Part shown: positions 1 to 64,000 of the stretch, one piece after another
Position numbering within the stretch: the first letter of the stretch is position 1
Layout of the letters: every line of letters starts with the position of its first letter
Assembly (NCBI RefSeq): GCF_023516495.1
Contig: NZ_JAMGBC010000001.1
Location: forward strand, 496,001-560,000
DNA length: 64,000 nucleotides
Direction of reading: 5' to 3'
Origin: Sphingomonas anseongensis
GTDB lineage: Bacteria > Pseudomonadota > Alphaproteobacteria > Sphingomonadales > Sphingomonadaceae
Program-made: the position numbers and the translations under genes
The notes under the pieces: generated by a model
The model's database searches: none
The model's input: the letters and a program-made list of their open reading frames with translations, nothing else
Told to the model about the DNA's origin: nothing

Positions 1-845
1 TCGAGCGGCGGCAGTGGCTTTGCCGTCTCATATTCCTCGCCGGGCAGCGGCCGCGGCTTCGTTGTGACCTTGGGCGGCGCCTTGGCCGGCGGCGCGGTCG
101 CACCCTTGTAGACGCAGGCGTCGAGACCGTCGCGGCCGACGACGCCGATCCTCGCTGCAATCGTGTTGCCGTAGCGCCGGGTGAAGCCCTTGGGGGCAAT
201 CGCGCCGCGTTTCTTGGGCAGAGGCAGGATTGCGGCGATTCGAGCCGCCTCGGTCGCGCTCATCCCGCTCGAGTCATGGCCGAAATAACGCTGCGATCCG
301 GCGTTGACTCCGTAGGTGCCGATCCCCGTCTCCGCGAGGTTGAGATACAGCTCCATGATCCGGCGCTTCGAATACATATGCTCCATTAGGAAGGTGAACC
401 AGGCTTCCACGCCTTTGCGGGCATAGCCGCCGCCCTGCCACAGGAACGCGTTCTTCGCCGTCTGCTGGCTGATCGTGGACCCGCCGCGAATACGCCCGCC
501 CGAGGCGTTGCGTTTCATAGCGTCCTCGATCGCTTCCATGTCGAAGCCGTTGTGCGTACAGAACTTGCTGTCTTCGGCAGCGATCGCGGCGCGAACCATG
601 TCGCGGTCGATCTGGGTGATCGGCATCCAGTCGCGCGTCGCCCCACGGCCTGCGAGCATGTCGCCGATCATCGTCACGGTGATTGGCGGATTGATGAAGC
701 GGTAGGCGAGCACCCAAAGGACCGAGATCACAAGGAAGGCCAGCACGAGCTTCACGATCCAGCCGAGCGCGCGCGCGATGGGTCCGCGGCTGCTCTTGCG
801 CCGGCGCTTGTAGGTCGGAATAGCGGGCTTCGATCGTTTCGCCAT
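1..845 (-). CDS. mtgA: Monofunctional biosynthetic peptidoglycan transglycosylase, partial (C-terminus cut by window edge)
   Basis: Family GT51 glycosyltransferase that polymerises lipid II into glycan strands at the inner membrane. The translation begins [10 protein letters not shown], has a basic cytoplasmic tail, one membrane helix at about residues 27-49, then the GT51 core: the [12 protein letters not shown] motif with the presumed catalytic Glu near residue 91, a [12 protein letters not shown] segment, and a YLNLAETG segment. There is no transpeptidase domain before the edge, and the last visible residues are proline- and lysine-rich, as in a short C-terminal tail, so this is the monofunctional type rather than a class A PBP. 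About 281 codons are visible with no stop. It is divergent from alaS, whose start lies about 60 bases away. Confidence 0.93.
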
Positions 846-903
846 GCCGCTGCTTAGCGCGCTCCTTGCCGCAGTGCAGCAGCGCATTTACATGCCGTGG
901 GCA

Positions 904-3542
<2,639 letters not shown>

Positions 3543-3546
<4 letters not shown>

Positions 3547-5315
3547 GTCGCGTCCCTTAGCCGCCGGCTTCCAAGCCGCGGCTTCTCCTCAAGGTTCGCC
3601 TCTTCCTTGATCTGCCCGCGCAGCTCGTCGCGCTTCTCGTGGATGCTGGCGATGACCGGCCCCATGGGCACCCCCAGGTCGACGAGGACCGTCTCGGCGA
3701 TCAGCAGCGATGCCTCCAGGGCTTCCGGCACCGCCTGGCTCGCGCCTGACTTGTAGAGCGTGGCAGCCTGGGCGGTGTCGCGGGCCCGGGCGATGATCGG
3801 GATGTCCGGGAAGGCGGCTCGCAGGCGCTTCGTCAGCCGGTTTACCAGCACCGGATCGTCCATCGTCAGGACAACCGCGCTCGGCTGTCCGACCTTCAGC
3901 CGTTCGAACAGGACGCCGCGCGCGACGTCACCGAACAGCACCGGAAGCCCCTGGCTTCGCCCGATGCGTACGGAGTCGGCATCTGAATCGACCGCCACAT
4001 AGTCGCGATCATGACGCGCGAGCATGTCGGCGACGATCCGCCCGACGCGACCGAAGCCGACGATCACCACCTTTCCGGCACCGCCCTGGCGCAACGCCTC
4101 GCCGAGCTCGGTGTCGCTCCTCTGATCGATCCGCCGCCCGGCGAGGCGTCCCAGCTTGCCGAGGAGCGGTGTGACGGTCAGGCCGAGAGCCGTGACGATC
4201 TGCCAGAATGCGGCGGTCTCAGGCTGGATCAGTTGGGCCGCCGTGGCCGAGCCGAGCACGATCAGCGTGGTTTCGGACGGCGAAGCCATCAGAAGCCCGG
4301 TTTCCGCCGCGACGCCGGTGCGGCTGCCGTTTAGCCGAAGCAGGGCGGCGGTGATCACCGCCTTCACTGCAAGGACGGCAAAGAGCGCCGCGAGGACGGA
4401 CTCCCAGTTCGCCACCAGTTGGCGCAGATTCACGCTCATCCCGACCGTAATCAGGAAGATGCCCAGGCCCAACCCGCGGAACGGCGCGGTGATGACCTCT
4501 ACCTCGCCGCGATATTCTGTTTCGGCGATCACGATTCCGGCGATGAGTGCGCCGAGCACGGCCGAGAAGCCGATCGCCGAGGTAACCATGCTGGCTACGA
4601 TCACCACCAGCAGGCAGGCGGCGAGGAATATTTCGGGGTTCTTGGTGCGTGCCGCCTGGGCGAAAAGCACCGGGAGGAGCAAACGGCCGCCAAACAGCAT
4701 CCCGACAGCGACTGCGCCGCCCAGAACCAACGTTCCGAGGAGTGGGCCGACGCCCGCGGTCGCGCTGGGGGACATGGCGCCCAGCGCGAAAACGATCGGC
4801 ACCAGCGCGACGTCCTCGAACAGCAGCATGCCAAGCGAAGCCCGCCCGACGGCGCTTTGCGTTCCGACCAGCGGAAGCACGATCGCGGTCGACGACAAGG
4901 CGAGCGCGAGACCGAGGCCGATCGATCCCGGAATGCCCTGGCCCATCATCCGCAACCCAATGCCGATGATGAGCGCGCACCCGATCAACTCGGCAGCGCC
5001 GACGCCGAAGACCAGGCGGCGCATCGACCACAAGCGCCGCAGCGAAAGCTCGAGGCCGATGGAGAACAGCAATAGGACAATGCCCAGCTCGGCAAACGGC
5101 TCGATCCGGTGGGCGTCCGAGATCGTTATGTAGTTCAGCCAGGGATAGGCGGCGCTCATGGAGCCCAGGCCGGCAGGCCCGACCAGGACGCCGATGAGAA
5201 TGAACCCGATGATCGGGCTTATCCGAAGGCGTGCGAAGGCAGGGATCACCAGCCCGGCCGCGCCAAGGATGACGAGCGCGTCGCTAAAGCCGGAAGTGCT
5301 GAATTCGCTGTCCAT
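3543..5315 (-). CDS. CPA2-family monovalent cation:proton antiporter, KefB/KefC-like
   Basis: 590-residue inner-membrane protein with about 12 hydrophobic segments in the first 390 residues (Na+/H+ exchanger fold, family CPA2), followed by a TrkA-N/RCK domain beginning at about residue 415 with the Rossmann motif [11 protein letters not shown]. Such proteins exchange K+ or Na+ for protons and are gated by nucleotide or glutathione adducts. The ATG at 5315 ([10 protein letters not shown]) is preferred to an upstream in-frame start that would add a charged 22-residue extension. No separate KefF/KefG-type ancillary protein is adjacent. Whether it is a true glutathione-gated KefB or a general K+/H+ antiporter cannot be settled here. 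Confidence 0.9.
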
Positions 5316-5422
5316 CAGCAGCCGTTGTGCAGATTTCGTGAATGGCGGGAAAGGCGGAAGCGGATTTTTCTTTCTTCGCACCGCGCTTTCGTGCGCGCAA
5401 CGATGTGGCTAGTCCTGACGTC

Positions 5423-6658
5423 ATGGCGTCGGACCTGGATCTCGTCATTGCCGGGGGCGGTCCTGCGGGAATGATGGCGGGCCTCCTGTTCGCGCGTGCC
5501 GGCTGCAGGGTCAAAGTGCTGGAAAAGCACGAGGACTTCCTGCGCGACTTTCGCGGCGACACGGTCCACCCGTCCACCCTTGAGCTCCTCCGCGAGCTTG
5601 GGTTGCTCGAGGAGTTCCTGAAGCGGCCTCACGACGAGATCCGCCAGCTGACGGCGCGTGTCGCTGATCGGCAGATCGTCATCGCGGACCTTACTCACTT
5701 GCCAGTGGAGAGCCGCTTCGTCGCCCTGATGCCGCAATGGCACTTCCTGGACTTCCTGGCGGACGAGGCGCGGCTCTATCTGACCTTCGAGTTGCGCATG
5801 GAGGCACAGGCTGTCGACCTCATCATCGACGATGGTCGGGTAGGCGGCGTTCGCCTGGCAAACGGAGAGGAAATGCGCGCCAGGTTGACGATCGCCGCCG
5901 ATGGCCGCTCGTCAGTCCTTCGTGACAAGGCGCAGCTTCCTCGCGTCGATCTCGGTGCGCCGATCGACGTGCTTTGGTTCCGGCTGCCCAAGGAGCCGAC
6001 TGCCGTGAACCGGACCGGTGGCACGTTCGGATCGGGGACCTTCGTCGTCCAGCTCGACCGCGGCGATTACTGGCAATGCGCCTACGTAGTGGCGAAGGGC
6101 GCCGTCGACGATGTCCGGGCCAAGGGGCTCCCGGCCTTCCGCAGAGACCTTTCCCGCGCAGTCCCTGAGCTCGCGCCGGTAGTGGACAGCCTGCTGGACT
6201 GGGACCAGGTGAAACTGCTGTCGGTGACACTCGACAGGCTGACCCGCTGGTGGAGGCCGGGGCTCCTCGCGATCGGCGACGCGGCTCACGCAATGTCGCC
6301 GGTCGGCGGGGTAGGGATCAATCTCGCGATCCAGGACGCAGTCGCTGCGGCAAATATCCTCGCTGCGTCGCTAGCCGGCCATGAGGATGTCGACCCTTTA
6401 CTGAAGAAGGTGCAGCAGCGGCGCATGTTCCCGACGCGCGTGATCCAGGTTGGTCAGAAGGCTGTCCACGACCGCATTCTCACCCCCTTGGTCATGCGCA
6501 AGGCGGTTCTCGACAAGGTGCCGTTCGCGCTTGGGCTGCTCGATCGATTTCCAATCCTCGCGAGGATTCCCGCGCGGCTGATAGGTCTCGGCATACGAAG
6601 GGAGCACATTCGCTCCCCCGATGCGCGGCTCAGGAAAGCTGCGCCTCCGCGGCCATAG
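5423..6658 (+). CDS. FAD-dependent monooxygenase (PheA/TfdB/UbiH-like)
   Basis: 411-residue flavoprotein of the p-hydroxybenzoate hydroxylase fold. It has the N-terminal dinucleotide-binding motif GGGPAG at residues 11-16, a mid-protein DG motif ([10 protein letters not shown]), and the second FAD motif [16 protein letters not shown] at about residue 285. These enzymes hydroxylate aromatic or related substrates using NAD(P)H and O2; the substrate cannot be told from sequence. ATG 5423 places the Rossmann strand at the N-terminus as usual; an in-frame ATG at 5342 would add 27 residues overlapping the promoter region of the divergent antiporter gene. The 3' end overlaps the convergent icd gene by 29 bases. 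It is not next to any aromatic or ubiquinone pathway gene. Confidence 0.88.
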
Positions 6659-7859
6659 CGGCCTCGAGATTGTGGACGATCGCCTCGAAGAACTGTTCGG
6701 TCGTCATCCAGGGCTGTTCCGGCCCGACCAAGATCGCCAGGTCCTTGGTCATATGGCCGTTTTCCACCGTCTCGACGCAGACCCTCTCCAAGGTTTCGGC
6801 GAAGCGAACAACGTCCGGAGTCTCGTCGAACTTGCCTCGGTACTTAAGCCCGCCCGTCCAGGCGAAGATCGACGCGATGGGGTTGGTCGAGGTCGCCTTG
6901 CCCTGCTCGTGCATCCGATAGTGGCGCGTGACGGTGCCATGCGCGGCTTCCGCCTCCACCGTCTTGCCGTCGGGGGTCATCAGCACCGACGTCATCAGCC
7001 CCAGCGAGCCGAACCCCTGGGCGACCTGGTCCGATTGCACGTCGCCGTCGTAATTCTTGCAGGCCCAGACGAACTTGCCACTCCACTTGAGAGCCGAGGC
7101 GACCATGTCGTCGATCAGGCGATGCTGATATTCGATACCAGCTTTCTCGAACTTCGCCTTGTATTCGCTGCTGTAAATCTCCTCGAAGATGTCCTTGAAC
7201 CGCCCGTCATAAGCCTTGAGGATGGTGTTCTTAGTCGACAGATAGACCGGCCAGCCGCGGTTGAGTCCGTAGTTGAGGCAGGCGTGGGCGAAATCGCGAA
7301 TGCTCTCATCGAGGTTGTACATGCCCATCGCGACCCCCGAGGAGGGGAAGTCGAACACCTCGAACTCCAGCTCGTCGCCGTCGTTGCCCGTCCACTTGAT
7401 GGTCAGCTTGCCGGGCCCAGGCACCCGGAAGTCCGTCGCCTTGTACTGGTCTCCGAAGGCGTGGCGGCCGACGACGATGGGGTCCGTCCAGCCGGGGATC
7501 AACCGAGGCACGTTCGACATGACGATCGGCTCGCGGAAGACGACCCCGCCAAGGATGTTGCGGATCGTCCCGTTGGGCGACTTCCACATCTTCTTGAGGC
7601 CGAATTCCTTCACCCGCGCTTCGTCCGGGGTGATCGTCGCGCATTTGACGCCCACGCCGTGCTTCTTGATCGCCTCGGCGGCCTCGACGGTGATGCGGTC
7701 TTCGGTCTCGTCGCGCTTCTGGATCGAGAGGTCGTAATAGAGCAGGTCGATGTCGAGGTAGGGCTGGATCAGCCGCTCGCGGATCCATTGCCAGATGATT
7801 CGGGTCATCTCGTCGCCGTCGAGCTCGACGACCGGGTTCTTCACCTTGATCTTGGCCAT
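6630..7859 (-). CDS. icd: NADP-dependent isocitrate dehydrogenase
   Basis: TCA-cycle enzyme that oxidatively decarboxylates isocitrate to 2-oxoglutarate. The 409-residue protein beginning [20 protein letters not shown] is of the homodimeric, eukaryote-like type found in alphaproteobacteria rather than the E. coli Icd type. Visible signatures are [12 protein letters not shown], the substrate-binding SPNGTIRN segment, and the cofactor region [14 protein letters not shown] 7859 gives the family start; an upstream in-frame ATG at 7919 would add a basic 20-residue stretch with no counterpart. It converges on and overlaps the flavoprotein gene by 29 bases, and is divergent from psd. Confidence 0.97.
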
Positions 7860-7965
7860 GTCCGTCCTGCCGTATTGGGATTGCCGGGGCGCATAGGCGA
7901 AGCGCCGGAACGAACGCAACCGCCGCCAATTGTGAATGGCGAATGCTCACTCTAAGGGTTCGCCG

Positions 7966-8706
7966 ATGCCAGAGCTCGAAAAGCCCGACAGCCCGCTCGC
8001 CACCACCAACACCAAGTGGCGATTCCCGTCCGTCCACCCGGAAGGACGCAAGTTCCTGCTGATTGCCGTGGTCGCGACTTTCGTCGTCTATGGCGGGATC
8101 AGCCATTTCCTCGGCTGGCTCCTGGTCGGGCTGACGATCTGGATCGCCGCCTTCTTCCGCGACCCGATCCGCACCACCCCACAGGGAGCCAACCTGGTAA
8201 TCGCTCCCGCCGACGGCCTGGTGACGATGATCGCCAAGGTTCCGCCGCCGCGCGAGCTCGCCGGCCCGGACGGGCTGACGGACCCCGAGATGACTCGGGT
8301 ATCGATTTTCATGAGCGTGTTCGACGTTCACATCAATCGTTCGCCCATCGCCGGGCGGGTGCGCAAGATGGCCTATGTCCCTGGCAAGTTCCTCAACGCC
8401 GACCTCGACAAGGCAAGCGAAGAAAATGAGCGGCAGCATTTCCTGATCGAGAGTGACGATGGCGTGCTTCTCGGAGTCACGCAGATTGCCGGGCTCGTCG
8501 CACGCCGCATCCTCACCTTCGTCCAGCAGGGCGACGTGGTCGAGGCCGGCCAGCGGATCGGGATGATCCGCTTCGGAAGTCGGGTCGACGTCTACCTTCC
8601 TGCCGGAACAGGGGCTCGGGTCCTGCTTGGGCAGAGGGCGATTGCCGGCGAGACCCTGATCGCCGAGCTGGGCGTCGATTCGCCGGTCGCCGGGCGGAGC
8701 CAGTGA
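7966..8706 (+). CDS. psd: Phosphatidylserine decarboxylase proenzyme (short type)
   Basis: Pyruvoyl-dependent membrane enzyme that converts phosphatidylserine to phosphatidylethanolamine. The 246-residue protein has an N-terminal hydrophobic pair at about residues 27-58, an ADG(L)VT segment, the DVHINRSP motif, and the C-terminal self-cleavage site FGSR (Gly204/Ser205), where Ser becomes the pyruvoyl group; this GS variant of the LGST site is usual for the short form. ATG 7966 is chosen because AAGGG lies 7 bases upstream; ATG 7936, in frame, has no recognisable ribosome binding site. The stop overlaps the GTG start of pssA (GTGA), which supplies its substrate. Confidence 0.95.
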
Positions 8707-9503
8707 GCAAAGTCCCGCCAGCCAAGGCTGGAATACCGTTCAGGGCCCTGGTGCCGAACGCGGTGACCGCGCTTGCTCTGTGCTTCGGGCTGACTGGAGT
8801 AAGCTTCGCCATATCGGCCGCTTACGGCAACGATCGCGACTGGCAGCTTGCCCTTGCATGCGTGATCGGCGCCGGCGTGCTCGACGGAATGGACGGCAGA
8901 ATCGCGCGCCTTCTTCGAGCAGAGAGCAGGTTCGGCGCCGAACTGGACTCGTTGAGCGACAATGTCGCCTTTGGCACGGCGCCGGCCTTGATCCTCTTCC
9001 TCTGGTCGCTCCAGACAGCGCCCAGCTTCGGCTGGATCGCGGCCCTCGCTCTCGCCGTCAGTTGCGCCCTCAGGCTCGCACGCTTCAACGCGCGGATCGA
9101 TTCGGCCGACCAGCCCCACAAGTCCGCGGGCTTCAACACCGGCGTTCCAGCGCCTGCCGGCGCCGGCCTCGCCTTCGTCCCTGTGTTCCTGTGGCTGGTG
9201 ACCGGTAGCGAGTGGTTCCGGGCCTGGTACGTCGTCATGCCGTGGGTCTTGCTCGTCGCGCTGCTGCTGATTTCGAGCGTTCCGACCTACAGCTGGTCGA
9301 GCATCCGGATTCGAAGCGGGTGGCGCCTGTTCGCGCTCGCCGGCATCGCACTTCTCGGAGCGGCGCTGGTAACGAACCCGTGGATCACCTTGCTTGCGAT
9401 TTCGCTCGTCTACCTCGCGGTCCTTCCATTCAGCGTCGCCAGCTACTCGCGGGTCAAACGCCGGCGCAGCGCGGCGGCCGCTTCACCCCGCCGCGACCGC
9501 TGA
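8703..9503 (+). CDS. pssA: CDP-diacylglycerol--serine O-phosphatidyltransferase
   Basis: Integral membrane enzyme that makes phosphatidylserine from CDP-diacylglycerol and serine. The CDP-alcohol phosphotransferase signature D-G-x2-D-G-R-x-A-R...G-x3-D-x3-D runs from about residue 61 to 83 ([11 protein letters not shown], then [10 protein letters not shown]). Hydrophobic segments fill the rest of the 266 residues. The GTG start overlaps the stop of psd by 4 bases, so the two steps to phosphatidylethanolamine are translationally coupled. The last 50 bases overlap a small gene on the opposite strand. Confidence 0.95.
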
Positions 9504-9609
9504 GAGCGGCGATGATCGCCCCGCGGTTGTCGTAGAGCTCGCGAAGGGCGAGGCTTCCGGCAACCCAGAAGCAGCCAAGAAAAAGCAGGTTGAAAATCGG
9601 TCCAAGCAT
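9454..9609 (-). CDS. Small single-helix membrane protein, 51 residues, unknown function
   Basis: Not recognised as a named family. The 51-residue peptide starts MLGPIFNLLFLGCFWVAG, which is one hydrophobic helix, followed by a charged stretch (LRELYDNRGAI) and a basic tail. A good ribosome binding site, AGGAGC, sits 8 bases before the ATG, which is the main support for its being real. Its 3' end overlaps the last 50 bases of pssA on the other strand. A shadow of a coding region seems unlikely because two thirds of it, including the start, lies in the gap between pssA and rpsB. Confidence 0.55.
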   Translation of the reverse strand: MLGPIFNLLFLGCFWVAGSLALRELYDNRGAIIAALSGRGGVKRPPRCAGV

Positions 9610-9848
9610 CGTCAGTGCTCCTATGTAAATCCGTTGCGCCGGTCGCACTGCAGCGCTGCTGGGACGGACCAATGTTCCCGCTTTGTTCTCGCTTGTCAAG
9701 CGCGCGATCGTCGCCATCTGCAAGTGGTTGAATATGCGCCGCTGTTCGGCTAGTGGCGCGGCCATCCCACAGGCGGAGCTGACATACCGGTGCTGACCGC
9801 AAGGTCGGTGACTGGCTTCGCCGAGGCAAAACCGGAAGGAGAAGACCT

Positions 9849-10604
9849 ATGGCGGCCAATGTCGTCACAATGCAGCAATTGCTCGAGGCTGGAGCGCACT
9901 TCGGCCACCAGACCCACCGTTGGAACCCGCGGATGAAGCCGTACATTTTCGGCGACCGCAACGGCGTCCACATCATCGATCTGTCGCAGACCGTGCCTTT
10001 GTTCGCGCGCGCTCTCGATTTCGTCCAGCAGACGGTCGCCCGCGGCGGCAAGGTGTTGTTCGTCGGCACCAAGCGCCAGGCGCAGGACCCCGTGGCCGAA
10101 GCCGCGAGATCCTCGGGACAGCATTACGTCAACCACCGTTGGCTCGGCGGAATGCTCACCAACTGGAAGACGATCTCGAACTCCATCAAGCGCTTCAAGA
10201 GCCTCGAGGAGCAGCTGTCGGGCGACACCGCCGGTCTCACCAAGAAGGAAGTTCTCCAGCTGACCCGCGAGCGCGACAAGCTCGAGAAGAGCCTTGGCGG
10301 GATCCGCGACATGGGCGGACTTCCGGACGTCATGTTCGTGATCGACACGAACAAGGAAGAGCTCGCGGTCAAGGAAGCCAACGTCCTTGGAATCCCGGTC
10401 GTCGCGATCCTCGATTCGAACAGCGATCCGAGCGGAATCGCTTTCCCGGTTCCTGGCAATGACGACGCCAGCCGCGCCATCCGCCTCTACGCCGACGCGA
10501 TCGCCGGAGCGGTCGCTGCCGGCCGTACCGGAGACGCCCAGGCCAAGGGCCAGGATATCGGCGAAATGGCCGAGCCTCCCGCCGAGGCGGCTCTCGAGGC
10601 CTAA
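9849..10604 (+). CDS. rpsB: 30S ribosomal protein S2
   Basis: Small-subunit protein S2, 251 residues. Family features are visible throughout: [19 protein letters not shown] at the N-terminus, the FVGTKRQAQ segment, the [13 protein letters not shown] segment, [16 protein letters not shown] and the [14 protein letters not shown] segment. AAGGAG lies 8 bases before the ATG. It is first in the run rpsB-tsf-pyrH-frr, a conserved order, and a GC-rich hairpin separates it from tsf. Confidence 0.98.
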
Positions 10605-10616
10605 AATTTGATGCGA

Positions 10617-10634
10617 CCGCTGCCCCGGCAGCGG
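10617..10634 (+). promoter_or_regulatory. GC-rich hairpin between rpsB and tsf
   Basis: Perfect inverted repeat CCGCTGCC-CC-GGCAGCGG just after the rpsB stop. There is no T-run behind it, so it is not a standard intrinsic terminator; an RNA-processing or 3'-end-stabilising hairpin within the rpsB-tsf transcript is a more likely role. Confidence 0.5.
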
Positions 10635-10698
10635 CGCACCCACTCAGATATCGACTGGGTTCCTGCGCCTGCGGGGGCTCAAGGAAGGAATGAAGACA

Positions 10699-11643
10699 AT
10701 GGCTGAGATCACCGCCGCCGCAGTGAAAGAGCTTCGCGACCGTACCGGCGCTGGCATGATGGACTGCAAGAAGGCGCTTGCAGAAACCAATGGCGAGATG
10801 GAGCCGGCGGTGGACTGGCTTCGCGCCAAGGGGCTTTCCGCCGCCGCCAAGAAGGCCGGCCGCACGGCCGCCGAGGGCTTGATCGGAGTCGCGGTCGAAG
10901 GAAATCGCGGCGCCATCGTCGAAGTGAACTCGGAGACGGACTTCGTCGCCAAGAACGAGCAGTTCCAGGATTTCGTCCGCAACGTCGCCAAGCTTGCGCT
11001 GGACGCCGGGGGCAACGTCGACAGCCTGCTCGCGGCCTCCTATCCGGCCGGCGGAACCGTCGAGGAAGCTCTGACCAACAACATCGCCACCATTGGCGAG
11101 AACCAGTCGCTTCGGCGCAGCGCCGTCCTTGAGGTGAATGAGGGCGCGGTCGTGTCCTACGTCCACAATGCGGTCGGCACCGGCCTCGGCAAGATCGGAG
11201 TCCTCGTCGCTCTCGAAAGCAAGGCGTCGGCCGACACGCTCCAGGCGCTCGGCAAGCAGGTCGCGATGCACATCGCGGCTGCGAACCCGCTTGCGCTGAT
11301 CGGCGACCAGCTCGACCCCGAGCTGATGGAGCGCGAGCGCTCGATCGCTCTCGAAAAGGCGAAGGAAAGCGGCAAGCCGCAGAACATCGCCGAAAAGATG
11401 GTCGAAGGCAGCCTTGCCAAGTTCCGCAAGGAAAATGCCCTGCTGTCGCAGCTGTTCGTGATGGACAACAAGACGCCGGTCTCGGACGTTCTAGGCGCTG
11501 CCGCCAAGGACGCCGGCTCGCCGATCGAGCTTGCCGCGTTCGTCCGTTTCCAGCTCGGCGAGGGCATCGAGAAGAAGCAAGACGACTTCGCAGCCGAAGT
11601 CGCTGCAGCAGCCGGGACCAACAAGGCCGAACCGGTCGCTTGA
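10699..11643 (+). CDS. tsf: Translation elongation factor Ts
   Basis: Nucleotide exchange factor for EF-Tu; 314 residues. The N-terminal UBA-like domain has [19 protein letters not shown], and the EF-Tu contact motif appears as [16 protein letters not shown]. The C-terminal core and coiled-coil-like segment follow as usual. AAGGAAGGA at 10681-10689 gives normal spacing to ATG 10699 (MAEITAAAV) but touches ATG 10690, so 10699 is chosen. It is followed by an intrinsic terminator and then pyrH. Confidence 0.98.
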
Positions 11644-11670
11644 GCGGGGCAAAGCAACAGTTGGAAATTG

Positions 11671-11706
11671 GGGCGGGCGCGCTAAAGCGTGTCCGCCCTT
11701 TTTTCT
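11671..11706 (+). terminator. Intrinsic terminator after tsf
   Basis: Stem built from GGGCGG...CGCT-aaa-GCG...CCGCCC with small mismatches, directly followed by TTTTTTCT. It lies between the tsf stop and the pyrH start, so it may end the rpsB-tsf message or lower transcription into pyrH-frr-uppS. Confidence 0.8.
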
Positions 11707-11728
11707 ATCCGATAGGACGACCCGCCCG

Positions 11729-12448
11729 ATGACCCGCCCGCGCTTCAATCGCATCCTGCTGAAGCTGTCGGGCGAAGCTCTGATGGGGCAGGGGCAGTTC
11801 GGGATCGACCCTGAAACCGTCAAAGGACTCGCATCGGAGATAGCCGCGGCCAAGAAGGACCGGGAACTCTGCGTCGTCGTTGGGGGCGGCAACATCTTCC
11901 GCGGCATCGCTGCCGCGGCCAAGGGATTCGACCGCACAAGCGCCGACTATATGGGGATGCTTGCGACGGTGATGAACTCGCTCGCGCTCCAGAACGCTCT
12001 CGAGAATCAGGGAGTGGACACCCGGGTCCAGTCCGCGATCCCGATGGCGGCCGTCAGCGAGCCCTACATCCGCCGCCGCGCTCTGAGGCACCTGGAGAAG
12101 GGCCGCGTTGTCCTTTTCGCTGCAGGTACCGGAAACCCGTATTTTACAACAGACACGGCGGCCGCTCTTCGAGCTGCGGAGATGGGCTGCGACGCTTTGT
12201 TCAAGGGCACCAGCGTCGACGGCATCTATACGGCCGACCCGAAGAAGGTATCAGGCGCCAAGCGCTACGAGCAGCTGAGCTTTCACCGCGTGCTCAGCGA
12301 CGACCTCAAGATCATGGACGCGGCTGCGGTCGCTCTGTGCCGCGACAACAACATTCCGATCGTCGTCTTCAACGTCCGCCAGCCGGGCAACCTGGCGCAG
12401 GTGCTCGCCGGCAAGGGCACCGCGACGATCGTCCAGAACGAGGAGTAA
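11729..12448 (+). CDS. pyrH: Uridylate kinase
   Basis: Amino-acid-kinase-fold UMP kinase, 239 residues, making UDP for pyrimidine nucleotides and envelope precursors. Motifs: [12 protein letters not shown] at the N-terminus, [10 protein letters not shown], the UMP-binding region [13 protein letters not shown] and the [17 protein letters not shown] loop. The long in-frame extension upstream runs back through the tsf terminator and cannot be real; ATG 11729 gives the standard start. frr follows after only 3 bases. Confidence 0.98.
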
Positions 12449-12451
12449 GCA

Positions 12452-13006
12452 ATGGCAATGGACAAGGCTGACCTGCAGCGGCGGATGCACGGCGCTCTCG
12501 AGGCGTTGAGGCACGACCTGTCGGGACTCCGGACGGGTCGCGCTTCCATCGCTCTGCTCGATACGATCCACGTCGAGGTCTATGGCGCCAACATGCCGCT
12601 CAACCAGGTGGCGACGGTTTCCGTGCCGGAGCCGCGTCTTCTGACCGTGCAGGTCTGGGACCGGTCGAACGTGCAGCCGGTGGAAAAGGCGATCCGCTCC
12701 GCGAACCTCGGCCTCAACCCGGTTACGGACGGCCAGCTCATCAGGCTTCCCATCCCCGACCTGACGGAAGAGCGCCGCAAGGAGCTCGCCAAGCTTGTCG
12801 GCCAGTATGCCGAGAAGGCCAAGATCGCGGTCCGCAACGTCCGCCGCGACGGAATGGACCAGCTCAAGACCGACGAGAAGAAGCACGAGATCAGCGAGGA
12901 CGAGCGCAAGCGGCTCGAGCACGAGGTGCAGAAGCTCACCGACGACACGATTAGCGAGATCGACGAGCTTGCCGAGTCCAAGGAGAAGGAAATCCTCGGC
13001 AAGTGA
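12452..13006 (+). CDS. frr: Ribosome recycling factor
   Basis: 184-residue factor that with EF-G splits post-termination ribosomes. The family pattern is clear: LRTGRAS near residue 30, then the [12 protein letters not shown] and [21 protein letters not shown] segments, and a long helical C-terminal domain. GAGGAG ends 7 bases before the ATG. The stop overlaps the GTG start of uppS. Confidence 0.98.
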
Positions 13007-13740
13007 CCTCTCCCCAGGCCGCTTCAGCGGAGGGGGCAGCGGCGCTCGTTCCGCGCCACGTCGCGATCATCATGGACGGCAACGGCCGCTGGGCCGCCCA
13101 GCGCGGGCTGCCGAGGGTTGCTGGGCACAAGGCCGGAGCCGAAGCGGTTCGGCGGACCCTGCAGGCGGCCGCCGATGCGGGCGTCGAAGTGCTCACGCTC
13201 TACGCTTTCTCGTCGGAGAACTGGCGCCGCTCGGACGAGGAGATCTCCGACCTCACAGGGCTAATGCGCTACTATCTCGAAAAGGAGCTCGATCGCCTGC
13301 TCGAGGAGCGGGTGAAGCTCAGGCTGATCGGCGATTATTCGGCATTCGGCCCCAAGATGACTGGGCTTCTCGAGCGCGCGGTGGAAAAGACCGCGGGCAA
13401 CGACCGCCTGACCCTGGTCGTCGCGCTCAATTACGGATCGCGCCTCGAGCTGGCGCGAGCGGCTTCCACGCTTGCTGCCAAGGCCGTCGCCGGCGACGTT
13501 GCTCCGGGGGAAATCGATGAGGCGGCCCTGGCTGCCGAGCTCGACACCGCCGGCTTGCCGGAGCTCGACCTGTTGATCCGAACCTCGGGCGAGGTCAGGC
13601 TGTCCAACTTCCTGCTTTGGCAGTCGGCCTATGCCGAGCTCCTGTTTAGTCCTGTCCTGTGGCCCGACTTCGACGAGCAGGCCTTCAGCGATGCGCTCGC
13701 GCAGTTCTCGGCTCGCCAGCGCCGGTTCGGCGGCCGATGA
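13003..13740 (+). CDS. uppS: Undecaprenyl diphosphate synthase (cis-prenyltransferase)
   Basis: Makes the C55 lipid carrier for peptidoglycan and surface polysaccharides from farnesyl diphosphate and IPP. 245 residues. The catalytic motif [13 protein letters not shown] (residues about 19-31) with the essential Asp is present, as are [10 protein letters not shown], the [10 protein letters not shown] segment and the [19 protein letters not shown] signature. The GTG start overlaps the frr stop (GTGA) and the stop overlaps the cdsA start (ATGA), so it is translated as part of the chain. Confidence 0.97.
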
Positions 13741-14369
13741 GCGAGCTTCTCGTCCGCACCGCCACGGGCGTCGTCATGGCCGTCGTCGCACTGTTTGCAG
13801 CCTTTCAAGGCGGCTATGCCCTGGCGGTCCTCGCAGCAGCCGCGGCCACCGCCGTATTCTACGAATGGACTCGGCTCGCCAAAGGCTGGGGCGCGGCCTG
13901 GTACATCGGCGGTTTCGCCTACGCGCTGCTGGCCGCGCTCTCGCTCCTTTGGGTGCGCGAGCGTGCCGAGGATGGGCGCAGCCTGCTGCTTTGGATCTTC
14001 ATCATCGTCTGGGCGACCGACATCGGCGCCTATGTTTCGGGCCGCTCCATCGGCGGACCCAAGCTCGCTCCTGCAATCAGCCCCGGCAAGACCTGGGCCG
14101 GCTTTTACGGCGGCGTCGCGGCGGCGACCCTCTTCGGCGGGGCCTGGGTACTGACGACGGGCCTTTACTGGCTGGTCTTGCTGCTCGCTCCGCTCTTCTC
14201 GGTTGCATCTCAGGGCGGTGACCTGTTCGAAAGCTGGATGAAGAGGCGGGCGGGGGTCAAGGATTCCGGGCGGCTGCTCCCCGGCCACGGAGGCGTGTTC
14301 GACCGCCTCGACGGACTTCTCCCAGTCGCGATCCTGACCGCGCTCGCGGTCATCGCGGGCATGGCATGA
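13737..14369 (+). CDS. cdsA: Phosphatidate cytidylyltransferase
   Basis: Inner-membrane enzyme making CDP-diacylglycerol from phosphatidate and CTP, the precursor consumed by PssA at 8.7 kb. 210 residues, several membrane helices, and the CTP-transferase signature in its C-terminal part: SQGGDLFESWMKRRAGVKDS followed by LPGHGGVFDRLDGLL. It is on the short side for the family, lacking part of the N-terminal membrane region of E. coli CdsA, as in many alphaproteobacteria. Start and stop both overlap neighbours (ATGA with uppS and with dxr). Confidence 0.95.
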   Translation: MSELLVRTATGVVMAVVALFAAFQGGYALAVLAAAAATAVFYEWTRLAKGWGAAWYIGGFAYALLAALSLLWVRERAEDGRSLLLWIFIIVWATDIGAYVSGRSIGGPKLAPAISPGKTWAGFYGGVAAATLFGGAWVLTTGLYWLVLLLAPLFSVASQGGDLFESWMKRRAGVKDSGRLLPGHGGVFDRLDGLLPVAILTALAVIAGMA

Positions 14370-15526
14370 AGCGGCGGATCGCAATCCTCGGCGCCACCGG
14401 CTCCGTCGGCCGGTCGACGCTGGACCTCGTTGAGCGCTCGCCCGCGCGTTTTGAGGTGGTAGCGCTGACCGCGCGGGGCAACGTCGAGGGCCTGGCCGAC
14501 GCTGCGATGCGAACCGGAGCGAAGCTTGCGGTCATCGCCGATGAGGCGCGCTACGATGAGCTCCGCGATCGCCTCGAGGGAAGCGGATGCCGCGCTGCTG
14601 CTGGCGCCGAAGGGCTGGTCGAAGCGGCTTCGGGTGACGCTGACTGGGTAATGGCCGCGATCGTCGGTTGTGCTGGCCTCGTTCCGACCATGGCCGCGAT
14701 CGAGGCGGGCAAGACGGTGGCCCTCGCCAACAAGGAAGCGTTGGTCACCGCCGGCGCGCTGATGATGGACGCGGCGGCCCGGAGCGGCGCCACTTTGCTG
14801 CCGGTTGACAGCGAACATAACGCAATTTTCCAATGTCTTGCCGGAAGTCGTAGAGAAGATGTCTCACGCCTTGTGCTGACTGCCAGCGGTGGCCCTTTCC
14901 TGGGCTCCTCGCTCGAGCAGATGAGCGAGGCTACTCCCGACCAGGCGGTCGCCCACCCGCGCTGGTCGATGGGTGCCAAGATCTCGGTCGATTCCGCTAC
15001 CCTGATGAACAAAGGCCTGGAGCTGATCGAGGCGCACCATCTGTTCGCTTTGCCGTCCGAGCGGATCGACGTCGTCGTTCACCCCCAGTCGGTCGTTCAT
15101 TCGCTCGTCGAGTTCGTCGACGGATCCATGCTCGCCCAGCTCGGTAGCGCCGACATGCGGATCCCGATCGCCTACACCCTCGCGTGGCCCGAACGGATGG
15201 CGACGCCTTCGCAGCGGCTGTCGCTGACCGAGATCGGCCGGCTGGACTTCGAGGCCCCCGACCTCGAGCGCTTCCCGGCGCTTCGCCTTGCGCGCGAGGC
15301 GCTGGAGCGCGGGGAAGGGGCGGCGATCGTCCTCAATGGGGCGAACGAGATCGCCGTCCAGGCTTTCCTCGAGGGTCGGATCGGCTTCTGCGACATCAGC
15401 CGGACCGTCGAGCGGGCGCTTGGCGAAATCGATGCCTCGAGGCCGCGCTCCGTAGAGGAAGTAGTTGCACTCGATGGGGAAACGCGCGACCGGACCAGCG
15501 CACTTATTGCCGAAAGCCGCCCGTAA
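14366..15526 (+). CDS. dxr: 1-deoxy-D-xylulose 5-phosphate reductoisomerase
   Basis: First committed enzyme of the MEP isoprenoid pathway, NADPH-dependent; it ultimately feeds UppS next door. 386 residues. The NADPH motif GATGSVGRSTLDL is at the N-terminus; ALANKEALVTAG, the metal site PVDSEHNAIFQCL, and the flexible-loop region with HPRWSMGAKISVDSATLMNK are all intact. ATG overlaps the cdsA stop by 4 bases; the TAA stop shares one base with the rseP ATG. Confidence 0.98.
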   Translation: MKRRIAILGATGSVGRSTLDLVERSPARFEVVALTARGNVEGLADAAMRTGAKLAVIADEARYDELRDRLEGSGCRAAAGAEGLVEAASGDADWVMAAIVGCAGLVPTMAAIEAGKTVALANKEALVTAGALMMDAAARSGATLLPVDSEHNAIFQCLAGSRREDVSRLVLTASGGPFLGSSLEQMSEATPDQAVAHPRWSMGAKISVDSATLMNKGLELIEAHHLFALPSERIDVVVHPQSVVHSLVEFVDGSMLAQLGSADMRIPIAYTLAWPERMATPSQRLSLTEIGRLDFEAPDLERFPALRLAREALERGEGAAIVLNGANEIAVQAFLEGRIGFCDISRTVERALGEIDASRPRSVEEVVALDGETRDRTSALIAESRP

Positions 15527-16641
15527 TGCTCGCGCAACCCCCCGCATGGCTGATCATTGTCGCGTTCGTATGCGCGATGGGTCCGCTCGTGTTCATCCAC
15601 GAGCTTGGCCATTATGCCGTCGGCCGCCTGTTCGGCGTGGGGGCGGAGACCTTCTCGATCGGCTTCGGGCGAGAAATCACCGGCTGGACCGACCGCACCG
15701 GCACCCGCTGGAAGGTCGGCTGGCTCCCTCTCGGCGGCTACGTCCGCTTCGTCGGCGACGAAAGCCATGCGGGCGAGTCCGACGCGCCGCACGAAACTGA
15801 CCCGCGCAGCTTCGCCGGCAAGCCCGTCTGGCAGCGGTTCCTGATCGTCCTTGCCGGGCCGGTGGCCAATTTCCTTCTGGCGTGGGTCATTTTCGTCGCT
15901 TTTTTTACCCTGGTCGGCGCGCCCCTGACCAATGTCGTCGGGGCGGTTGAGAAGGGGTCGGCGGCCGCTGCCGCCGGCATTCAGCCTGGTGACCAGATCG
16001 TGGCGATCGCCGGACGTCCGACTCCGACCTTCTCCGACGTGTTCAGCACCGTCGTGGTTCGTCCCGACGAGACCGTGAGCGTGAAGATCAAGCGCGGCGA
16101 CGCCCTGGCCGTCTTCCCGGTCCACCTCCGCAAGGAGATGATGGACGATCCGGCCGGCACCAAGTTCGAGCGCGGGATCCTCGGCGTTCGCCCGACGACC
16201 GGGGTGAGCGAACCTGTCGGCATCGTCGAGGCGGTCCCCCTTGCCGCTTCCTTCACAATCGGGATGACTCGTTCGATCGTCGACGGCATCGTCCAGCTGG
16301 TCAGAGGCCGGATTTCTCCAAAGCAGCTCGGCGGGCCGATCAAGATCGCGCGCGTGGCCGGCGAAGGGGCAGCGCAGGGGCCGCTGGCGTTCGTCAGCCT
16401 GCTCGCGTTGCTTTCAATTAATCTCGGATTCATCAACTTGTTGCCAGTCCCCATACTGGATGGCGGCCATCTCTTTTTCTATGCAGTCGAAGCGGTTCGC
16501 CGGCGTCCGGTCAGCGTCCAGGCGCAGGAATGGGCGTTTCGCGGAGGCCTTGCACTGCTCGTCGCGTTACTGTTCTTCACGACCGTGAACGATCTCGGCT
16601 CATTCGGCGTCTGGGAACGGCTCGGGCGCTTGATTGGCTAG
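15526..16641 (+). CDS. rseP: RIP metalloprotease RseP (site-2 protease)
   Basis: Membrane-embedded zinc protease that cleaves anti-sigma factors and remnant signal peptides. 371 residues. The first helix carries the zinc-binding HELGH (about residues 25-29), a PDZ domain sits in the middle (around GIQPGDQIVAIAGRP), and the C-terminal helices contain NLLPVPILDGGHL with the third ligand Asp. Only one PDZ domain is apparent, as in many alphaproteobacterial forms. Start TAATG overlaps the dxr stop; bamA follows after 75 bases. Confidence 0.97.
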   Translation: MLAQPPAWLIIVAFVCAMGPLVFIHELGHYAVGRLFGVGAETFSIGFGREITGWTDRTGTRWKVGWLPLGGYVRFVGDESHAGESDAPHETDPRSFAGKPVWQRFLIVLAGPVANFLLAWVIFVAFFTLVGAPLTNVVGAVEKGSAAAAAGIQPGDQIVAIAGRPTPTFSDVFSTVVVRPDETVSVKIKRGDALAVFPVHLRKEMMDDPAGTKFERGILGVRPTTGVSEPVGIVEAVPLAASFTIGMTRSIVDGIVQLVRGRISPKQLGGPIKIARVAGEGAAQGPLAFVSLLALLSINLGFINLLPVPILDGGHLFFYAVEAVRRRPVSVQAQEWAFRGGLALLVALLFFTTVNDLGSFGVWERLGRLIG

Positions 16642-16716
16642 GGCGCATGGGGCAGGGCTGCACATCCACAGGCCGCAGCGTTCGCGAAGCGGCACAGCAT
16701 TCAAGGGCGGGAACGC

Positions 16717-19440
16717 GTGACTCCAGATAAAGCGAACATTTCCAGGCGTGCGGGTGCCATTCTTCTGGTCGGCACAATCATCGGTGGCTGGTCCGCGCCG
16801 CTCCTTGCCCAGGACACGAGCCAACCGCAGCCGGCGCAGGCGCCTGCTGCGACTCCACAGGCAACGCCCCCGGCCCCGACGACCCTGACCGCTCCTGAAG
16901 CCGCGGGAACGATCCGCTCGATCGCGGTCCGGGGAAGCCAGCGCCTCGAACCGGCGACGATCATCTCCTACGCAAATCTTCAGCCGGGCCAGACCTACAC
17001 CGCCGAAACGCTGGATCAGGCGCTGAAGGATCTCTACGCGACCGAGCTGTTCGCCGACGTGGTGATTACCGGCGCGGAAACCGGGAACATCGTGATCACT
17101 GTCCAGGAGAACCCGGTCATCAACCGGATCGTCCTGGAGGGGAACAAACGGCTCAAGTCCGACAAGATCACTCCGGAAATCCAGCTCAAGCCGCGCGAGA
17201 TCTTCACTCGCTCCAAGGCCCGGGCTGATGTCGACCGGATCATCGAGCTGTACAAACGCCAAGGCCGCTTCGCCGCCCGCGTCATTCCCAAGATCGTTGA
17301 GCAGGACCAGAATCGCGTCGACCTGATCTTCGAAATTTACGAAGGCCCGGTGTCGAAGATCCGCAAGATCAACATCATCGGCAACCAGACTTTCGACGAT
17401 GGGCGCCTGCGCAAGGAAATGTACACTCGCCAGGCGGGCGGAGTGCTCGGCTTCCTCAAATCGAACGATACCTATGATCCCGACCGCCTGGCCGCAGACC
17501 AGCAGAAGCTTCGCGCCTTCTACCTGACGGAAGGCTATGCCGACTTCCGCGTCGCCTCCGCGCTTGCCGAGCTTACGCCCGACCGCCGCGACTTCATCAT
17601 CACCTACGTCGTCGAGGAAGGCCCCAGGTACAAGTTCGGCCCGGTGACGGCGGACAGCGCGCTTCGCGACCTGCCCAAAGAAAAGATCATGCAGCAGGTG
17701 CATATCCAGCAGGGCGAGTGGTTCAACGCAAAGGCCGTCGAGGACACCGTGACCGCGCTCAACGAGACCGCGGGCAACCTTGGCTACGCGTTCGCGGACA
17801 TCAATCCGTCGTACAAGCGCAACCCCGAAACCCACACGATGGACGTGACCTTCCGCGTCGGCGAAACACCGCGGGTGTATGTCGAGCGGATCGACGTCAA
17901 CGGGAACACCATCACGCACGACAAGGTCGTCCGCCGCGAATTCCGGGTGAACGAAGGCGACGCCTTCAACGCCATCAAGATCAGGCGATCGCAGGACCGG
18001 ATCCAGTCGCTCGGCTATTACCAGGACAATATCGAGGTAAAGCAGACGGAAGGGTCGGCTCCCGACCGCGTGGTCCTGGGCGTCGACCTCGAGGAGAAGG
18101 CGACCGGCCAGCTTCAATTCTCCGCCGGCTACTCGAGCATCGAGAGGTTCCTCGTCTCGCTCGCGGTGTCGCAGAACAATTTCCGCGGAATGGGGCAGAG
18201 CCTCGACGCGGGCGTGAGCTGGTCGCGCTATTCCAAGTCGATTTCGGCGGGGTTCACGGAGCCCTACCTGTTCGACAAGCAGATCCTGCTCGGCGGGCAA
18301 ATCTTCCGCCGCGACTATAATGCGTTCAACTTCCTCGGCGGCGAGCGGAACACCACCTACCGGCAGCTCAGCACCGGCGGCGGCTTCCGCCTTGGCTTCC
18401 CGCTCACCGAGTTCATGACCTGGGGCACGCGCTACTCGCTGACCTGGGACAAGGTCACGCTCAGCAAGGCGCTCTACTTCACCGATCCGGACCTCGTTCC
18501 GGACCCTGACGGAAGTGGTCCGCTGACAGGGAGCAACGGACCGTTGCCGCTGGCCTGCGATCCGCTCAAGGCCGGCCGCTATCTTTGCGACGAGCTCGGT
18601 TCGAGGCTGACCTCCTCGGTCGGCCACTCGCTGGCTTTCGACAACACCGACGGAATCCATCCGACCCGCGGGCAGAGGTTCGTTTTCAGCCAGGATTTTG
18701 CGGGGCTCGGCGGTGACGTGAAATATCTGCGCACGCGCGCCGATGGCACGAAATATCACAGCTTCGGCGGCGGCTGGATCCTGTCGGCGCATCTGGAGGG
18801 AGGGCACATCCTCCCGCTGAAGAAGAGCAATGAGCCAGGTGTTGACCCGATTCGCCTGACCGACCGATTCTTCGGCAACGACATGCGCGGCTTCGATATC
18901 CGCGGCATCGGCCCAAGGATCATCCGCGTTCCCTATGACGACACGGGCAATCTTTCCGAAGTCAACTTCGACAAGATGGAGACGACCAACGGCACCCGGC
19001 TGGTCAGCGACGCGATCGGCGGCCATTCCTACTATATGGGCCGGATCGAGCTCGAAGTTCCGACGAGCTCTTCGATCCGAAGCCTCGGCCTTCGCCCGTC
19101 GGCGTTCGTGGACGTCGGCTCGGTGTGGGGCCTCAAGACGCCCAGCCTGATCGACATTCCCGGCACCTGCAACCCGGTGGACATCACTGGCGGCGCGACC
19201 CAGATCGTGCTTGCACCGGGCCAGACCGCTGCCAATTGCCCGACGTCGAACTACACCTTCATTCCGGGCTTCAAGGAAATCTTCCTCGGAAGTTCGCCCA
19301 AGCCGCGGCTTTCGATCGGCTTCGGGGTCAACTGGACCTCGCCGTTCGGCCCGCTGCGCATCGACATCGCCAAGGCCTTGCTCAAGCAGAAGGGCGACGA
19401 CACCAAGCTCTTTTCATTCAACGTAGGAACGCAATTCTGA
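16717..19440 (+). CDS. bamA: Outer membrane protein assembly factor BamA
   Basis: Omp85-family barrel that inserts outer membrane proteins. 907 residues: signal peptide with hydrophobic segment ending near LLAQ, a Pro/Gln/Thr-rich linker (about residues 35-55), five POTRA repeats to about residue 440, then the barrel, which has the RGF-type lid motif in the MRGFDIRGIGPR region and the RPR-like PKPRLSIGFGVNWTSPFGPLRID end. It ends in F (NVGTQF), the usual barrel C-terminus. GTG start. The stop overlaps the ATG of the Skp-like gene by one base. Confidence 0.97.
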   Translation: MTPDKANISRRAGAILLVGTIIGGWSAPLLAQDTSQPQPAQAPAATPQATPPAPTTLTAPEAAGTIRSIAVRGSQRLEPATIISYANLQPGQTYTAETLDQALKDLYATELFADVVITGAETGNIVITVQENPVINRIVLEGNKRLKSDKITPEIQLKPREIFTRSKARADVDRIIELYKRQGRFAARVIPKIVEQDQNRVDLIFEIYEGPVSKIRKINIIGNQTFDDGRLRKEMYTRQAGGVLGFLKSNDTYDPDRLAADQQKLRAFYLTEGYADFRVASALAELTPDRRDFIITYVVEEGPRYKFGPVTADSALRDLPKEKIMQQVHIQQGEWFNAKAVEDTVTALNETAGNLGYAFADINPSYKRNPETHTMDVTFRVGETPRVYVERIDVNGNTITHDKVVRREFRVNEGDAFNAIKIRRSQDRIQSLGYYQDNIEVKQTEGSAPDRVVLGVDLEEKATGQLQFSAGYSSIERFLVSLAVSQNNFRGMGQSLDAGVSWSRYSKSISAGFTEPYLFDKQILLGGQIFRRDYNAFNFLGGERNTTYRQLSTGGGFRLGFPLTEFMTWGTRYSLTWDKVTLSKALYFTDPDLVPDPDGSGPLTGSNGPLPLACDPLKAGRYLCDELGSRLTSSVGHSLAFDNTDGIHPTRGQRFVFSQDFAGLGGDVKYLRTRADGTKYHSFGGGWILSAHLEGGHILPLKKSNEPGVDPIRLTDRFFGNDMRGFDIRGIGPRIIRVPYDDTGNLSEVNFDKMETTNGTRLVSDAIGGHSYYMGRIELEVPTSSSIRSLGLRPSAFVDVGSVWGLKTPSLIDIPGTCNPVDITGGATQIVLAPGQTAANCPTSNYTFIPGFKEIFLGSSPKPRLSIGFGVNWTSPFGPLRIDIAKALLKQKGDDTKLFSFNVGTQF

Positions 19441-20021
19441 TGAAACATCTTCTCCTTTCCGCCGCGGCTGCGGCGATCATGCTGGTGCCCGCTTCGGCAC
19501 AGGCGCAAGCTGTTCCGGGTGCGGTCGTCGCTGTCGTCGATCTCGAAAAGGTCACGTCGGACTGCAACGCATGCAAGACTGCCCGGGCTGCTCTTCAGGG
19601 CCAGGTGAATGCCTACAACTCCCGCAAGCAGGCGCTGGCGACTCCGCTCGAAGCCGAGCAGAAGTCGATCCAGGCGGCTATCGACGCCCTGAAGGGCGCG
19701 GCACCGGACGCGGCTCTCCAGGGGCGGATGCAGGCGTTCGAAACCAAGCGTCAGCAGGCGGCCACACAGATCGCAACGCAGGAACAGCAGATTCAGCGGA
19801 ACTCCGCATATGTGTCGCAGCAGGTCCAGGCGAAGCTCAACCCGATCTTCCAGCAGGTCATGCAGCGTCGCGGGGCCAACCTGCTCATTGAAGTGGGAAC
19901 GACGCTCGCAATCGCTCCGACCGTGGAAGTCACCAATGACGTGCTCGCCGGGCTGAACGCGGCCCTTCCGTCGCTCCAGGTCGTCGCTCCGGCCCAGCCG
20001 AAGCAGCCGCAGGGGCGGTGA
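19440..20021 (+). CDS. OmpH/Skp family periplasmic chaperone
   Basis: 193-residue exported protein: signal peptide [24 protein letters not shown], then a strand with VAVVDLEKV, a long Gln/Ala-rich coiled-coil pair (about residues 55-135), and a returning strand with [14 protein letters not shown]. This is the Skp/OmpH layout, a trimeric jellyfish-like holdase for unfolded outer membrane proteins. It contains two Cys (DCNACK) just after the first strand, which is common in sphingomonad members but not in E. coli Skp. It sits between bamA and fabZ; its stop overlaps the GTG of fabZ. Confidence 0.9.
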
Positions 20022-20494
20022 GCGAAGCCGCGGAAGGGAAGGGGCTAGGCCCGCTGGACATCCGGCGGGTTATGGCCGCGCTTCCGCACCGCTACCCCCT
20101 GTTGCTCGTCGACAGGGTCGAAAGCCTCGACCCGGACGGCGGCATCGTCGCCATCAAGGCGGTGACGATGAACGAGCAGTTCTTCCAAGGGCATTTCCCG
20201 GGGCGGCCGATCATGCCCGGAGTCCTGATCGTCGAGGCTCTCGCCCAGGCGGCAGGAGTGCTTGCCGTCGAATCGCTGGGCCTCGCCGGGTCCGGCAAGC
20301 TCGTCTATTTCATGGCGATCGAAGGCGCGAAGTTCCGCGCCCCGGTCGAGCCGGGCGTGCTGCTTCGCCTTGAAGTCCAGTTCGTCCAGAAGCGGCCGAC
20401 GGTGTGCAAGTTCGCCGGCCGCGCACTGATTGAGGGAAAGGTTGTAGCGGAGGCCAATTTCACCGCGATGATCGCCGATCCTCCGTCGGACTGA
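20018..20494 (+). CDS. fabZ: 3-hydroxyacyl-[acyl-carrier-protein] dehydratase FabZ
   Basis: Hot-dog-fold dehydratase of fatty acid synthesis, 158 residues. Motifs: [14 protein letters not shown], and the catalytic region [23 protein letters not shown] containing the active His and Glu. GTG start overlapping the stop of the Skp-like gene. In most Gram-negatives the order is bamA-skp-lpxD-fabZ-lpxA; here lpxD and lpxA are missing on both sides and fabZ is the last gene of the run. The TGA stop abuts the stop of the convergent receptor gene within TGATCA. Confidence 0.97.
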
Positions 20495-22366
20495 TCAACG
20501 GCCGCCGAGACGTACCCCGGCAAAGACCGCTCGCCCTTCGGTCCGGTAGCCGACCACATCCTGGTATTTCGCGTCGAACAGGTTCGACACACGTGCGAAA
20601 AGCTCGACCCCGGGCCGAACGGGATAGGCGACCCGCCCCCCCGCTAGCCAATAGGCTTTGAGGCGAACCTTCTGCGCCGGAAAGACGTCGAAGTTGGTGT
20701 CGCTCCGGGTACCCACATAAGCGACACTACCGCCGTAGGTGAGGCGGCCGCTGGCGCCGTCGAGGGCGAGCGATCCGCTGTGTTTGGGCCGCCGAACCTC
20801 GCGCAACTGCGATGATGGAATAGCGCCCGGCTCGGTCGCATGGAGATAGGCGTAGGTGGCGCTCAGCCGCAGCTGCTTGCCCAGCTTCCAGCCGAACTCC
20901 GCTTCAATCCCCGACCGGTGGCTAGAGGTGGAGCGATTGGCAGTGGTCGAGGTAAAGGTCGCCGGATCGAACAGGTCGATGATCTCGTCGTGGAGTGTCT
21001 GCTTGTAGCCCGTGACCGCGGCGTCGATCGGTCCTCGCCTGAAGCGCAGCGAGGCTTCGAACCCGCGTGAGCTCTCGGGCTTCAGCGACGGGTTGCCGAT
21101 GAAGGTCCCCGGAAACACTCCGAAAAGGTCGAAGAAGGTGGGCTGGGCGATCCCTTCGGAATAGGAAGCTGCGATCGAGAAGCCGCCACCCACAGCGAAG
21201 AGCGCCGAAGCTCTTACCGTGGTCGCATCGGCGAAGGCACTAAACGAATCCCGGCGGACCGCGATGTCCGCCACAAGCGGTTTCAGCTCCGCGCGCCACT
21301 CGGCCGTGACGGCATCGTGGCTGCGATGGCGATGCTGGTCGCTGGCGTTGAAGAAGATGATGTCGCTCGCTTCGAAGGTCTCGCGGTCGTGGTCAAGCGC
21401 AACGATGGCTGTGTGGCGCACCGGGCCGGTTGAGAAGCGATATTCAAGCTGGCCGTTGACGGTCCATCGATCCCCCGCAGTCCGGTTGATCTCCCCATTG
21501 CCGATGAAATTGCGGTTCGACGAGCCGAGCAGCGACGTTGCGATGCTTCCGCTCAGCCCGCTGACCTCATCGCCGCCCTTCAGCCACAGACGTCCCGCAG
21601 AAAGACGGTTCCTGGTGTTGTCGAGCGTGTCGGTATGCTGGAACGGCGGGTCGGGATTGAACCCGTCGAATTCGCTTCGGCCGTCCAATGAGAATGCGGC
21701 TGCACCAACCTCGAACCCCGGAGCAAACTCCCAGCTTCCGCGGATACGGCCCGAAAGGTTGCGGTAGCCGTCGCGGTCGCCCTCGCCATTGAAGCTGTCG
21801 ATGCCGGTGGCTCGCTGCCACCCAATTGCGCCGGCGAGGGTTGCGTTGGAGGAAACGAGCTGGCCAGAAGCCGAAAGTCGCCGGAAACCGAAGGAGCCGG
21901 CTTCTCCTGCCGCCGAATAGCCAGGCTCCGTAGGAGCAAGGCCGTTGACTGCTATCACGCCGCCGATGGCGTCCGACCCCCACAGCGCCGATTGCGGCCC
22001 GCGGACCACCTCGATGCGCGAGATCATGTCGGAATTGAGGAGCTCAAACCTCGGCGTGTCGTTCGCGGCCGGATCGTTGGCGCGGATTCCGTCGATGAAC
22101 AGCAAAGTGTGATTGGCTTCGGCACCGCGAATCCGGACCTCGGCGAAGCTGCCAGCGGGACCACTGGTTTCGACCGCTGCCGACGGGACCAGCCGGAGCA
22201 GCGACACGGCGAGCGGATCGCCCAGCCTTTCGATCTGCTCCTGGTCCCGCACCGTCGTGCTCGCGGCAGATTTCGACCGTTCTTCAGGCGCCCGCGATGC
22301 GGTGACGACGATTTCGGGGGTGGCGTCGGCCGCGGCGAGAGAAGTGAGCAACAGGGAAATGAGCAT
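20495..22366 (-). CDS. TonB-dependent receptor, BtuB-like (cobalamin uptake)
   Basis: 623-residue outer membrane receptor: signal peptide (MLISLLLTSLAAADA), a TonB-box-like EIVVTASR, a plug domain with VRIRGAEANHTLLFIDGIR and RIEVVRGPQSALWGSDAIGG, then a 22-strand barrel. These are BtuB/CirA-type features. The vitamin B12 substrate is inferred from the cobalamin riboswitch directly upstream. Start ATG 22366 is preceded by AAGGAGG at proper spacing, so an in-frame extension to 22441 is rejected. It converges on fabZ with no gap. No btuCDF genes are adjacent. Confidence 0.92.
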   Translation of the reverse strand: MLISLLLTSLAAADATPEIVVTASRAPEERSKSAASTTVRDQEQIERLGDPLAVSLLRLVPSAAVETSGPAGSFAEVRIRGAEANHTLLFIDGIRANDPAANDTPRFELLNSDMISRIEVVRGPQSALWGSDAIGGVIAVNGLAPTEPGYSAAGEAGSFGFRRLSASGQLVSSNATLAGAIGWQRATGIDSFNGEGDRDGYRNLSGRIRGSWEFAPGFEVGAAAFSLDGRSEFDGFNPDPPFQHTDTLDNTRNRLSAGRLWLKGGDEVSGLSGSIATSLLGSSNRNFIGNGEINRTAGDRWTVNGQLEYRFSTGPVRHTAIVALDHDRETFEASDIIFFNASDQHRHRSHDAVTAEWRAELKPLVADIAVRRDSFSAFADATTVRASALFAVGGGFSIAASYSEGIAQPTFFDLFGVFPGTFIGNPSLKPESSRGFEASLRFRRGPIDAAVTGYKQTLHDEIIDLFDPATFTSTTANRSTSSHRSGIEAEFGWKLGKQLRLSATYAYLHATEPGAIPSSQLREVRRPKHSGSLALDGASGRLTYGGSVAYVGTRSDTNFDVFPAQKVRLKAYWLAGGRVAYPVRPGVELFARVSNLFDAKYQDVVGYRTEGRAVFAGVRLGGR

Positions 22367-22457
22367 CGGGAACCTCCTTGAACGACTGCAGCTGTCGTCT
22401 CGGAGGCGCCGGCTGCCGCGATGGCGTCCGGCTCCACGCATCTCGGCTGTTCCCGGC

Positions 22458-22600
22458 CGGGGTGCGGACGACGGACGGGGGCAGGTTCCTGACTAGCCGC
22501 TCGAAAGCGGCTTCACAGTTGCGGGCACAGCGCCGGAATTCCACCGGCTTCCCTTTTGACCGCCCCCGCCGAAGCTTGGCTTCGTGGGCGGCACCCTCGT
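22458..22600 (-). promoter_or_regulatory. Cobalamin (AdoCbl-type) riboswitch
   Basis: Read on the minus strand, the stretch from about 22553 to 22511 matches the conserved core: GGGAAgcCGGTGgAAtTCC, then GCTGtgCCCGCAACTGTgA. The B12 box follows as AGTCAGGAaCCTGCC at 22494-22480. The closing stem can pair GGGTGC (22596-22591) with GCACCC (22465-22460). It lies about 95 bases upstream of the receptor ATG on the same strand. Exact ends are estimated. Binding of cobalamin would be expected to shut off the receptor by blocking translation or ending transcription. Confidence 0.93.
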
Positions 22601-22687
22601 CGCGGACTGGCTAAGTCTCGCCGCGGACAATTGTCAATCGAGCGCCGGGGTGGTTATGAACGGCTGATGCAAAGACTGGGACTGACG

Positions 22688-23227
22688 ATGGACAAGAACG
22701 CCCGACTGCTTGCGCTTCTCGCCGCGATCTTCGCGGCGGCCGCGATGCGCCTGCTTCCTCATCCACCGAACTTCTCTCCGATCGCTGCGATGGCGCTGTT
22801 CAGCGGCGCCTACATGCCGCGGCGGCTGACGGCGTTCGTCGCTCCCTTTGCTGCGCTGCTGATTAGCGACGCGCTCCTTGGCGGTTTCTACCCGGGCATG
22901 AACTTCGTCTATCTCAGCTTCGGGCTCACGGTGTTGATCGGCTGGCTGGTCGCCAGGCAAAAGACCGCGGTGACCATCGGCGCCGCAGCGGTCGCAAGCT
23001 CAGTCATGTTCTTCGTCCTCACCAATTTCGGCATGTGGCTGTTCAGCGGCATCTATCCGCTGACGAGGGAAGGGCTGGTCGCCTGCTACGTCGCCGCGAT
23101 CCCGTTCTTCCAGAACACGCTCGCGGGCGACCTCACCTTCACGGCGGCGCTGTTCGGCGGTTTCGCGATTGCGGAGCGGTTCCTGCCGGCCATTCGCCAA
23201 GCTCGCCCGGCCCACGCCAGGGCCTGA
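22688..23227 (+). CDS. DUF6580-type putative transport membrane protein
   Basis: 179-residue integral membrane protein with five or six hydrophobic segments and a conserved early motif [17 protein letters not shown], the look of the DUF6580 family (small putative transporters resembling ECF S components). It is divergent from the riboswitch-controlled receptor and could be the inner-membrane partner for the same vitamin, but no riboswitch lies on its own strand. Start is uncertain: ATG 22688 ([13 protein letters not shown]) fits the membrane topology; ATG 22667 is in frame. Assignment rests on my recognition of the motif, not a search. Confidence 0.65.
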
Positions 23228-23278
23228 CTGCGGTTGCATCGCGCGGCCTCAGCCTCTATGGGGCCGCGACGCCTTTCC

Positions 23279-23297
23279 GGCTGGTCGGAAACCAGCC
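23279..23297 (+). promoter_or_regulatory. Hairpin in the rpmE leader
   Basis: GGCTGGT-CGGAA-ACCAGCC forms a perfect 7-base-pair stem ending 6 bases before the ribosome binding site of rpmE. There is no T-run, so it is not a terminator. It could be a binding site for L31 autoregulation, as structured L31 leaders are known in other bacterial groups. Confidence 0.4.
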
Positions 23298-23315
23298 AAA
23301 CCCAAGGAAAAGACA

Positions 23316-23546
23316 ATGAAATCCGGTACCCACCCCGATTATCACATGATCACGGTCGAAATGACCGACGGAACCAAGTTCCAGACGCGGTCGACCTGGG
23401 GCAAGGAAGGGGACACCCTTCACCTCGACATCGATCCCAAGGTTCACCCGGCATGGACCGGCGGCAACCAGAAGCTGATGGACACCGGAGGCCAGGTCGC
23501 GCGCTTCAACAAGCGTTTCGGCGGGCTCACTCTCGGCAAGAAGTGA
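23316..23546 (+). CDS. rpmE: 50S ribosomal protein L31
   Basis: 76-residue large-subunit protein. The family pattern is present ([39 protein letters not shown], a [13 protein letters not shown] end). It contains no cysteine, so it lacks the CxxC zinc site of the classic form and belongs to the zinc-independent group. AAGGAAAAG precedes the ATG. An in-frame extension upstream crosses the leader hairpin and is rejected. Confidence 0.97.
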
Positions 23547-23556
23547 CGGGTGCAGC

Positions 23557-24120
23557 TTGTCGGGGGGACAAGCGAGCACGGCACGCCTGGTGCGCGAAGC
23601 TCCACGGATAGAAACCGAACGTCTCGTCCTTCGCCCGTGGCGCAAGGACGATTTCCGTCCTTGGCATGCGATCATGCAGCATCCCGACGTGCATCGGCAC
23701 TTCGGCCCGCAGCCCATGGGTACCGAAGAAGCGTGGCGCCGGCTGACCGCGGCCGTTGGAGGCTGGCAGTTCAATGGCTTCGGGACCTGGGCAGTCGATC
23801 GCAAGAGCGACGGCAAGCTGGTCGGCAACGTTGGAATCTTTACCGCCTGGCGCGGCCTTGACCCCGAGTTCGGCGATGAGCCCGAGATGGGCTGGATCTT
23901 CGCAGCAGAGACCCACGGACAGGGCTTCGCTCGCGAAGCCTGCAACGCCGTAATCGACTGGACGGAAGGCAATCTCGAGCCGAAGCCGCTGTGGGCCATC
24001 ATCGCGCCGGAAAACGAGCCGTCGCTAAAGCTCGCCCAGAAACTCGGCTTTGAGCGGATCGGCGAAACGCTCTACCACGACGACCCGACTGTAATCCTCA
24101 AACGCCCGGCGTGGGGGTAG
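23557..24120 (+). CDS. GNAT family N-acetyltransferase (RimJ/RimL-like)
   Basis: 187-residue acetyltransferase. It opens with the typical IETERLVLRPWRKDDF of the RimJ/RimL subgroup, has the acetyl-CoA pyrophosphate loop region around ETHGQGFAREAC and the C-terminal NEPSLKLAQKLGFERIGE. Substrate (ribosomal protein N-terminus or small molecule) is not evident. The start is uncertain: TTG 23557 as given, or GTG 23590 in frame just before the conserved start. It lies 10 bases after rpmE and ends 1 base before the convergent DUF2207 gene. Confidence 0.88.
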   Translation: MSGGQASTARLVREAPRIETERLVLRPWRKDDFRPWHAIMQHPDVHRHFGPQPMGTEEAWRRLTAAVGGWQFNGFGTWAVDRKSDGKLVGNVGIFTAWRGLDPEFGDEPEMGWIFAAETHGQGFAREACNAVIDWTEGNLEPKPLWAIIAPENEPSLKLAQKLGFERIGETLYHDDPTVILKRPAWG

Positions 24121-24121
24121 G

Positions 24122-26020
24122 CTACCAGCCTCCGCCGCCACCGCCGCCACCACCGCCACCCGAAAAACCGCCGCCGCCCGAGCCGCTGCTCGATCCGGGC
24201 GCAGTCGATGCCGAGCTGACGCTGCTTGCGAGAGACGAGCCGACGCTCCGGGTGAAGCCGTCTGGGTCGCTCCACGGGCTGGTGGAGCCCGAATACCAGG
24301 CGAAGCCCTGTTGGCCCTGCGCAGCGGCGGCAGCGAGGACCGGCGCGAACCGGTCCGCCCAGCGGTTTTCGACGCCGAGAGCGATGGCGTAGGGAAGATA
24401 TTTCTCGAAGATCTCCGGCGTGTCGGCGGGCGAGGTCATGCGGTCCAGCCGCTCGCGCTCGGTGATCGACAGATACTGCTTGAAACCGGCGACATGGTCG
24501 AGAACGCGGCGGCCTTCGGTCGTCGGCGCGGACATCCACCAGAAACCCGATATGACGATGGGCAACGACAACGCCGGCAGGAGGAGCGGGAACCACCAAC
24601 CGCTGTCGAGCGCCTGGATGAACCGGGGCGCGCCGATTGCGACCGCTCCGAATGCCAGCAGCACGCCAAGGCCCGTAAAAAGGCACTTGCCGGCGGTCGT
24701 CACCTGTTTCTGGAGGATAAGGAGCAACGCCGCGGCAACTCCGGCGCCCAGAGCTATCGCGATCTGGATGCCGGAAGCGAATCCGCTGGCGAAGGCGACG
24801 GATGCAGCAGCGAGCCACATCGCCGCGACGAAAACACCGAAACCGGCAGCGGCCCAGCCGAGGTTTCGCTTGAACAGGTTGCCTTCGTATTTTTCCTTAA
24901 GAATAGATTCCAACTCTTTCTTTGCGGCGGAAAAGTACGTGTGTTGGTCCTGCTTCATCTCCCTCGTTTCGCCGGGCGAGGAGAGAAGCTGGTTGAGCGC
25001 AGCCTGCTCCTCCGGCGGGAGAGGGTTGGTGCTGGACAGGCGCTCGATGGTTCGGACGTCCGAGGACAGCAGCCCGCCGTCGCGCTCCGAAATCCGGATG
25101 TGGCCGCGAACCCCCATGTCGACCAGGGCGGCGGCAAAAGCCCGGTTGTCGGCGCCTTCCTTGACGACATAGCGCATGCCCGCGGGGCTGAGGTCGTCGC
25201 TGGGACTGAACAGAGGCACGATCGTCCCGGCGCGCGGATCGCGGCCGACCCTGTGCCAGGCCAGATAATAGAAGGTGAGCACCGCGAGCAGCCCGAAGAC
25301 GCCGATGATCGGCGGGCCGTTGTCCGCAAGCCACCACCCGAGCTTCGTGTTCTGGCCCGGTTCCCCCACCACGCCCTTGGGGAAGGCCGGCGCGACGGTC
25401 AGTCCTTCATAGGGTCCGAGCGGCCAGGTGGTCCGGAAGACTATCTCGCCCGGCCTCTCGCTGACCACCTGAGCATTGCTGTCTTTCGACCCCTGCGGTC
25501 CCGTGTAGGAGGCGCGCTGGCCGAAGCTGGCCGGGGAGGGCAGGCGGATCCGCGCTTCGGCAACGTCGATCGGGAAGATCCAGCCGTTGCCGGTCGCGTT
25601 CCAGTAGAGCTCGTCGTAGCCGCGAAAGCGGCCAACCTGGCGGGTCGTCCGATAGTGGATCACGTAGCGGTGCTCGCCCGGCTCAATCTCGGTGTCCGCG
25701 CTTCCGACCTTGATCCTCACTCCGTTCGACAGGGGCTCGACGCTCGCCGGCTCCGGATGCCCGTCGCGCTCCGCGCTTTCAAAGGTGAAGCCGACCCGCA
25801 CCCGCCTTCCGTCGCGTCCAGTGTAGAGGGTCGGAAAGTCGCGATAGATTCCGTGGCGGATCCGGTCGCCCTCGGAATGGACGTCGATCGTTTCGGTGAC
25901 CTTGAGCGCCGAATCCTTCTGGATCGACACGTCGCTAACGAAGCTGGTGATCCTCTCTTCGGCCGCAGCTGGTGCCGCGGCAAAGAGTAATGCGGCGATT
26001 GCCGCCAGCAGAGTTCGCAC
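24122..26020 (-). CDS. DUF2207 domain membrane protein with glycine-rich tail
   Basis: 632 residues: signal peptide (MRTLLAAIAALLFAAAPAAA), an extracytoplasmic DUF2207 beta domain (about residues 22-230, starting with ITSFVSDVSIQKD), a membrane helix, a cytoplasmic segment, two pairs of hydrophobic helices (around residues 385-430 and 455-500), and a C-terminal Ser/Gly tail ending in a run of glycines and Trp. This domain plan and the low-complexity Gly end are typical of DUF2207 proteins, whose role is unknown. Starts with GTG two bases after the LemA gene stop, so the two are an operon, a pairing seen widely. Confidence 0.88.
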   Translation of the reverse strand: MRTLLAAIAALLFAAAPAAAEERITSFVSDVSIQKDSALKVTETIDVHSEGDRIRHGIYRDFPTLYTGRDGRRVRVGFTFESAERDGHPEPASVEPLSNGVRIKVGSADTEIEPGEHRYVIHYRTTRQVGRFRGYDELYWNATGNGWIFPIDVAEARIRLPSPASFGQRASYTGPQGSKDSNAQVVSERPGEIVFRTTWPLGPYEGLTVAPAFPKGVVGEPGQNTKLGWWLADNGPPIIGVFGLLAVLTFYYLAWHRVGRDPRAGTIVPLFSPSDDLSPAGMRYVVKEGADNRAFAAALVDMGVRGHIRISERDGGLLSSDVRTIERLSSTNPLPPEEQAALNQLLSSPGETREMKQDQHTYFSAAKKELESILKEKYEGNLFKRNLGWAAAGFGVFVAAMWLAAASVAFASGFASGIQIAIALGAGVAAALLLILQKQVTTAGKCLFTGLGVLLAFGAVAIGAPRFIQALDSGWWFPLLLPALSLPIVISGFWWMSAPTTEGRRVLDHVAGFKQYLSITERERLDRMTSPADTPEIFEKYLPYAIALGVENRWADRFAPVLAAAAAQGQQGFAWYSGSTSPWSDPDGFTRSVGSSLASSVSSASTAPGSSSGSGGGGFSGGGGGGGGGGGW

Positions 26021-26022
26021 GG

Positions 26023-26595
26023 TCAGGCCGCCGGGCGAGCGAAATCGATCTTTGGCGCCGTCTGTATGCTCTTGTCCTCATCCTCGTAGAACGGCTCTTC
26101 GGCGAAGCCGGCGGGCCGGGCGATGAGAACGGGCGGGAAGCTCTGGATCGTCGAATTGAGGTCGCGAACCGTCGCGTTGTAATAGCGCCGCGAGCTCTGA
26201 AGCTCCGTCTCGATATTGGCAAGCTGGTCCTGAAGCTGCAGGAAGTTCTGGTTCGCCTTCAGCTCGGGATAGGCTTCCGCAACGGCGAACAAGCGCCCCA
26301 GCAGGCCCGTCATCGTCGCATCAGCCTGTGCGGTCGCCTCGACGCTGCCGGCGTTGACCGTGGCGGCGCGGGCTCGAGTGACCTCCTCGAAGACCTCGCG
26401 CTCGTGCGTGGCATAGCCCTGCACTGTCTCGACGAGGTTGGGGATGAGGTCGGCGCGGCGGCGGAGCTGGACGGTGATCCCGCTGAAGCCTTCCTTCACC
26501 AGGGCGCGAAGGCGCACGAGCCGATTGTAAACGCCCACCGCGTAGAGAAGCAGCAGGACGATGACGCCAACGACGATCCAGCCGATAAGACTCAT
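26023..26595 (-). CDS. LemA family protein
   Basis: 190 residues: one N-terminal membrane helix (about residues 2-22), then the LemA helical bundle with YNRLVRLRALVKEGFSGI, the LRRRADLIPNLVETVQGYA signature, and the AYPELKANQNFLQLQDQL segment. AAGGGGGG precedes the ATG. LemA proteins are membrane-anchored with the helical domain outside the cytoplasm; function is unknown in most bacteria. The downstream DUF2207 partner is co-transcribed. Confidence 0.95.
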   Translation of the reverse strand: MSLIGWIVVGVIVLLLLYAVGVYNRLVRLRALVKEGFSGITVQLRRRADLIPNLVETVQGYATHEREVFEEVTRARAATVNAGSVEATAQADATMTGLLGRLFAVAEAYPELKANQNFLQLQDQLANIETELQSSRRYYNATVRDLNSTIQSFPPVLIARPAGFAEEPFYEDEDKSIQTAPKIDFARPAA

Positions 26596-26646
26596 GTGAA
26601 GGCCCCCCTTAAGTGAGGCGAGCTTAAGGCGATTCGAGGTCCTCCG

Positions 26647-27837
26647 CTAGAAGGCGGCGATTCCGGTAATTGCGCGGCCCATGATCAGCGCGTGCACGTC
26701 GTGCGTGCCCTCATAGGTGTTCACCGTTTCGAGGTTGGAGGAGTGGCGCATCACGTGGAATTCGGCGGAGATTCCGTTGCCGCCGTGCATGTCGCGCGCC
26801 ATCCGGGCGATATCCAGCGCCTTGCCGCAATTGTTGCGCTTGATGAGGCTGATCGTCTCCGGGACAAGCTCGCCTGAATCCATCCGCCGGCCGACCCGAA
26901 GCGCCGCCTGGAGGCCGAGCGTGATCTCGGTAATCATGTTGGCAAGCTTGAGCTGGACCAGCTGGTTGGCCGCGAGCGGTTTTCCGAACTGCTTGCGGTC
27001 CAGCGTGTACTGGCGCGCAGCGTTGTAACAGAATTCGGCCGCGCCCATCGCTCCCCAGCCGATTCCGTAGCGGGCGCGGTTGAGGCAGCCGAACGGACCT
27101 TTGAGGCCCTCGACATTCGGGAGGAGGGCGTCCTCTCCAACCTCGACATTGTCGATGACGATCTCGCCGGTGATCGAGGCGCGGAGCGAGAGCTTCTCCT
27201 TGATCTTCGGTGCGGACAGGCCCTTCGCGCCCTTTTCAAGGACGAAGCCGCGAATTTTGCCGTCGTGCGCCTCCGACTTCGCCCAGACGACGAAGACGTC
27301 GGCGATCGGGGAATTGGTGATCCACATCTTGTTGCCGGTGAGGACGTAGCCGCCCTGAACCTTAGCCGCGCGAGTGCGCATGCTGCCCGGATCGGAGCCT
27401 GAATCGGGTTCGGTGAGGCCAAAGCAGCCCACCAACTGGCCTGTCGCCAGGCCCGGAAGGTATTTCTTGCGCTGCTCCTCCGACCCGTAGGCGTGGATCG
27501 GGTGCATCACGAGGCTGGATTGAACCGACATCGCGGAGCGGTAGCCGCTGTCGACTCGCTCGACCGCGCGGGCGATCAGGCCATAGCTGACGTAGCCGAG
27601 GCCGGCGCCGCCATATTCGTGCGGGATGGTGGCTCCAAGCAGGCCAAGTTCACCCATCTCGGTGAGGATCGAGCGGTCGAAGTCCTCGTCGAGATAGGCC
27701 TTGGTCACCCGCGGTTGCAGCTTCTCCTGCGCATAGCCTTCGGCCGTGTCGCGGACGAGCCGCTCCTCGTCGGTAAGCTGGCTGTCGAGGCCGAAGGGAT
27801 CGGCCCAGTCGAACGGCAAAATGGCTGGTTCGGCCAC
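26647..27837 (-). CDS. gcdH: Acyl-CoA dehydrogenase, probably glutaryl-CoA dehydrogenase
   Basis: 396-residue FAD enzyme. The acyl-CoA dehydrogenase fold is shown by [16 protein letters not shown] and [20 protein letters not shown]. The features that point to glutaryl-CoA dehydrogenase are the start-region layout ([18 protein letters not shown]), [14 protein letters not shown], and the catalytic Glu at about residue 376 in [13 protein letters not shown]. This enzyme converts glutaryl-CoA to crotonyl-CoA in lysine/tryptophan breakdown. GTG start with a GGGGG-type binding site. No neighbouring pathway genes are present. Confidence 0.9.
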
Positions 27838-27903
27838 GAAGAAACCCCCGCTTGCGGAAACGCCGCTCCTCTAGCGGGCGCGCCGGGTCTTCGCCACCCC
27901 CGC

Positions 27904-30063
27904 TCAACCCTTGGGCTTGCCGGCCCCTCCGCCGCCGAAGCTGCGCTTGATCGTCAGCCCGACGCTGGTGTGGATGTTGCGCTCGCGGATTTCCTGGAAC
28001 CGCGGGTCCGGGTTCGTCCGGTTGGGGCGAAACAGGAGCCTGTTCGCAGTCGCGTTCGTGTCGAGGATGTTGTCGAGATCCAGCCGGATCGTCGTCCGCT
28101 TGTCGGGTCGATATTCAGCGAAGGCGGTCGCGTAGGGACCGCCGTTCCAATTGCTGTAAATCTCGTCCGTCCGGAACAGGTAGAATTTGTCGCGGTCCGA
28201 CACTGCGAAGCCGTAAGAAAAGGCGCCGTGGTCGCGGCGAAGTTCCGTGTACCACTGCCAGGCAGGCCAGAAGTCGGTCCAGCGGCGCTGCTCGTGGGAG
28301 ATCGGGTCTTCGACGCGGGTGCGCTGGAGCGTCAGCTGTGCCTTCCAGCGGACGCCGGAAAGGCCGAACTTGCCGAGCGGCGCGTCGAGGTTGAAATCCG
28401 CGAACATGCGCTTGCCCGTGCCGAGGTTGCCCGGCGCGTCGAAATCCCCTTCCGGAGTCGACACCAGGATACGGTCTTGGAGCATCGAGACGAGGTCGTA
28501 GCCAAGCTCAAGCTTCACCAGGCCATCGCCGAGGATCGGCTTTTCGGCGAGAAGTCGCGCTTCCCAGGTCCGCTGCGGCTGAAGGTCGGCATTGCCGCCG
28601 TTGATCCGGTCGCTGGAAAGCTCCGCCGAGCTGATGAAGTCGTAGAAGTTCAGCTGCGCGACTGTCCGCCGGAGGCTGGCCTGGGTGTGCCAGCCGCCGC
28701 CCGGTCGCCAGTCGAGAGTGACACTGGGCTTGAGGAACTTGAGGGTGCGGTCTGCAAGCGCATCGCCGCGGACCTTGAGCTTCGACGCCTCGTAACGCAG
28801 CCCGAGATCGATGCGGACCGTTTTCGATAAGGACCGGCCCGCGTTCACGTAGCCTTCGCCGCGCAGCTCGGACACCGTTGCGCTCTCGATCGGCAGATCG
28901 AAGTGAGTCCTTCCACCTTCGTCGTCGAGCAAGAACAGGTCGAGCTGGGAATCGAGCTTGTTGTAGGCGACTTCGAGGCCTGTTTCGAAGCTGAAGCCCA
29001 ACAGCTTGGGCTTGGAATAGCTCAACCGTCCGATCGTTTCCTGGAGCTTGGCTTCCTGGATCTGCTCGAATCCGCCCAGGAGCGGGCTTCCGCCGACACC
29101 GCGGTTGTAGCTGGCGTCGAAATTGTCGCGCTTGCGGCGGGTTGCGAGGCCGACGAACTTGATTGCGCCACTTCCGAGCGGCCGCGAGATATCGCCGCCC
29201 AACTCGATCACCGGGTTCTTGTAGTCCTGGATGAGCTGGTCGTCGCGCTCGGCGCCGACTGTCGGGGTGACGTGGTTGGACTGGCGAAGGAAGAAGGTGC
29301 TCGGCGACCAACGCGCGTTGACGTGGATCGCGTTGTTGTCCCCATGCTCCAACGCCCAGCTGCCCGACAGGAAGGGATCGTGCTGGCGGATATCGTTGAT
29401 CTTGCGCCGGTGCTCGAGCAGGTCGCCGGTTGCGAAGGCGAACAGGTCGTCGCTGCCCTCCTCGCTATAGTCGTTGCGTCCCGTTCCAGCGGAAAGGTTG
29501 AAGCTGGAATCCCCCCGCTTGATCAGCGCCGTGATGTCGGCATTGGGGACGATGTTGCCCCTGAAGTGTCGGTTCGCTGAAGCGCTGACCTCTCCATCGA
29601 AGCCGGCGACTGCCGACATTACGATGTTGAGCACCTGCCCCTTGCCGGCATAGTCCGCGCCGTAGAGGTCGCCCGGACCGACCTCGACCCGCGTCACGCG
29701 GCTGGCGGGAATTCTCGATAGCAGGGTTTCCAGCGATTCCGACTTGGCGCTCGGCCTCGCGCCGTTGATGACGACGTTGCCGACGGCACCGGCAAAGCCG
29801 CGTACGTCGGTGTTGCCGAGGTCGAGGCTGAACCCCGGAACCTGGCGCGCGATGTCGAGCGCCGTGCGTGGAGCGAAAGGCGTGAAGAAGGACGCTTCGT
29901 ACTGGAGCGTGCGACTGCTCTTCGGCGCAGAGTTCACATTCGCTGAGCCCGGGGGGGCCTGCGTGGGCGGCGGCTGTTCCGCAGGCGTTGCCTGTGCAAA
30001 GGCCGCGCCCGGCAGGACAAGGACCGCGACCGCCGCTGAAGTGAGCAGAACCGAGTTACGCAT
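27904..30063 (-). CDS. TonB-dependent receptor, 719 residues (paralogue of the next receptor upstream)
   Basis: Outer membrane receptor: signal peptide (to AFAQA), a Pro/Gln-rich linker, a plug domain with ALDIARQVPGFSLDLGN, VVINGARPSAKSESLETLL and RVTRVEVGPGDLYGADY, then a long barrel. The plug motifs match those of the adjacent receptor at 30.2 kb (MLVQVPGFSI; VLINGQRIANKSG), so the two are tandem paralogues. No TonB box of the ETVTV type is obvious near the N-terminus. Substrate unknown; no transporter or hydrolase sits next to it. Confidence 0.88.
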   Translation of the reverse strand: MRNSVLLTSAAVAVLVLPGAAFAQATPAEQPPPTQAPPGSANVNSAPKSSRTLQYEASFFTPFAPRTALDIARQVPGFSLDLGNTDVRGFAGAVGNVVINGARPSAKSESLETLLSRIPASRVTRVEVGPGDLYGADYAGKGQVLNIVMSAVAGFDGEVSASANRHFRGNIVPNADITALIKRGDSSFNLSAGTGRNDYSEEGSDDLFAFATGDLLEHRRKINDIRQHDPFLSGSWALEHGDNNAIHVNARWSPSTFFLRQSNHVTPTVGAERDDQLIQDYKNPVIELGGDISRPLGSGAIKFVGLATRRKRDNFDASYNRGVGGSPLLGGFEQIQEAKLQETIGRLSYSKPKLLGFSFETGLEVAYNKLDSQLDLFLLDDEGGRTHFDLPIESATVSELRGEGYVNAGRSLSKTVRIDLGLRYEASKLKVRGDALADRTLKFLKPSVTLDWRPGGGWHTQASLRRTVAQLNFYDFISSAELSSDRINGGNADLQPQRTWEARLLAEKPILGDGLVKLELGYDLVSMLQDRILVSTPEGDFDAPGNLGTGKRMFADFNLDAPLGKFGLSGVRWKAQLTLQRTRVEDPISHEQRRWTDFWPAWQWYTELRRDHGAFSYGFAVSDRDKFYLFRTDEIYSNWNGGPYATAFAEYRPDKRTTIRLDLDNILDTNATANRLLFRPNRTNPDPRFQEIRERNIHTSVGLTIKRSFGGGGAGKPKG

Positions 30064-30209
30064 TCATATTCCCTGTTTTAATGTGGTAACACAGCTCCAA
30101 CCGAAATGGCCGTTCCGCCAGCGGCGTTCGACCAACCGACAGACGGTTTCGCCAGCGGCCGGCCAGTTTCGACGTTCTGCCGGTTGCGTGGCCGGTTGAA
30201 ACTCATTCG

Positions 30210-32312
30210 CTAGAAATTGCCCTTGATCGACAATGTGAAGATCGGGCCGACCAACTGGTTCTGCTTTTGGAAGAAAAGCAGCGGCGACCGGTCGCGGAAG
30301 CCGTCGAAGACGGTGCGCCACACCCGATGCCGGCTCTCGATGATGTTATCGACCGAAAACCGGACCGTCGTTCCCAGCACGTTCTTATTCTCGACGTAGA
30401 CGCCCGCGAAGTAGGGCAGGTCGAGATTCTGATTGATCTCGGTCAGGAAGAAATACTTCGTGTAGTGGTTGCGTTCGGCGTAGGCGCTCCAGGCCCAGGA
30501 CGTTCCGGGGACATCGTGACGCAGCTGGACGCTCCACCACTTGTCGCGAATGCCTGAAATTGCGCGCGTTTCGTGGGTGAGCGGATCCTTCACCTTCGTC
30601 CATTCAACGCCGAAGGTGAGGTCGACCTTCGCGCCCTTGAAGCCGGTCGGATCGAGCTGGATCGTGCTCACGCTTTCGAACCCGTAGCGGTCCGCGCGCG
30701 GCAGGTTTCCGATCCCTTCTTCATCGTCTCCGATAGGAATGACGTCGATGATGTCTTCCACGCGGTAATAATGGAGGTTGAGCCGGGTCTTCCCCCATTT
30801 GCCGAGATCGTGCGCGAACTCGGTCTCCGCCTCCCAGCTCTGCGGCGGCACGAGCTCGGGATTGCCCGCATTCTCCCGGTCGTCCGCGAGCTTGGGCTGC
30901 GCGAGGAAGTCGTAGAAGCTGATCTGGCCGACTCGGCGGCGAAGCTTCAGGCTAAGGTCCCAGGACGGCTTCGGTTGCCATCCCAGAGTGACGCTTCCCT
31001 TCGGGCGGAAAAATTTGCGCGGCGCCTGATCGTCATCGACCCGGTCCAGCTCCGAGATTTCCGCTCCGGCCGCGACCTGCAGGTTGAGGTTGGATGCGAG
31101 CGGCCGGCTCCAGGTCCCGATCCCCTCGTATCGGACCTCCGTGACCTTGCCCGTCCCGTTGGGGAAGGGAAAGGGGACGAACTCGCCTTCTGGATCGAGG
31201 GTGAAGAGGGCGCCTTTCTGGTCGAGCGAATTGAACGCGCGTTCGAGCGAGACCTGGAAGTCGTTCTTTCCCGTCTTCCAGCCATATTCGCCGCGAAAGA
31301 TGGTTTCCCCGATATGCGTGTCGCGGCTGAACCGGCTCCCCGTGTCCGGCGCTCCGGTCGTGTCGAAGCGGAGGATGAGGTCCTGGAGCAGGGGCTCATG
31401 CTCCCAGTGGCGGACTCCGATCAGCTTCAGACGTCCGGGCCCGAGCGCGAACTCATAGTCGCCGTTGATGTCGGCATAATAGCCGTCGAGCTTGGTGGTG
31501 ATCGTCCGGGTTCGGTGCTCGTCGGTGGCGAGGATGGTCCGGTGATCCTGCTGGAAAGCCGGGTTCCAATAAGGCGTGTAGCCAAGCGTCAGGTTGCCGA
31601 CCGACGACCCGGGCCCGTCCAGCCCGAACTTCGCCTGCATGTTCGCCTGGTCATATTCGGAGTGATAGACCTCGCGGCGCCTCTCGGTGAGGACGCCATC
31701 GCCGTTGCGGATGTAGACGGGGCCTCCGAATGCGCCCCGGCCCGGGCTGTTCTTGATCGAAAGAGTATAATCCAGAGGACCCGTCTTGCCGTTGTAGCTG
31801 ACCGATCCGGCGAGGAATTCCGGCTTTGCGAAGTGGGCCCGGAAGTGCGGCCGATATTCGAACTGACCGGCGGACTTCTGGTTCTGCTTGACGATGACGT
31901 TCGCCACTTGGCCCGAAAGCCCCGCGATTCCGAGGCTCGCCGCATCGACGATCTCGATCCTCTCGACGCTGGAGGCGGAAATGCGCTGAAGCTGGTCGAT
32001 CGCACCGCCGGACTTGTTGGCGATGCGCTGGCCGTTGATCAGGACATTCTCGGATGCCTGGCCGAGGCCTCGCTCCTGGTCGGCGCCCCGGATGGAGAAT
32101 CCGGGAACCTGGACCAGCATGTCGTAGGCGGTCTTGGGAGCAAACCGGGCAAAATCGGCGGGAGCATAAACCCGCTTTTGCCCCGCCGACTTGGCGACTG
32201 GCGGCGGCACTGCCGCGGGGTCAGTCGTCTGTGCAGCCGCTGCCGAGGCCAGCAGGAAGCTGGCCGCCGAAGCCATCAACGCAACTTTCAAACTGTGGCT
32301 GGCCTTCGTCAT
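30210..32312 (-). CDS. TonB-dependent receptor, 700 residues
   Basis: Outer membrane receptor: signal peptide MTKASHSLKVALMASAASFLL..., a plug with RFAPKTAYDMLVQVPGFSI, ENVLINGQRIANKSGGAI and RIEIVDAASLGIAGL, then a barrel that ends in F (SIKGNF). GGGGG precedes ATG 32312; the in-frame TTG at 32324 overlaps that site and is rejected. A perfect dyad with TA-rich arms lies 26 bases upstream and is probably part of promoter or operator. It is the upstream member of a tandem receptor pair separated by 146 bases. Confidence 0.88.
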   Translation of the reverse strand: MTKASHSLKVALMASAASFLLASAAAAQTTDPAAVPPPVAKSAGQKRVYAPADFARFAPKTAYDMLVQVPGFSIRGADQERGLGQASENVLINGQRIANKSGGAIDQLQRISASSVERIEIVDAASLGIAGLSGQVANVIVKQNQKSAGQFEYRPHFRAHFAKPEFLAGSVSYNGKTGPLDYTLSIKNSPGRGAFGGPVYIRNGDGVLTERRREVYHSEYDQANMQAKFGLDGPGSSVGNLTLGYTPYWNPAFQQDHRTILATDEHRTRTITTKLDGYYADINGDYEFALGPGRLKLIGVRHWEHEPLLQDLILRFDTTGAPDTGSRFSRDTHIGETIFRGEYGWKTGKNDFQVSLERAFNSLDQKGALFTLDPEGEFVPFPFPNGTGKVTEVRYEGIGTWSRPLASNLNLQVAAGAEISELDRVDDDQAPRKFFRPKGSVTLGWQPKPSWDLSLKLRRRVGQISFYDFLAQPKLADDRENAGNPELVPPQSWEAETEFAHDLGKWGKTRLNLHYYRVEDIIDVIPIGDDEEGIGNLPRADRYGFESVSTIQLDPTGFKGAKVDLTFGVEWTKVKDPLTHETRAISGIRDKWWSVQLRHDVPGTSWAWSAYAERNHYTKYFFLTEINQNLDLPYFAGVYVENKNVLGTTVRFSVDNIIESRHRVWRTVFDGFRDRSPLLFFQKQNQLVGPIFTLSIKGNF

Positions 32313-32337
32313 GACTACCCCCAAATCGATCGTTAGA

Positions 32338-32355
32338 GTATTAGTGATATAATAC
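32338..32355 (-). promoter_or_regulatory. Dyad-symmetric operator/promoter candidate upstream of the TonB receptor
   Basis: GTATTA-N6-TAATAC, a perfect 6-base inverted repeat with a 6-base spacer, in an AT-rich pocket of otherwise GC-rich DNA. On the minus strand it overlaps possible promoter elements (TTGCCT, then TAATAC after 16 bases). This looks like a repressor site over a promoter; the regulator is unknown. Confidence 0.5.
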
Positions 32356-32366
32356 AGTGAGGCAAA

Positions 32367-33242
32367 CTAGTGCTTGCGCATGTCCTCGCTGACGGCGCGG
32401 ATCTGAATGAGATGGTCCGGCGAGGGCAGCGTGTCGCCCTGCTGAACCGCCCGGACGAACTCAGGAGTGACGTTCATCGCCTTGAGCTCGACTAGCTTGT
32501 CGACCGGCAGGTGGCGGTATCCGATGCGTTCGAATCCCGCGATGAAATCAGGCGTGATGTTCATCGCCTTGAGCTGCACCAGCTCGTCCGGCGGCAGGTT
32601 CGCATAACCGGCGCGGGCGAAGCTGCCGATATATTCGGGAGTGATCTTCAAGGCCCCGAATTCGACCAGGCCCTGCAACGCCTGCGGCCGATAACCCTGA
32701 CGGGAAAGCTCGTCGATGTAAGCCGGAGTAACCTCCACAGCGGTCAGCTCGATCAGCTTTTCGATCGAAGGCGTCGGATAGCGTGCTCTCGCCAAGGCAT
32801 CGACGAGATCGCGGCGAACGTTGAGAGCGATCAGGCCGAAGCTCTGCTCTTCCGTGGGCCGGGCGATACCGTGATCGCTAAGGAAGCGGTCGAAATCGGG
32901 GCTCGAGGTCATCGAGCAATTGCCGCGGGCCATCTGGTTCCCGCCGCTGCCGGCGCAGTCGACTCGGCCGGCGTCGCGAGCGATCGCGAAGCGGAGCTGG
33001 CGGGTGCCTGGACTGTTGAGAGCGGCGGTATCGAGGCCGCTGAGTTCGTCCGGATGGAACGACGTTTCCCAGTTGTTCTCCGAGTGGCCGTTGCGCTCGC
33101 GGGTGAACTTGACGTGCACCTGGTCGCCGCTTCGTGGGACGATGGTGAACTGGAGCGGCAACGAGGTACCCGCCACGCAAGCGGAGGACACCGTGATTGC
33201 GGTCAGCAACAGAGCGGCGATGAAAGCCAACATCCTCGTCAT
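32367..33242 (-). CDS. Exported protein with five 29-residue repeats, partner of the M56 sensor
   Basis: 291 residues, no named family. It has a signal peptide (MTRMLAFIAALLLTAITVSSACVAG, possibly a lipoprotein or cleaved just after), a beta-type N-terminal domain to about residue 135 with two Cys (DCAGSGG, GNCSM), then five repeats from about residue 140 to 283. The repeat pattern is x-N/G-[VI]-T-P-x-[YF]-[IV]-x6-G-Y-x6-D-x-L-V-x-L-K-A, 29 residues each. The same repeat ends the M56 protease encoded just upstream. AAGGAGA precedes the ATG. Same strand as blaI and M56 genes, 114 bases downstream of the latter, so likely the third gene of that operon. Confidence 0.75.
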   Translation of the reverse strand: MTRMLAFIAALLLTAITVSSACVAGTSLPLQFTIVPRSGDQVHVKFTRERNGHSENNWETSFHPDELSGLDTAALNSPGTRQLRFAIARDAGRVDCAGSGGNQMARGNCSMTSSPDFDRFLSDHGIARPTEEQSFGLIALNVRRDLVDALARARYPTPSIEKLIELTAVEVTPAYIDELSRQGYRPQALQGLVEFGALKITPEYIGSFARAGYANLPPDELVQLKAMNITPDFIAGFERIGYRHLPVDKLVELKAMNVTPEFVRAVQQGDTLPSPDHLIQIRAVSEDMRKH

Positions 33243-33356
33243 GTCACGTCTCCTTTTCCTCAATGCTTCGGGCAAAGTTCGCCCGCCCGCCTCTTCCAGG
33301 CGGTGAAAATTCGCTTGTCTTGAAGTTCAGCTCAGTCGGTCAGGCCGGCGGAGCGA

Positions 33357-35207
33357 TCACGGTCCGTATCGTTCGCTCGCCCGCAGCTCTTCGGGAGTGA
33401 TCCCGAGGGTCTTGAGCTGGACGAGCTTGTCGACGTCGATCTGGGTGAAGCCGGCCCGGCGGTAACGTTGAACGTCTCCGGCCGTGACGCCCACGGCGCG
33501 AAGCTCGGTCAGTTGCTCGAGCGACAGACGGCCGTACCCGACGGAAGCCATGGATCGGACATAATCCTCGCGCACGCCCACGGCATAGGCGCCCGTGATG
33601 TCGTCGGCGTCGACGGCGCGGTAGCCGAGCCGCGCCAGCTCCTGGACGAAGGCCGGGGTCACTCCGACGGCCTTGAGCGACACGATGTCGTCATGGTTGA
33701 GGCGGAGCTGCGGAGCCACCGAGCGCATGGCGGCGACATATTCCGGGGTCACGCCGACCGCCTTGAGCTCAATCGCGCGGTCGATTGCGGTCTCGCGATC
33801 ATCGCCCGAGCGGGGATGGCTCGAGATTGCCACCGCGAGACCGGGAATGGCGCGGGCATCGGCAACGACCAGCTTCTTGCCGTCGGGGCCAGTCAGGATG
33901 GTGCGCCTGTGGCCGCTTGCGTCGGGCGGAAGGACGGTGATGGTGCCGCCGTCCGACGATCGCAGGACCGTCTTGCCGTTCTTCGTGGAAATCGTCGTCT
34001 TGCCCGAACGAAGTGTTGCCACTCCGTCGATCACGGCGATCTCCGCCGGTGACTCCGCCTGTGCGGCAACTTCAGCAGCCGTGGCAGCGGCGGCAGCGGT
34101 CGCCGCCGCGACCGGGGCCGGAACCGTCCCATAATAAGGGGTCTTGCCGGAAGCGCTCGACGGGTTGGCCACTGGTGCGGGAGCGACCGCCGGAACCAGG
34201 TTCAGGGCGGCAACCGGAACGGCCATGCCAGCGGCGAAGAAGGCCGCGGCCGAGCCCCAGCGCCATCCGCCCGGAGCGCGCTGGACGGCGCGGTCGAGCA
34301 CCCGCTTCACCCGCCTGGACAGCGAGTTCTTCGCCGGAGCCACACCGTGCGCGCCGATCAGAAGCCCGCGGCATTCGTGGCGGGCGACGCCGACCAGAAG
34401 CCGGGCATATTCGGTTTCGTCGATGTCGGTCGCGAGCACCGCGTCGTCCGCAGCCTCTTCGCGCAGCTGGTGAGCTTCGCGGGCAAGCAGCCAGACGAAC
34501 GGGTTGAACCAGAACAAAGCGACCGCGACGCGGGCAAGCAGGAGCTTGGCCCAGTCGAGCCGGGCAACGTGCGCCAGCTCGTGCGTGATGATGGCTTCGG
34601 CTTCCTCGTGCGAATCGGCGGCCTCGGCATTGAGCAGGATCACCGGCCTGACCACGCCCCAGCTGATGGGGGAGGGCAGGTCCTTGCTGGTGAGCAGGGC
34701 GGTGCCGTGCTTGAAGCCCATGCGGCTCTGCGCGCGGGCAAGCGCCGTCAGCCATGGAGCGTCGACCATCACGGTCGCCCGCGCCTTGAGGACGAACAGC
34801 CGGATAAGCGCGATCAGGGTAAGCAGGATGAGCAGAGCCGCAGGTAGGGCATAGCCCCAAAAGGGCCAGTTGACGGGTGTGCTCCCTGCGATCGGCTGCT
34901 CAAGCGCCTGTCCTGGTTGCGCCGTGTGCGCCGATTGAGGCGCCTGCACCACTGCAGGAACGGTTGTCGGAAGCACGGCCGAAGAAGGGGATTCGACTTC
35001 GGCCGTGCCAACCAGGAATGCCGGGCCGGCGACGTCGAGCGTTGGAAGCGCGACGGTGGCGACCGGCAGCAACAGGAGGCCGGCGAGCGCAAGATGCGCG
35101 ATCCAGCTCCGATCCGCGGGAGAGCGATTCTTCATCAGCTTGAGGAGGAGCAGGGCTCCGGCGGCGATTGCGAAGGACTTCGCGGCGAGAGGAATTAGCC
35201 AGTCCAT
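33357..35207 (-). CDS. M56 family metalloprotease (BlaR1/MecR1-like) with C-terminal 29-residue repeats
   Basis: 616 residues. The N-terminal 330 residues are BlaR1-like: membrane helices, the zinc-binding HELAHVARLDW at about residue 207, a third-ligand region REEAADDAVLA at about 247, and a further helix near 320. The outer domain has an Ala/Pro-rich linker, a short strand-rich section (LRSGKTTISTKNGKTVLR), and from about residue 484 four full and one partial copy of the repeat VGVTPxFVxxxxxxGY... found also in the next gene. The penicillin-binding sensor domain of BlaR1 is absent. By analogy it cleaves or triggers cleavage of the BlaI-type repressor; the signal sensed is unknown. Start shares a base with the repressor stop. 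Confidence 0.88.
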   Translation of the reverse strand: MDWLIPLAAKSFAIAAGALLLLKLMKNRSPADRSWIAHLALAGLLLLPVATVALPTLDVAGPAFLVGTAEVESPSSAVLPTTVPAVVQAPQSAHTAQPGQALEQPIAGSTPVNWPFWGYALPAALLILLTLIALIRLFVLKARATVMVDAPWLTALARAQSRMGFKHGTALLTSKDLPSPISWGVVRPVILLNAEAADSHEEAEAIITHELAHVARLDWAKLLLARVAVALFWFNPFVWLLAREAHQLREEAADDAVLATDIDETEYARLLVGVARHECRGLLIGAHGVAPAKNSLSRRVKRVLDRAVQRAPGGWRWGSAAAFFAAGMAVPVAALNLVPAVAPAPVANPSSASGKTPYYGTVPAPVAAATAAAAATAAEVAAQAESPAEIAVIDGVATLRSGKTTISTKNGKTVLRSSDGGTITVLPPDASGHRRTILTGPDGKKLVVADARAIPGLAVAISSHPRSGDDRETAIDRAIELKAVGVTPEYVAAMRSVAPQLRLNHDDIVSLKAVGVTPAFVQELARLGYRAVDADDITGAYAVGVREDYVRSMASVGYGRLSLEQLTELRAVGVTAGDVQRYRRAGFTQIDVDKLVQLKTLGITPEELRASERYGP

Positions 35208-35596
35208 CAGTTCGCTCCCTTCGCTTTACGCGCCTTGGCGATCATGGCTTCCAGATCGGAAAGCTCGTCGGTGCTGAGCTTGTCGGACATTCCGAGCAGC
35301 GCCGAAGCAGCGCCCGCTGCGGATCCGTTGAAGAAGACTCGGACGATCTCGCTGAGCGCGGACTTGCGCGCCGCGACTTCGGACACCGCCGGGCTGTAAA
35401 GAAAGCCGCGTTCGGAATCGGCGCGCTGGACGAAGCCCTTGTCCTCGAGCCGCTTGAGCATGGCCCGGACCGCCGAGCCGCTGAGCGGGTCGGGAAGGTG
35501 GTCGCACACTTCGCCGGCGGTCAACGGTCCCGATTCGAACAGGATATCGACGATCTGGCGTTCACGGGGCGGAAGCTTGCTGAGCATGAGAATCAT
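35207..35596 (-). CDS. BlaI/MecI/CopY family transcriptional repressor
   Basis: 129-residue winged-helix repressor. The start LPPRERQIVDILFESGPLTAGEVCDHLP, the recognition region SGSAVRAMLKRLEDKGFV, and the dimerisation C-terminus (ALSEIVRVFFNGSAAGAASAL...) match the family. It is coupled to the M56 gene by a one-base stop/start overlap (TGATG), the usual repressor-sensor arrangement. Just upstream lie two copies of a TACA-N2-TGTA dyad, presumably its own operator. Start may be ATG 35596 or ATG 35587, in frame. Confidence 0.93.
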   Translation of the reverse strand: MILMLSKLPPRERQIVDILFESGPLTAGEVCDHLPDPLSGSAVRAMLKRLEDKGFVQRADSERGFLYSPAVSEVAARKSALSEIVRVFFNGSAAGAASALLGMSDKLSTDELSDLEAMIAKARKAKGAN

Positions 35597-35610
35597 TGTT
35601 CCTATTTCGC

Positions 35611-35624
35611 GCTACATTTGTAGC
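35611..35624 (-). promoter_or_regulatory. BlaI-type operator, copy 1
   Basis: GCTACATTTGTAGC, a dyad with the TACA...TGTA core of BlaI/MecI operators, 15 bases upstream of the repressor start. An 18-base centre-to-centre distance separates it from a second, identical copy, so two dimers could bind nearly on the same helix face region. Confidence 0.8.
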
Positions 35625-35628
35625 GAGT

Positions 35629-35642
35629 GCTACATTTGTAGC
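35629..35642 (-). promoter_or_regulatory. BlaI-type operator, copy 2
   Basis: A second identical GCTACATTTGTAGC. Together the two copies span 35611-35642 and cover the expected promoter of the repressor-M56-repeat protein operon, implying autorepression. Confidence 0.8.
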
Positions 35643-35692
35643 GTGAACGCAAGATGAATTTTTGGGAGGGCGCGAATTTTTTCGACGAATGG

Positions 35693-35783
<91 letters not shown>

Positions 35784-35876
35784 AATCGGCTTCGCCGGTT
35801 TTCAAGACCGTGTGGCTTGATGTCTTGTCCCTGGCAAGACAGTCACCACCCGCTCAAACCACTCGGCCAAGGGCGC
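35784..35876 (-). pseudogene. Broken tandem copy of tRNA-Ser with an inserted hairpin
   Basis: Immediately 5' of the intact tRNA-Ser. Two blocks repeat it exactly: the D-arm 14-mer at 35856-35869 matches 35763-35776, and the anticodon-loop 13-mer at 35797-35809 matches 35742-35754. Between these blocks there are 38 extra bases containing GTCTTG-TCCCTGG-CAAGAC (35822-35840), a perfect 6-base-pair hairpin. No T arm, variable arm or 3' acceptor strand remains; the intact tRNA begins where they should be. It cannot fold as a tRNA. Confidence 0.7.
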
Positions 35877-35964
35877 GCGGTGATATCGCCGGTCGAGCCG
35901 GGCCGTGCAAGCTGTGCGACCAATGATTGTGGCCGGGAACGGCGGCGGCCCCTAGGCTGTTGGT

Positions 35965-37110
35965 ATGACCGGGGCCTGGAGAGTTGCGTTGCGTTGGACC
36001 GTCGGGTGGAGTGTGGCGAGCGCGGCAGCGCTGGCGCTCGGGCCTGCCGAAGCCGAAGACAGCCAGTCGATTCCGTCTGCTCTACAGGCGCCCGAGGCGC
36101 GGGCGACCGTGCAGATCGCTCAGGCGCAGACCTACGGCATAACTTACCCGCAGGCCCAGAGCCCGTTCGAGCGCTACAAAAGCTATCTCGCGGCCAAGGC
36201 GCGAAGCCAGGGCGTCAGGGAAGCGACGATCCAGTCGGTGATCCCCGGCCTCCAGCTCAACTCGCGGGTGATGCAGCTTGACCATGCGCAGCGGCCGACG
36301 CCGTCCAACGACGACCGCCCGCCGTCCTTCGCGGGCTATCTGGAACGGCACATCACCAGCTCGCTGATCAACCGCGGACAGTCGCGCTACTCGTCGCATT
36401 GGGGGAATTTGTCGCGGATCGAGCAGCGGTACGGAGTCGACCCAGCCGTGATCATGGCGATCTACGGCAAGGAAACCAGTTACGGATCGATCACCGGCAA
36501 CTTCGACCTGCTCGAGGTGCTTGCGAGCCTCGCTTACGAAGGCCGACGGCGAACTCTGTTCGAGAACGAGTTCGTTGCCACCCTGAAGCTGATGGACGCG
36601 GGAGTGAGGCGCTACCAGCTCAAGGGCAGCTATGCCGGCGCTACCGGCTATCCGCAGTTCCTGCCGTCAGTGGTCCTTCGCCTGCGCCAGGACGGCAATG
36701 GCGACGGCTATGCCGACGTGTGGGGGAGCGAGGACGACGCCTTCGCCTCGATCGCTAACTACCTTCGCGATGCGGGGTGGAAGCGGGGAATCCCCTGGGG
36801 AGTTCCGGTCAACATCCCTGCCCGCCTGAACCGGGCTGCAATCCAATCGCGCGTTCACCCGACTCGCTGTCCGGCCGTGTTCAAGCGGCACAGCCGCTGG
36901 CTGACGGTTGCGGAGTGGCGGACGCTTGGGATCGTGCCTGGCGGGCGCGGCCTTCCCGACAACGAGCTCGCTACTCTGATGGAAACCCCCGGCGCCTATG
37001 CTCCCGGATACCTGCTTACGCGGAATTATTACGCGATCCTCGATTACAATTGCTCCAATTATTACGCGCTGTCGGTTGCGCTGCTGGCCAACGCCATTTC
37101 CGCGCGATAG
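35965..37110 (+). CDS. Lytic murein transglycosylase, MltB-type (SLT_2)
   Basis: 381-residue exported enzyme that cleaves the glycan strand of peptidoglycan forming 1,6-anhydro ends. Signal sequence (about residues 1-30), a linker, then the SLT_2 domain: FAGYLERHITSSLINRG, catalytic Glu170 in YGKETSYG, LASLAYEGRRR, and GSYAGATGYPQFLPS. The C-terminal NYYAILDYNCSNYYALSVALLA matches MltB family ends. No lipobox is visible, so it is probably soluble periplasmic. It is followed by another cell-wall enzyme, the D,D-carboxypeptidase. Confidence 0.92.
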   Translation: MTGAWRVALRWTVGWSVASAAALALGPAEAEDSQSIPSALQAPEARATVQIAQAQTYGITYPQAQSPFERYKSYLAAKARSQGVREATIQSVIPGLQLNSRVMQLDHAQRPTPSNDDRPPSFAGYLERHITSSLINRGQSRYSSHWGNLSRIEQRYGVDPAVIMAIYGKETSYGSITGNFDLLEVLASLAYEGRRRTLFENEFVATLKLMDAGVRRYQLKGSYAGATGYPQFLPSVVLRLRQDGNGDGYADVWGSEDDAFASIANYLRDAGWKRGIPWGVPVNIPARLNRAAIQSRVHPTRCPAVFKRHSRWLTVAEWRTLGIVPGGRGLPDNELATLMETPGAYAPGYLLTRNYYAILDYNCSNYYALSVALLANAISAR

Positions 37111-37195
37111 CGGCCGTCAGGCCCTCGCGCCGAAGCCAATGGCGCGATAGACAGGGCCATTCACGATCATTTGGAAGAGGGCCTTGTCTCCACCC

Positions 37196-38377
37196 ATGAA
37201 GCGCGCACTGATTTTCGCCACGACCGCCGCAATCCTTGCCGGCACCGCCGCACCCGCGCGCGCCCCCCAGTTCGATACGACCGCCAAGGTGGCATTCCTC
37301 ATCGATCTGTCGTCAGGCGCCGTGCTGTTCGCGAAAAATGCCGACGTCAGGATGCCGCCTGCTTCCATGGCGAAGATGATGACCACCGATGTCGCGTTCG
37401 AGTTGATCGATTCCGGCAAGCTGCCGCTCACCAAGATGTGCACGGTGCGGCCGGAGACCTGGCAGAAATGGCATGGGCCCCAGGCCGGATCCACCATGTT
37501 CCTTTCCGCAAACGAGCAGGTCAGCGTCGAAAACCTGCTCCACGGAATCGTCACCCTGTCGGGCAATGATGCGTCGGTGGTCCTCGCCGAATGCATTTCG
37601 GGGACCGAGGAAGCCTTCACCGACCAGATGAATGCGCTGGCCAAGAAGATGGGCCTGACGAACAGCCATTTCGGGACCGCCAATGGCTGGCCGGACAATG
37701 GCGTGACCTATGTATCGGCGCGCGACCTCGCCACGCTCGCCCGGTACGAGATCGAAAATCACTTCGCTCTCTACAAGAAATTCTATTCGCAACCGAGCTT
37801 CACGTGGGGGAAGACACTCGGCTCCGGTCAGGACATCATTCAGGCGAACCGCAACCCGATCTTGGGCAAAATTCCCGGCGCTGATGGGCTCAAGACAGGT
37901 CACACCGACGAGGCCGGTTATGGGTTCACGGGCTCGGCCGAGCAGAATGGCCGGCGGTTGATCGAGGTGCTCGCCGGAATGGGCAGCTGGAACGAACGCG
38001 TCCAGGAATCGACGCGGCTGATGCAGTGGGGCTTCAACGCCTGGACCGCGAAGCCATTGTTCAAGAAGGGCGCCGAGGTCGCCAAGGCGAAGGTTCAGAT
38101 GGGATCGAGCAGCGAAGTGCCGCTGGTGGCTCCTCGAGACCTCGCGGTGACCGTGCCCGCAGGTCTGAGCATTTCGGGCGGAATGACGGTCAAGGTGCGC
38201 TACGACGGCCCCATCAAGGCGCCGATCCGCAAAGGCCAGGAAATCGCGAAGCTGGTCGTCACGACAGGCGACACGCCTCCGCAGATGGTTCCGCTGGTGG
38301 CCGGCGAGGATGTCGGCGAGGCCGGCTTCTTCGGACGCGCGTGGAACGGGTTGAAGTCGCTCTTCGGGCTCTCGTGA
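37196..38377 (+). CDS. D-alanyl-D-alanine carboxypeptidase (PBP5/6, DacF type)
   Basis: Penicillin-binding protein trimming the terminal D-Ala of peptidoglycan side chains. 393 residues: signal peptide MKRALIFATTAAILAGTAAPARA, catalytic SMAK at residues 57-60, SGN at 122-124, KTG at 233-235, then the C-terminal beta domain and an end (FFGRAWNGLKSLFGL) that fits the amphipathic membrane-anchoring helix. ATG 37196 is chosen because it starts the signal peptide; an in-frame TTG lies at 37184, closer to a GGAAGAGGG. Stop overlaps the GTG of tmk. Confidence 0.95.
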   Translation: MKRALIFATTAAILAGTAAPARAPQFDTTAKVAFLIDLSSGAVLFAKNADVRMPPASMAKMMTTDVAFELIDSGKLPLTKMCTVRPETWQKWHGPQAGSTMFLSANEQVSVENLLHGIVTLSGNDASVVLAECISGTEEAFTDQMNALAKKMGLTNSHFGTANGWPDNGVTYVSARDLATLARYEIENHFALYKKFYSQPSFTWGKTLGSGQDIIQANRNPILGKIPGADGLKTGHTDEAGYGFTGSAEQNGRRLIEVLAGMGSWNERVQESTRLMQWGFNAWTAKPLFKKGAEVAKAKVQMGSSSEVPLVAPRDLAVTVPAGLSISGGMTVKVRYDGPIKAPIRKGQEIAKLVVTTGDTPPQMVPLVAGEDVGEAGFFGRAWNGLKSLFGLS

Positions 38378-39000
38378 GCGAGCGCGGTCGCTTCATCAGC
38401 CTCGAAGGCGGGGAGGGGGCCGGCAAGTCGACCCAGGTGAAGGCGCTTGCCGATGCCCTTCGGGCGCAAGGCCTCGACGTCGTCGTCACTCGCGAGCCGG
38501 GGGGAAGCGAAGGGGCCGAGAAGATTCGCGAAATGCTGCTGACCGGCGATGAGGGACGGTGGAGTCCTCAAGCGGAGGCCCTGTTGTTCGCGGCGGCGCG
38601 CTCGGACCATGTCGACAAGGTGATCCGCCCAGCGATCCTGTCGGGAAAATGGGTTCTTTCGGATCGATTCGTCGACAGCTCGCTGGCCTACCAGGGCGGA
38701 GCTGGGGAGCTTGGTATCGAAGCGGTCCGGGCTATCAATGCCTTCGGAATAAGCGATTGGTTTCCCGACCGTACGCTGGTGCTAGCGCTTGCCGAAGGCG
38801 GCGCTCGCGCGCGAGTTCGGGACAATGAGGTTAGCGACCGCATCGGCGGACGCCCGGAAGGATACCACCAGAAGGTCGATCTCGCGTTTCGACTGATTGC
38901 GGCGGAGGAGCCGCAGCGCGTGCGAATCATCGACGCCTCGGGGAACGCCGAGGAGGTCACGAAACGGTTGCTCGCGGCGCTTTCGGACTTGCTGCCGTGA
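38374..39000 (+). CDS. tmk: Thymidylate kinase
   Basis: Phosphorylates dTMP to dTDP. 208 residues: P-loop EGGEGAGKSTQ at residues 12-22, TREPGGSEGAEKIR, and the DRFVDSSLAYQGGAG segment. The expected LID region is short and arginine-containing. GTG start overlaps the previous stop, and the stop overlaps the GTG of holB, the common dacF-tmk-holB order in alphaproteobacteria. Confidence 0.97.
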   Translation: MSERGRFISLEGGEGAGKSTQVKALADALRAQGLDVVVTREPGGSEGAEKIREMLLTGDEGRWSPQAEALLFAAARSDHVDKVIRPAILSGKWVLSDRFVDSSLAYQGGAGELGIEAVRAINAFGISDWFPDRTLVLALAEGGARARVRDNEVSDRIGGRPEGYHQKVDLAFRLIAAEEPQRVRIIDASGNAEEVTKRLLAALSDLLP

Positions 39001-39971
39001 TCATTGGCCACGACGAGGCGGTCGAGCAGTTCCGGCAGGCCTGGGATTCCGGCGCACTGCATCATGCGTGGCTGCTTGCGGGCCCAAAGGGCGTCGGGAA
39101 GGCGAGCTTTGCGCGCTCGGCAAGCTGCTGGATCCTGGCCAAGGCCGGGGGACCGGACTTCGACGCGCCGGTGCTGGACACGCCCGCCGATCACCGGATC
39201 GCTAAGCTGATCGCCGCCGGAAGCCACCCCGACCAGCGCCTGCTGCAGCGGTTGGAGAATGAAAAGACTGGGAACCTCGCGCGAAACATAACGGTCGACC
39301 AGGTGCGCGAGCTTGGCGATTTCCTCGGGCTGACCCCGGCACTGTCGCCGTGGCGGGTCGTCGTCATCGACAGCATCGACGAGCTTGAGAAGTCGGCGGC
39401 GAACGCGCTCCTCAAGATGCTCGAGGAGCCGCCGCCCAACACGGCCTTCCTGCTCGTCAGCCACGCTCCCGGGCGGCTGCTGCCTACGATCCGCTCCCGC
39501 TGCCGAAGGCTGGAATTCCACGCTCTGGACGATGACGCCATGGCGTCGATCCTCGAGAGGGAATTTCCCGACACGAGCGAAGCGGATCGCCGAAGCGTGA
39601 TCCCCATGGCCGGCGGTTCGGTCGGGCGGGCGCTCGCTTTTGCTTCGCTCGACCTTGGGACGCTGGAGAAGGAGGCGCTGTCGATCCTCAGGGATGGCGA
39701 TCCCGACAACAGCAAGAGATCCGCGCTCGCCGGAGCGCTTGCCCGGAAGCCGGCGGCGGACCGCTACGCCGCTTTCCTCGACCTTCTGCCGGCGATGGTC
39801 GCGAGGGAAGCGCGCTCGCTTCCGGAGCCGAAGCGGGGGCTGGCGATCGACGCCTATGAGCGGGTCCGCGAGCTGTCGGTGATCGCTCCGCGCCTGTCGC
39901 TCGACCCAGCGGCGACGGTTTTCCAGCTCGGCGGATATCTGGCTTCGGTCTCTGGCCCGGGCGTTTCTTGA
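38997..39971 (+). CDS. holB: DNA polymerase III subunit delta'
   Basis: Clamp-loader subunit, 324 residues. AAA+ fold: N-terminal GHDEAVEQFRQAW, a P-loop-like GPKGVGKASF, sensor region VVVIDSIDELEKSAANALL and LKMLEEPPPNTAFLLVSH, then RSRCRRLEF, the SRC motif of delta'. The zinc-binding Cys cluster found in many delta'/tau proteins is not evident. GTG start overlapping tmk stop. metG follows. Confidence 0.95.
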   Translation: MIIGHDEAVEQFRQAWDSGALHHAWLLAGPKGVGKASFARSASCWILAKAGGPDFDAPVLDTPADHRIAKLIAAGSHPDQRLLQRLENEKTGNLARNITVDQVRELGDFLGLTPALSPWRVVVIDSIDELEKSAANALLKMLEEPPPNTAFLLVSHAPGRLLPTIRSRCRRLEFHALDDDAMASILEREFPDTSEADRRSVIPMAGGSVGRALAFASLDLGTLEKEALSILRDGDPDNSKRSALAGALARKPAADRYAAFLDLLPAMVAREARSLPEPKRGLAIDAYERVRELSVIAPRLSLDPAATVFQLGGYLASVSGPGVS

Positions 39972-40002
39972 AGGGCGGCAAGGGTCAGGGTAGGGCGCCC
40001 TA

Positions 40003-41508
40003 GTGTCAGAACCCTATTATATCACCACCGCCATTTCCTACCCGAACGGCCCGCCGCATATCGGCCACGCCTATGAGGCCATCGCGGCCGATGTGATCGC
40101 GCGGTTCCAGCGCGCACAAGGCCGCGACGTGCGCTTTCAGACGGGCACCGACGAGCACGGGCTCAAAATGGCCCAGGCCGCGCGCGCGGAAGGCGTTGAG
40201 CCGCAGGCGTTCGCAGACAAAATGTCGCTTCTATTCCAGGAGATGTGCGATATTCTTGAGGTCTCGTACGATCGATTCATCCGGACGTCCGAGCCAGCGC
40301 ATCACCGGGCCAGCCAAGCAATCTGGACAGCGATGGCGGAGAAGGGGGACCTGTACCTCGGCCGCTACGAGGGTTGGTATTCGGTTCGCGACGAAGCCTA
40401 TTACGACGAGAGCGAGCTTACGCAGGGGGACGACGGCGAAAAGCTGTCCCCGCAGGGCACTCCAGTGGAGTGGACGGTGGAGGAGAGCTGGTTCTTCAGA
40501 CTGTCGGCTTATCAGGCGAAACTTCTCGACCATTATGCGGCAAATCCGGACTTCATCCGGCCGGAGAGCCGCAGGAACGAGGTCGTGCGCTTCGTCGAGG
40601 GTGGGCTTTCCGATCTCTCGATTTCAAGGACCAGCTTCGACTGGGGCGTGAAGGCGCCGGGAAGCGAGGGCCACGTCATGTACGTGTGGCTCGACGCGCT
40701 CACCAACTACATCACCGGTCTCGGCTATCCCGAAGATACGGAGTTGTGGCGCCGCTACTGGCCGGCAGACGTCCATCTGATCGGCAAGGACGTGGTCCGC
40801 TTCCACGCCGTCTATTGGCCGGCGTTCCTGATGTCCGCCGGCATCGAGCTTCCCAGGCAGGTCTACGGCCACGGATTCCTGCTCAGCCGCGGCGAAAAGA
40901 TGTCCAAGAGCATCGGCAACGTCGTCGACCCGCTGGTGCTGGCCGAGCGCTTCGGGGTCGACCAGCTGCGCTATTTCCTGATGCGCGAGGTCTCGTTCGG
41001 GCAGGACGGGAGCTATTCTGCCGAAGCGATCGTCAACCGGGTGAACGCCGAGCTTGCCAACAGCTTCGGCAACCTCGCCCAGCGTACTTTGTCTATGGTT
41101 TACAAGAATTTGGATGGCGCAATTCCGGCGCCGGGCAAGCAACCCGAAGACGCCGAGCTCCTGGCGAAGGTCGACGCCGCGGTGAAGGAGCTGGACGAGC
41201 ACTTCGAGGAGTTCGCCTTCTCCGTCGGGCTCGAAGCCTGGATGACTGCCGTTTTCGCCTGCAATGCCTATGTCGACACCGCTGCGCCCTGGGTCCTCAG
41301 GAAAAGCGATCCGGAGCGAATGGCGGACGTGCTTGGCACTTTGGTGGTGGCGATCCGCAAGCTCGCTCAAGCGGTGGTTCCTGTCGTGCCGGCTTCGGCC
41401 CAGAAGCTGATCGACACGATCGACGCTGCGCTGCAGGGGGCACTCGAGCAGCCTGTTCCGATCTTCCCGCGGCTCGAGCTGCCGGCAGAGGAGGGGGAGG
41501 CGGCGTGA
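40003..41508 (+). CDS. metG: Methionyl-tRNA synthetase
   Basis: Class I synthetase charging tRNA-Met; 501 residues. HIGH motif as PPHIGHAYEA near residue 20, TGTDEHG, and KMSKS exactly in GEKMSKSIGN. The zinc-knuckle region has no Cys cluster (YSVRDEAYYDES instead), and the C-terminal EMAP-like tRNA-binding domain is missing, so it is a compact zinc-free type. GTG start. Its stop overlaps the start of the TatD gene. Confidence 0.97.
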   Translation: MSEPYYITTAISYPNGPPHIGHAYEAIAADVIARFQRAQGRDVRFQTGTDEHGLKMAQAARAEGVEPQAFADKMSLLFQEMCDILEVSYDRFIRTSEPAHHRASQAIWTAMAEKGDLYLGRYEGWYSVRDEAYYDESELTQGDDGEKLSPQGTPVEWTVEESWFFRLSAYQAKLLDHYAANPDFIRPESRRNEVVRFVEGGLSDLSISRTSFDWGVKAPGSEGHVMYVWLDALTNYITGLGYPEDTELWRRYWPADVHLIGKDVVRFHAVYWPAFLMSAGIELPRQVYGHGFLLSRGEKMSKSIGNVVDPLVLAERFGVDQLRYFLMREVSFGQDGSYSAEAIVNRVNAELANSFGNLAQRTLSMVYKNLDGAIPAPGKQPEDAELLAKVDAAVKELDEHFEEFAFSVGLEAWMTAVFACNAYVDTAAPWVLRKSDPERMADVLGTLVVAIRKLAQAVVPVVPASAQKLIDTIDAALQGALEQPVPIFPRLELPAEEGEAA

Positions 41509-42284
41509 GGCTGATAGATAGCCACTGCCACCTCAACTACGAAGGGCTTGCCGAGCGGCAGGACGAGGTGCTCGCCACCGCGCGAGCTCGCGGCGTCGCC
41601 GGCTTCCTCAACATCTCAACCCGCCAAAGCGAGTGGAATGACGTCATCTCGGTCGCGGAACGCAATGACGACGTTTGGGCGACCGTCGGGGTCCACCCCC
41701 ATGAGGCAGATGCTCACCCGGACCTGGGCTCGGCCGCGCTCGTCGATGCTGCGGCGCATCCGCGGGTGATCGCGATCGGCGAGTGCGGGCTCGATTATTA
41801 TTACGACAAGTCGGACCGTGCAGCCCAGCGCGAGGGGTTCGACGCGCACATCCAGGCGGCCCGCGAATCCGGACTGCCGCTAGTCGTCCACACGCGCGAG
41901 GCGGAATCCGACACTGCAGAGATGCTTGAGGCCGCGGCGAAGGAGGGCGGTGTGACCGGCGTCCTCCATTGCTTCACGGGAAGCGCGGACCTGGCTCGCA
42001 AGGGGCTGGATCTTGGATTCTACGTGTCGCTGTCGGGGATCGTCACTTTCAAGAACGCCCGCGACCTTCAGGACACCGCAAAGTGGCTTCCCGCAGACCA
42101 GATGTTGGTAGAGACGGATTCGCCCTTCCTCGCGCCCGTCCCCAACCGCGGAAAGACGTGCGAGCCCGCTTTCGTTGCTGACACTGCCGCGTTTGTCGCC
42201 GAACTGAGGGGGGAGGACCTTGAGACCTTGGCGGAAACCACCACCGCGAACTTCTTTCGACTGTTTCCCAAGGCGGCAGAGTGA
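41505..42284 (+). CDS. TatD family metal-dependent hydrolase (DNase)
   Basis: 259-residue TIM-barrel hydrolase. Metal ligands are visible: DSHCHLN at the N-terminus, the GECGLDYYY Glu, VVHTREAESD, VLHCFTG, and ETDSPFLAP. Proteins of this family (TatD/YcfH) have 3'-5' exonuclease activity; the specific role is unproven. GTG start overlapping metG stop, the standard metG-tatD coupling. Confidence 0.95.
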   Translation: MRLIDSHCHLNYEGLAERQDEVLATARARGVAGFLNISTRQSEWNDVISVAERNDDVWATVGVHPHEADAHPDLGSAALVDAAAHPRVIAIGECGLDYYYDKSDRAAQREGFDAHIQAARESGLPLVVHTREAESDTAEMLEAAAKEGGVTGVLHCFTGSADLARKGLDLGFYVSLSGIVTFKNARDLQDTAKWLPADQMLVETDSPFLAPVPNRGKTCEPAFVADTAAFVAELRGEDLETLAETTTANFFRLFPKAAE

Positions 42285-42299
42285 AATCCTGGTCGGACC

Positions 42300-42881
42300 A
42301 TGGGGACTAACGGGCCGTACATCGTCTTCTATGTCGTCGCGGCCGTGTTCGTCGCGTCCTCGCTGATCGGGCGCCGAACGCCCCTCAGCACCACCCTCAA
42401 GATGACCCTGGCGTGGATCGGGATATTTGCCGTCGCCTTCGCCCTTTTTGCCTTCCGCAACGACTTTGCATGGGTCGGCAAGCGGCTGTGGGCCGAAGCG
42501 ACCGGCAATCCCATCGTGGAAGGTTCAACGGTCAAGATTCCGATCAGCGAAGACGGTCACTACTGGGTCCAGGCCAGGCTCAACGGACAAAGCGTCCGCT
42601 TCATGGTGGACAGCGGCGCATCGACCACGACGATCGGCAGGGACACGGCGGCGACCGTCGGCGTGGCCGCGGAAGGCCAGAGGGTGATGGTGAACACGGC
42701 TAACGGCGCGGCCTGGATGACTCAGGCGACCGCCGACCGGCTCGAGGTCGGAACGATCGTCCGCAGCGACTTCCCGGTCGATATCAGTTCACAGGAGGAC
42801 ATGAACCTGCTGGGGATGAACTTCCTGTCCACGCTCCGCGGCTGGCGGGTCGAAGGCAACACTTTGGTGCTTCAGCCGTGA
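42300..42881 (+). CDS. Membrane-anchored retropepsin-like aspartic protease (clan AA), copy 1
   Basis: 193 residues: two hydrophobic segments (about 8-24 and 36-56), then a retropepsin-like domain with the active-site motif VDSGAS (Asp104) and the closing LGMNFLSTLRGWRVEGNTLVL. Single catalytic motif means it must dimerise. This is the family of bacterial membrane clan AA proteases (TIGR02281-like). It follows tatD and is followed by a paralogue whose GTG overlaps its stop. Substrate unknown. Confidence 0.9.
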   Translation: MGTNGPYIVFYVVAAVFVASSLIGRRTPLSTTLKMTLAWIGIFAVAFALFAFRNDFAWVGKRLWAEATGNPIVEGSTVKIPISEDGHYWVQARLNGQSVRFMVDSGASTTTIGRDTAATVGVAAEGQRVMVNTANGAAWMTQATADRLEVGTIVRSDFPVDISSQEDMNLLGMNFLSTLRGWRVEGNTLVLQP

Positions 42882-43465
42882 CCAACGGTTTGATGCTGGG
42901 CAGCCTCTACATCTTGATGGCGGTGATGCTCCTCCTCGGCTCGCTGATGTCGAGGCGCGAGCCTTTCGCTCGGGCGTTGACGCACATCCTCACGTGGGTC
43001 GCGATCTTCAGTAGCGGGTTCATCCTGTTCACTTTCCGGGATAATCTGGATTGGGTCTGGGAGCGCGCACGCTCCGAAATCACGGGCGAGCCGGTCCATC
43101 AGGGCCGCGAGCTCAGGATCCCGATGGCGATCGACGGGCATTTCTGGGTCGATGCGCGAGTGAACGGCCAAAAGGTTCGGTTCCTGGTGGACAGCGGAGC
43201 CACGATGACGACGATCGACCGTGAGGAAGCAGCCGAGGCGGGAGTCCAGGTCAGCGAGACGGCAAATCAGATCGTCAGGACGGGCAACGGCTTCGTGAAA
43301 GTGGCGACGGGGCGGGCGCGGCGGCTTCGGGTCGGGACTATCGAACGGGACAATTTCGCGCTTCACGTGACGGAAAATGACGATTTGAACGTGCTGGGAA
43401 TGAATTTCCTGTCGACACTTCGTCGCTGGGGGGTTGAGGGGCGTTGGCTGGTCCTCGTTCCCTGA
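42878..43465 (+). CDS. Membrane-anchored retropepsin-like aspartic protease, copy 2
   Basis: 195 residues, same plan as the upstream gene: two hydrophobic segments, then VDSGAT with Asp105, and LGMNFLSTLRRWGVEGRWLVL at the end (the LGMNFLSTLR block is identical). The two are a tandem duplication that has diverged in the N-terminal half. GTG start overlapping the stop of copy 1 by 4 bases, so they are probably made in similar amounts and could form a heterodimer. Confidence 0.9.
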   Translation: MTNGLMLGSLYILMAVMLLLGSLMSRREPFARALTHILTWVAIFSSGFILFTFRDNLDWVWERARSEITGEPVHQGRELRIPMAIDGHFWVDARVNGQKVRFLVDSGATMTTIDREEAAEAGVQVSETANQIVRTGNGFVKVATGRARRLRVGTIERDNFALHVTENDDLNVLGMNFLSTLRRWGVEGRWLVLVP

Positions 43466-43541
43466 CACACCTAGGAGTTTACATAATACATATTATCAGA
43501 CTTAACGCTGCAGTCGGAAATGCGCTTCCAGGGGCCCCCTC

Positions 43542-44279
43542 ATGAACCTTGAGCGGCTCGTGGCCATCATGCGCCGTCTTCGCGACCCGGAGCGCGGCTG
43601 CGAATGGGATCTCAAGCAAAGCTTCGAGACCATCGCCCCCTACACGATCGAGGAAGCCTATGAGGTCGCCGATGCGATCGACCGCGGCGACATGGACGCG
43701 CTCGAGGATGAGCTTGGCGACCTGCAGCTCCAGGTCGTGTTCCACGCGCAAATGGCTGAGGAACGCGGGCTGTTCAGCCTCGATAACGTCATCGGCCGCA
43801 TCTGCGACAAGCTCGAGCGCAGGCACCCGCATATCTTTGGAAACGCTTCGGAAAGTCCCGGTTGGGACGCGATCAAGGCGGCCGAGCGCAAGCAGAAGCC
43901 GGACGACAGCGCGCTCGCCGGCGTGGCCAACACCCTTCCCGCTCTCGACCGGGCGATGAAGCTTCAGCGAAGGGCGGCTCGAACCGGTTTCGACTGGCCC
44001 GACAGCTCCGGAGCCCGGGCGAAGGTCAACGAGGAGCTTCAGGAGCTCGACGGCGAAACCGACCAGAAGCGCCGCACAGAGGAGCTCGGCGATCTATTGT
44101 TCGCGGTAGTAAACCTCGCACGACATCTCAAGATTGATCCGGAAGATGCTCTGCGTCATGCGAATCGTAAGTTCGAGAAAAGGTTTCGAGCGATTGAGAC
44201 TACTCCGGGCTTCGACACCATGAGCCTGGATGAGATGGAAGCGCTGTGGGTGAAGGCCAAGGCCGCTCAGAGCGACTGA
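43542..44279 (+). CDS. mazG: Nucleoside triphosphate pyrophosphohydrolase MazG
   Basis: 245-residue house-cleaning enzyme hydrolysing NTPs to NMPs and PPi. Two MazG domains: the first with ERGCEWDLKQSFETIAPYTIEEAYEVADAI and ELGDLQLQVVFHAQMAEE, the second with EELQELDGETDQKRRTEELGDLLF. The EExxE-type metal motifs are present in both. The 3' end overlaps the convergent hflX by 13 bases. Confidence 0.95.
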   Translation: MNLERLVAIMRRLRDPERGCEWDLKQSFETIAPYTIEEAYEVADAIDRGDMDALEDELGDLQLQVVFHAQMAEERGLFSLDNVIGRICDKLERRHPHIFGNASESPGWDAIKAAERKQKPDDSALAGVANTLPALDRAMKLQRRAARTGFDWPDSSGARAKVNEELQELDGETDQKRRTEELGDLLFAVVNLARHLKIDPEDALRHANRKFEKRFRAIETTPGFDTMSLDEMEALWVKAKAAQSD

Positions 44280-45577
44280 AACCGCGCCCAATTTTCCGGC
44301 GAAAGGCGAACCTGAAGGTGCAGATCCCCGTCGCGCATGTCCTGGCCGATGACGTCACCGCGCGCATGGAGCCAGGCAAGTTTCTCGCCGTCGCTTGCGG
44401 GCAGCTGGATCGAGTGGACGACATTGCCGCTTTGAAGCTGGTTCGAGATCCGCTGGCTGAGCACATCGAGGCCGAAGCCGGTCAGTGCCGAGATCGGCAC
44501 CACGTCCTCCCGGCGAGCGGCTTCCGCCTGAAGCGCCTCCCTGTCTTGCGGAGCCAGAAGGTCGACCTTGTTCCAGGCTTCAATCCGCGGCGGGGCGCCC
44601 TCGTCTTCCGGTCCGACACCTAATTGTGCAAGCACCTCGTCCACGTCCTCGCGCTGCGCTTCCCGGTCGGGGTGCGCCATGTCGCGGACGTGGACGAGCA
44701 GGTCGGCCGACGCCACCTCCTCCAAAGTCGCCCGGAATGCGGCGATGAGCTGCGTCGGAAGGTCGGACACGAAGCCCACCGTGTCCGACAGGATCGCCTT
44801 GTCGAATCCTGGCAGCTTGACGTCACGCATGGTGGGATCCAGCGTCGCAAACAGCATGTTCTCGGCGAGAACGTCACCACCGGTCATGCGATTGAAAAGC
44901 GTGGATTTCCCGGCATTCGTGTAGCCGACCAGCGCAATCACCGGCCACGGCGCACGCTGGCGCCGCCCTCGGTGAAGCGACCGGGTGCGCTTTACCTGCT
45001 CCAGCTCCCGCCGGATCCGAGCCATCCGGTCGCGGATAAGCCGCCTGTCCGCCTCGATCTGTGTTTCGCCAGGGCCGCCGAGGAAGCCGAAGCCGCCGCG
45101 CTGCCGCTCTAGGTGGGTCCAGCTCCTGACCAGGCGGCCCGCCTGATAATCGAGGTGGGCGAGCTCGACCTGGAGCCGCCCTTCCGAAGTCGCCGCCCTT
45201 TCCCCGAAAATCTCGAGGATGAGGCTGGTGCGGTCGATCACCTTCGTCCCGACCTGCTCCTCGAGCGATTTCTGCTGCACGGGGGTGAGCGGCGCGTCGA
45301 CGATGAGGAGGCCCGCTTCGCGCTCCTTGGCTTCCTCGGCGATCTCATCGATCTGGCCTTTGCCGATCAGGGTCGCGGGTTTGGGCGCGCGAAGCCTGAC
45401 GGTGCGCTGCGCCACGACGTCAATTCCGATCGCCTGCGCGAGCCCTACCGCCTCGTCGAGCTTCGCCTCCGAAGAGCGGCCGTTGCCCGGCCCGGTTCGC
45501 TCTATTCCGATCACGAATGCCCGTTCGCCTCGAGCGACGTCCAGAGCGCCGGCGCCGTCGGCGATTCTGACCGTCAT
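44267..45577 (-). CDS. hflX: GTPase HflX
   Basis: Ribosome-associated GTPase implicated in rescuing stalled or heat-damaged ribosomes; 436 residues. N-terminal HflX domain with the glycine-rich linker ([22 protein letters not shown]), then G1 [10 protein letters not shown]3 DTVGF and G4 NKVD. ATG overlaps the hfq stop (ATGA), the conserved hfq-hflX coupling. Confidence 0.96.
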
Positions 45578-46059
45578 TCCTCGTCCTCTTCGCCAGCGTC
45601 CATTCCGCCAAGCGAAAGCGGCTCGTCCGGCTGCATCGTGGAAATTGCGTGCTTGTAGACCAGTTGCACCTGCCCTCCCCGCTCCAGAAGTAGCGAGAAC
45701 TGATCATGGACTGTCACCAGCCCTTCCAACATGACGCCGTTGACCAGGAAGACCGTCATCCGCTTCCGTTCGCGCGCAGCAGCGGTCAGGAAGGCATCCT
45801 GCAACGCGGGATGACGGCTCCCTTCGGGCGCGCTCAGCTCGCCAAGGTCAAGCCCGGCCGCCGGCATGATGGTCGAGATGGAATGCTTGTAGACGAGCTG
45901 GTTCTGCCCCTCGCGTCTGAGGAGCAGCGAGAAGGAGTCGAACCAGGTTATGACGCCCTGGAGCTTGACGCCCTTCAACAGGAATAGGGTCAGCGGGGCT
46001 TTCGACCTGCGCGCGGTGTTAAGGAACTGATCCTGCAGGCTTACGGGCTTGGCTGCCAT
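45574..46059 (-). CDS. hfq: Double-length Hfq: two fused Sm-like RNA chaperone domains
   Basis: 161 residues, about twice the usual size. Domain 1 spans about residues 6-66 and domain 2 about 84-144, joined by a 17-residue linker; an acidic tail follows. Both keep the Sm1/Sm2 motifs: SLQDQFL and ALQDAFL (proximal Gln9, Gln87), FDSFSLLL and HDQFSLLL, and the YKH signature at 57-59 and 135-137 within VYKHSIST and VYKHAIST. The distal-face residues differ between domains (LLKGVKLQG versus LVNGVMLEG). A trimer would mimic the normal hexamer ring. Located between ntrX and hflX as expected for hfq. ATG 46059 chosen; a GTG codon precedes it. Confidence 0.95.
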
Positions 46060-46072
46060 CACGGACGGTAAG

Positions 46073-47452
46073 TCACTCCTCGTCCCGCTTGTCGCCGATC
46101 CCCAGCGCTTTGAGCTTCCGGTGGAGCGCTGACCGCTCCATCCCGATGAACGACGCTGTCCTCGAGATGTTGCCGGAAAACCGGCGGATCTGGATCCGCA
46201 GATATTCGCGCTCGAAGGATTCGCGAGCTTCGCGGAGCGGGCTGCCCATGATCGTCATCGCCTGGCTCGAAAGCCCGGTCGAGCCCTGGTTTTCGAGGAT
46301 TTCCGACGGGAGCATGTCGACTTCCAGCCGCTCGACCTGCTCGCACGGAGCGAGGATGACGGTCCGCTCGATGATGTTGCGAAGTTGCCGGACGTTTCCG
46401 GGCCATTCGTGCGCCTGGAGCGCAGCGATAGCCTCATCCGACAGCGCAGGAGTTACGATCCGTCGTTCGGCGGCGAACCTGGCGACGAAGTGATTGGCGA
46501 GCTCGGGTATGTCCTCGCGCCGCTCGCGGAGCGGAGGAAGCCGGACTGGAACCACGTTCAGCCGATAGAACAGGTCCTCGCGGAACCTCCCCTGCGCGAT
46601 TTCCTGCGCGAGGTCGCGGGAAGTCGCTGACAGAACGCGGACGTCGACCTTCACCGGCCGCTGGCCGCCGACTCGCTGGTAGCTCTGGTCGGTCAAAACC
46701 CGGAGGATCTTGCCCTGGGTAGTTAGCGGCATGTCGGCGATTTCGTCGAGAAACAGGGTTCCGCCGTGCGCTTGCTCCAGGAGGCCCGGCCGGCTCACGT
46801 CCTCATTGTCGAGGCCGAACAGCTCCTCCTCGACCCGTTCCGGCGTCATCATCGCCGCCGACACGACGACGAACGGGCCGTTGGCGCGAGTGCTCCAGGC
46901 ATGGATCGTTCGAGCCGCGACTTCCTTGCCCACCCCGGCGGGACCGGTGATCAGCACCCGGCTTCCGGTCGGGGCGACCCGCTTCAATGTTGCTCGAACC
47001 GTGTTGATCGCAACCGAATTGCCGCTCAGCACCTCATCGTGGACGACATGCTGGCGAAGGCTCTCGTTTTCGCGCCTCAGCCGGTCGGTCTCTGTGGCCC
47101 GCGAAACCAGGTGCAGCAGGTGCCCGGCCTCGAACGGCTTTTCGATAAAGTCGACCGCCCCTTCGCGAACCGCGGCAACGGCCGTGTCGAGGTTGCCGTG
47201 GCCGGAAATCATCAGCACCGGAAGGCTCGGGTCGTTGTGCTTGATCTGTTGGAGCAGTTGCAGGCCGTCGAGCCTTGAGCCCTGAAGCCATACGTCGAGG
47301 AGAACCAGCGATGGTCTGCGGTCCTTGATCGCATCAAGCGCAGCGCTGCTGTCGGCGGCGGCGCGAACGGCATAGCCTTCGTCCTGGAGGACACCGCTGA
47401 CCAGGTCGCGGATGTCTTCCTCGTCGTCGACCACAAGCACTTCAAGCGCCAT
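46073..47452 (-). CDS. ntrX: NtrC-family response regulator NtrX, without GAFTGA motif
   Basis: 459 residues: receiver domain with phospho-acceptor Asp53 (LVLLDVW), AAA+ domain with Walker A GPAGVGKE and Walker [13 protein letters not shown], and a Fis-type helix-turn-helix at the C-terminus ([23 protein letters not shown]). Where sigma-54 activators have GAFTGA this protein has [19 protein letters not shown], so it probably does not remodel sigma-54 polymerase. NtrX lacking GAFTGA is known in other alphaproteobacteria. Partner of NtrY encoded just upstream. GGGAG precedes the ATG. Confidence 0.95.
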
Positions 47453-47464
47453 CAGAAACGCTCC

Positions 47465-49723
47465 CTAAATATATGTTCCATCTTCACTTTCATTATCCGA
47501 TTGAGGCTCCGGGCCTTCCGCCTGCCGGTCCGCCAACTTGTCCACGTCGAATGCGATCCGCACATGCGTTCCGCCACCCTGGCGGTCGAGGAAAGCGATC
47601 TCGCCGCAATGCTCCTCGACGATCTTCTTGACGATCGCGAGGCCAAGCCCGGTCCCGCGGACGCGCGTCGTCATATAGGGCTCGGTAAGCCGCTCCCGGT
47701 CGGCCGGAAGGCCGATTCCCGTATCCATCACGTCGATGATCAGCTGGTCGCCGTCGCGGCGAAGGCGCAGCTCGACGCGGTCGCCGCTGAGATGATGCTC
47801 GCCCCGGCTACGCCTCGATTCAATGGCTTCAACGGCATTCTTCACGACGTTCGTCAGCGCCTGACCAAGCTGGCGGCGGTCGCAGATCATCGGGTAGTCG
47901 CCCGTCGGCGGCTCAAGCAGGAACTTGATTTCGGGATGCGCAACCTCGTGCAGGAACAGCGCCTGCCTGGCGATGTCGTGGACGTTCTCGCTGCGGAACA
48001 CCGGCTTCGGCATCCGCGCGAAGTTGGAGAATTCGTCGACCATTCTCCGAAGGTCGCCCACCTGCCGGACGATCGTGCCCGTCAGCCTGTCGAATGTCTC
48101 CGGATCCGATTGAACCTCTTTGCCGAAGCGCCTTTGGAGTCGCTCGGCTGCGAGCTGGATCGGGGTCAGCGGATTCTTGATTTCGTGCGCGACGCGACGG
48201 GCGATGTCTGACCAAGCCGCGCTCCGCTGGTCGGACAATTGGTCGGTGATGTCGTCAAAGGTCAGCACGGCGCCGTCCTGGTAGCGAACCCGCTTCACGG
48301 CGAGGGTGCGGCGCCCCGCCCCTGCCTCGACGTCGACGTTCGCCTCGCGTTCATCGCCGTGCATGAATTCTGCCAGCTCGGGCGACAGCTTCGAAAGGGC
48401 GGTGCCCTCGAGGGTTTCCTTCTCGGGCTTGAGAAGCGCGGCGGCCGACTTGTTGCTGAGCAGAATCTTATTCCGCGCATCCAGCGCGACGACGCCGGCA
48501 GTGACGCTGGACAGCACCGCCTCGATGAAGGCGCGGCGGGTATCGAGCTGCGTGTTCGCGGCGCGGAGCTCTCCCGTCTGTTCCTGAAGCCGGTCGGTCA
48601 TCTGGTTGAACGCATGGGCAAGCGTCTGGATTTCGTCCTCGGTTCGAGTGATCGGGACTCGCGCCGTGAAGTCGCCCTGCTCGATCCGGCCGGCGGCCTC
48701 GGCGAGCTGGCCGACCGGACGAACCAGCCGGTCGGCGAGACGCATCGCCGCCAGGATAGCGAGCGCGACGATGAGCAAGGCGCCAAGGAGGAGCGCGGCA
48801 TTGAACCGCAGCTGGTTCACGCGCGATCGGGCAAGAAGCGCCTGGTAGTCATGGAGAACGGCGTTAGCCCTGTCGATTTGCGCCTGGAAATCGGGATCGA
48901 AGACGCGTGCAGCGTACAAGTAGGTGGTCGGTCCATAATTGAGTCGGGTGAGCGCGCCGATCCTGTCTGACGAATTCACCGCGACAGTCTCTTTCGTCTG
49001 AAGGGCCGCAATCTTGTCGGGCGTGATCACTCGGTCCAGCGGGCGGTCGTAGGGATTGACCAGCACCAGCGTTCGGATTTGTTTATCGGGGCCGTAGGTG
49101 AAGATGATCGCCTCCGAGAGCTCCCGTTGGTAGACCTGAACCTTCGAGAACGCCTCGACGAAGCGTGGATCATCGATCGGAACCTGCTCCAGATAACCGG
49201 CGAGGTCCTTGCTCATCGCGACCGTGTTTGCCGACACCCGCTCGACCTCGTCATTGTAGGTCTCCCGAGCGAGCTGCACGGAATTCTCGAGCATGCCGCG
49301 AGCGCGGTCGGAGAACCAGAATTCCAGGCCGCTTTGGAAAAGAAGCGAGGCAAAGATCGCCACGAGCACGGTCGGAACCGCCGCGATGACCGAGAATTGG
49401 GCGACGAGCCGGGTGTGCAGCCGACCCGAACCGACCCCTCCCCTCTCCGCCCGCTGCATCGCGATCCGCCGAGCCAGAAGTACCATCAGGGCGATGGCCG
49501 GAATCAGGTTGGCGATCAGAAGCGCTGCGATCAGTGGCGCTTTCAGCAGTGATCCGGGTCTCGCGGGTCGCTGGAGCAGCCAGATGCTGAACGCGACAGT
49601 GGCTGCCAGGACCACAGCCGTGACAATTGCAGCATAGCGGTAGAATCGGCCGCTTTCGCGCTCGCGGGCCAGCCAGCTCCCCTTCTGCTCTCCGATTTCC
49701 GATTCGGTCGCGGCCACGTCCAT
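47465..49723 (-). CDS. ntrY: Sensor histidine kinase NtrY
   Basis: 752-residue membrane kinase: about four helices (two near residues 30-80, one near 100-120, one near 300), a large sensor loop, a HAMP segment (LVRPVGQLAEAAGRIEQGDF), a PAS domain (FIEAVLSSVTAGVVAL), HisKA with RRVAHEIKNPLTPI (His at about 512), and the ATP-binding G boxes (NVVKNAVEAIE, DTGIGLP, GTGLGLAIVKKI). It presumably phosphorylates NtrX; the pair is linked to nitrogen, redox or envelope control in relatives. ntrB and ntrC, often upstream, are absent here. The start is uncertain (ATG 49723; GTG 49744 in frame). Confidence 0.95.
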   Translation of the reverse strand: MDVAATESEIGEQKGSWLARERESGRFYRYAAIVTAVVLAATVAFSIWLLQRPARPGSLLKAPLIAALLIANLIPAIALMVLLARRIAMQRAERGGVGSGRLHTRLVAQFSVIAAVPTVLVAIFASLLFQSGLEFWFSDRARGMLENSVQLARETYNDEVERVSANTVAMSKDLAGYLEQVPIDDPRFVEAFSKVQVYQRELSEAIIFTYGPDKQIRTLVLVNPYDRPLDRVITPDKIAALQTKETVAVNSSDRIGALTRLNYGPTTYLYAARVFDPDFQAQIDRANAVLHDYQALLARSRVNQLRFNAALLLGALLIVALAILAAMRLADRLVRPVGQLAEAAGRIEQGDFTARVPITRTEDEIQTLAHAFNQMTDRLQEQTGELRAANTQLDTRRAFIEAVLSSVTAGVVALDARNKILLSNKSAAALLKPEKETLEGTALSKLSPELAEFMHGDEREANVDVEAGAGRRTLAVKRVRYQDGAVLTFDDITDQLSDQRSAAWSDIARRVAHEIKNPLTPIQLAAERLQRRFGKEVQSDPETFDRLTGTIVRQVGDLRRMVDEFSNFARMPKPVFRSENVHDIARQALFLHEVAHPEIKFLLEPPTGDYPMICDRRQLGQALTNVVKNAVEAIESRRSRGEHHLSGDRVELRLRRDGDQLIIDVMDTGIGLPADRERLTEPYMTTRVRGTGLGLAIVKKIVEEHCGEIAFLDRQGGGTHVRIAFDVDKLADRQAEGPEPQSDNESEDGTYI

Positions 49724-49805
49724 CAGTCTTGCCGTAGCACGCACCGTTGCAGAAACAACACAGTTCAGGCGAGCCGGGCTTCAGCTTGGCGCTGCTTTTC
49801 GTCCC

Positions 49806-51158
49806 TCAGCCGAGCTTGACGTGCCGGGTCGGCCGAGACTCGCCTTTGCGGGGCGCGGGAGGGCTCGCCAGATGCTGGGCCATGATGGCAACGGAAACGG
49901 CGAAGATCGCGGAGATCGCCGCCGTGCGGAGCGGAAAGTCCACGACGCTATGCGCGAGGATCGTCGCCGTCACGATGGTCGCCGCGCGCGAATAAGGTGT
50001 GCTTAGCGGCGACGTCCAGATTCGCGCGGCTGCAACCACCCACCAGGCGAGGAACAGGATGATCAGGGCCATGCCTGCTACGCCGAGCTCCAGCACCAGC
50101 TCCAGATAGTCGTTGTGGGCGTGGTTCACATATTGGTTCGTGACCAGCGAGGGATCTTCGTAGTGCGAATAGACCTGTTGGAACGTCCCCAGGCCGGTGC
50201 CCGCCGGGAAGGTTTCGGCGATAGCCTTGCCGGTCGTGTTCCAGATCTCCGCCCTCGACGTCACCGATCCCGTTGCGCTCGCCTGAATTGCCGTGGTTCC
50301 GATCGGCTTGGTCGCCAGCAAGACGATTCCGCCGAACATCGCCACCGCGGCGACCGGCAAGGCGATCCGCCGCCAACCGGCGGTGGCCGGAAGAAGTGCG
50401 AAACTGGCGAACAGGACGGGTAGCGCCAGGCCGTAGGCGGCGAAGGACTGGTTGAGGCCGATTCCGACCATCAGGGTGACCACGAGCGCGCCGGCGGTCG
50501 CATAGCGCCCCGCGGCCGACCGGCGGTCCGACTTTGCCGAGGCCAGAAGCGCGGCGGCCATCGGGATCGCGACCAGCAGCAGCGTCGCCATGTGGTTGCG
50601 ATTGGCGAAGAAGCCGACGGCTCCGGCGCTGTTGATCTTATAGAGATAGGCCCAGCTGTTCGCGCCGCTCGAAACCTGAATTGCGCCGAACAGGATTGCC
50701 AGGATCGTTGCAGCGACGACGGCCAGAGCCACCCAGCGCGGATCCGGTCTCAGCCTCATCACCACTACGAAGGTCGCAATCGCCGGGATGGCTGAAAACA
50801 GCGTGAGAAGAGAAGTATAAGGTGCCTCGGATATCGGCATGGCTGGCGCCGGATAGCCGAGCGTGCGGAAGCCTTCTTGCAGAGCTTCCCTGCCGGGAAG
50901 CGACGTCCACAGGGATGCCGGCAGCGGGACCAGCTGCACGAGGACAAAGGCAAGCCCGGCAATGAGAAGTCCCGCGATGAGCATCTGAGACCGGTCCGGC
51001 GGCTCCCGCTCAGCTTCATTGAGAGCGGCGAGACCAAGTAGTGCGATCCCCAGGAGCTGAAGCGCCAGGTTCGCCCATCTCCCCTGCGCGCTTCCGCCCA
51101 CGACGATGCAGAGCAGCACGTAGCCGCCGAGGATCAGCGAGAGCGTCCGGTTGCTCAT
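49806..51158 (-). CDS. O-antigen ligase/polymerase family membrane protein (Wzy_C)
   Basis: 450 residues with about 12 hydrophobic segments and the Wzy_C/WaaL periplasmic loop motif AEIWNTTGKAIAETFPAGTGLG and YVNHAHNDYLELVLELG, the latter with the conserved HNDYLE. Proteins of this type polymerise or ligate polysaccharide repeat units at the periplasmic face. Since the organism probably lacks LPS, an exopolysaccharide or glycolipid acceptor is more likely than lipid A core. ATGA overlap with the upstream TPR-like gene. Confidence 0.9.
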   Translation of the reverse strand: MSNRTLSLILGGYVLLCIVVGGSAQGRWANLALQLLGIALLGLAALNEAEREPPDRSQMLIAGLLIAGLAFVLVQLVPLPASLWTSLPGREALQEGFRTLGYPAPAMPISEAPYTSLLTLFSAIPAIATFVVVMRLRPDPRWVALAVVAATILAILFGAIQVSSGANSWAYLYKINSAGAVGFFANRNHMATLLLVAIPMAAALLASAKSDRRSAAGRYATAGALVVTLMVGIGLNQSFAAYGLALPVLFASFALLPATAGWRRIALPVAAVAMFGGIVLLATKPIGTTAIQASATGSVTSRAEIWNTTGKAIAETFPAGTGLGTFQQVYSHYEDPSLVTNQYVNHAHNDYLELVLELGVAGMALIILFLAWWVVAAARIWTSPLSTPYSRAATIVTATILAHSVVDFPLRTAAISAIFAVSVAIMAQHLASPPAPRKGESRPTRHVKLG

Positions 51159-52351
51159 GCCCCCACCCTCTGGATCCGCGCGGATCCCATCTGGATGTCG
51201 GTGTCCTTGGGAACCTCCTGCAGATGGCCGCCAAGAGCGAGCGTCTGCGCAGGGCAGCCAGTGGGAATCGTGAAGGGCGCCGAAGTCCCGCTGGCCACGT
51301 CGAGCTGCATCAGCGGCGACTTCGCTCCCACGCAGGTCACGGTCCAGACGAGAGCGCCGGCGGCCGGGCTTCCGCTGACTGCAACAGCGAACCGATAGCT
51401 CCCCGGCGCGAGTAGCAGCAGTTGCGAAGCCAGCGGCGCGTCCTGCCGGCCATAATAAAGCACGCGCAGCCGGTCCTTGTCAGGTTCGGCGAAGCCCGCC
51501 GGGCCCGAAATGTAGGTCCAGTTGAACGGAGGGGGAGCGCCGGTTTTGTTGAAGTCGCCGTTGTACAGAAGCGGGGCCGCGCCTTTCGGCAAGCCGGCAA
51601 AGGCACGCCACAGGTCATAGGCTTGCTGGTAGGCCCCGGCTGACACGAAAGCCCTGAGCAGCTTCTCCTTCCACCGGTTGGCCTCCTTGTCCGTCGACCG
51701 GACGTCGGATCCGGCGAGGTCCAGCACCAGCCCTGCGTTGGCACGATCCGAAGCGAGCGCGTTCAGCAATGGCCGCTTGAGCTGCGGGTTCGTCTTAAGG
51801 ATCCGAGCGAGCCTATCCGGAGCGCCCGGCGACTGCGCATAAGCCGACAGCGCGGGCACCAGCTGAACGGACGCCTCCGGAAAAAGGCGCGAAAGGACCG
51901 CCATTTCAGTAAGACCTTGGACGACCTTGCCCTGCCTCAGCCACACGTCCGCGAGCAGATAGCGGGCTGCGTTCGAGCGCGGGTTGCGAAAGCGCGCTTC
52001 GGTCAGGAGAACCTCAGCTCGAGCCATGTCGCCCGCCCTCTCTGCCAGAGCGCCCTGGACCAGGAACGGTTCTGGCTGCAAAGGCGACAAGCCCGCAGTG
52101 GCCTTGAGCGAATCCAGCGTCTGCTGGTCGGGGTTCCCTCCCGTAGCGGCGGATCGTCCCACTCCCCCCATCGCGTTCGAAAGCAGCGCGAACGGGCTAT
52201 TCGGCGCAAGCTGCGATGCAAGCCTGGGGTTGGTTTCGGCGATGTTCGATGCGACCGACAGACGCACCACCTCGATTGCGAGAAGCGCCCCGACGACAAG
52301 CGTTGCCGCCGCCCCTGCCAGGCTTTCCTTTCGCTGGCCCTGCTTACCCAT
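51155..52351 (-). CDS. TPR-like membrane-anchored protein of a polysaccharide locus
   Basis: 398 residues; function not known. One N-terminal helix (about residues 10-30), then helical TPR-like repeats (LVQGALAERAGDMARAEVLL, ARYLLADVWLRQGK) to about residue 250, and a beta-rich C-terminal domain (SYRFAVAVSGSPAAGAL...). It is coupled to the O-antigen-ligase-type gene by ATGA. The start ATG 52351 (MGKQGQRKESL) overlaps the stop of a short upstream reading frame; the longer in-frame start at 52399 yields a Met/Ala-rich stretch that is just the Tyr/Gly-coding repeat read in another frame, so I reject it. Confidence 0.8.
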   Translation of the reverse strand: MGKQGQRKESLAGAAATLVVGALLAIEVVRLSVASNIAETNPRLASQLAPNSPFALLSNAMGGVGRSAATGGNPDQQTLDSLKATAGLSPLQPEPFLVQGALAERAGDMARAEVLLTEARFRNPRSNAARYLLADVWLRQGKVVQGLTEMAVLSRLFPEASVQLVPALSAYAQSPGAPDRLARILKTNPQLKRPLLNALASDRANAGLVLDLAGSDVRSTDKEANRWKEKLLRAFVSAGAYQQAYDLWRAFAGLPKGAAPLLYNGDFNKTGAPPPFNWTYISGPAGFAEPDKDRLRVLYYGRQDAPLASQLLLLAPGSYRFAVAVSGSPAAGALVWTVTCVGAKSPLMQLDVASGTSAPFTIPTGCPAQTLALGGHLQEVPKDTDIQMGSARIQRVGA

Positions 52352-52442
52352 TCCCATGACCATAGGCATAGCCATAGCCGTAACGATTGCCATAGCCATA
52401 GTGGTGACGGCGCTGGAACCGGGGGTGGTTGACGATCGGCCC
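52344..52442 (-). pseudogene. Tyr/Gly-rich coding remnant between metallophosphoesterase and TPR-like gene
   Basis: 32 codons, in the same frame as and directly after the metallophosphoesterase stop, with no start of their own. They read GPIVNHPRFQRRHH and then a tail of repeated YG units (GYGNRYGYGYAYGHGNG) before TAA. The TPR-like gene ATG overlaps this TAA (ATGGGTAA), as if it had been coupled to a gene that ended here. Tyrosine-rich C-terminal tails are typical of Wzc-like bacterial tyrosine kinases in exopolysaccharide loci, so this may be the last piece of a lost kinase gene. Stop-codon readthrough is the alternative. Confidence 0.5.
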
Positions 52443-53213
52443 TCAGACCGGCTGCGCTTCGCTTTCTGATGTCTGGATCAGCCAGCGCTTCGGCCCCTCG
52501 ATCGCCAGCGCGGTCAAAACGCCGGTGCAATAGGCGCCCGTGTCGATTCCGATTCGGTTGGTGGCGACGTCGACAGCGTTGGTTATTGTGTGGCCGTGGA
52601 CGACGACAAAGCCATGATCGGTCGGATCGCTAAGGAACGGGTCGCGAATCCACCTGAGGTCCGACTGCGCCTGCTCCGATAGCTCGACCCCCGGCCTGAT
52701 GCCGGCGTGGACGAACAGATAATCGCCGAACGTGAAGCTGTCCGCGAAGTTCGCCAGGAATTCCCGATGCTCGGGCGGAACGGCAGCCCTGATGCTGGCG
52801 ACGATCTCGTCATCCGGCTTGTTCTTGAGATCGCGCGGCTCGATGCCGTAGCTCCGCAACGTTTCGGCGCCCCCGAAGCGCAGCCAGCTGGAAAGCGTCT
52901 CGAGGTCGCCGTCCAGCACACGGAGCATGACCTCTTCGTGATTTCCCATCACGAAATGGGCGGTGGCTCGAGGATGCGCGTAGGTTCGCAGCCGTTCGAC
53001 CACCTGCGCTGAGGCCGGCCCACGATCGATGACGTCGCCAAGGAAGATGATGCTGGTCTTCGCTTTCGGGTGCGCCTCGATGTCAGCTTCGACCTGCGCG
53101 AGCAGGCTGTCGAGAATGTCGAGGCAGCCGTGAACGTCGCCGATCGCATAGGCGCGGCGGCCGCGCGGGCCGGCCGGCTTGGCCGGACGCGAGAAGAAGA
53201 GTCGACGGCTCAT
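52443..53213 (-). CDS. Metallophosphoesterase, PPP-type serine/threonine phosphatase-like
   Basis: 256 residues. The calcineurin-like signature is complete: AIGDVHGCLDILDSLL, FLGDVIDRGPAS, and VMGNHEEVML, with VVHGHT and IDTGAY near the C-terminus. This resembles bacterial PrpA/ApaH-like phosphatases acting on phosphoproteins or nucleotides. Starts at ATG 53213 after GGGG. It is upstream on the same strand as the polysaccharide genes, with only a 91-base remnant between its stop and the next start. Confidence 0.92.
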   Translation of the reverse strand: MSRRLFFSRPAKPAGPRGRRAYAIGDVHGCLDILDSLLAQVEADIEAHPKAKTSIIFLGDVIDRGPASAQVVERLRTYAHPRATAHFVMGNHEEVMLRVLDGDLETLSSWLRFGGAETLRSYGIEPRDLKNKPDDEIVASIRAAVPPEHREFLANFADSFTFGDYLFVHAGIRPGVELSEQAQSDLRWIRDPFLSDPTDHGFVVVHGHTITNAVDVATNRIGIDTGAYCTGVLTALAIEGPKRWLIQTSESEAQPV

Positions 53214-53586
53214 CCCCTTTCGTCTCCGTCGGATGAAGTTGCGGTCTTACCCACCTGGTTCCTCTCTTACTCGTTCAAGCGCGTGCGTATCGGCGAAGCG
53301 TCTGCCGATTCCAACTGCGCATCACCGCCGGGCTGAGTCGGCATTCGAACGGCGAATCATCCGAATCGGCCATTACTATTACCACGGCGCGCGGGGGCTC
53401 TGCGTGATCCATCTAGTCGAATTTCCGCCAATCGACGGTTTCCCGGACCGGGCTGTCGACGGAAGCGCACGATAATTTCCCAACTCGCCAAATGCACCCC
53501 TCCTGGACCGTGCCAGGCCCCGGCAGCTTTTTTAAATGCTCGGCTAAATAGGCGTAATTTCAAACGCTTTGCCGTCACCGATAAGC

Positions 53587-53658
53587 GGGCCCCGCCTGAT
53601 GCAAATGGTGACGTCATGGCCTCGGCGGGCCCCTGAAAGGGGCGTCAGCCGGCCCGCC
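53587..53658 (+). promoter_or_regulatory. Alternative-hairpin element upstream of the first small exported gene
   Basis: Three arms: GGGCCCCGCC (53587-53596), GGCGGGCCCC (53624-53633) and GGCCCGCC (53651-53658). Arm 2 can pair with arm 1 (9 of 10 bases) or with arm 3 (8 of 8), and also contains a CCCC-TGAAA-GGGG mini-hairpin. The two stems exclude each other, the layout of an attenuator or riboswitch. It could instead be DNA-level symmetry, and I do not recognise it as a known class. Confidence 0.4.
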
Positions 53659-53712
53659 GCGCACCCGCGATTTCATTTAGCTTGCGAAATTTTTGATTTG
53701 GGTTTTGCTTTA

Positions 53713-53763
53713 TGTCCGTTTTGGTGGCAAAAGCCGCCGTTCTGGCAAATACGGGAGTTCCAG
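53713..53763 (+). promoter_or_regulatory. Conserved leader with tetraloop hairpin, copy A
   Basis: Begins TGTCC at 53713 and contains GGTGGC-AAAA-GCCGCC (53723-53738), then TGGCA and GGG before the ATG at 53764. The second small gene has the same layout with the same spacing (TGTCC 50 bases before its ATG). Confidence 0.55.
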
Positions 53764-54156
53764 ATGAACTGGGGAATCCGCGGTTTTGTGTTGGCTGCAG
53801 GGGCGGCCGCATTGATCTCTACACAGGCCGTCTACGCGGCTCCTCAAGCACATCGAGCTGTGGGCGTAGATCCACTCGTCTCGTTGAGCGTTCTCGGAAC
53901 GACTCAGTCGCGCGCCTCGCTTGTCGCGGCGGCCGCGGTGGTCCAGGACGCTCCTCCGGCGGTTCAGACCTGCCCGGATGGAAGCGTCATTCCGGTTACA
54001 GCGACCTGCTCACCGCCGCCGGGCCCGCCTCCGGGCCATGGCATTGGTGCACTTCCGCTCGTTCTCGGGCTTGTCGTGTTCCTCGGGCTGGTGGCTTTGA
54101 TCGCGTCCGGAAACGGAGATAGCCACGGGGATTTGACTCCGGTCAGCCCTGATTAA
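53764..54156 (+). CDS. Small exported protein, paralogue A (Pro-rich, C-terminal helix, GDxTPVSP tail)
   Basis: 130 residues, not a family I can name. Signal peptide MNWGIRGFVLAAGAAALISTQAVYA, then VGVDPLVSLSVLGT, two Cys in a QTCPDGSVIPVTATC loop, a Pro/Gly linker (SPPPGPPPGHG), a hydrophobic helix (LPLVLGLVVFLGLVALIA) and the tail GDLTPVSPD. Its relative at 54.8 kb shares every one of these features in the same order. The helix near the C-terminus suggests membrane anchoring with a short acidic tail. Followed by a strong terminator. Confidence 0.75.
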   Translation: MNWGIRGFVLAAGAAALISTQAVYAAPQAHRAVGVDPLVSLSVLGTTQSRASLVAAAAVVQDAPPAVQTCPDGSVIPVTATCSPPPGPPPGHGIGALPLVLGLVVFLGLVALIASGNGDSHGDLTPVSPD

Positions 54157-54179
54157 TTCCTGATTGCACGCAAGGAACG

Positions 54180-54206
54180 GGGCGGCCCTTGGGCCGCCCT
54201 TTTTCT
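54180..54206 (+). terminator. Intrinsic terminator after small exported gene A
   Basis: GGGCGGCCC-TT-GGGCCGCCC, a perfect 9-base inverted repeat, followed by TTTTTCT. It lies 24 bases after the stop and close to the end of the convergent small gene. Confidence 0.9.
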
Positions 54207-54211
54207 ATGTG

Positions 54212-54613
54212 CTAGCCGCGCTCGCCGCCGCTGCGCTGCGTCGGCGGATTGGTCGACTGCGGAGTGAACGTCGTCACCTGGTTGCATGAGCTGGTGAGGG
54301 CGATCTGTTGGCCGGCGTGGAATGGCTGCGAATAAGGCCAGCACTCCTGCCCGCCGTTCGCGCTCAGACACAGCATGTTGTTTGCCGCAGACCACGTTCC
54401 GGGCACGGTCGTGCCGCTCGGGGTGCCAATCGTTGCCGTGCCGTCAGCGTTGAACGTGATGCTGTTCATCACGCCGTTGGTCTGAACCTGCACGGTCTGG
54501 CCCGCAATCTCGGAGCCCGGCGCCCACGCCACGGCCTGGGCAGCGACCGCGGCGATCGGAGCGGCAGCTGCCGCACCAAAGAAAACGGCTTTGAACAGCA
54601 GTGACTTCGTCAT
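54212..54613 (-). CDS. Small exported hypothetical protein
   Basis: 133 residues: signal peptide MTKSLLFKAVFFGAAAAAPIAAVAAQA, then a compact beta-rich domain with ITFNADGTATIGT, GTWSAANNMLCLSANGGQECWPY and a TSSCN Cys, ending in a Thr/Pro/Gly-rich tail. The GTW...LCL...CWPY layout suggests a small calycin-like or META-like barrel with one disulphide, but I cannot name the family. AAGGAG precedes ATG 54613; the in-frame ATG at 54652 is rejected. It sits on the opposite strand between the two small paralogues. Confidence 0.7.
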   Translation of the reverse strand: MTKSLLFKAVFFGAAAAAPIAAVAAQAVAWAPGSEIAGQTVQVQTNGVMNSITFNADGTATIGTPSGTTVPGTWSAANNMLCLSANGGQECWPYSQPFHAGQQIALTSSCNQVTTFTPQSTNPPTQRSGGERG

Positions 54614-54782
54614 CGCGCGGCTCCTTCCGGACTCCTGAAGTGGATGCGGCACAAACCATCCATAACGGACATGGTTTCCCCGATGTCGCCAATTTGCCGG
54701 AAGTGCGGCGGATTGCTGCTCCTGCGTCTTCGAAAAACGGTCGCTTTAGATTTTGCGCAACCGAACCGCCGCTGCGGCGTTC

Positions 54783-54832
54783 TGTCCACTTCGGAGGCTT
54801 TCGCCCCCACTTTGGCCAGAATGGGGTTTTCC
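54783..54832 (+). promoter_or_regulatory. Conserved leader with tetraloop hairpin, copy B
   Basis: TGTCC at 54783, then GGAGGC-TTTC-GCCCCC (54793-54808; five of six pairs), TGGCCA and GGGG before ATG 54833. Aligns base by base with copy A except in the loop and stem bases, where pairing is largely kept. Confidence 0.55.
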
Positions 54833-55246
54833 ATGGCACGATTCCGCACGCTTGTTCTTGCTGCAGGAGCAGCAGCGTTGGTCTCCGGTCAGGCAGCTTA
54901 TGCCGCGCCGTCCCCCACAGCGCCGAGGATCGATCCGCTCGTTTCGCTGAGCGTTCTCGCTTCCGCGGCTTCGCAGGCTGCTGTCTGCGCCGGCTCGACC
55001 GCTGCGGCCGCGGCAGCGACGGCCGCACAGGGTGTAGCCCCCGGATGCGTGCTTCCCGTCACGACTCCGCCTCCAGCGGCGGTCGGCGAAGTCGCACCTC
55101 CACCTCCGCCGCCGCCAGCACCGGGAACGGGAATCGGTACTCTACCGCTGCTCCTCGGACTGGCTGCGATTTTGGGGGTCGCCGCACTTCTGCTCTTGAG
55201 CGACGACAACCACAATGGCGACATCACGCCGGTGAGCCCGGCCTGA
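54833..55246 (+). CDS. Small exported protein, paralogue B (Pro-rich, C-terminal helix, GDxTPVSP tail)
   Basis: 137 residues, related to the gene at 53.8 kb: signal peptide MARFRTLVLAAGAAALVSGQAAYA, RIDPLVSLSVLAS, two Cys (AVCAGS and GCVLPV) separated by an Ala-rich stretch, a Pro-rich linker, a hydrophobic helix (LPLLLGLAAILGVAALLLL), an acidic SDDNHN and the tail GDITPVSPA. ATG 54833 is chosen by alignment with copy A and leader spacing; ATG 54821 is in frame. Its own terminator follows and has nearly the same sequence as the one after copy A. Confidence 0.75.
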   Translation: MARFRTLVLAAGAAALVSGQAAYAAPSPTAPRIDPLVSLSVLASAASQAAVCAGSTAAAAAATAAQGVAPGCVLPVTTPPPAAVGEVAPPPPPPPAPGTGIGTLPLLLGLAAILGVAALLLLSDDNHNGDITPVSPA

Positions 55247-55268
55247 TTCGGTGACTTTCGCTTGAATG

Positions 55269-55296
55269 GGGCGGCCCTTCGCGGCCGCCCTTTTCT
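55269..55296 (+). terminator. Intrinsic terminator after small exported gene B
   Basis: GGGCGGCC-CTTCGC-GGCCGCCC, perfect 8-base stem, followed by TTTTCT. It ends at the stop codon of the convergent apaG gene. Confidence 0.88.
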
Positions 55297-55709
55297 TATG
55301 CGCTTGGAGCGACGAGCGCGAAACGCGGGATGTCGACGTCGAAGATCGATCCGTCCTCGTCCACCATCCGGTAAGTCCCGCTCATCGATCCGCCCGCCGT
55401 GTCGAGCGGGCAGCCCGAAACATAATCGAAACTCCCGCCAGGAGCGATCAGCGGAGTTTCTCCGACCACGCCTTCGCCATGGACCTCATGAATGGCGCCG
55501 CGCCCGTCGACAATGCTCCAGCTTCGCGAAAGCAGCTGCACCGATAGGTCGGAGCAATTCTCGATTCGTATGTGATAGGACCAGAACCAGCGGTCGAGCT
55601 GCGGGTTGGACTGTTCTGCCAGGTAACTGACGGCCACCCTCACCTTGATATCGCGAGTCACGGCGACATTGGGGAACAGCACCGCAAGCGCGTCGGAGGA
55701 TGAAGCCAT
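55296..55709 (-). CDS. apaG: ApaG family protein
   Basis: 137-residue FnIII-like beta-sandwich protein. The family motif set is present: WFWSYHIRIENCSDLSVQLLSRSW, HEVHGEGVVGETPLIAPGG, FDYVSGCPLDTAGGSMSG and the GTYRMVDEDG segment. ApaG is linked to Co2+ resistance/Mg2+ efflux but its molecular role is unsettled. ATG 55709 (MASSSD) chosen over an in-frame start at 55745. Last gene of the uvrC-recO-apaG set. Confidence 0.95.
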   Translation of the reverse strand: MASSSDALAVLFPNVAVTRDIKVRVAVSYLAEQSNPQLDRWFWSYHIRIENCSDLSVQLLSRSWSIVDGRGAIHEVHGEGVVGETPLIAPGGSFDYVSGCPLDTAGGSMSGTYRMVDEDGSIFDVDIPRFALVAPSA

Positions 55710-55750
55710 CAAAATGAAGGTAGGGGCGAGTGCTGGCTCGCACAAGCTGT

Positions 55751-56371
55751 CTAGCGCGCGGCCCGCGCAAGGCGGTCGAGCAGCCTCGACCGGCTATCCT
55801 GGAGAGCCTCCACCCTGCCGGTCAACAGCTCGCCGAACAGCTGCCGCGACGACCGGTTGAGGGCAGCAAGTATCTCACTCCATCCCGCCGGCGATTGGCC
55901 TTCGATGAAGTCAGTTTCGGGCCGCGCATAGCCGACCTCGGCGACCAGCAATTGCTCGAACCGCACCAGCGCCGAACTCCAGCCGATCGCCGACGGAGCG
56001 GCTTCGATCGCGTCTAGCAGGCCGCCCATCGCCTGGTAGAGCCGCGGATAGGGCTGTCTCTCCGGGAGCGCGGCCGTGACGAGCGACGTTACCCAATCGA
56101 TCCCCGCCGAAGGAAGCGGCTCGCTGAGGATAGGCGCCCGGCTTTGGACCAACTCGACCGTCGCCTGCGGAAGCTGGTTTTCGGTTCTCCAGCGGAGCTG
56201 CGCGGACACTGTGTTTCCGGGAATAAGGATTGGCCGCACTCGCCGCCCGCGCCCGCCGCGAACATAGGCCGCAACCATCCCATGGTCGGGGCTGAGCATC
56301 CGGACGATCGTCCCGTGCTCGCCGTGGCCCCTGACCCCGCACACGATCGCTTCAGTGTCGATCTGCACCAA
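55751..56371 (-). CDS. recO: DNA repair protein RecO
   Basis: 206 residues. N-terminal OB-fold starts with IDTEAIVCGVRGHGEHGTIVRMLSPDHG and continues with YVRGGRGRR; the C-terminal helical domain follows (YQAMGGLLDAI, VRFEQLLVAEVGYA). Loads RecA with RecR. The zinc-binding Cys cluster of some RecO proteins is absent. Start is a TTG at 56371 or GTG at 56368, adjacent in frame; only 5 bases separate it from uvrC. Confidence 0.95.
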   Translation of the reverse strand: MVQIDTEAIVCGVRGHGEHGTIVRMLSPDHGMVAAYVRGGRGRRVRPILIPGNTVSAQLRWRTENQLPQATVELVQSRAPILSEPLPSAGIDWVTSLVTAALPERQPYPRLYQAMGGLLDAIEAAPSAIGWSSALVRFEQLLVAEVGYARPETDFIEGQSPAGWSEILAALNRSSRQLFGELLTGRVEALQDSRSRLLDRLARAAR

Positions 56372-56376
56372 CAGCC

Positions 56377-58326
56377 TCAGGCGCCAGGGTGGAAATGGTC
56401 GTAGACCTGGCGTGCGATTGTTTTCGAGATTCCCGGCGCCCGTTCAAGGTCCTCGAGCGCAGCGCCCTTCACGGCGCGTGCCGTCCCGAAGTGCATGAGA
56501 AGCGCCCGTTTGCGGTTGGGCCCGATGCCCGGGACGTCGTCCAGAGTGGACGTGGTGAGGCTCTTGGCACGCTTCTGCCGGTGGGTGCCGATAGCGAATC
56601 GGTGCGCCTCGTCGCGAAGCCGCTGAAGGTAGAACATCAGCGCCGAATTGGGCGGGAGCGTCAGTTCTCGACCGCCGGGCAAATGGAATATTTCGCGGCC
56701 GTCGCGGCCATGATGCGGACCCTTGGCAACGCCGACGATCGGGACGTCGTGGACTCCCATTTCCTCCATCACCTCGCACACTGCCGACAGCTGGCCCTTG
56801 CCGCCGTCGATGAGCACGAGGTCTGGCCACTCTCCGCTCGCTCGCTCCGGGTCTTCCTTCTCCAGCCGCGCGAAGCGCCGCTCGAGGACTTCGCGCATCA
56901 TGGCGAAGTCGTCCCCAGGCGCGGTTTCGGGCCGCTTGATGTTGAACTTGCGGTAATTGTTCTTCCTGAAGCCCTCAGGGCCAGCGACGATCATGGCACC
57001 GGTGGCGTTGGTGCCCATGATGTGGCTGTTGTCATAGACTTCGATGCGCTTCGGCACTTCGGGGAGGTCGAATGTATCGGCGAGCTCGCGAAGGACCCGG
57101 GTCTGGGTCGCGGTCTCGGCCATTCGCCGGTCGAGCGCTTCCTCGGCGTTCCTGCGCGCCTGGTCGATCAACCTCGCCCGCGCGCCGCGTTTCGGCTGCT
57201 CGATTGAGATCCTTCGCCCTGCCCGCTCGCATAGCGCCTCCTCGAGCAGCTCGCGGTCGGGAAGATCACGGTCGACCAATATCCGCTTCGGTGGCGGCAC
57301 CTCCTCGTAAAACTGGACCAGGAAGGCGGAGAGCACTTCTGCCTCGGGAATGTCGTTCGTGTGCGCGGGGAAGAAGGCGCGATGACCCCAATTCTGACCC
57401 CCGCGAATGAAGAAGGCCTGGATGCACACTGCCCCGCCCTTGCAGGCAAGCGCCATCACGTCGCCGTCGCCAAGCCCCTCGGAATGCACCGTCTGGCTGC
57501 CTTGGATGTAGGTCAGCGCGCGCAGGCGATCGCGATAGACGGCGGCAAGTTCATAATCCTGCTTGTCCGCGGCCTCCGCCATCGATCGTCCGAGCCGTTC
57601 CTGGACACCCGTCGAACGGCCGGCCAGGAACGCCTTCGCGTCCTTCACGAGCTCGGCATAATCGCTTTCCGAAATCCGCCCGACGCAAGGCGCCGAGCAG
57701 CGGCGGATCTGGTAGAGCAGGCATGGCCTCGAACGTGTTTCAAAAAAGCTGTCGGAACAGCTTCTTAGAAGGAATAGCTTCTGAAGCGCATTAAGAGTTC
57801 GAGTGACCGAACCGGCGCTTGCGAACGGCCCGTAATATTGCCCTTTCGCCCGCCGCGCCCCGCGATGCTTTTGGACCCTTGGAAAGGCGTGGTCCTCGCG
57901 GAGCAGGATGAAGGGGAAGCTTTTGTCGTCGCGGAGGAGGACGTTGTACGGCGGCCGAAAGCGTTTGATCAGCTGCGCTTCGAGAAGGAGCGCTTCGGCC
58001 TCGGTGCGGGTCGTGATGATGGTCATCGACCGAGTCTGCGACACCATGCGCTGCAGCCGCTTGGGTAGCTTCGCGACCTGCGTGTAGTTGGTTACGCGGT
58101 TCCGGAGCGCCCTCGCCTTGCCGACGTAGAGCACGTCCCCGCGCGCATCCTGCATCCGATAGACCCCCGGGCGCCTCGGCAGGGTCTTCAGGACGTCGCG
58201 AATGGCCGCCACGCCCACCTCCAGGTCGGGCTTGTCCGCACCGCGCACGGCATAGGTCGCCTGCTCTTCGTTGAAGCGCTCGGCGGCATTGGGCTGGTCG
58301 GGACGATCGGCCGGAGTACGGTCCAT
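56377..58326 (-). CDS. uvrC: Excinuclease ABC subunit C
   Basis: Nucleotide excision repair nuclease making both incisions with UvrB; 649 residues. GIY-YIG domain near residue 53 (PGVYRMQDARGDVLYVGKAR), Cys-rich region (RPCLLYQIRRCSAPCVG), a UvrB-binding segment around residue 210-245, the RNase H-like endonuclease domain (RIEVYDNSHIMGTNATGAMIV; LVLIDGGKGQLSAV) and C-terminal HhH motifs (LDDVPGIGPNRKRALLMHFG). All expected domains are intact. Confidence 0.97.
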   Translation of the reverse strand: MDRTPADRPDQPNAAERFNEEQATYAVRGADKPDLEVGVAAIRDVLKTLPRRPGVYRMQDARGDVLYVGKARALRNRVTNYTQVAKLPKRLQRMVSQTRSMTIITTRTEAEALLLEAQLIKRFRPPYNVLLRDDKSFPFILLREDHAFPRVQKHRGARRAKGQYYGPFASAGSVTRTLNALQKLFLLRSCSDSFFETRSRPCLLYQIRRCSAPCVGRISESDYAELVKDAKAFLAGRSTGVQERLGRSMAEAADKQDYELAAVYRDRLRALTYIQGSQTVHSEGLGDGDVMALACKGGAVCIQAFFIRGGQNWGHRAFFPAHTNDIPEAEVLSAFLVQFYEEVPPPKRILVDRDLPDRELLEEALCERAGRRISIEQPKRGARARLIDQARRNAEEALDRRMAETATQTRVLRELADTFDLPEVPKRIEVYDNSHIMGTNATGAMIVAGPEGFRKNNYRKFNIKRPETAPGDDFAMMREVLERRFARLEKEDPERASGEWPDLVLIDGGKGQLSAVCEVMEEMGVHDVPIVGVAKGPHHGRDGREIFHLPGGRELTLPPNSALMFYLQRLRDEAHRFAIGTHRQKRAKSLTTSTLDDVPGIGPNRKRALLMHFGTARAVKGAALEDLERAPGISKTIARQVYDHFHPGA

Positions 58327-58365
58327 CAAGCCGATGTAGGCGATGCTGTCCCGTTGCGGGAGGGC

Positions 58366-59082
58366 TTAAGCCGCCGCTTTGGCCTGCTCCTGTTCCGCCA
58401 GCATCCACTCGACGGCAGCCCGGGCGTGGATCGCCGTCGTGTCGTACACCGGAATCACGTTCGCTCGAGTGTCCACTGCAAGCACAAGCTCTGTGCAGCC
58501 CAGCACGACGGCCTGGACCTTGTGACGGGCAAGCTCGGCAATCAGCGTCTTGAGCTTGCGCTGGCTGTCGCGGATCACCTGCCCGGCTGCGAGCTCTTCG
58601 AAGATGATCCGGTCGACCTCCTGCATCCACTTGGGATCGACAGAGGCGAGAGCGATCCCTCGCTTCTCGAGGCGTTCGCGGACGTAGGGCTCCGTCATGG
58701 TGAAGCGGGTACCGAGAAGCGCGACCCGGCTGACCTGGTCCTCCACCAGTTTTTCCGCCGTCGCGTCGGCAATATGAAGCACCGGGACCCGCACGGCCGC
58801 GGCGACGGCGCTATAGGCCTTGTGGCCGGTGTTGGAGGCGATGAGCAGGCCGTCGGCGCCGGACTTGGCGAGCGATTTCGCGGCATTGATCATGATTCCC
58901 GCGACGCCATCCCAGTCGCCGGACAGCTCCAGCTCTGCAAGCGGAGCAAGATCGAGGCTTTCGATTGCCAGCCGGGCGCTGTGAAGACCGCCGAGCCGGC
59001 GTGCGACGCCGCGGTTGATATGGTCGTAATAGAGCGCTGTGGACGCCCAGCTGGTGCCGCCGATAATCCCAAGCTTGCGCAA
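58366..59082 (-). CDS. Aspartate/glutamate racemase family protein with one catalytic Cys
   Basis: 238 residues. Starts with LGIIGGTSWASTALYYD, has the first active-site block as LLIASNTGHKAY and the second as VVLGCTELVLAVD. In standard racemases both blocks carry a Cys (CNT and GCTE); here the first is SNT, so only Cys in GCTE remains. E. coli YgeA also lacks the first Cys (TNT) and works best on L-Asp/L-Glu, so this may be a related broad or L-specific enzyme. TTG start with GGGAGG 8 bases upstream. Confidence 0.85.
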   Translation of the reverse strand: MRKLGIIGGTSWASTALYYDHINRGVARRLGGLHSARLAIESLDLAPLAELELSGDWDGVAGIMINAAKSLAKSGADGLLIASNTGHKAYSAVAAAVRVPVLHIADATAEKLVEDQVSRVALLGTRFTMTEPYVRERLEKRGIALASVDPKWMQEVDRIIFEELAAGQVIRDSQRKLKTLIAELARHKVQAVVLGCTELVLAVDTRANVIPVYDTTAIHARAAVEWMLAEQEQAKAAA

Positions 59083-59274
59083 ACCTGCCTCCCTTCCGGC
59101 CGCACCCCCACCGGCGACCGGCTGGGGGCTTTAACCCAGATGCGACTTCGACGCTGAACCTGCGACTCAGCGCTCGCCCGACTTTCGGCCATATCGCCTT
59201 TGTCGGCAAGCCGCCTGAGAGGCGAAAACTGTGCGTCGATTGACGTCACTTTTCAGGCAGAGGAAAGCACTGTG

Positions 59275-60192
59275 ATGGAAGAGCAATCGACCGGCGCAGT
59301 GCTTTTGGTTCGACCAGCCGCGTTCGGCTTCAATGCCGAAGCCGCGAAGTCGAACGTCTTCGCCCACGACGCGCGTGAGGCCGGCGGTGAAAGGCGGGCA
59401 CAGGCAGAGTTCGACCGGCTTGCGACGAAACTGTCCGCTGGCGGTGTCGAAGTGCTGGTGCTCGAAGACAGCGCCGAGCCGGCGAAGCCCGACGCGGTGT
59501 TCCCGAATAACTGGGTATCGTTCCACGCAGACGGGACGATGGTGTTGTATCCGATGGCCACCCCACCCCGACGGCTCGAAAGGCGAGTCGAGGAGGTCAG
59601 GGCGCTCGTCGATAACGCCGGGTTCCGCGTGAGCCAGGTCATCGATCTCTCTCTGCACGAGGAGCAGCGGCAATTCCTGGAAGGCACGGGAAGCCTCGTC
59701 CTCGACCGCCCCCGCCGCCGCTCTTACGCAAGCCTCGGCCCGCGAACGTCTGCTGAGGCGATCGCCGACTTCGACCGGCAGCTGGGTTATTCCACCTTCG
59801 CCTTCGACGCTCGCGATCCGGGGGGGCGCCCGATCTATCACACCAACGTGCTGCTGAGCCTCGGGACGCGCTTCGCAGTCCTCTGCCTCGAAGCCGTCGC
59901 GCCGGAACAGCGCGCGCCGCTGGTGGCGGAGATCCAGGAGAGCGGCAGGAAGATCGTCGAGCTAAGCTTCGCCCAGCTTCGCCGCTTCGGCTGCAACCTG
60001 CTCGAGCTAAAGGGCAAGCGAGGCCCGCTAATCGCCATGTCGGAGAAAGCGCGGTCCAACCTACGACCGGACCAGCTTCGCGCGCTGGAGCGCTTCGGCG
60101 AGCTGCTGGCGGTGGACATCCCAACGATCGAGGCGGTCGGCGGCGGGAGCGTCCGCTGCATGATCGCGGAAGTTCACCTGCCCCGGCACTAG
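59275..60192 (+). CDS. ctlX: Amidinotransferase-fold hydrolase, probably citrulline utilization hydrolase CtlX
   Basis: 305 residues of the arginine-deiminase/amidinotransferase superfamily. Core motifs: PDAVFPNNWVSFHADGTMVLYPM near the N-terminus, LEGTGSLVLDRPRR, and a C-terminal GGGSVRCMIAEVHLP containing the probable nucleophile Cys. This is the pattern of proteins annotated CtlX, thought to act on citrulline or related guanidino/ureido compounds. No arginine-pathway genes are adjacent. ATG 59275 selected; upstream in-frame starts add a segment unlike the family. The TAG stop overlaps that of pntB in CTAG. Confidence 0.85.
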   Translation: MEEQSTGAVLLVRPAAFGFNAEAAKSNVFAHDAREAGGERRAQAEFDRLATKLSAGGVEVLVLEDSAEPAKPDAVFPNNWVSFHADGTMVLYPMATPPRRLERRVEEVRALVDNAGFRVSQVIDLSLHEEQRQFLEGTGSLVLDRPRRRSYASLGPRTSAEAIADFDRQLGYSTFAFDARDPGGRPIYHTNVLLSLGTRFAVLCLEAVAPEQRAPLVAEIQESGRKIVELSFAQLRRFGCNLLELKGKRGPLIAMSEKARSNLRPDQLRALERFGELLAVDIPTIEAVGGGSVRCMIAEVHLPRH

Positions 60193-61700
60193 CCGAGGGA
60201 TTTTACGATTTCCTCGACCATCTTCTTCGCGTCGGACAGCAGCATCATTGTGCTGTCGCGATAGAAGAGTTCGTTGTCGACGCCCGCATAGCCGACGCCG
60301 CCCATCGATCTCTTCACGAACAGCACGGTCCGCGCCTTCTCCACGTCGAGAACGGGCATTCCGTAGATCGGCGAGCTCCTGTCGGTCTTGGCAGCTGGAT
60401 TGGTGACATCATTGGCGCCGATCACGAAAGCGACATCCGTCTGAGCGAACTCGCTGTTGATGTCCTCGAGCTCGAAGACTTCGTCGTATGGCACGTTGGC
60501 CTCGGCCAGCAGCACGTTCATGTGGCCCGGCATCCGTCCAGCAACCGGGTGGATTGCATATTTTACCCGGACGCCCTCTTCCTTGAGCTTGTCCGCCATC
60601 TCCTTGAGCGCGTGCTGCGCCTGGCTGACGGCCATTCCGTAGCCGGGAACGATGATGACCTGGTCGGCCTGCTTCATCAGGAAGGCGGCATCCTCCGCGG
60701 ATCCGCGCTTCCACGGCCGGTCGATCGCCGCTGCGTCCCCTCCCCCACCGGAATCGGTGCCGAAGCCTCCCGCGATCACCGAGATGAAGCTTCGGTTCAT
60801 CGCCCGGCACATGATGTAGCTTAGGATCGCGCCCGAGCTTCCCACCAGCGCCCCAGTGATGATCATCGCGCTGTTGTGGAGGGTGAATCCCATCGCCGCT
60901 GCGGCCCAGCCCGAATAGCTGTTCAGCATCGAGATCACGACCGGCATGTCGGCCCCGCCGATGGGGATGATCAGCAGGAAGCCGATCGCGAAGCTGAGCC
61001 CCATGATGGTGAAGAAGACCCAGGGGTCCTGGTTCTGCGTGAAGTAAGCGATCAGAAGCAGGATGGCGGCGAGGGTCGCAAGGTTGATCACGTGCCGGAG
61101 GGGCAAAAGGATCGGCTTGCCGCTCATGTTTCCGTTGAGCTTCAGGAAGGCGATCACGGAGCCGGAGAAGGTGATCGCGCCGATCGCGACGCCGAGGCCC
61201 ATCTCGATCCGGCTGACGGGATAGATGCTCATGAAGGACGGCGTCGCAATGGGCGTGATCCGGATGGCGATTCCGAACGCTTCCGGATTGAGGAATGCCG
61301 CCGCGCCCACGAGTACTGCCGCCATTCCGACGAGGCTGTGAAATGCCGCGACCAGCTGCGGCATCGCCGTCATCTGGATCTTACGAGCCGTGACGAGGCC
61401 GATGCCGCCGCCGATCACCATCGCGCCCAGGATCTCGAGCAATGTCGTCAGGTCCAGTTCCTGGTGCCAAATCCTGGGCGCTTCGCCAGGCCGTGGCAGC
61501 AAGTCGGAATAAATGGTGCTCACTGGAGGATGGATGAGCAGCGTCGTCACGACCGCAATCGCCATTCCGATCATTCCGGCGCGGTTGCCGCGGCGGCTGC
61601 TCTCCGGGTTCGAAAGCCCTCGCAAAGCCAGGATGAAGCAGACTCCGGAGATCAGGTAAGCGAGAAGGACCCAGGCGGGCGTCGCCGCCGCCTCATGCAT
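60189..61700 (-). CDS. pntB: NAD(P) transhydrogenase subunit beta
   Basis: 503 residues: nine or so membrane helices forming the beta part of the proton channel (dII), then the soluble NADP(H)-binding domain dIII from about residue 330 (VIIVPGYGMAVSQAQHALKEM, VKYAIHPVAGRMPGHMNVLLAEA, VIGANDVTNPAAK). It uses the proton gradient to drive NADH to NADPH hydride transfer, together with PntA. Overlaps the short pntA membrane gene by 8 bases. Confidence 0.97.
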   Translation of the reverse strand: MHEAAATPAWVLLAYLISGVCFILALRGLSNPESSRRGNRAGMIGMAIAVVTTLLIHPPVSTIYSDLLPRPGEAPRIWHQELDLTTLLEILGAMVIGGGIGLVTARKIQMTAMPQLVAAFHSLVGMAAVLVGAAAFLNPEAFGIAIRITPIATPSFMSIYPVSRIEMGLGVAIGAITFSGSVIAFLKLNGNMSGKPILLPLRHVINLATLAAILLLIAYFTQNQDPWVFFTIMGLSFAIGFLLIIPIGGADMPVVISMLNSYSGWAAAAMGFTLHNSAMIITGALVGSSGAILSYIMCRAMNRSFISVIAGGFGTDSGGGGDAAAIDRPWKRGSAEDAAFLMKQADQVIIVPGYGMAVSQAQHALKEMADKLKEEGVRVKYAIHPVAGRMPGHMNVLLAEANVPYDEVFELEDINSEFAQTDVAFVIGANDVTNPAAKTDRSSPIYGMPVLDVEKARTVLFVKRSMGGVGYAGVDNELFYRDSTMMLLSDAKKMVEEIVKSLG

Positions 61701-61983
61701 CCTTGCGCTCCTTCTTCTTGTACATGGCTAGCATCCGGGCGGTGACCGCAAAGCCGCCGAAGATGTTCACGCTGGCAAGCGCGACCGCGAGGAGGCCGAG
61801 CCATTTCGACGAGGCGCTTCCCGCCGCCGCGGCTGCGATCAGCGCTCCGACGACGATTACCGAGGAAATGGCGTTGGTGACGCTCATCAGCGGGGTGTGA
61901 AGCGCCGGCGTCACCGACCAGACCACGTAATAGCCGACAAAGCAGGCCAGGACGAAGATCGACAGGATCGAGATGAAGTCCAT
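61693..61983 (-). CDS. NAD(P) transhydrogenase alpha subunit, membrane part (PntAB type)
   Basis: 96 residues with three or four membrane helices, starting MDFISILSIFVLACFVGYYVVWSVTPALHTPLMSVTNAISS, the alpha part of the dII channel with the conserved VTPALHTPLMSVTNAISS segment. In alphaproteobacteria pntA is often split into a soluble NAD-binding gene and this membrane gene. The soluble gene is not upstream here: only about 110 bases separate this start from a divergent gene. ATG 61983 chosen over 62001. Confidence 0.93.
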   Translation of the reverse strand: MDFISILSIFVLACFVGYYVVWSVTPALHTPLMSVTNAISSVIVVGALIAAAAAGSASSKWLGLLAVALASVNIFGGFAVTARMLAMYKKKERKDA

Positions 61984-62094
61984 CGGCGGGACATTGCACA
62001 AGTTCGGCGCGCTAGGACAGAGGCAAGATTCAGCCCGCAGTTTCCGCCGTTCACCGGTTTAGAGTTTCCGATTTCCTAACCTTTATGCGCGCAT

Positions 62095-64000
62095 GTGCGT
62101 GACGTGCACACACGTGACCTCGACCGGACGGCGCCAAAGCCCTGGCGGACCCTGCTTTGGATCGCCATTGCGGGGCTGATCTTCGGCGCCCTTGGCCTTG
62201 GCGAAATCGGCGAGGACGTCCTTCGCACCGGACGAAACAGCCTCCACTGGCACAAGGCGAGCGGCGACATCGTCGTCGTGAAGATGGACGATGCGTCGAA
62301 CCGCTTCGTCGGCCGCGTACCGCCCTGGCCGCGCCGCTATTACGCCAAATTGACCGACGAGCTCACCCGCGCCGGAGCCAAGCGGATATTCTTCGACGTG
62401 AAGTTCTACGGCGCGACCGACCCAACCGATGACAGGATGTTCACCGAATCCCTGACCCGGTCGGGACGCGTAACGCTTGCCGTTCGCGGCCCTTCGCGTA
62501 CCAATTTCGAGGGCGAGTCAGAGGAGCTGCCGCTGCCCGCATTCGCGAGCCATGCTCATCTCGGAAGCATCAATTGGTTCTACAATTACCAGAATGCTGT
62601 CTGGCAGCTTCCCTACGCTACCAGCACATCGAAGGCGCCGCTGCCGTCATTCTCCGCTTTGCTGTCTGACCGCGCCGGGCCGCCGACGCGTTCGTTCACG
62701 GTCGACTATTCCGTCGATCCGCAGTCCATCCCATCCGTTTCCGCCGGAGCGGTGCTCGCCTCCAGGTTCCCTGCCGAGGTGGTGCGCGGCAAGGACGTGA
62801 TCGTGGGCACGACCACTGACGCCGGCGGGGACATGTACTTCGTTCCCGGCGTCGGACAGATGGGCGGCGTCTTCATCCATGCGCTCGGCGCGGAAACGCT
62901 CAAGGCCGGAAGGCCGATCGACCTCGGGTGGTTGCCCCTCCTGCTGGCGAGCATCGCCTCCGCCGCGTTCGTTCTGTTCCGCCGTGTCGACCAGCACAAA
63001 TTGCTGTTGATGGGCATCGCCGCCATCGCCACGCTGGTGGGACCGGCGGCCCTGGAGGCGCGGCTGATCTTCGTCGACGTAACTCCGGCTTTGCTCGTCC
63101 TTGCGGCGACCAGCGCCCTGCTGCTGCGGGGACGGTTCAGGAAGCGCGGCCTGATCGACCCGGTTTCCGGCCTTCCGAACCTGACCGCGCTGAAGTCGGC
63201 CCGCGGTACCCGCGACAAGGCGCTGATCGTCGCTCGCATCCTCAACTATGCGGAAATCGCTGCGACCCTTCCGACATCGTCCGAGCGCCAGCTCGTCGAA
63301 CAGATCGTCTCGCGCCTGTCGGTCGGCGCTCGCGACCGGACCTTCTACCAGGGCGATGATGGGATCTTCGCGTGGTTCGACGAGCCGGGGAAACCGTTTG
63401 GGCACCACCTCGAAGCGCTGCATGCCCTCTTCCGCACGCCGGTCCGGGTCAATGGCATGGCGATCGACCTGTCGATCAGCTTCGGCGTCGAGATCGGCAG
63501 CGGGCGGTCTATCGCTAACCGTCTTGGAAGCGCGCTTCTTGCCGCCGAGCAGGCCGCACACGACGGGCTGAAATGGAAGTACCACGACCCAGATTCATTG
63601 CAGGATGCATCGTGGAAGCTGTCGATGCTCAGCCAGCTGGATGATGCTGTCGACCGCGGCGAGGTGTGGGCTGCCTATCAGCCGAAGGTCGACCTCAAGA
63701 CGCGCAAGATCGTCGGGGCCGAAGCGCTGGCTCGCTGGACCCACCCTGAAAAGGGCCCCATCGCCGCGGCGGAGTTCATCGCGGCCGCCGAGCAGAACGA
63801 TCGAATCGGCAAGCTGACCGCCTTCATGCTCGACGGTGCGATCTCCGCCGCCGCGACGCTCAACAAGGGCGACCACCACTTCGACATGTCGGTCAACCTG
63901 TCGGGTCGCCTTCTCAGCGACAAGGCGCTGGTCGGCCGAATCGCAATCCTGCTGGAGCGGCACGGCCTTGATCCCAGGCACCTGACGCTCGAACTAACGG
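62095..64000 (+). CDS. CHASE2 - degenerate GGDEF - EAL protein, partial (3' end cut)
   Basis: About 635 residues visible. After a short N-terminus comes a helix (TLLWIAIAGLIFGALGLG), a periplasmic CHASE2 sensor domain (about residues 45-280), three helices (about 285-350), a GGDEF-like domain in which the catalytic motif reads QGDDG near residue 418, and the start of an EAL domain (AYQPKVDLKTRKIVGAEALARW, with EAL at about 543). The GGDEF is likely inactive or GTP-sensing, the EAL probably hydrolyses c-di-GMP. Start GTG 62095 or GTG 62104; a stop lies in frame at 62077. The gene runs off the right edge. Confidence 0.88.
   Translation, partial: MRDVHTRDLDRTAPKPWRTLLWIAIAGLIFGALGLGEIGEDVLRTGRNSLHWHKASGDIVVVKMDDASNRFVGRVPPWPRRYYAKLTDELTRAGAKRIFFDVKFYGATDPTDDRMFTESLTRSGRVTLAVRGPSRTNFEGESEELPLPAFASHAHLGSINWFYNYQNAVWQLPYATSTSKAPLPSFSALLSDRAGPPTRSFTVDYSVDPQSIPSVSAGAVLASRFPAEVVRGKDVIVGTTTDAGGDMYFVPGVGQMGGVFIHALGAETLKAGRPIDLGWLPLLLASIASAAFVLFRRVDQHKLLLMGIAAIATLVGPAALEARLIFVDVTPALLVLAATSALLLRGRFRKRGLIDPVSGLPNLTALKSARGTRDKALIVARILNYAEIAATLPTSSERQLVEQIVSRLSVGARDRTFYQGDDGIFAWFDEPGKPFGHHLEALHALFRTPVRVNGMAIDLSISFGVEIGSGRSIANRLGSALLAAEQAAHDGLKWKYHDPDSLQDASWKLSMLSQLDDAVDRGEVWAAYQPKVDLKTRKIVGAEALARWTHPEKGPIAAAEFIAAAEQNDRIGKLTAFMLDGAISAAATLNKGDHHFDMSVNLSGRLLSDKALVGRIAILLERHGLDPRHLTLELT

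What the first reader, a model, noticed from the sequence alone, without database searches (positions are those of the whole stretch)
45574..46059. Hfq with two fused Sm domains in one chain
The hfq gene encodes 161 residues with two complete Sm-like domains 78 residues apart, each with its own YKH motif and proximal Gln. The distal-face segments have diverged (LLKGVKLQG versus LVNGVMLEG), so a trimer would form a pseudo-hexamer with alternating RNA-binding faces. I recall double-length Hfq being noted in sphingomonads, so the fact may not be new, but the functional split between faces is little explored.
Basis: partly seen in the sequence, partly recalled or inferred. Interest (0 to 1): 0.7.

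Follow-up and report, generated by a model that had tools for sequence, protein, structure and literature searches.

The report
Double-length Hfq of sphingomonad bacteria
This bacterium makes a double-length version of the RNA-matchmaking protein Hfq; the doubling is a known trait of its family, and comparison with relatives shows that the two halves have settled into fixed, opposite charge patterns on one RNA-binding face.

Summary
On the minus strand, 45574-46059 encodes one unbroken 161-residue Hfq with two Sm domains. The architecture is not new: a 2010 paper reports it in Zymomonas and six other Sphingomonadales and already asks whether three chains make the ring (PMC2877685, passages).

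Added here: in the order sample 202 of 213 own-family genomes have two Hfq matches, 11 have one (69 of the 202 read in full). On an HflX+NtrX tree the 108 two-domain loci form one clade with the 11 single-domain ones outside: one fusion, no reversal seen. Of 58 aligned positions only two are completely fixed and different between halves: 28 (Lys/Asn) and 31 (Lys/Met), in 96 of 96 proteins (11 fast-evolving ones apart). Single-domain Hfqs are Asn28/Lys31 (43 of 43; 40 of 40 controls). Distal lysines per six domains stay six, but paired on alternate domains. Base-contacting residues remain in both halves, so 'alternating faces' is too strong.

A three-chain pseudo-hexamer is likely but unproven; no two-domain Hfq was found among solved structures.

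The parts
45574..46059 (-). hfq, 161 aa, two-domain Hfq (stop codon included)
45856..46038 (-). Sm domain 1 (PF17209 match, residues 8-68)
45805..45855 (-). inter-domain linker, about 17 residues, net charge -2
   Evidence: range over 108 loci 12-26 residues
45616..45804 (-). Sm domain 2 (PF17209 match, residues 86-148)
   Evidence: 82.7 bits; model helix 86-97 and five strands 100-144
45577..45615 (-). acidic C-terminal tail (ends GEEDEE), one per two Sm domains
45973..45975 (-). Lys codon at E. coli position 28 of domain 1 (residue 29); Lys in 96 of 96 non-fast two-domain proteins
45964..45966 (-). Lys codon at E. coli position 31 of domain 1 (residue 32); Lys in 96 of 96
45739..45741 (-). 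Asn codon at E. coli position 28 of domain 2 (residue 107); Asn in 96 of 96
45730..45732 (-). Met codon at E. coli position 31 of domain 2 (residue 110); Met in 96 of 96
46073..47452 (-). ntrX, nitrogen assimilation response regulator, upstream neighbour
   Evidence: NF051870, 742.9 bits, cut-off 600
44267..45577 (-). hflX, GTPase, downstream neighbour; its ATG overlaps the hfq stop (ATGA)
   Evidence: (TIGR03156, 449.4 bits, cut-off 216.75)
47465..49744 (-). sensor histidine kinase, NtrY by position only (no NCBIfam cut-off reached among the 25 of 82 rows shown)

Best explanation
This is the one Hfq found in this Sphingomonadaceae-type genome, made as one chain with two Sm domains that descend from a single in-frame tandem duplication inside that family (shown by sequence). 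Most likely three chains close into a six-domain ring of alternating D1 and D2 (inferred). The proximal U-binding pore is still contributed by all six domains, because Q8, F42, K56 and H57 stay in both halves. The distal and rim faces have become three-fold: D1 carries Lys28+Lys31 and the full basic rim, D2 carries Asn28+Met31 and, in most lineages, a weakened rim, so the six distal lysines of an ordinary ring are kept in number but gathered as pairs on alternate domains (residues shown; placement in a ring inferred). It works as an ordinary sRNA-mRNA matchmaker, with A-rich mRNA tracts held mainly by D1 phosphate contacts, and with one acidic tail per chain serving three strong rim patches (inferred).
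For: One gene, one frame, both domains; only Hfq match in the genome. 202 of 213 own-family genomes have two matches, 11 one. HflX+NtrX tree of 150 loci: 108 of 108 two-domain loci in one clade (support 0.833), 11 of 11 single-domain own-family loci outside it. D2 domains form one group, 107 of 107 (support 0.893). Positions 28 and 31 are the only fully fixed differences out of 58 (96 of 96 each side; singles 43 of 43 N28 and K31); 40 of 40 single-domain controls from 40 other alphaproteobacterial families are N28/K31; D2 is N28/M31 in 80 of 80 named genomes, which overlap the others in part. 21 positions have one residue in at least 97% of D1, D2 and singles, and include the base-contact residues. 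Model: both halves helix plus five strands, pLDDT 88.1, pTM 0.83, suggesting a defined D1-D2 placement. Literature passages: K31A lowers RIL-seq chimeras and R16A nearly abolishes them in E. coli (preprint PMC12262471); N28 backbone and I30 line an N-nucleotide pocket in simulations of Pseudomonas Hfq (PMC8121710); the acidic tail contacts R16/R17/R19/K47 in E. coli models (PMC5606850). Hfq acts with sRNA SuhB in Sphingopyxis granuli (PMC6563040); the Sphingopyxis genomes among the 80 have the two-domain form, though S. granuli itself was not looked at.
Against: K31A is reported as mild for regulation in E. coli. Rim weakening in D2 is not uniform: R16 is kept in 62 of 80 and K/R17 in 74 of 80 named genomes, while 17 is Asp/Glu in 29 of 50 other-genus D2s. 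This genome's own D2 has R17 and R19. D2 has Arg or Lys at position 35 in 25 of 50 other-genus sequences, a possible compensation. D1 domains are not recovered as one clean group in the domain tree (best overlap 0.897). Two fixed positions three residues apart could be drift frozen in one ancestor rather than selection.
Confidence: 0.72

Rival explanations
1. Six chains form a ring from one half only (D1, the conserved one), and D2 is a dangling or second-layer domain.
For: D2 diverges faster: mean identity to own-family single-domain Hfqs is 0.634 for D2 against 0.811 for D1 in other genera, 0.590 against 0.734 in the own genus.
Against: D2 keeps the pore and edge-strand residues Q8, F42, Q52, Y55, K56, H57, S60, T61 in at least 97% of sequences, which a free domain would not need; the two-domain model has pTM 0.83.
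Confidence: 0.12
2. The distal difference between halves has no function: it was fixed by chance in the ancestor of the fusion and is kept only because Hfq evolves slowly.
For: All two-domain genes share one origin, so 96 of 96 is not 96 independent events; K31A is described as mild in earlier E. coli reporter tests (PMC12262471 passages).
Against: In the fast branch Hfq has diverged strongly (D1 0.616, D2 0.530 mean identity while HflX+NtrX stays at 0.812), yet D1 keeps Lys28 in 11 of 11 and a basic residue (Arg) at 31 in 11 of 11, and D2 has a basic residue at 31 in only 2 of 11.
Confidence: 0.3
3. Two separate proteins of about 80 residues are made, by an internal start or by cleavage in the linker.
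For: This gene has a TTG with a 4-base Shine-Dalgarno match at the start of D2.
Against: Such a site is not conserved: matches of 5 or more bases in 2 of 108 loci, of 4 or more in 11 of 108. Cleavage could not be tested.
Confidence: 0.03

Closest known systems
Two-domain Hfq of Zymomonas mobilis (ZMO0347) and six other Sphingomonadales, PMC2877685
   Same: Two Sm-like domains in one Hfq chain; the same question of a three-chain ring is raised there (passages)
   Different: The passages seen name two sets of sites but no fixed difference between halves, no origin and no count over many genomes; the rest of the paper and its supplements were not read
NCBIfam NF010691 (PRK14091.1), RNA chaperone Hfq, 176 positions
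   Same: Aligns over both domains, residues 1-159 to profile 16-176
   Different: 213.1 bits, under the curated cut-off of 270, whereas the 8 other own-family genomes are over it
Caulobacter crescentus Hfq, 6gwk
   Different: Single domain, Asn28
Separate second hfq genes (for example Burkholderia hfq2, PMC3474761 passage; G385 here)
   Same: Two Sm domains per genome
   Different: Two genes, not one chain. That passage lists Novosphingobium aromaticivorans as having two hfq-like copies

Membership tests
Hfq (PF17209 / NF001602 / TIGR02383) | profile score over curated cut-off | tested here: met
   174.5 vs 27; 177.7 vs 95 and 170.3 vs 61.7
Hfq | Sm fold: N-terminal helix and five strands | tested here: met
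   predicted in both halves; domain 1 matches solved Hfqs, domain 2 was not searched alone
Hfq | proximal pore residues Q8, F42, K56, H57 | tested here: met
   present in both halves here; at least 97% in D1, D2 and singles outside the fast branch
Hfq | ring of six Sm domains | not testable with these tools
   no multimer prediction or measurement available
Hfq | binds sRNA and mRNA | not testable with these tools
   reported for Sphingopyxis granuli Hfq with SuhB (PMC6563040 passages), not for this protein
Two-domain Hfq of Sphingomonadaceae | two Hfq domains in one open frame, nested in the fused clade | tested here: met
NF010691 (PRK14091.1) as NCBI defines it | score of at least 270 bits | tested here: not met
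   213.1 bits; alignment covers both halves. Not filed under this model, only compared with it

The most novel reading that the evidence does not exclude
Fusion let Hfq break its six-fold symmetry under selection: paired Lys28/Lys31 on alternate domains make three strong distal sites spaced every second domain, so sphingomonad Hfq reads A-rich mRNA tracts with a doubled period (six instead of three nucleotides) while keeping a six-fold pore for sRNA 3' ends. This would be a natural, family-wide experiment in which each Hfq face can be tested on half the ring.
Probability: 0.3. Interest if true: 0.65.

Novelty: new member of a known kind. Interest (0 to 1): 0.42.

Why it matters
The architecture itself is known. 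What matters is that one chain ties together two Hfq halves with fixed, opposite distal charge in all 42 two-domain genera of the order sample (one or more loci each), so questions that are hard in a homohexamer (how many distal or rim sites must work, whether alternate sites suffice) can be tested by changing one half of one gene. No description of this distal split turned up in the listings of the keyword searches made here or in the passages read; the library holds open-licence papers only.

Tried and rejected
Two proteins by internal start: rejected for lack of conservation. Fusion elsewhere: of 387 class genomes one outside the own family (G385) had two matches, and in the order outside the own family only G001; both are separate places, not one frame. 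Of 199 phylum genomes, matches spanning both halves of NF010691 were listed only for the 9 own-family members (56 genomes had no match, the rest matched about one half per place). Loss of D2 as the origin of single-domain own-family genomes: rejected, all 11 branch outside the fused clade and carry N28. That tree has weak deep nodes (0.415, 0.487), and one locus from another family (L005) falls beside a single-domain own-family one.

Limits of the counts. Of the 202 own-family genomes with two matches I read 69 in full (19 own genus, 50 others); the other loci come. Rows dropped: L079 (frameshift in half 1) from the 47 own-genus proteins, giving 46; the 11 fast-branch proteins were counted apart; L019 dropped as a duplicate of L101. 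The 40 controls were taken from the best-scoring rows, so they lean to canonical Hfqs, and one of them (G354) is also among the 43 singles. Domain 1 of the 80 named loci cannot count for Lys28, since the scan pattern itself held KGVKLQG. In the domain tree D2 is a clean group, D1 is not (overlap of the best split 0.897) and singles nearly (0.977); without positions 28, 31 and 63 the overlaps fall to 0.907 (D2), 0.664 (D1) and 0.721 (singles). Solved structures by sequence: 37 distinct sequences of 63-114 residues, none long enough for two Hfq domains. The 50 rows shown by the fold comparison cover domain 1 only; domain 2 was not predicted alone.

Full report
What is there. The gene lies on the minus strand at 45574-46059 and reads as one frame of 161 residues; frame 1 of the plus strand there has two stops. 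Pfam Hfq matches twice. Upstream are ntrX and a sensor kinase that is NtrY by position, downstream hflX, whose ATG overlaps the hfq stop codon. It is the only Hfq match in this 2.2 Mb genome.

Distribution and origin. Of 296 genomes of the order, 213 belong to the own family (counted by hand from the table): 202 have two Hfq matches and 11 have one. Of 83 genomes in seven other families, 76 have one match, 6 none, and one (G001) two, at separate places. In the class (387 genomes), one genome outside the own family has two matches, again at separate places. In the phylum (199 genomes) matches spanning both halves of the NCBIfam two-domain model were listed only for own-family members. I read 108 two-domain loci, 58 of the own genus and 50 from 41 other genera, which together cover all 42 two-domain genera of the order sample, and all 11 single-domain own-family loci. 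Of the 202 order-sample genomes, 69 are among these. A tree of HflX and NtrX fragments puts the 108 in one clade (0.833) and the 11 outside it. D2 domains group together, 107 of 107 (0.893); D1 domains do not separate as cleanly. So there was one fusion, with no reversal in this sample.

Difference between halves. In E. coli numbering, with 96 proteins (one frameshifted locus dropped, 11 fast-evolving ones apart), D1 is Lys28 and Lys31 in 96 of 96, D2 is Asn28 and Met31 in 96 of 96, and single-domain Hfqs are Asn28 and Lys31 in 43 of 43. Forty single-domain controls from 40 other alphaproteobacterial families agree, 40 of 40; they were picked from the best-scoring rows. No other position of 58 is completely fixed and different; position 63 comes near (Met 83 of 96, Gln 95 of 96). 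Twenty-one positions have the same residue in at least 97% of D1, D2 and singles, among them Q8, Y/F25, G29, I/V30, L32, F42, Q52, K56, H57 and T61. Each chain thus holds two distal lysines at 28/31, both in D1; six domains hold six, as in an ordinary ring, but paired on alternate domains.

Rim and tail. D1 keeps about three basic residues at 16, 17 and 19, like single-domain Hfqs; D2 keeps 1.0 (other genera) to 1.28 (own genus) on average. The loss is uneven: in 80 named genomes D2 keeps R16 in 62 and K/R17 in 74, and mainly loses 19. This genome's own D2 has R17 and R19. The C-terminal tail is acidic (median net charge -4 in the own genus, -6 in others), much as in single-domain Hfqs (-4, 41 sequences), while the linker is near neutral (median -1 and 0). 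In E. coli models the acidic tip contacts R16, R17, R19 and K47 and competes with RNA there (PMC5606850, passages). One tail and one strong rim per chain is therefore a consistent picture, but it is inferred.

Function in relatives. Passages in PMC6563040 say that sRNA SuhB silences thnR with Hfq in Sphingopyxis granuli; the Sphingopyxis loci are two-domain, S. granuli itself was not examined. PMC2877685 (passages) links Zymomonas hfq to inhibitor tolerance, states the two-domain architecture there and in six other Sphingomonadales, and asks about a three-chain ring. So a double-length Hfq very probably works as a riboregulator, and the architecture was known by 2010. A 2002 survey by Sun and others may have said so earlier; that is recalled and was not seen.

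A fast-evolving side branch. Eleven own-genus genomes have Hfqs at 42-54% identity to this one, although HflX+NtrX are as alike within the branch (0.812) as within the rest of the genus (0.802); Hfq falls to 0.616 (D1) and 0.530 (D2). Their tails are short and uncharged (2-6 residues), position 38 of D1 is Gly instead of Trp in 11 of 11, and His57 of D1 is Gln in 5 of 11. Even so D1 keeps Lys28 in 11 of 11 and has Arg at 31 in 11 of 11. This argues against pure drift for the distal pair, though the branch is one lineage.

Verdict. The protein is a member of Hfq and of the known two-domain sphingomonad form. The likely mechanism is a three-chain pseudo-hexamer with a six-fold pore and a three-fold distal charge pattern; the sequence steps are shown, the assembly and RNA effects are inferred.

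Noticed in passing
L080-L090 (11 own-genus genomes): A branch with Hfq-specific fast divergence: acidic tail lost, Trp38 lost, His57 of D1 replaced by Gln in 5 of 11, while flanking HflX and NtrX evolve at the ordinary pace.
   Followed up: partly
window 45574-45600: The codons of the acidic tail (GAAGAGGACGAGGAA) are purine-rich just before the overlapping hflX ATG and may double as its ribosome-binding site.
   Followed up: no
L112-L145, several loci: In the part that was shown, several other genera have a longer open frame upstream of D1 with a recurring LSARP-like motif, which suggests an N-terminal extension not seen in this gene.
   Followed up: no
window 42300-43465, + strand: Two adjacent reading frames of 193 and 195 aa resemble each other and share a VDSGA motif, perhaps tandem aspartic-protease-like paralogues (judged by eye).
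   Followed up: no
L079 (G303): The hfq of one less complete own-genus genome is broken by a frameshift inside D1; may be a sequencing error.
   Followed up: no
L235, L237 (G385): An alphaproteobacterium outside the order has two separate Hfq genes, one of them divergent (71.4 bits).
   Followed up: no
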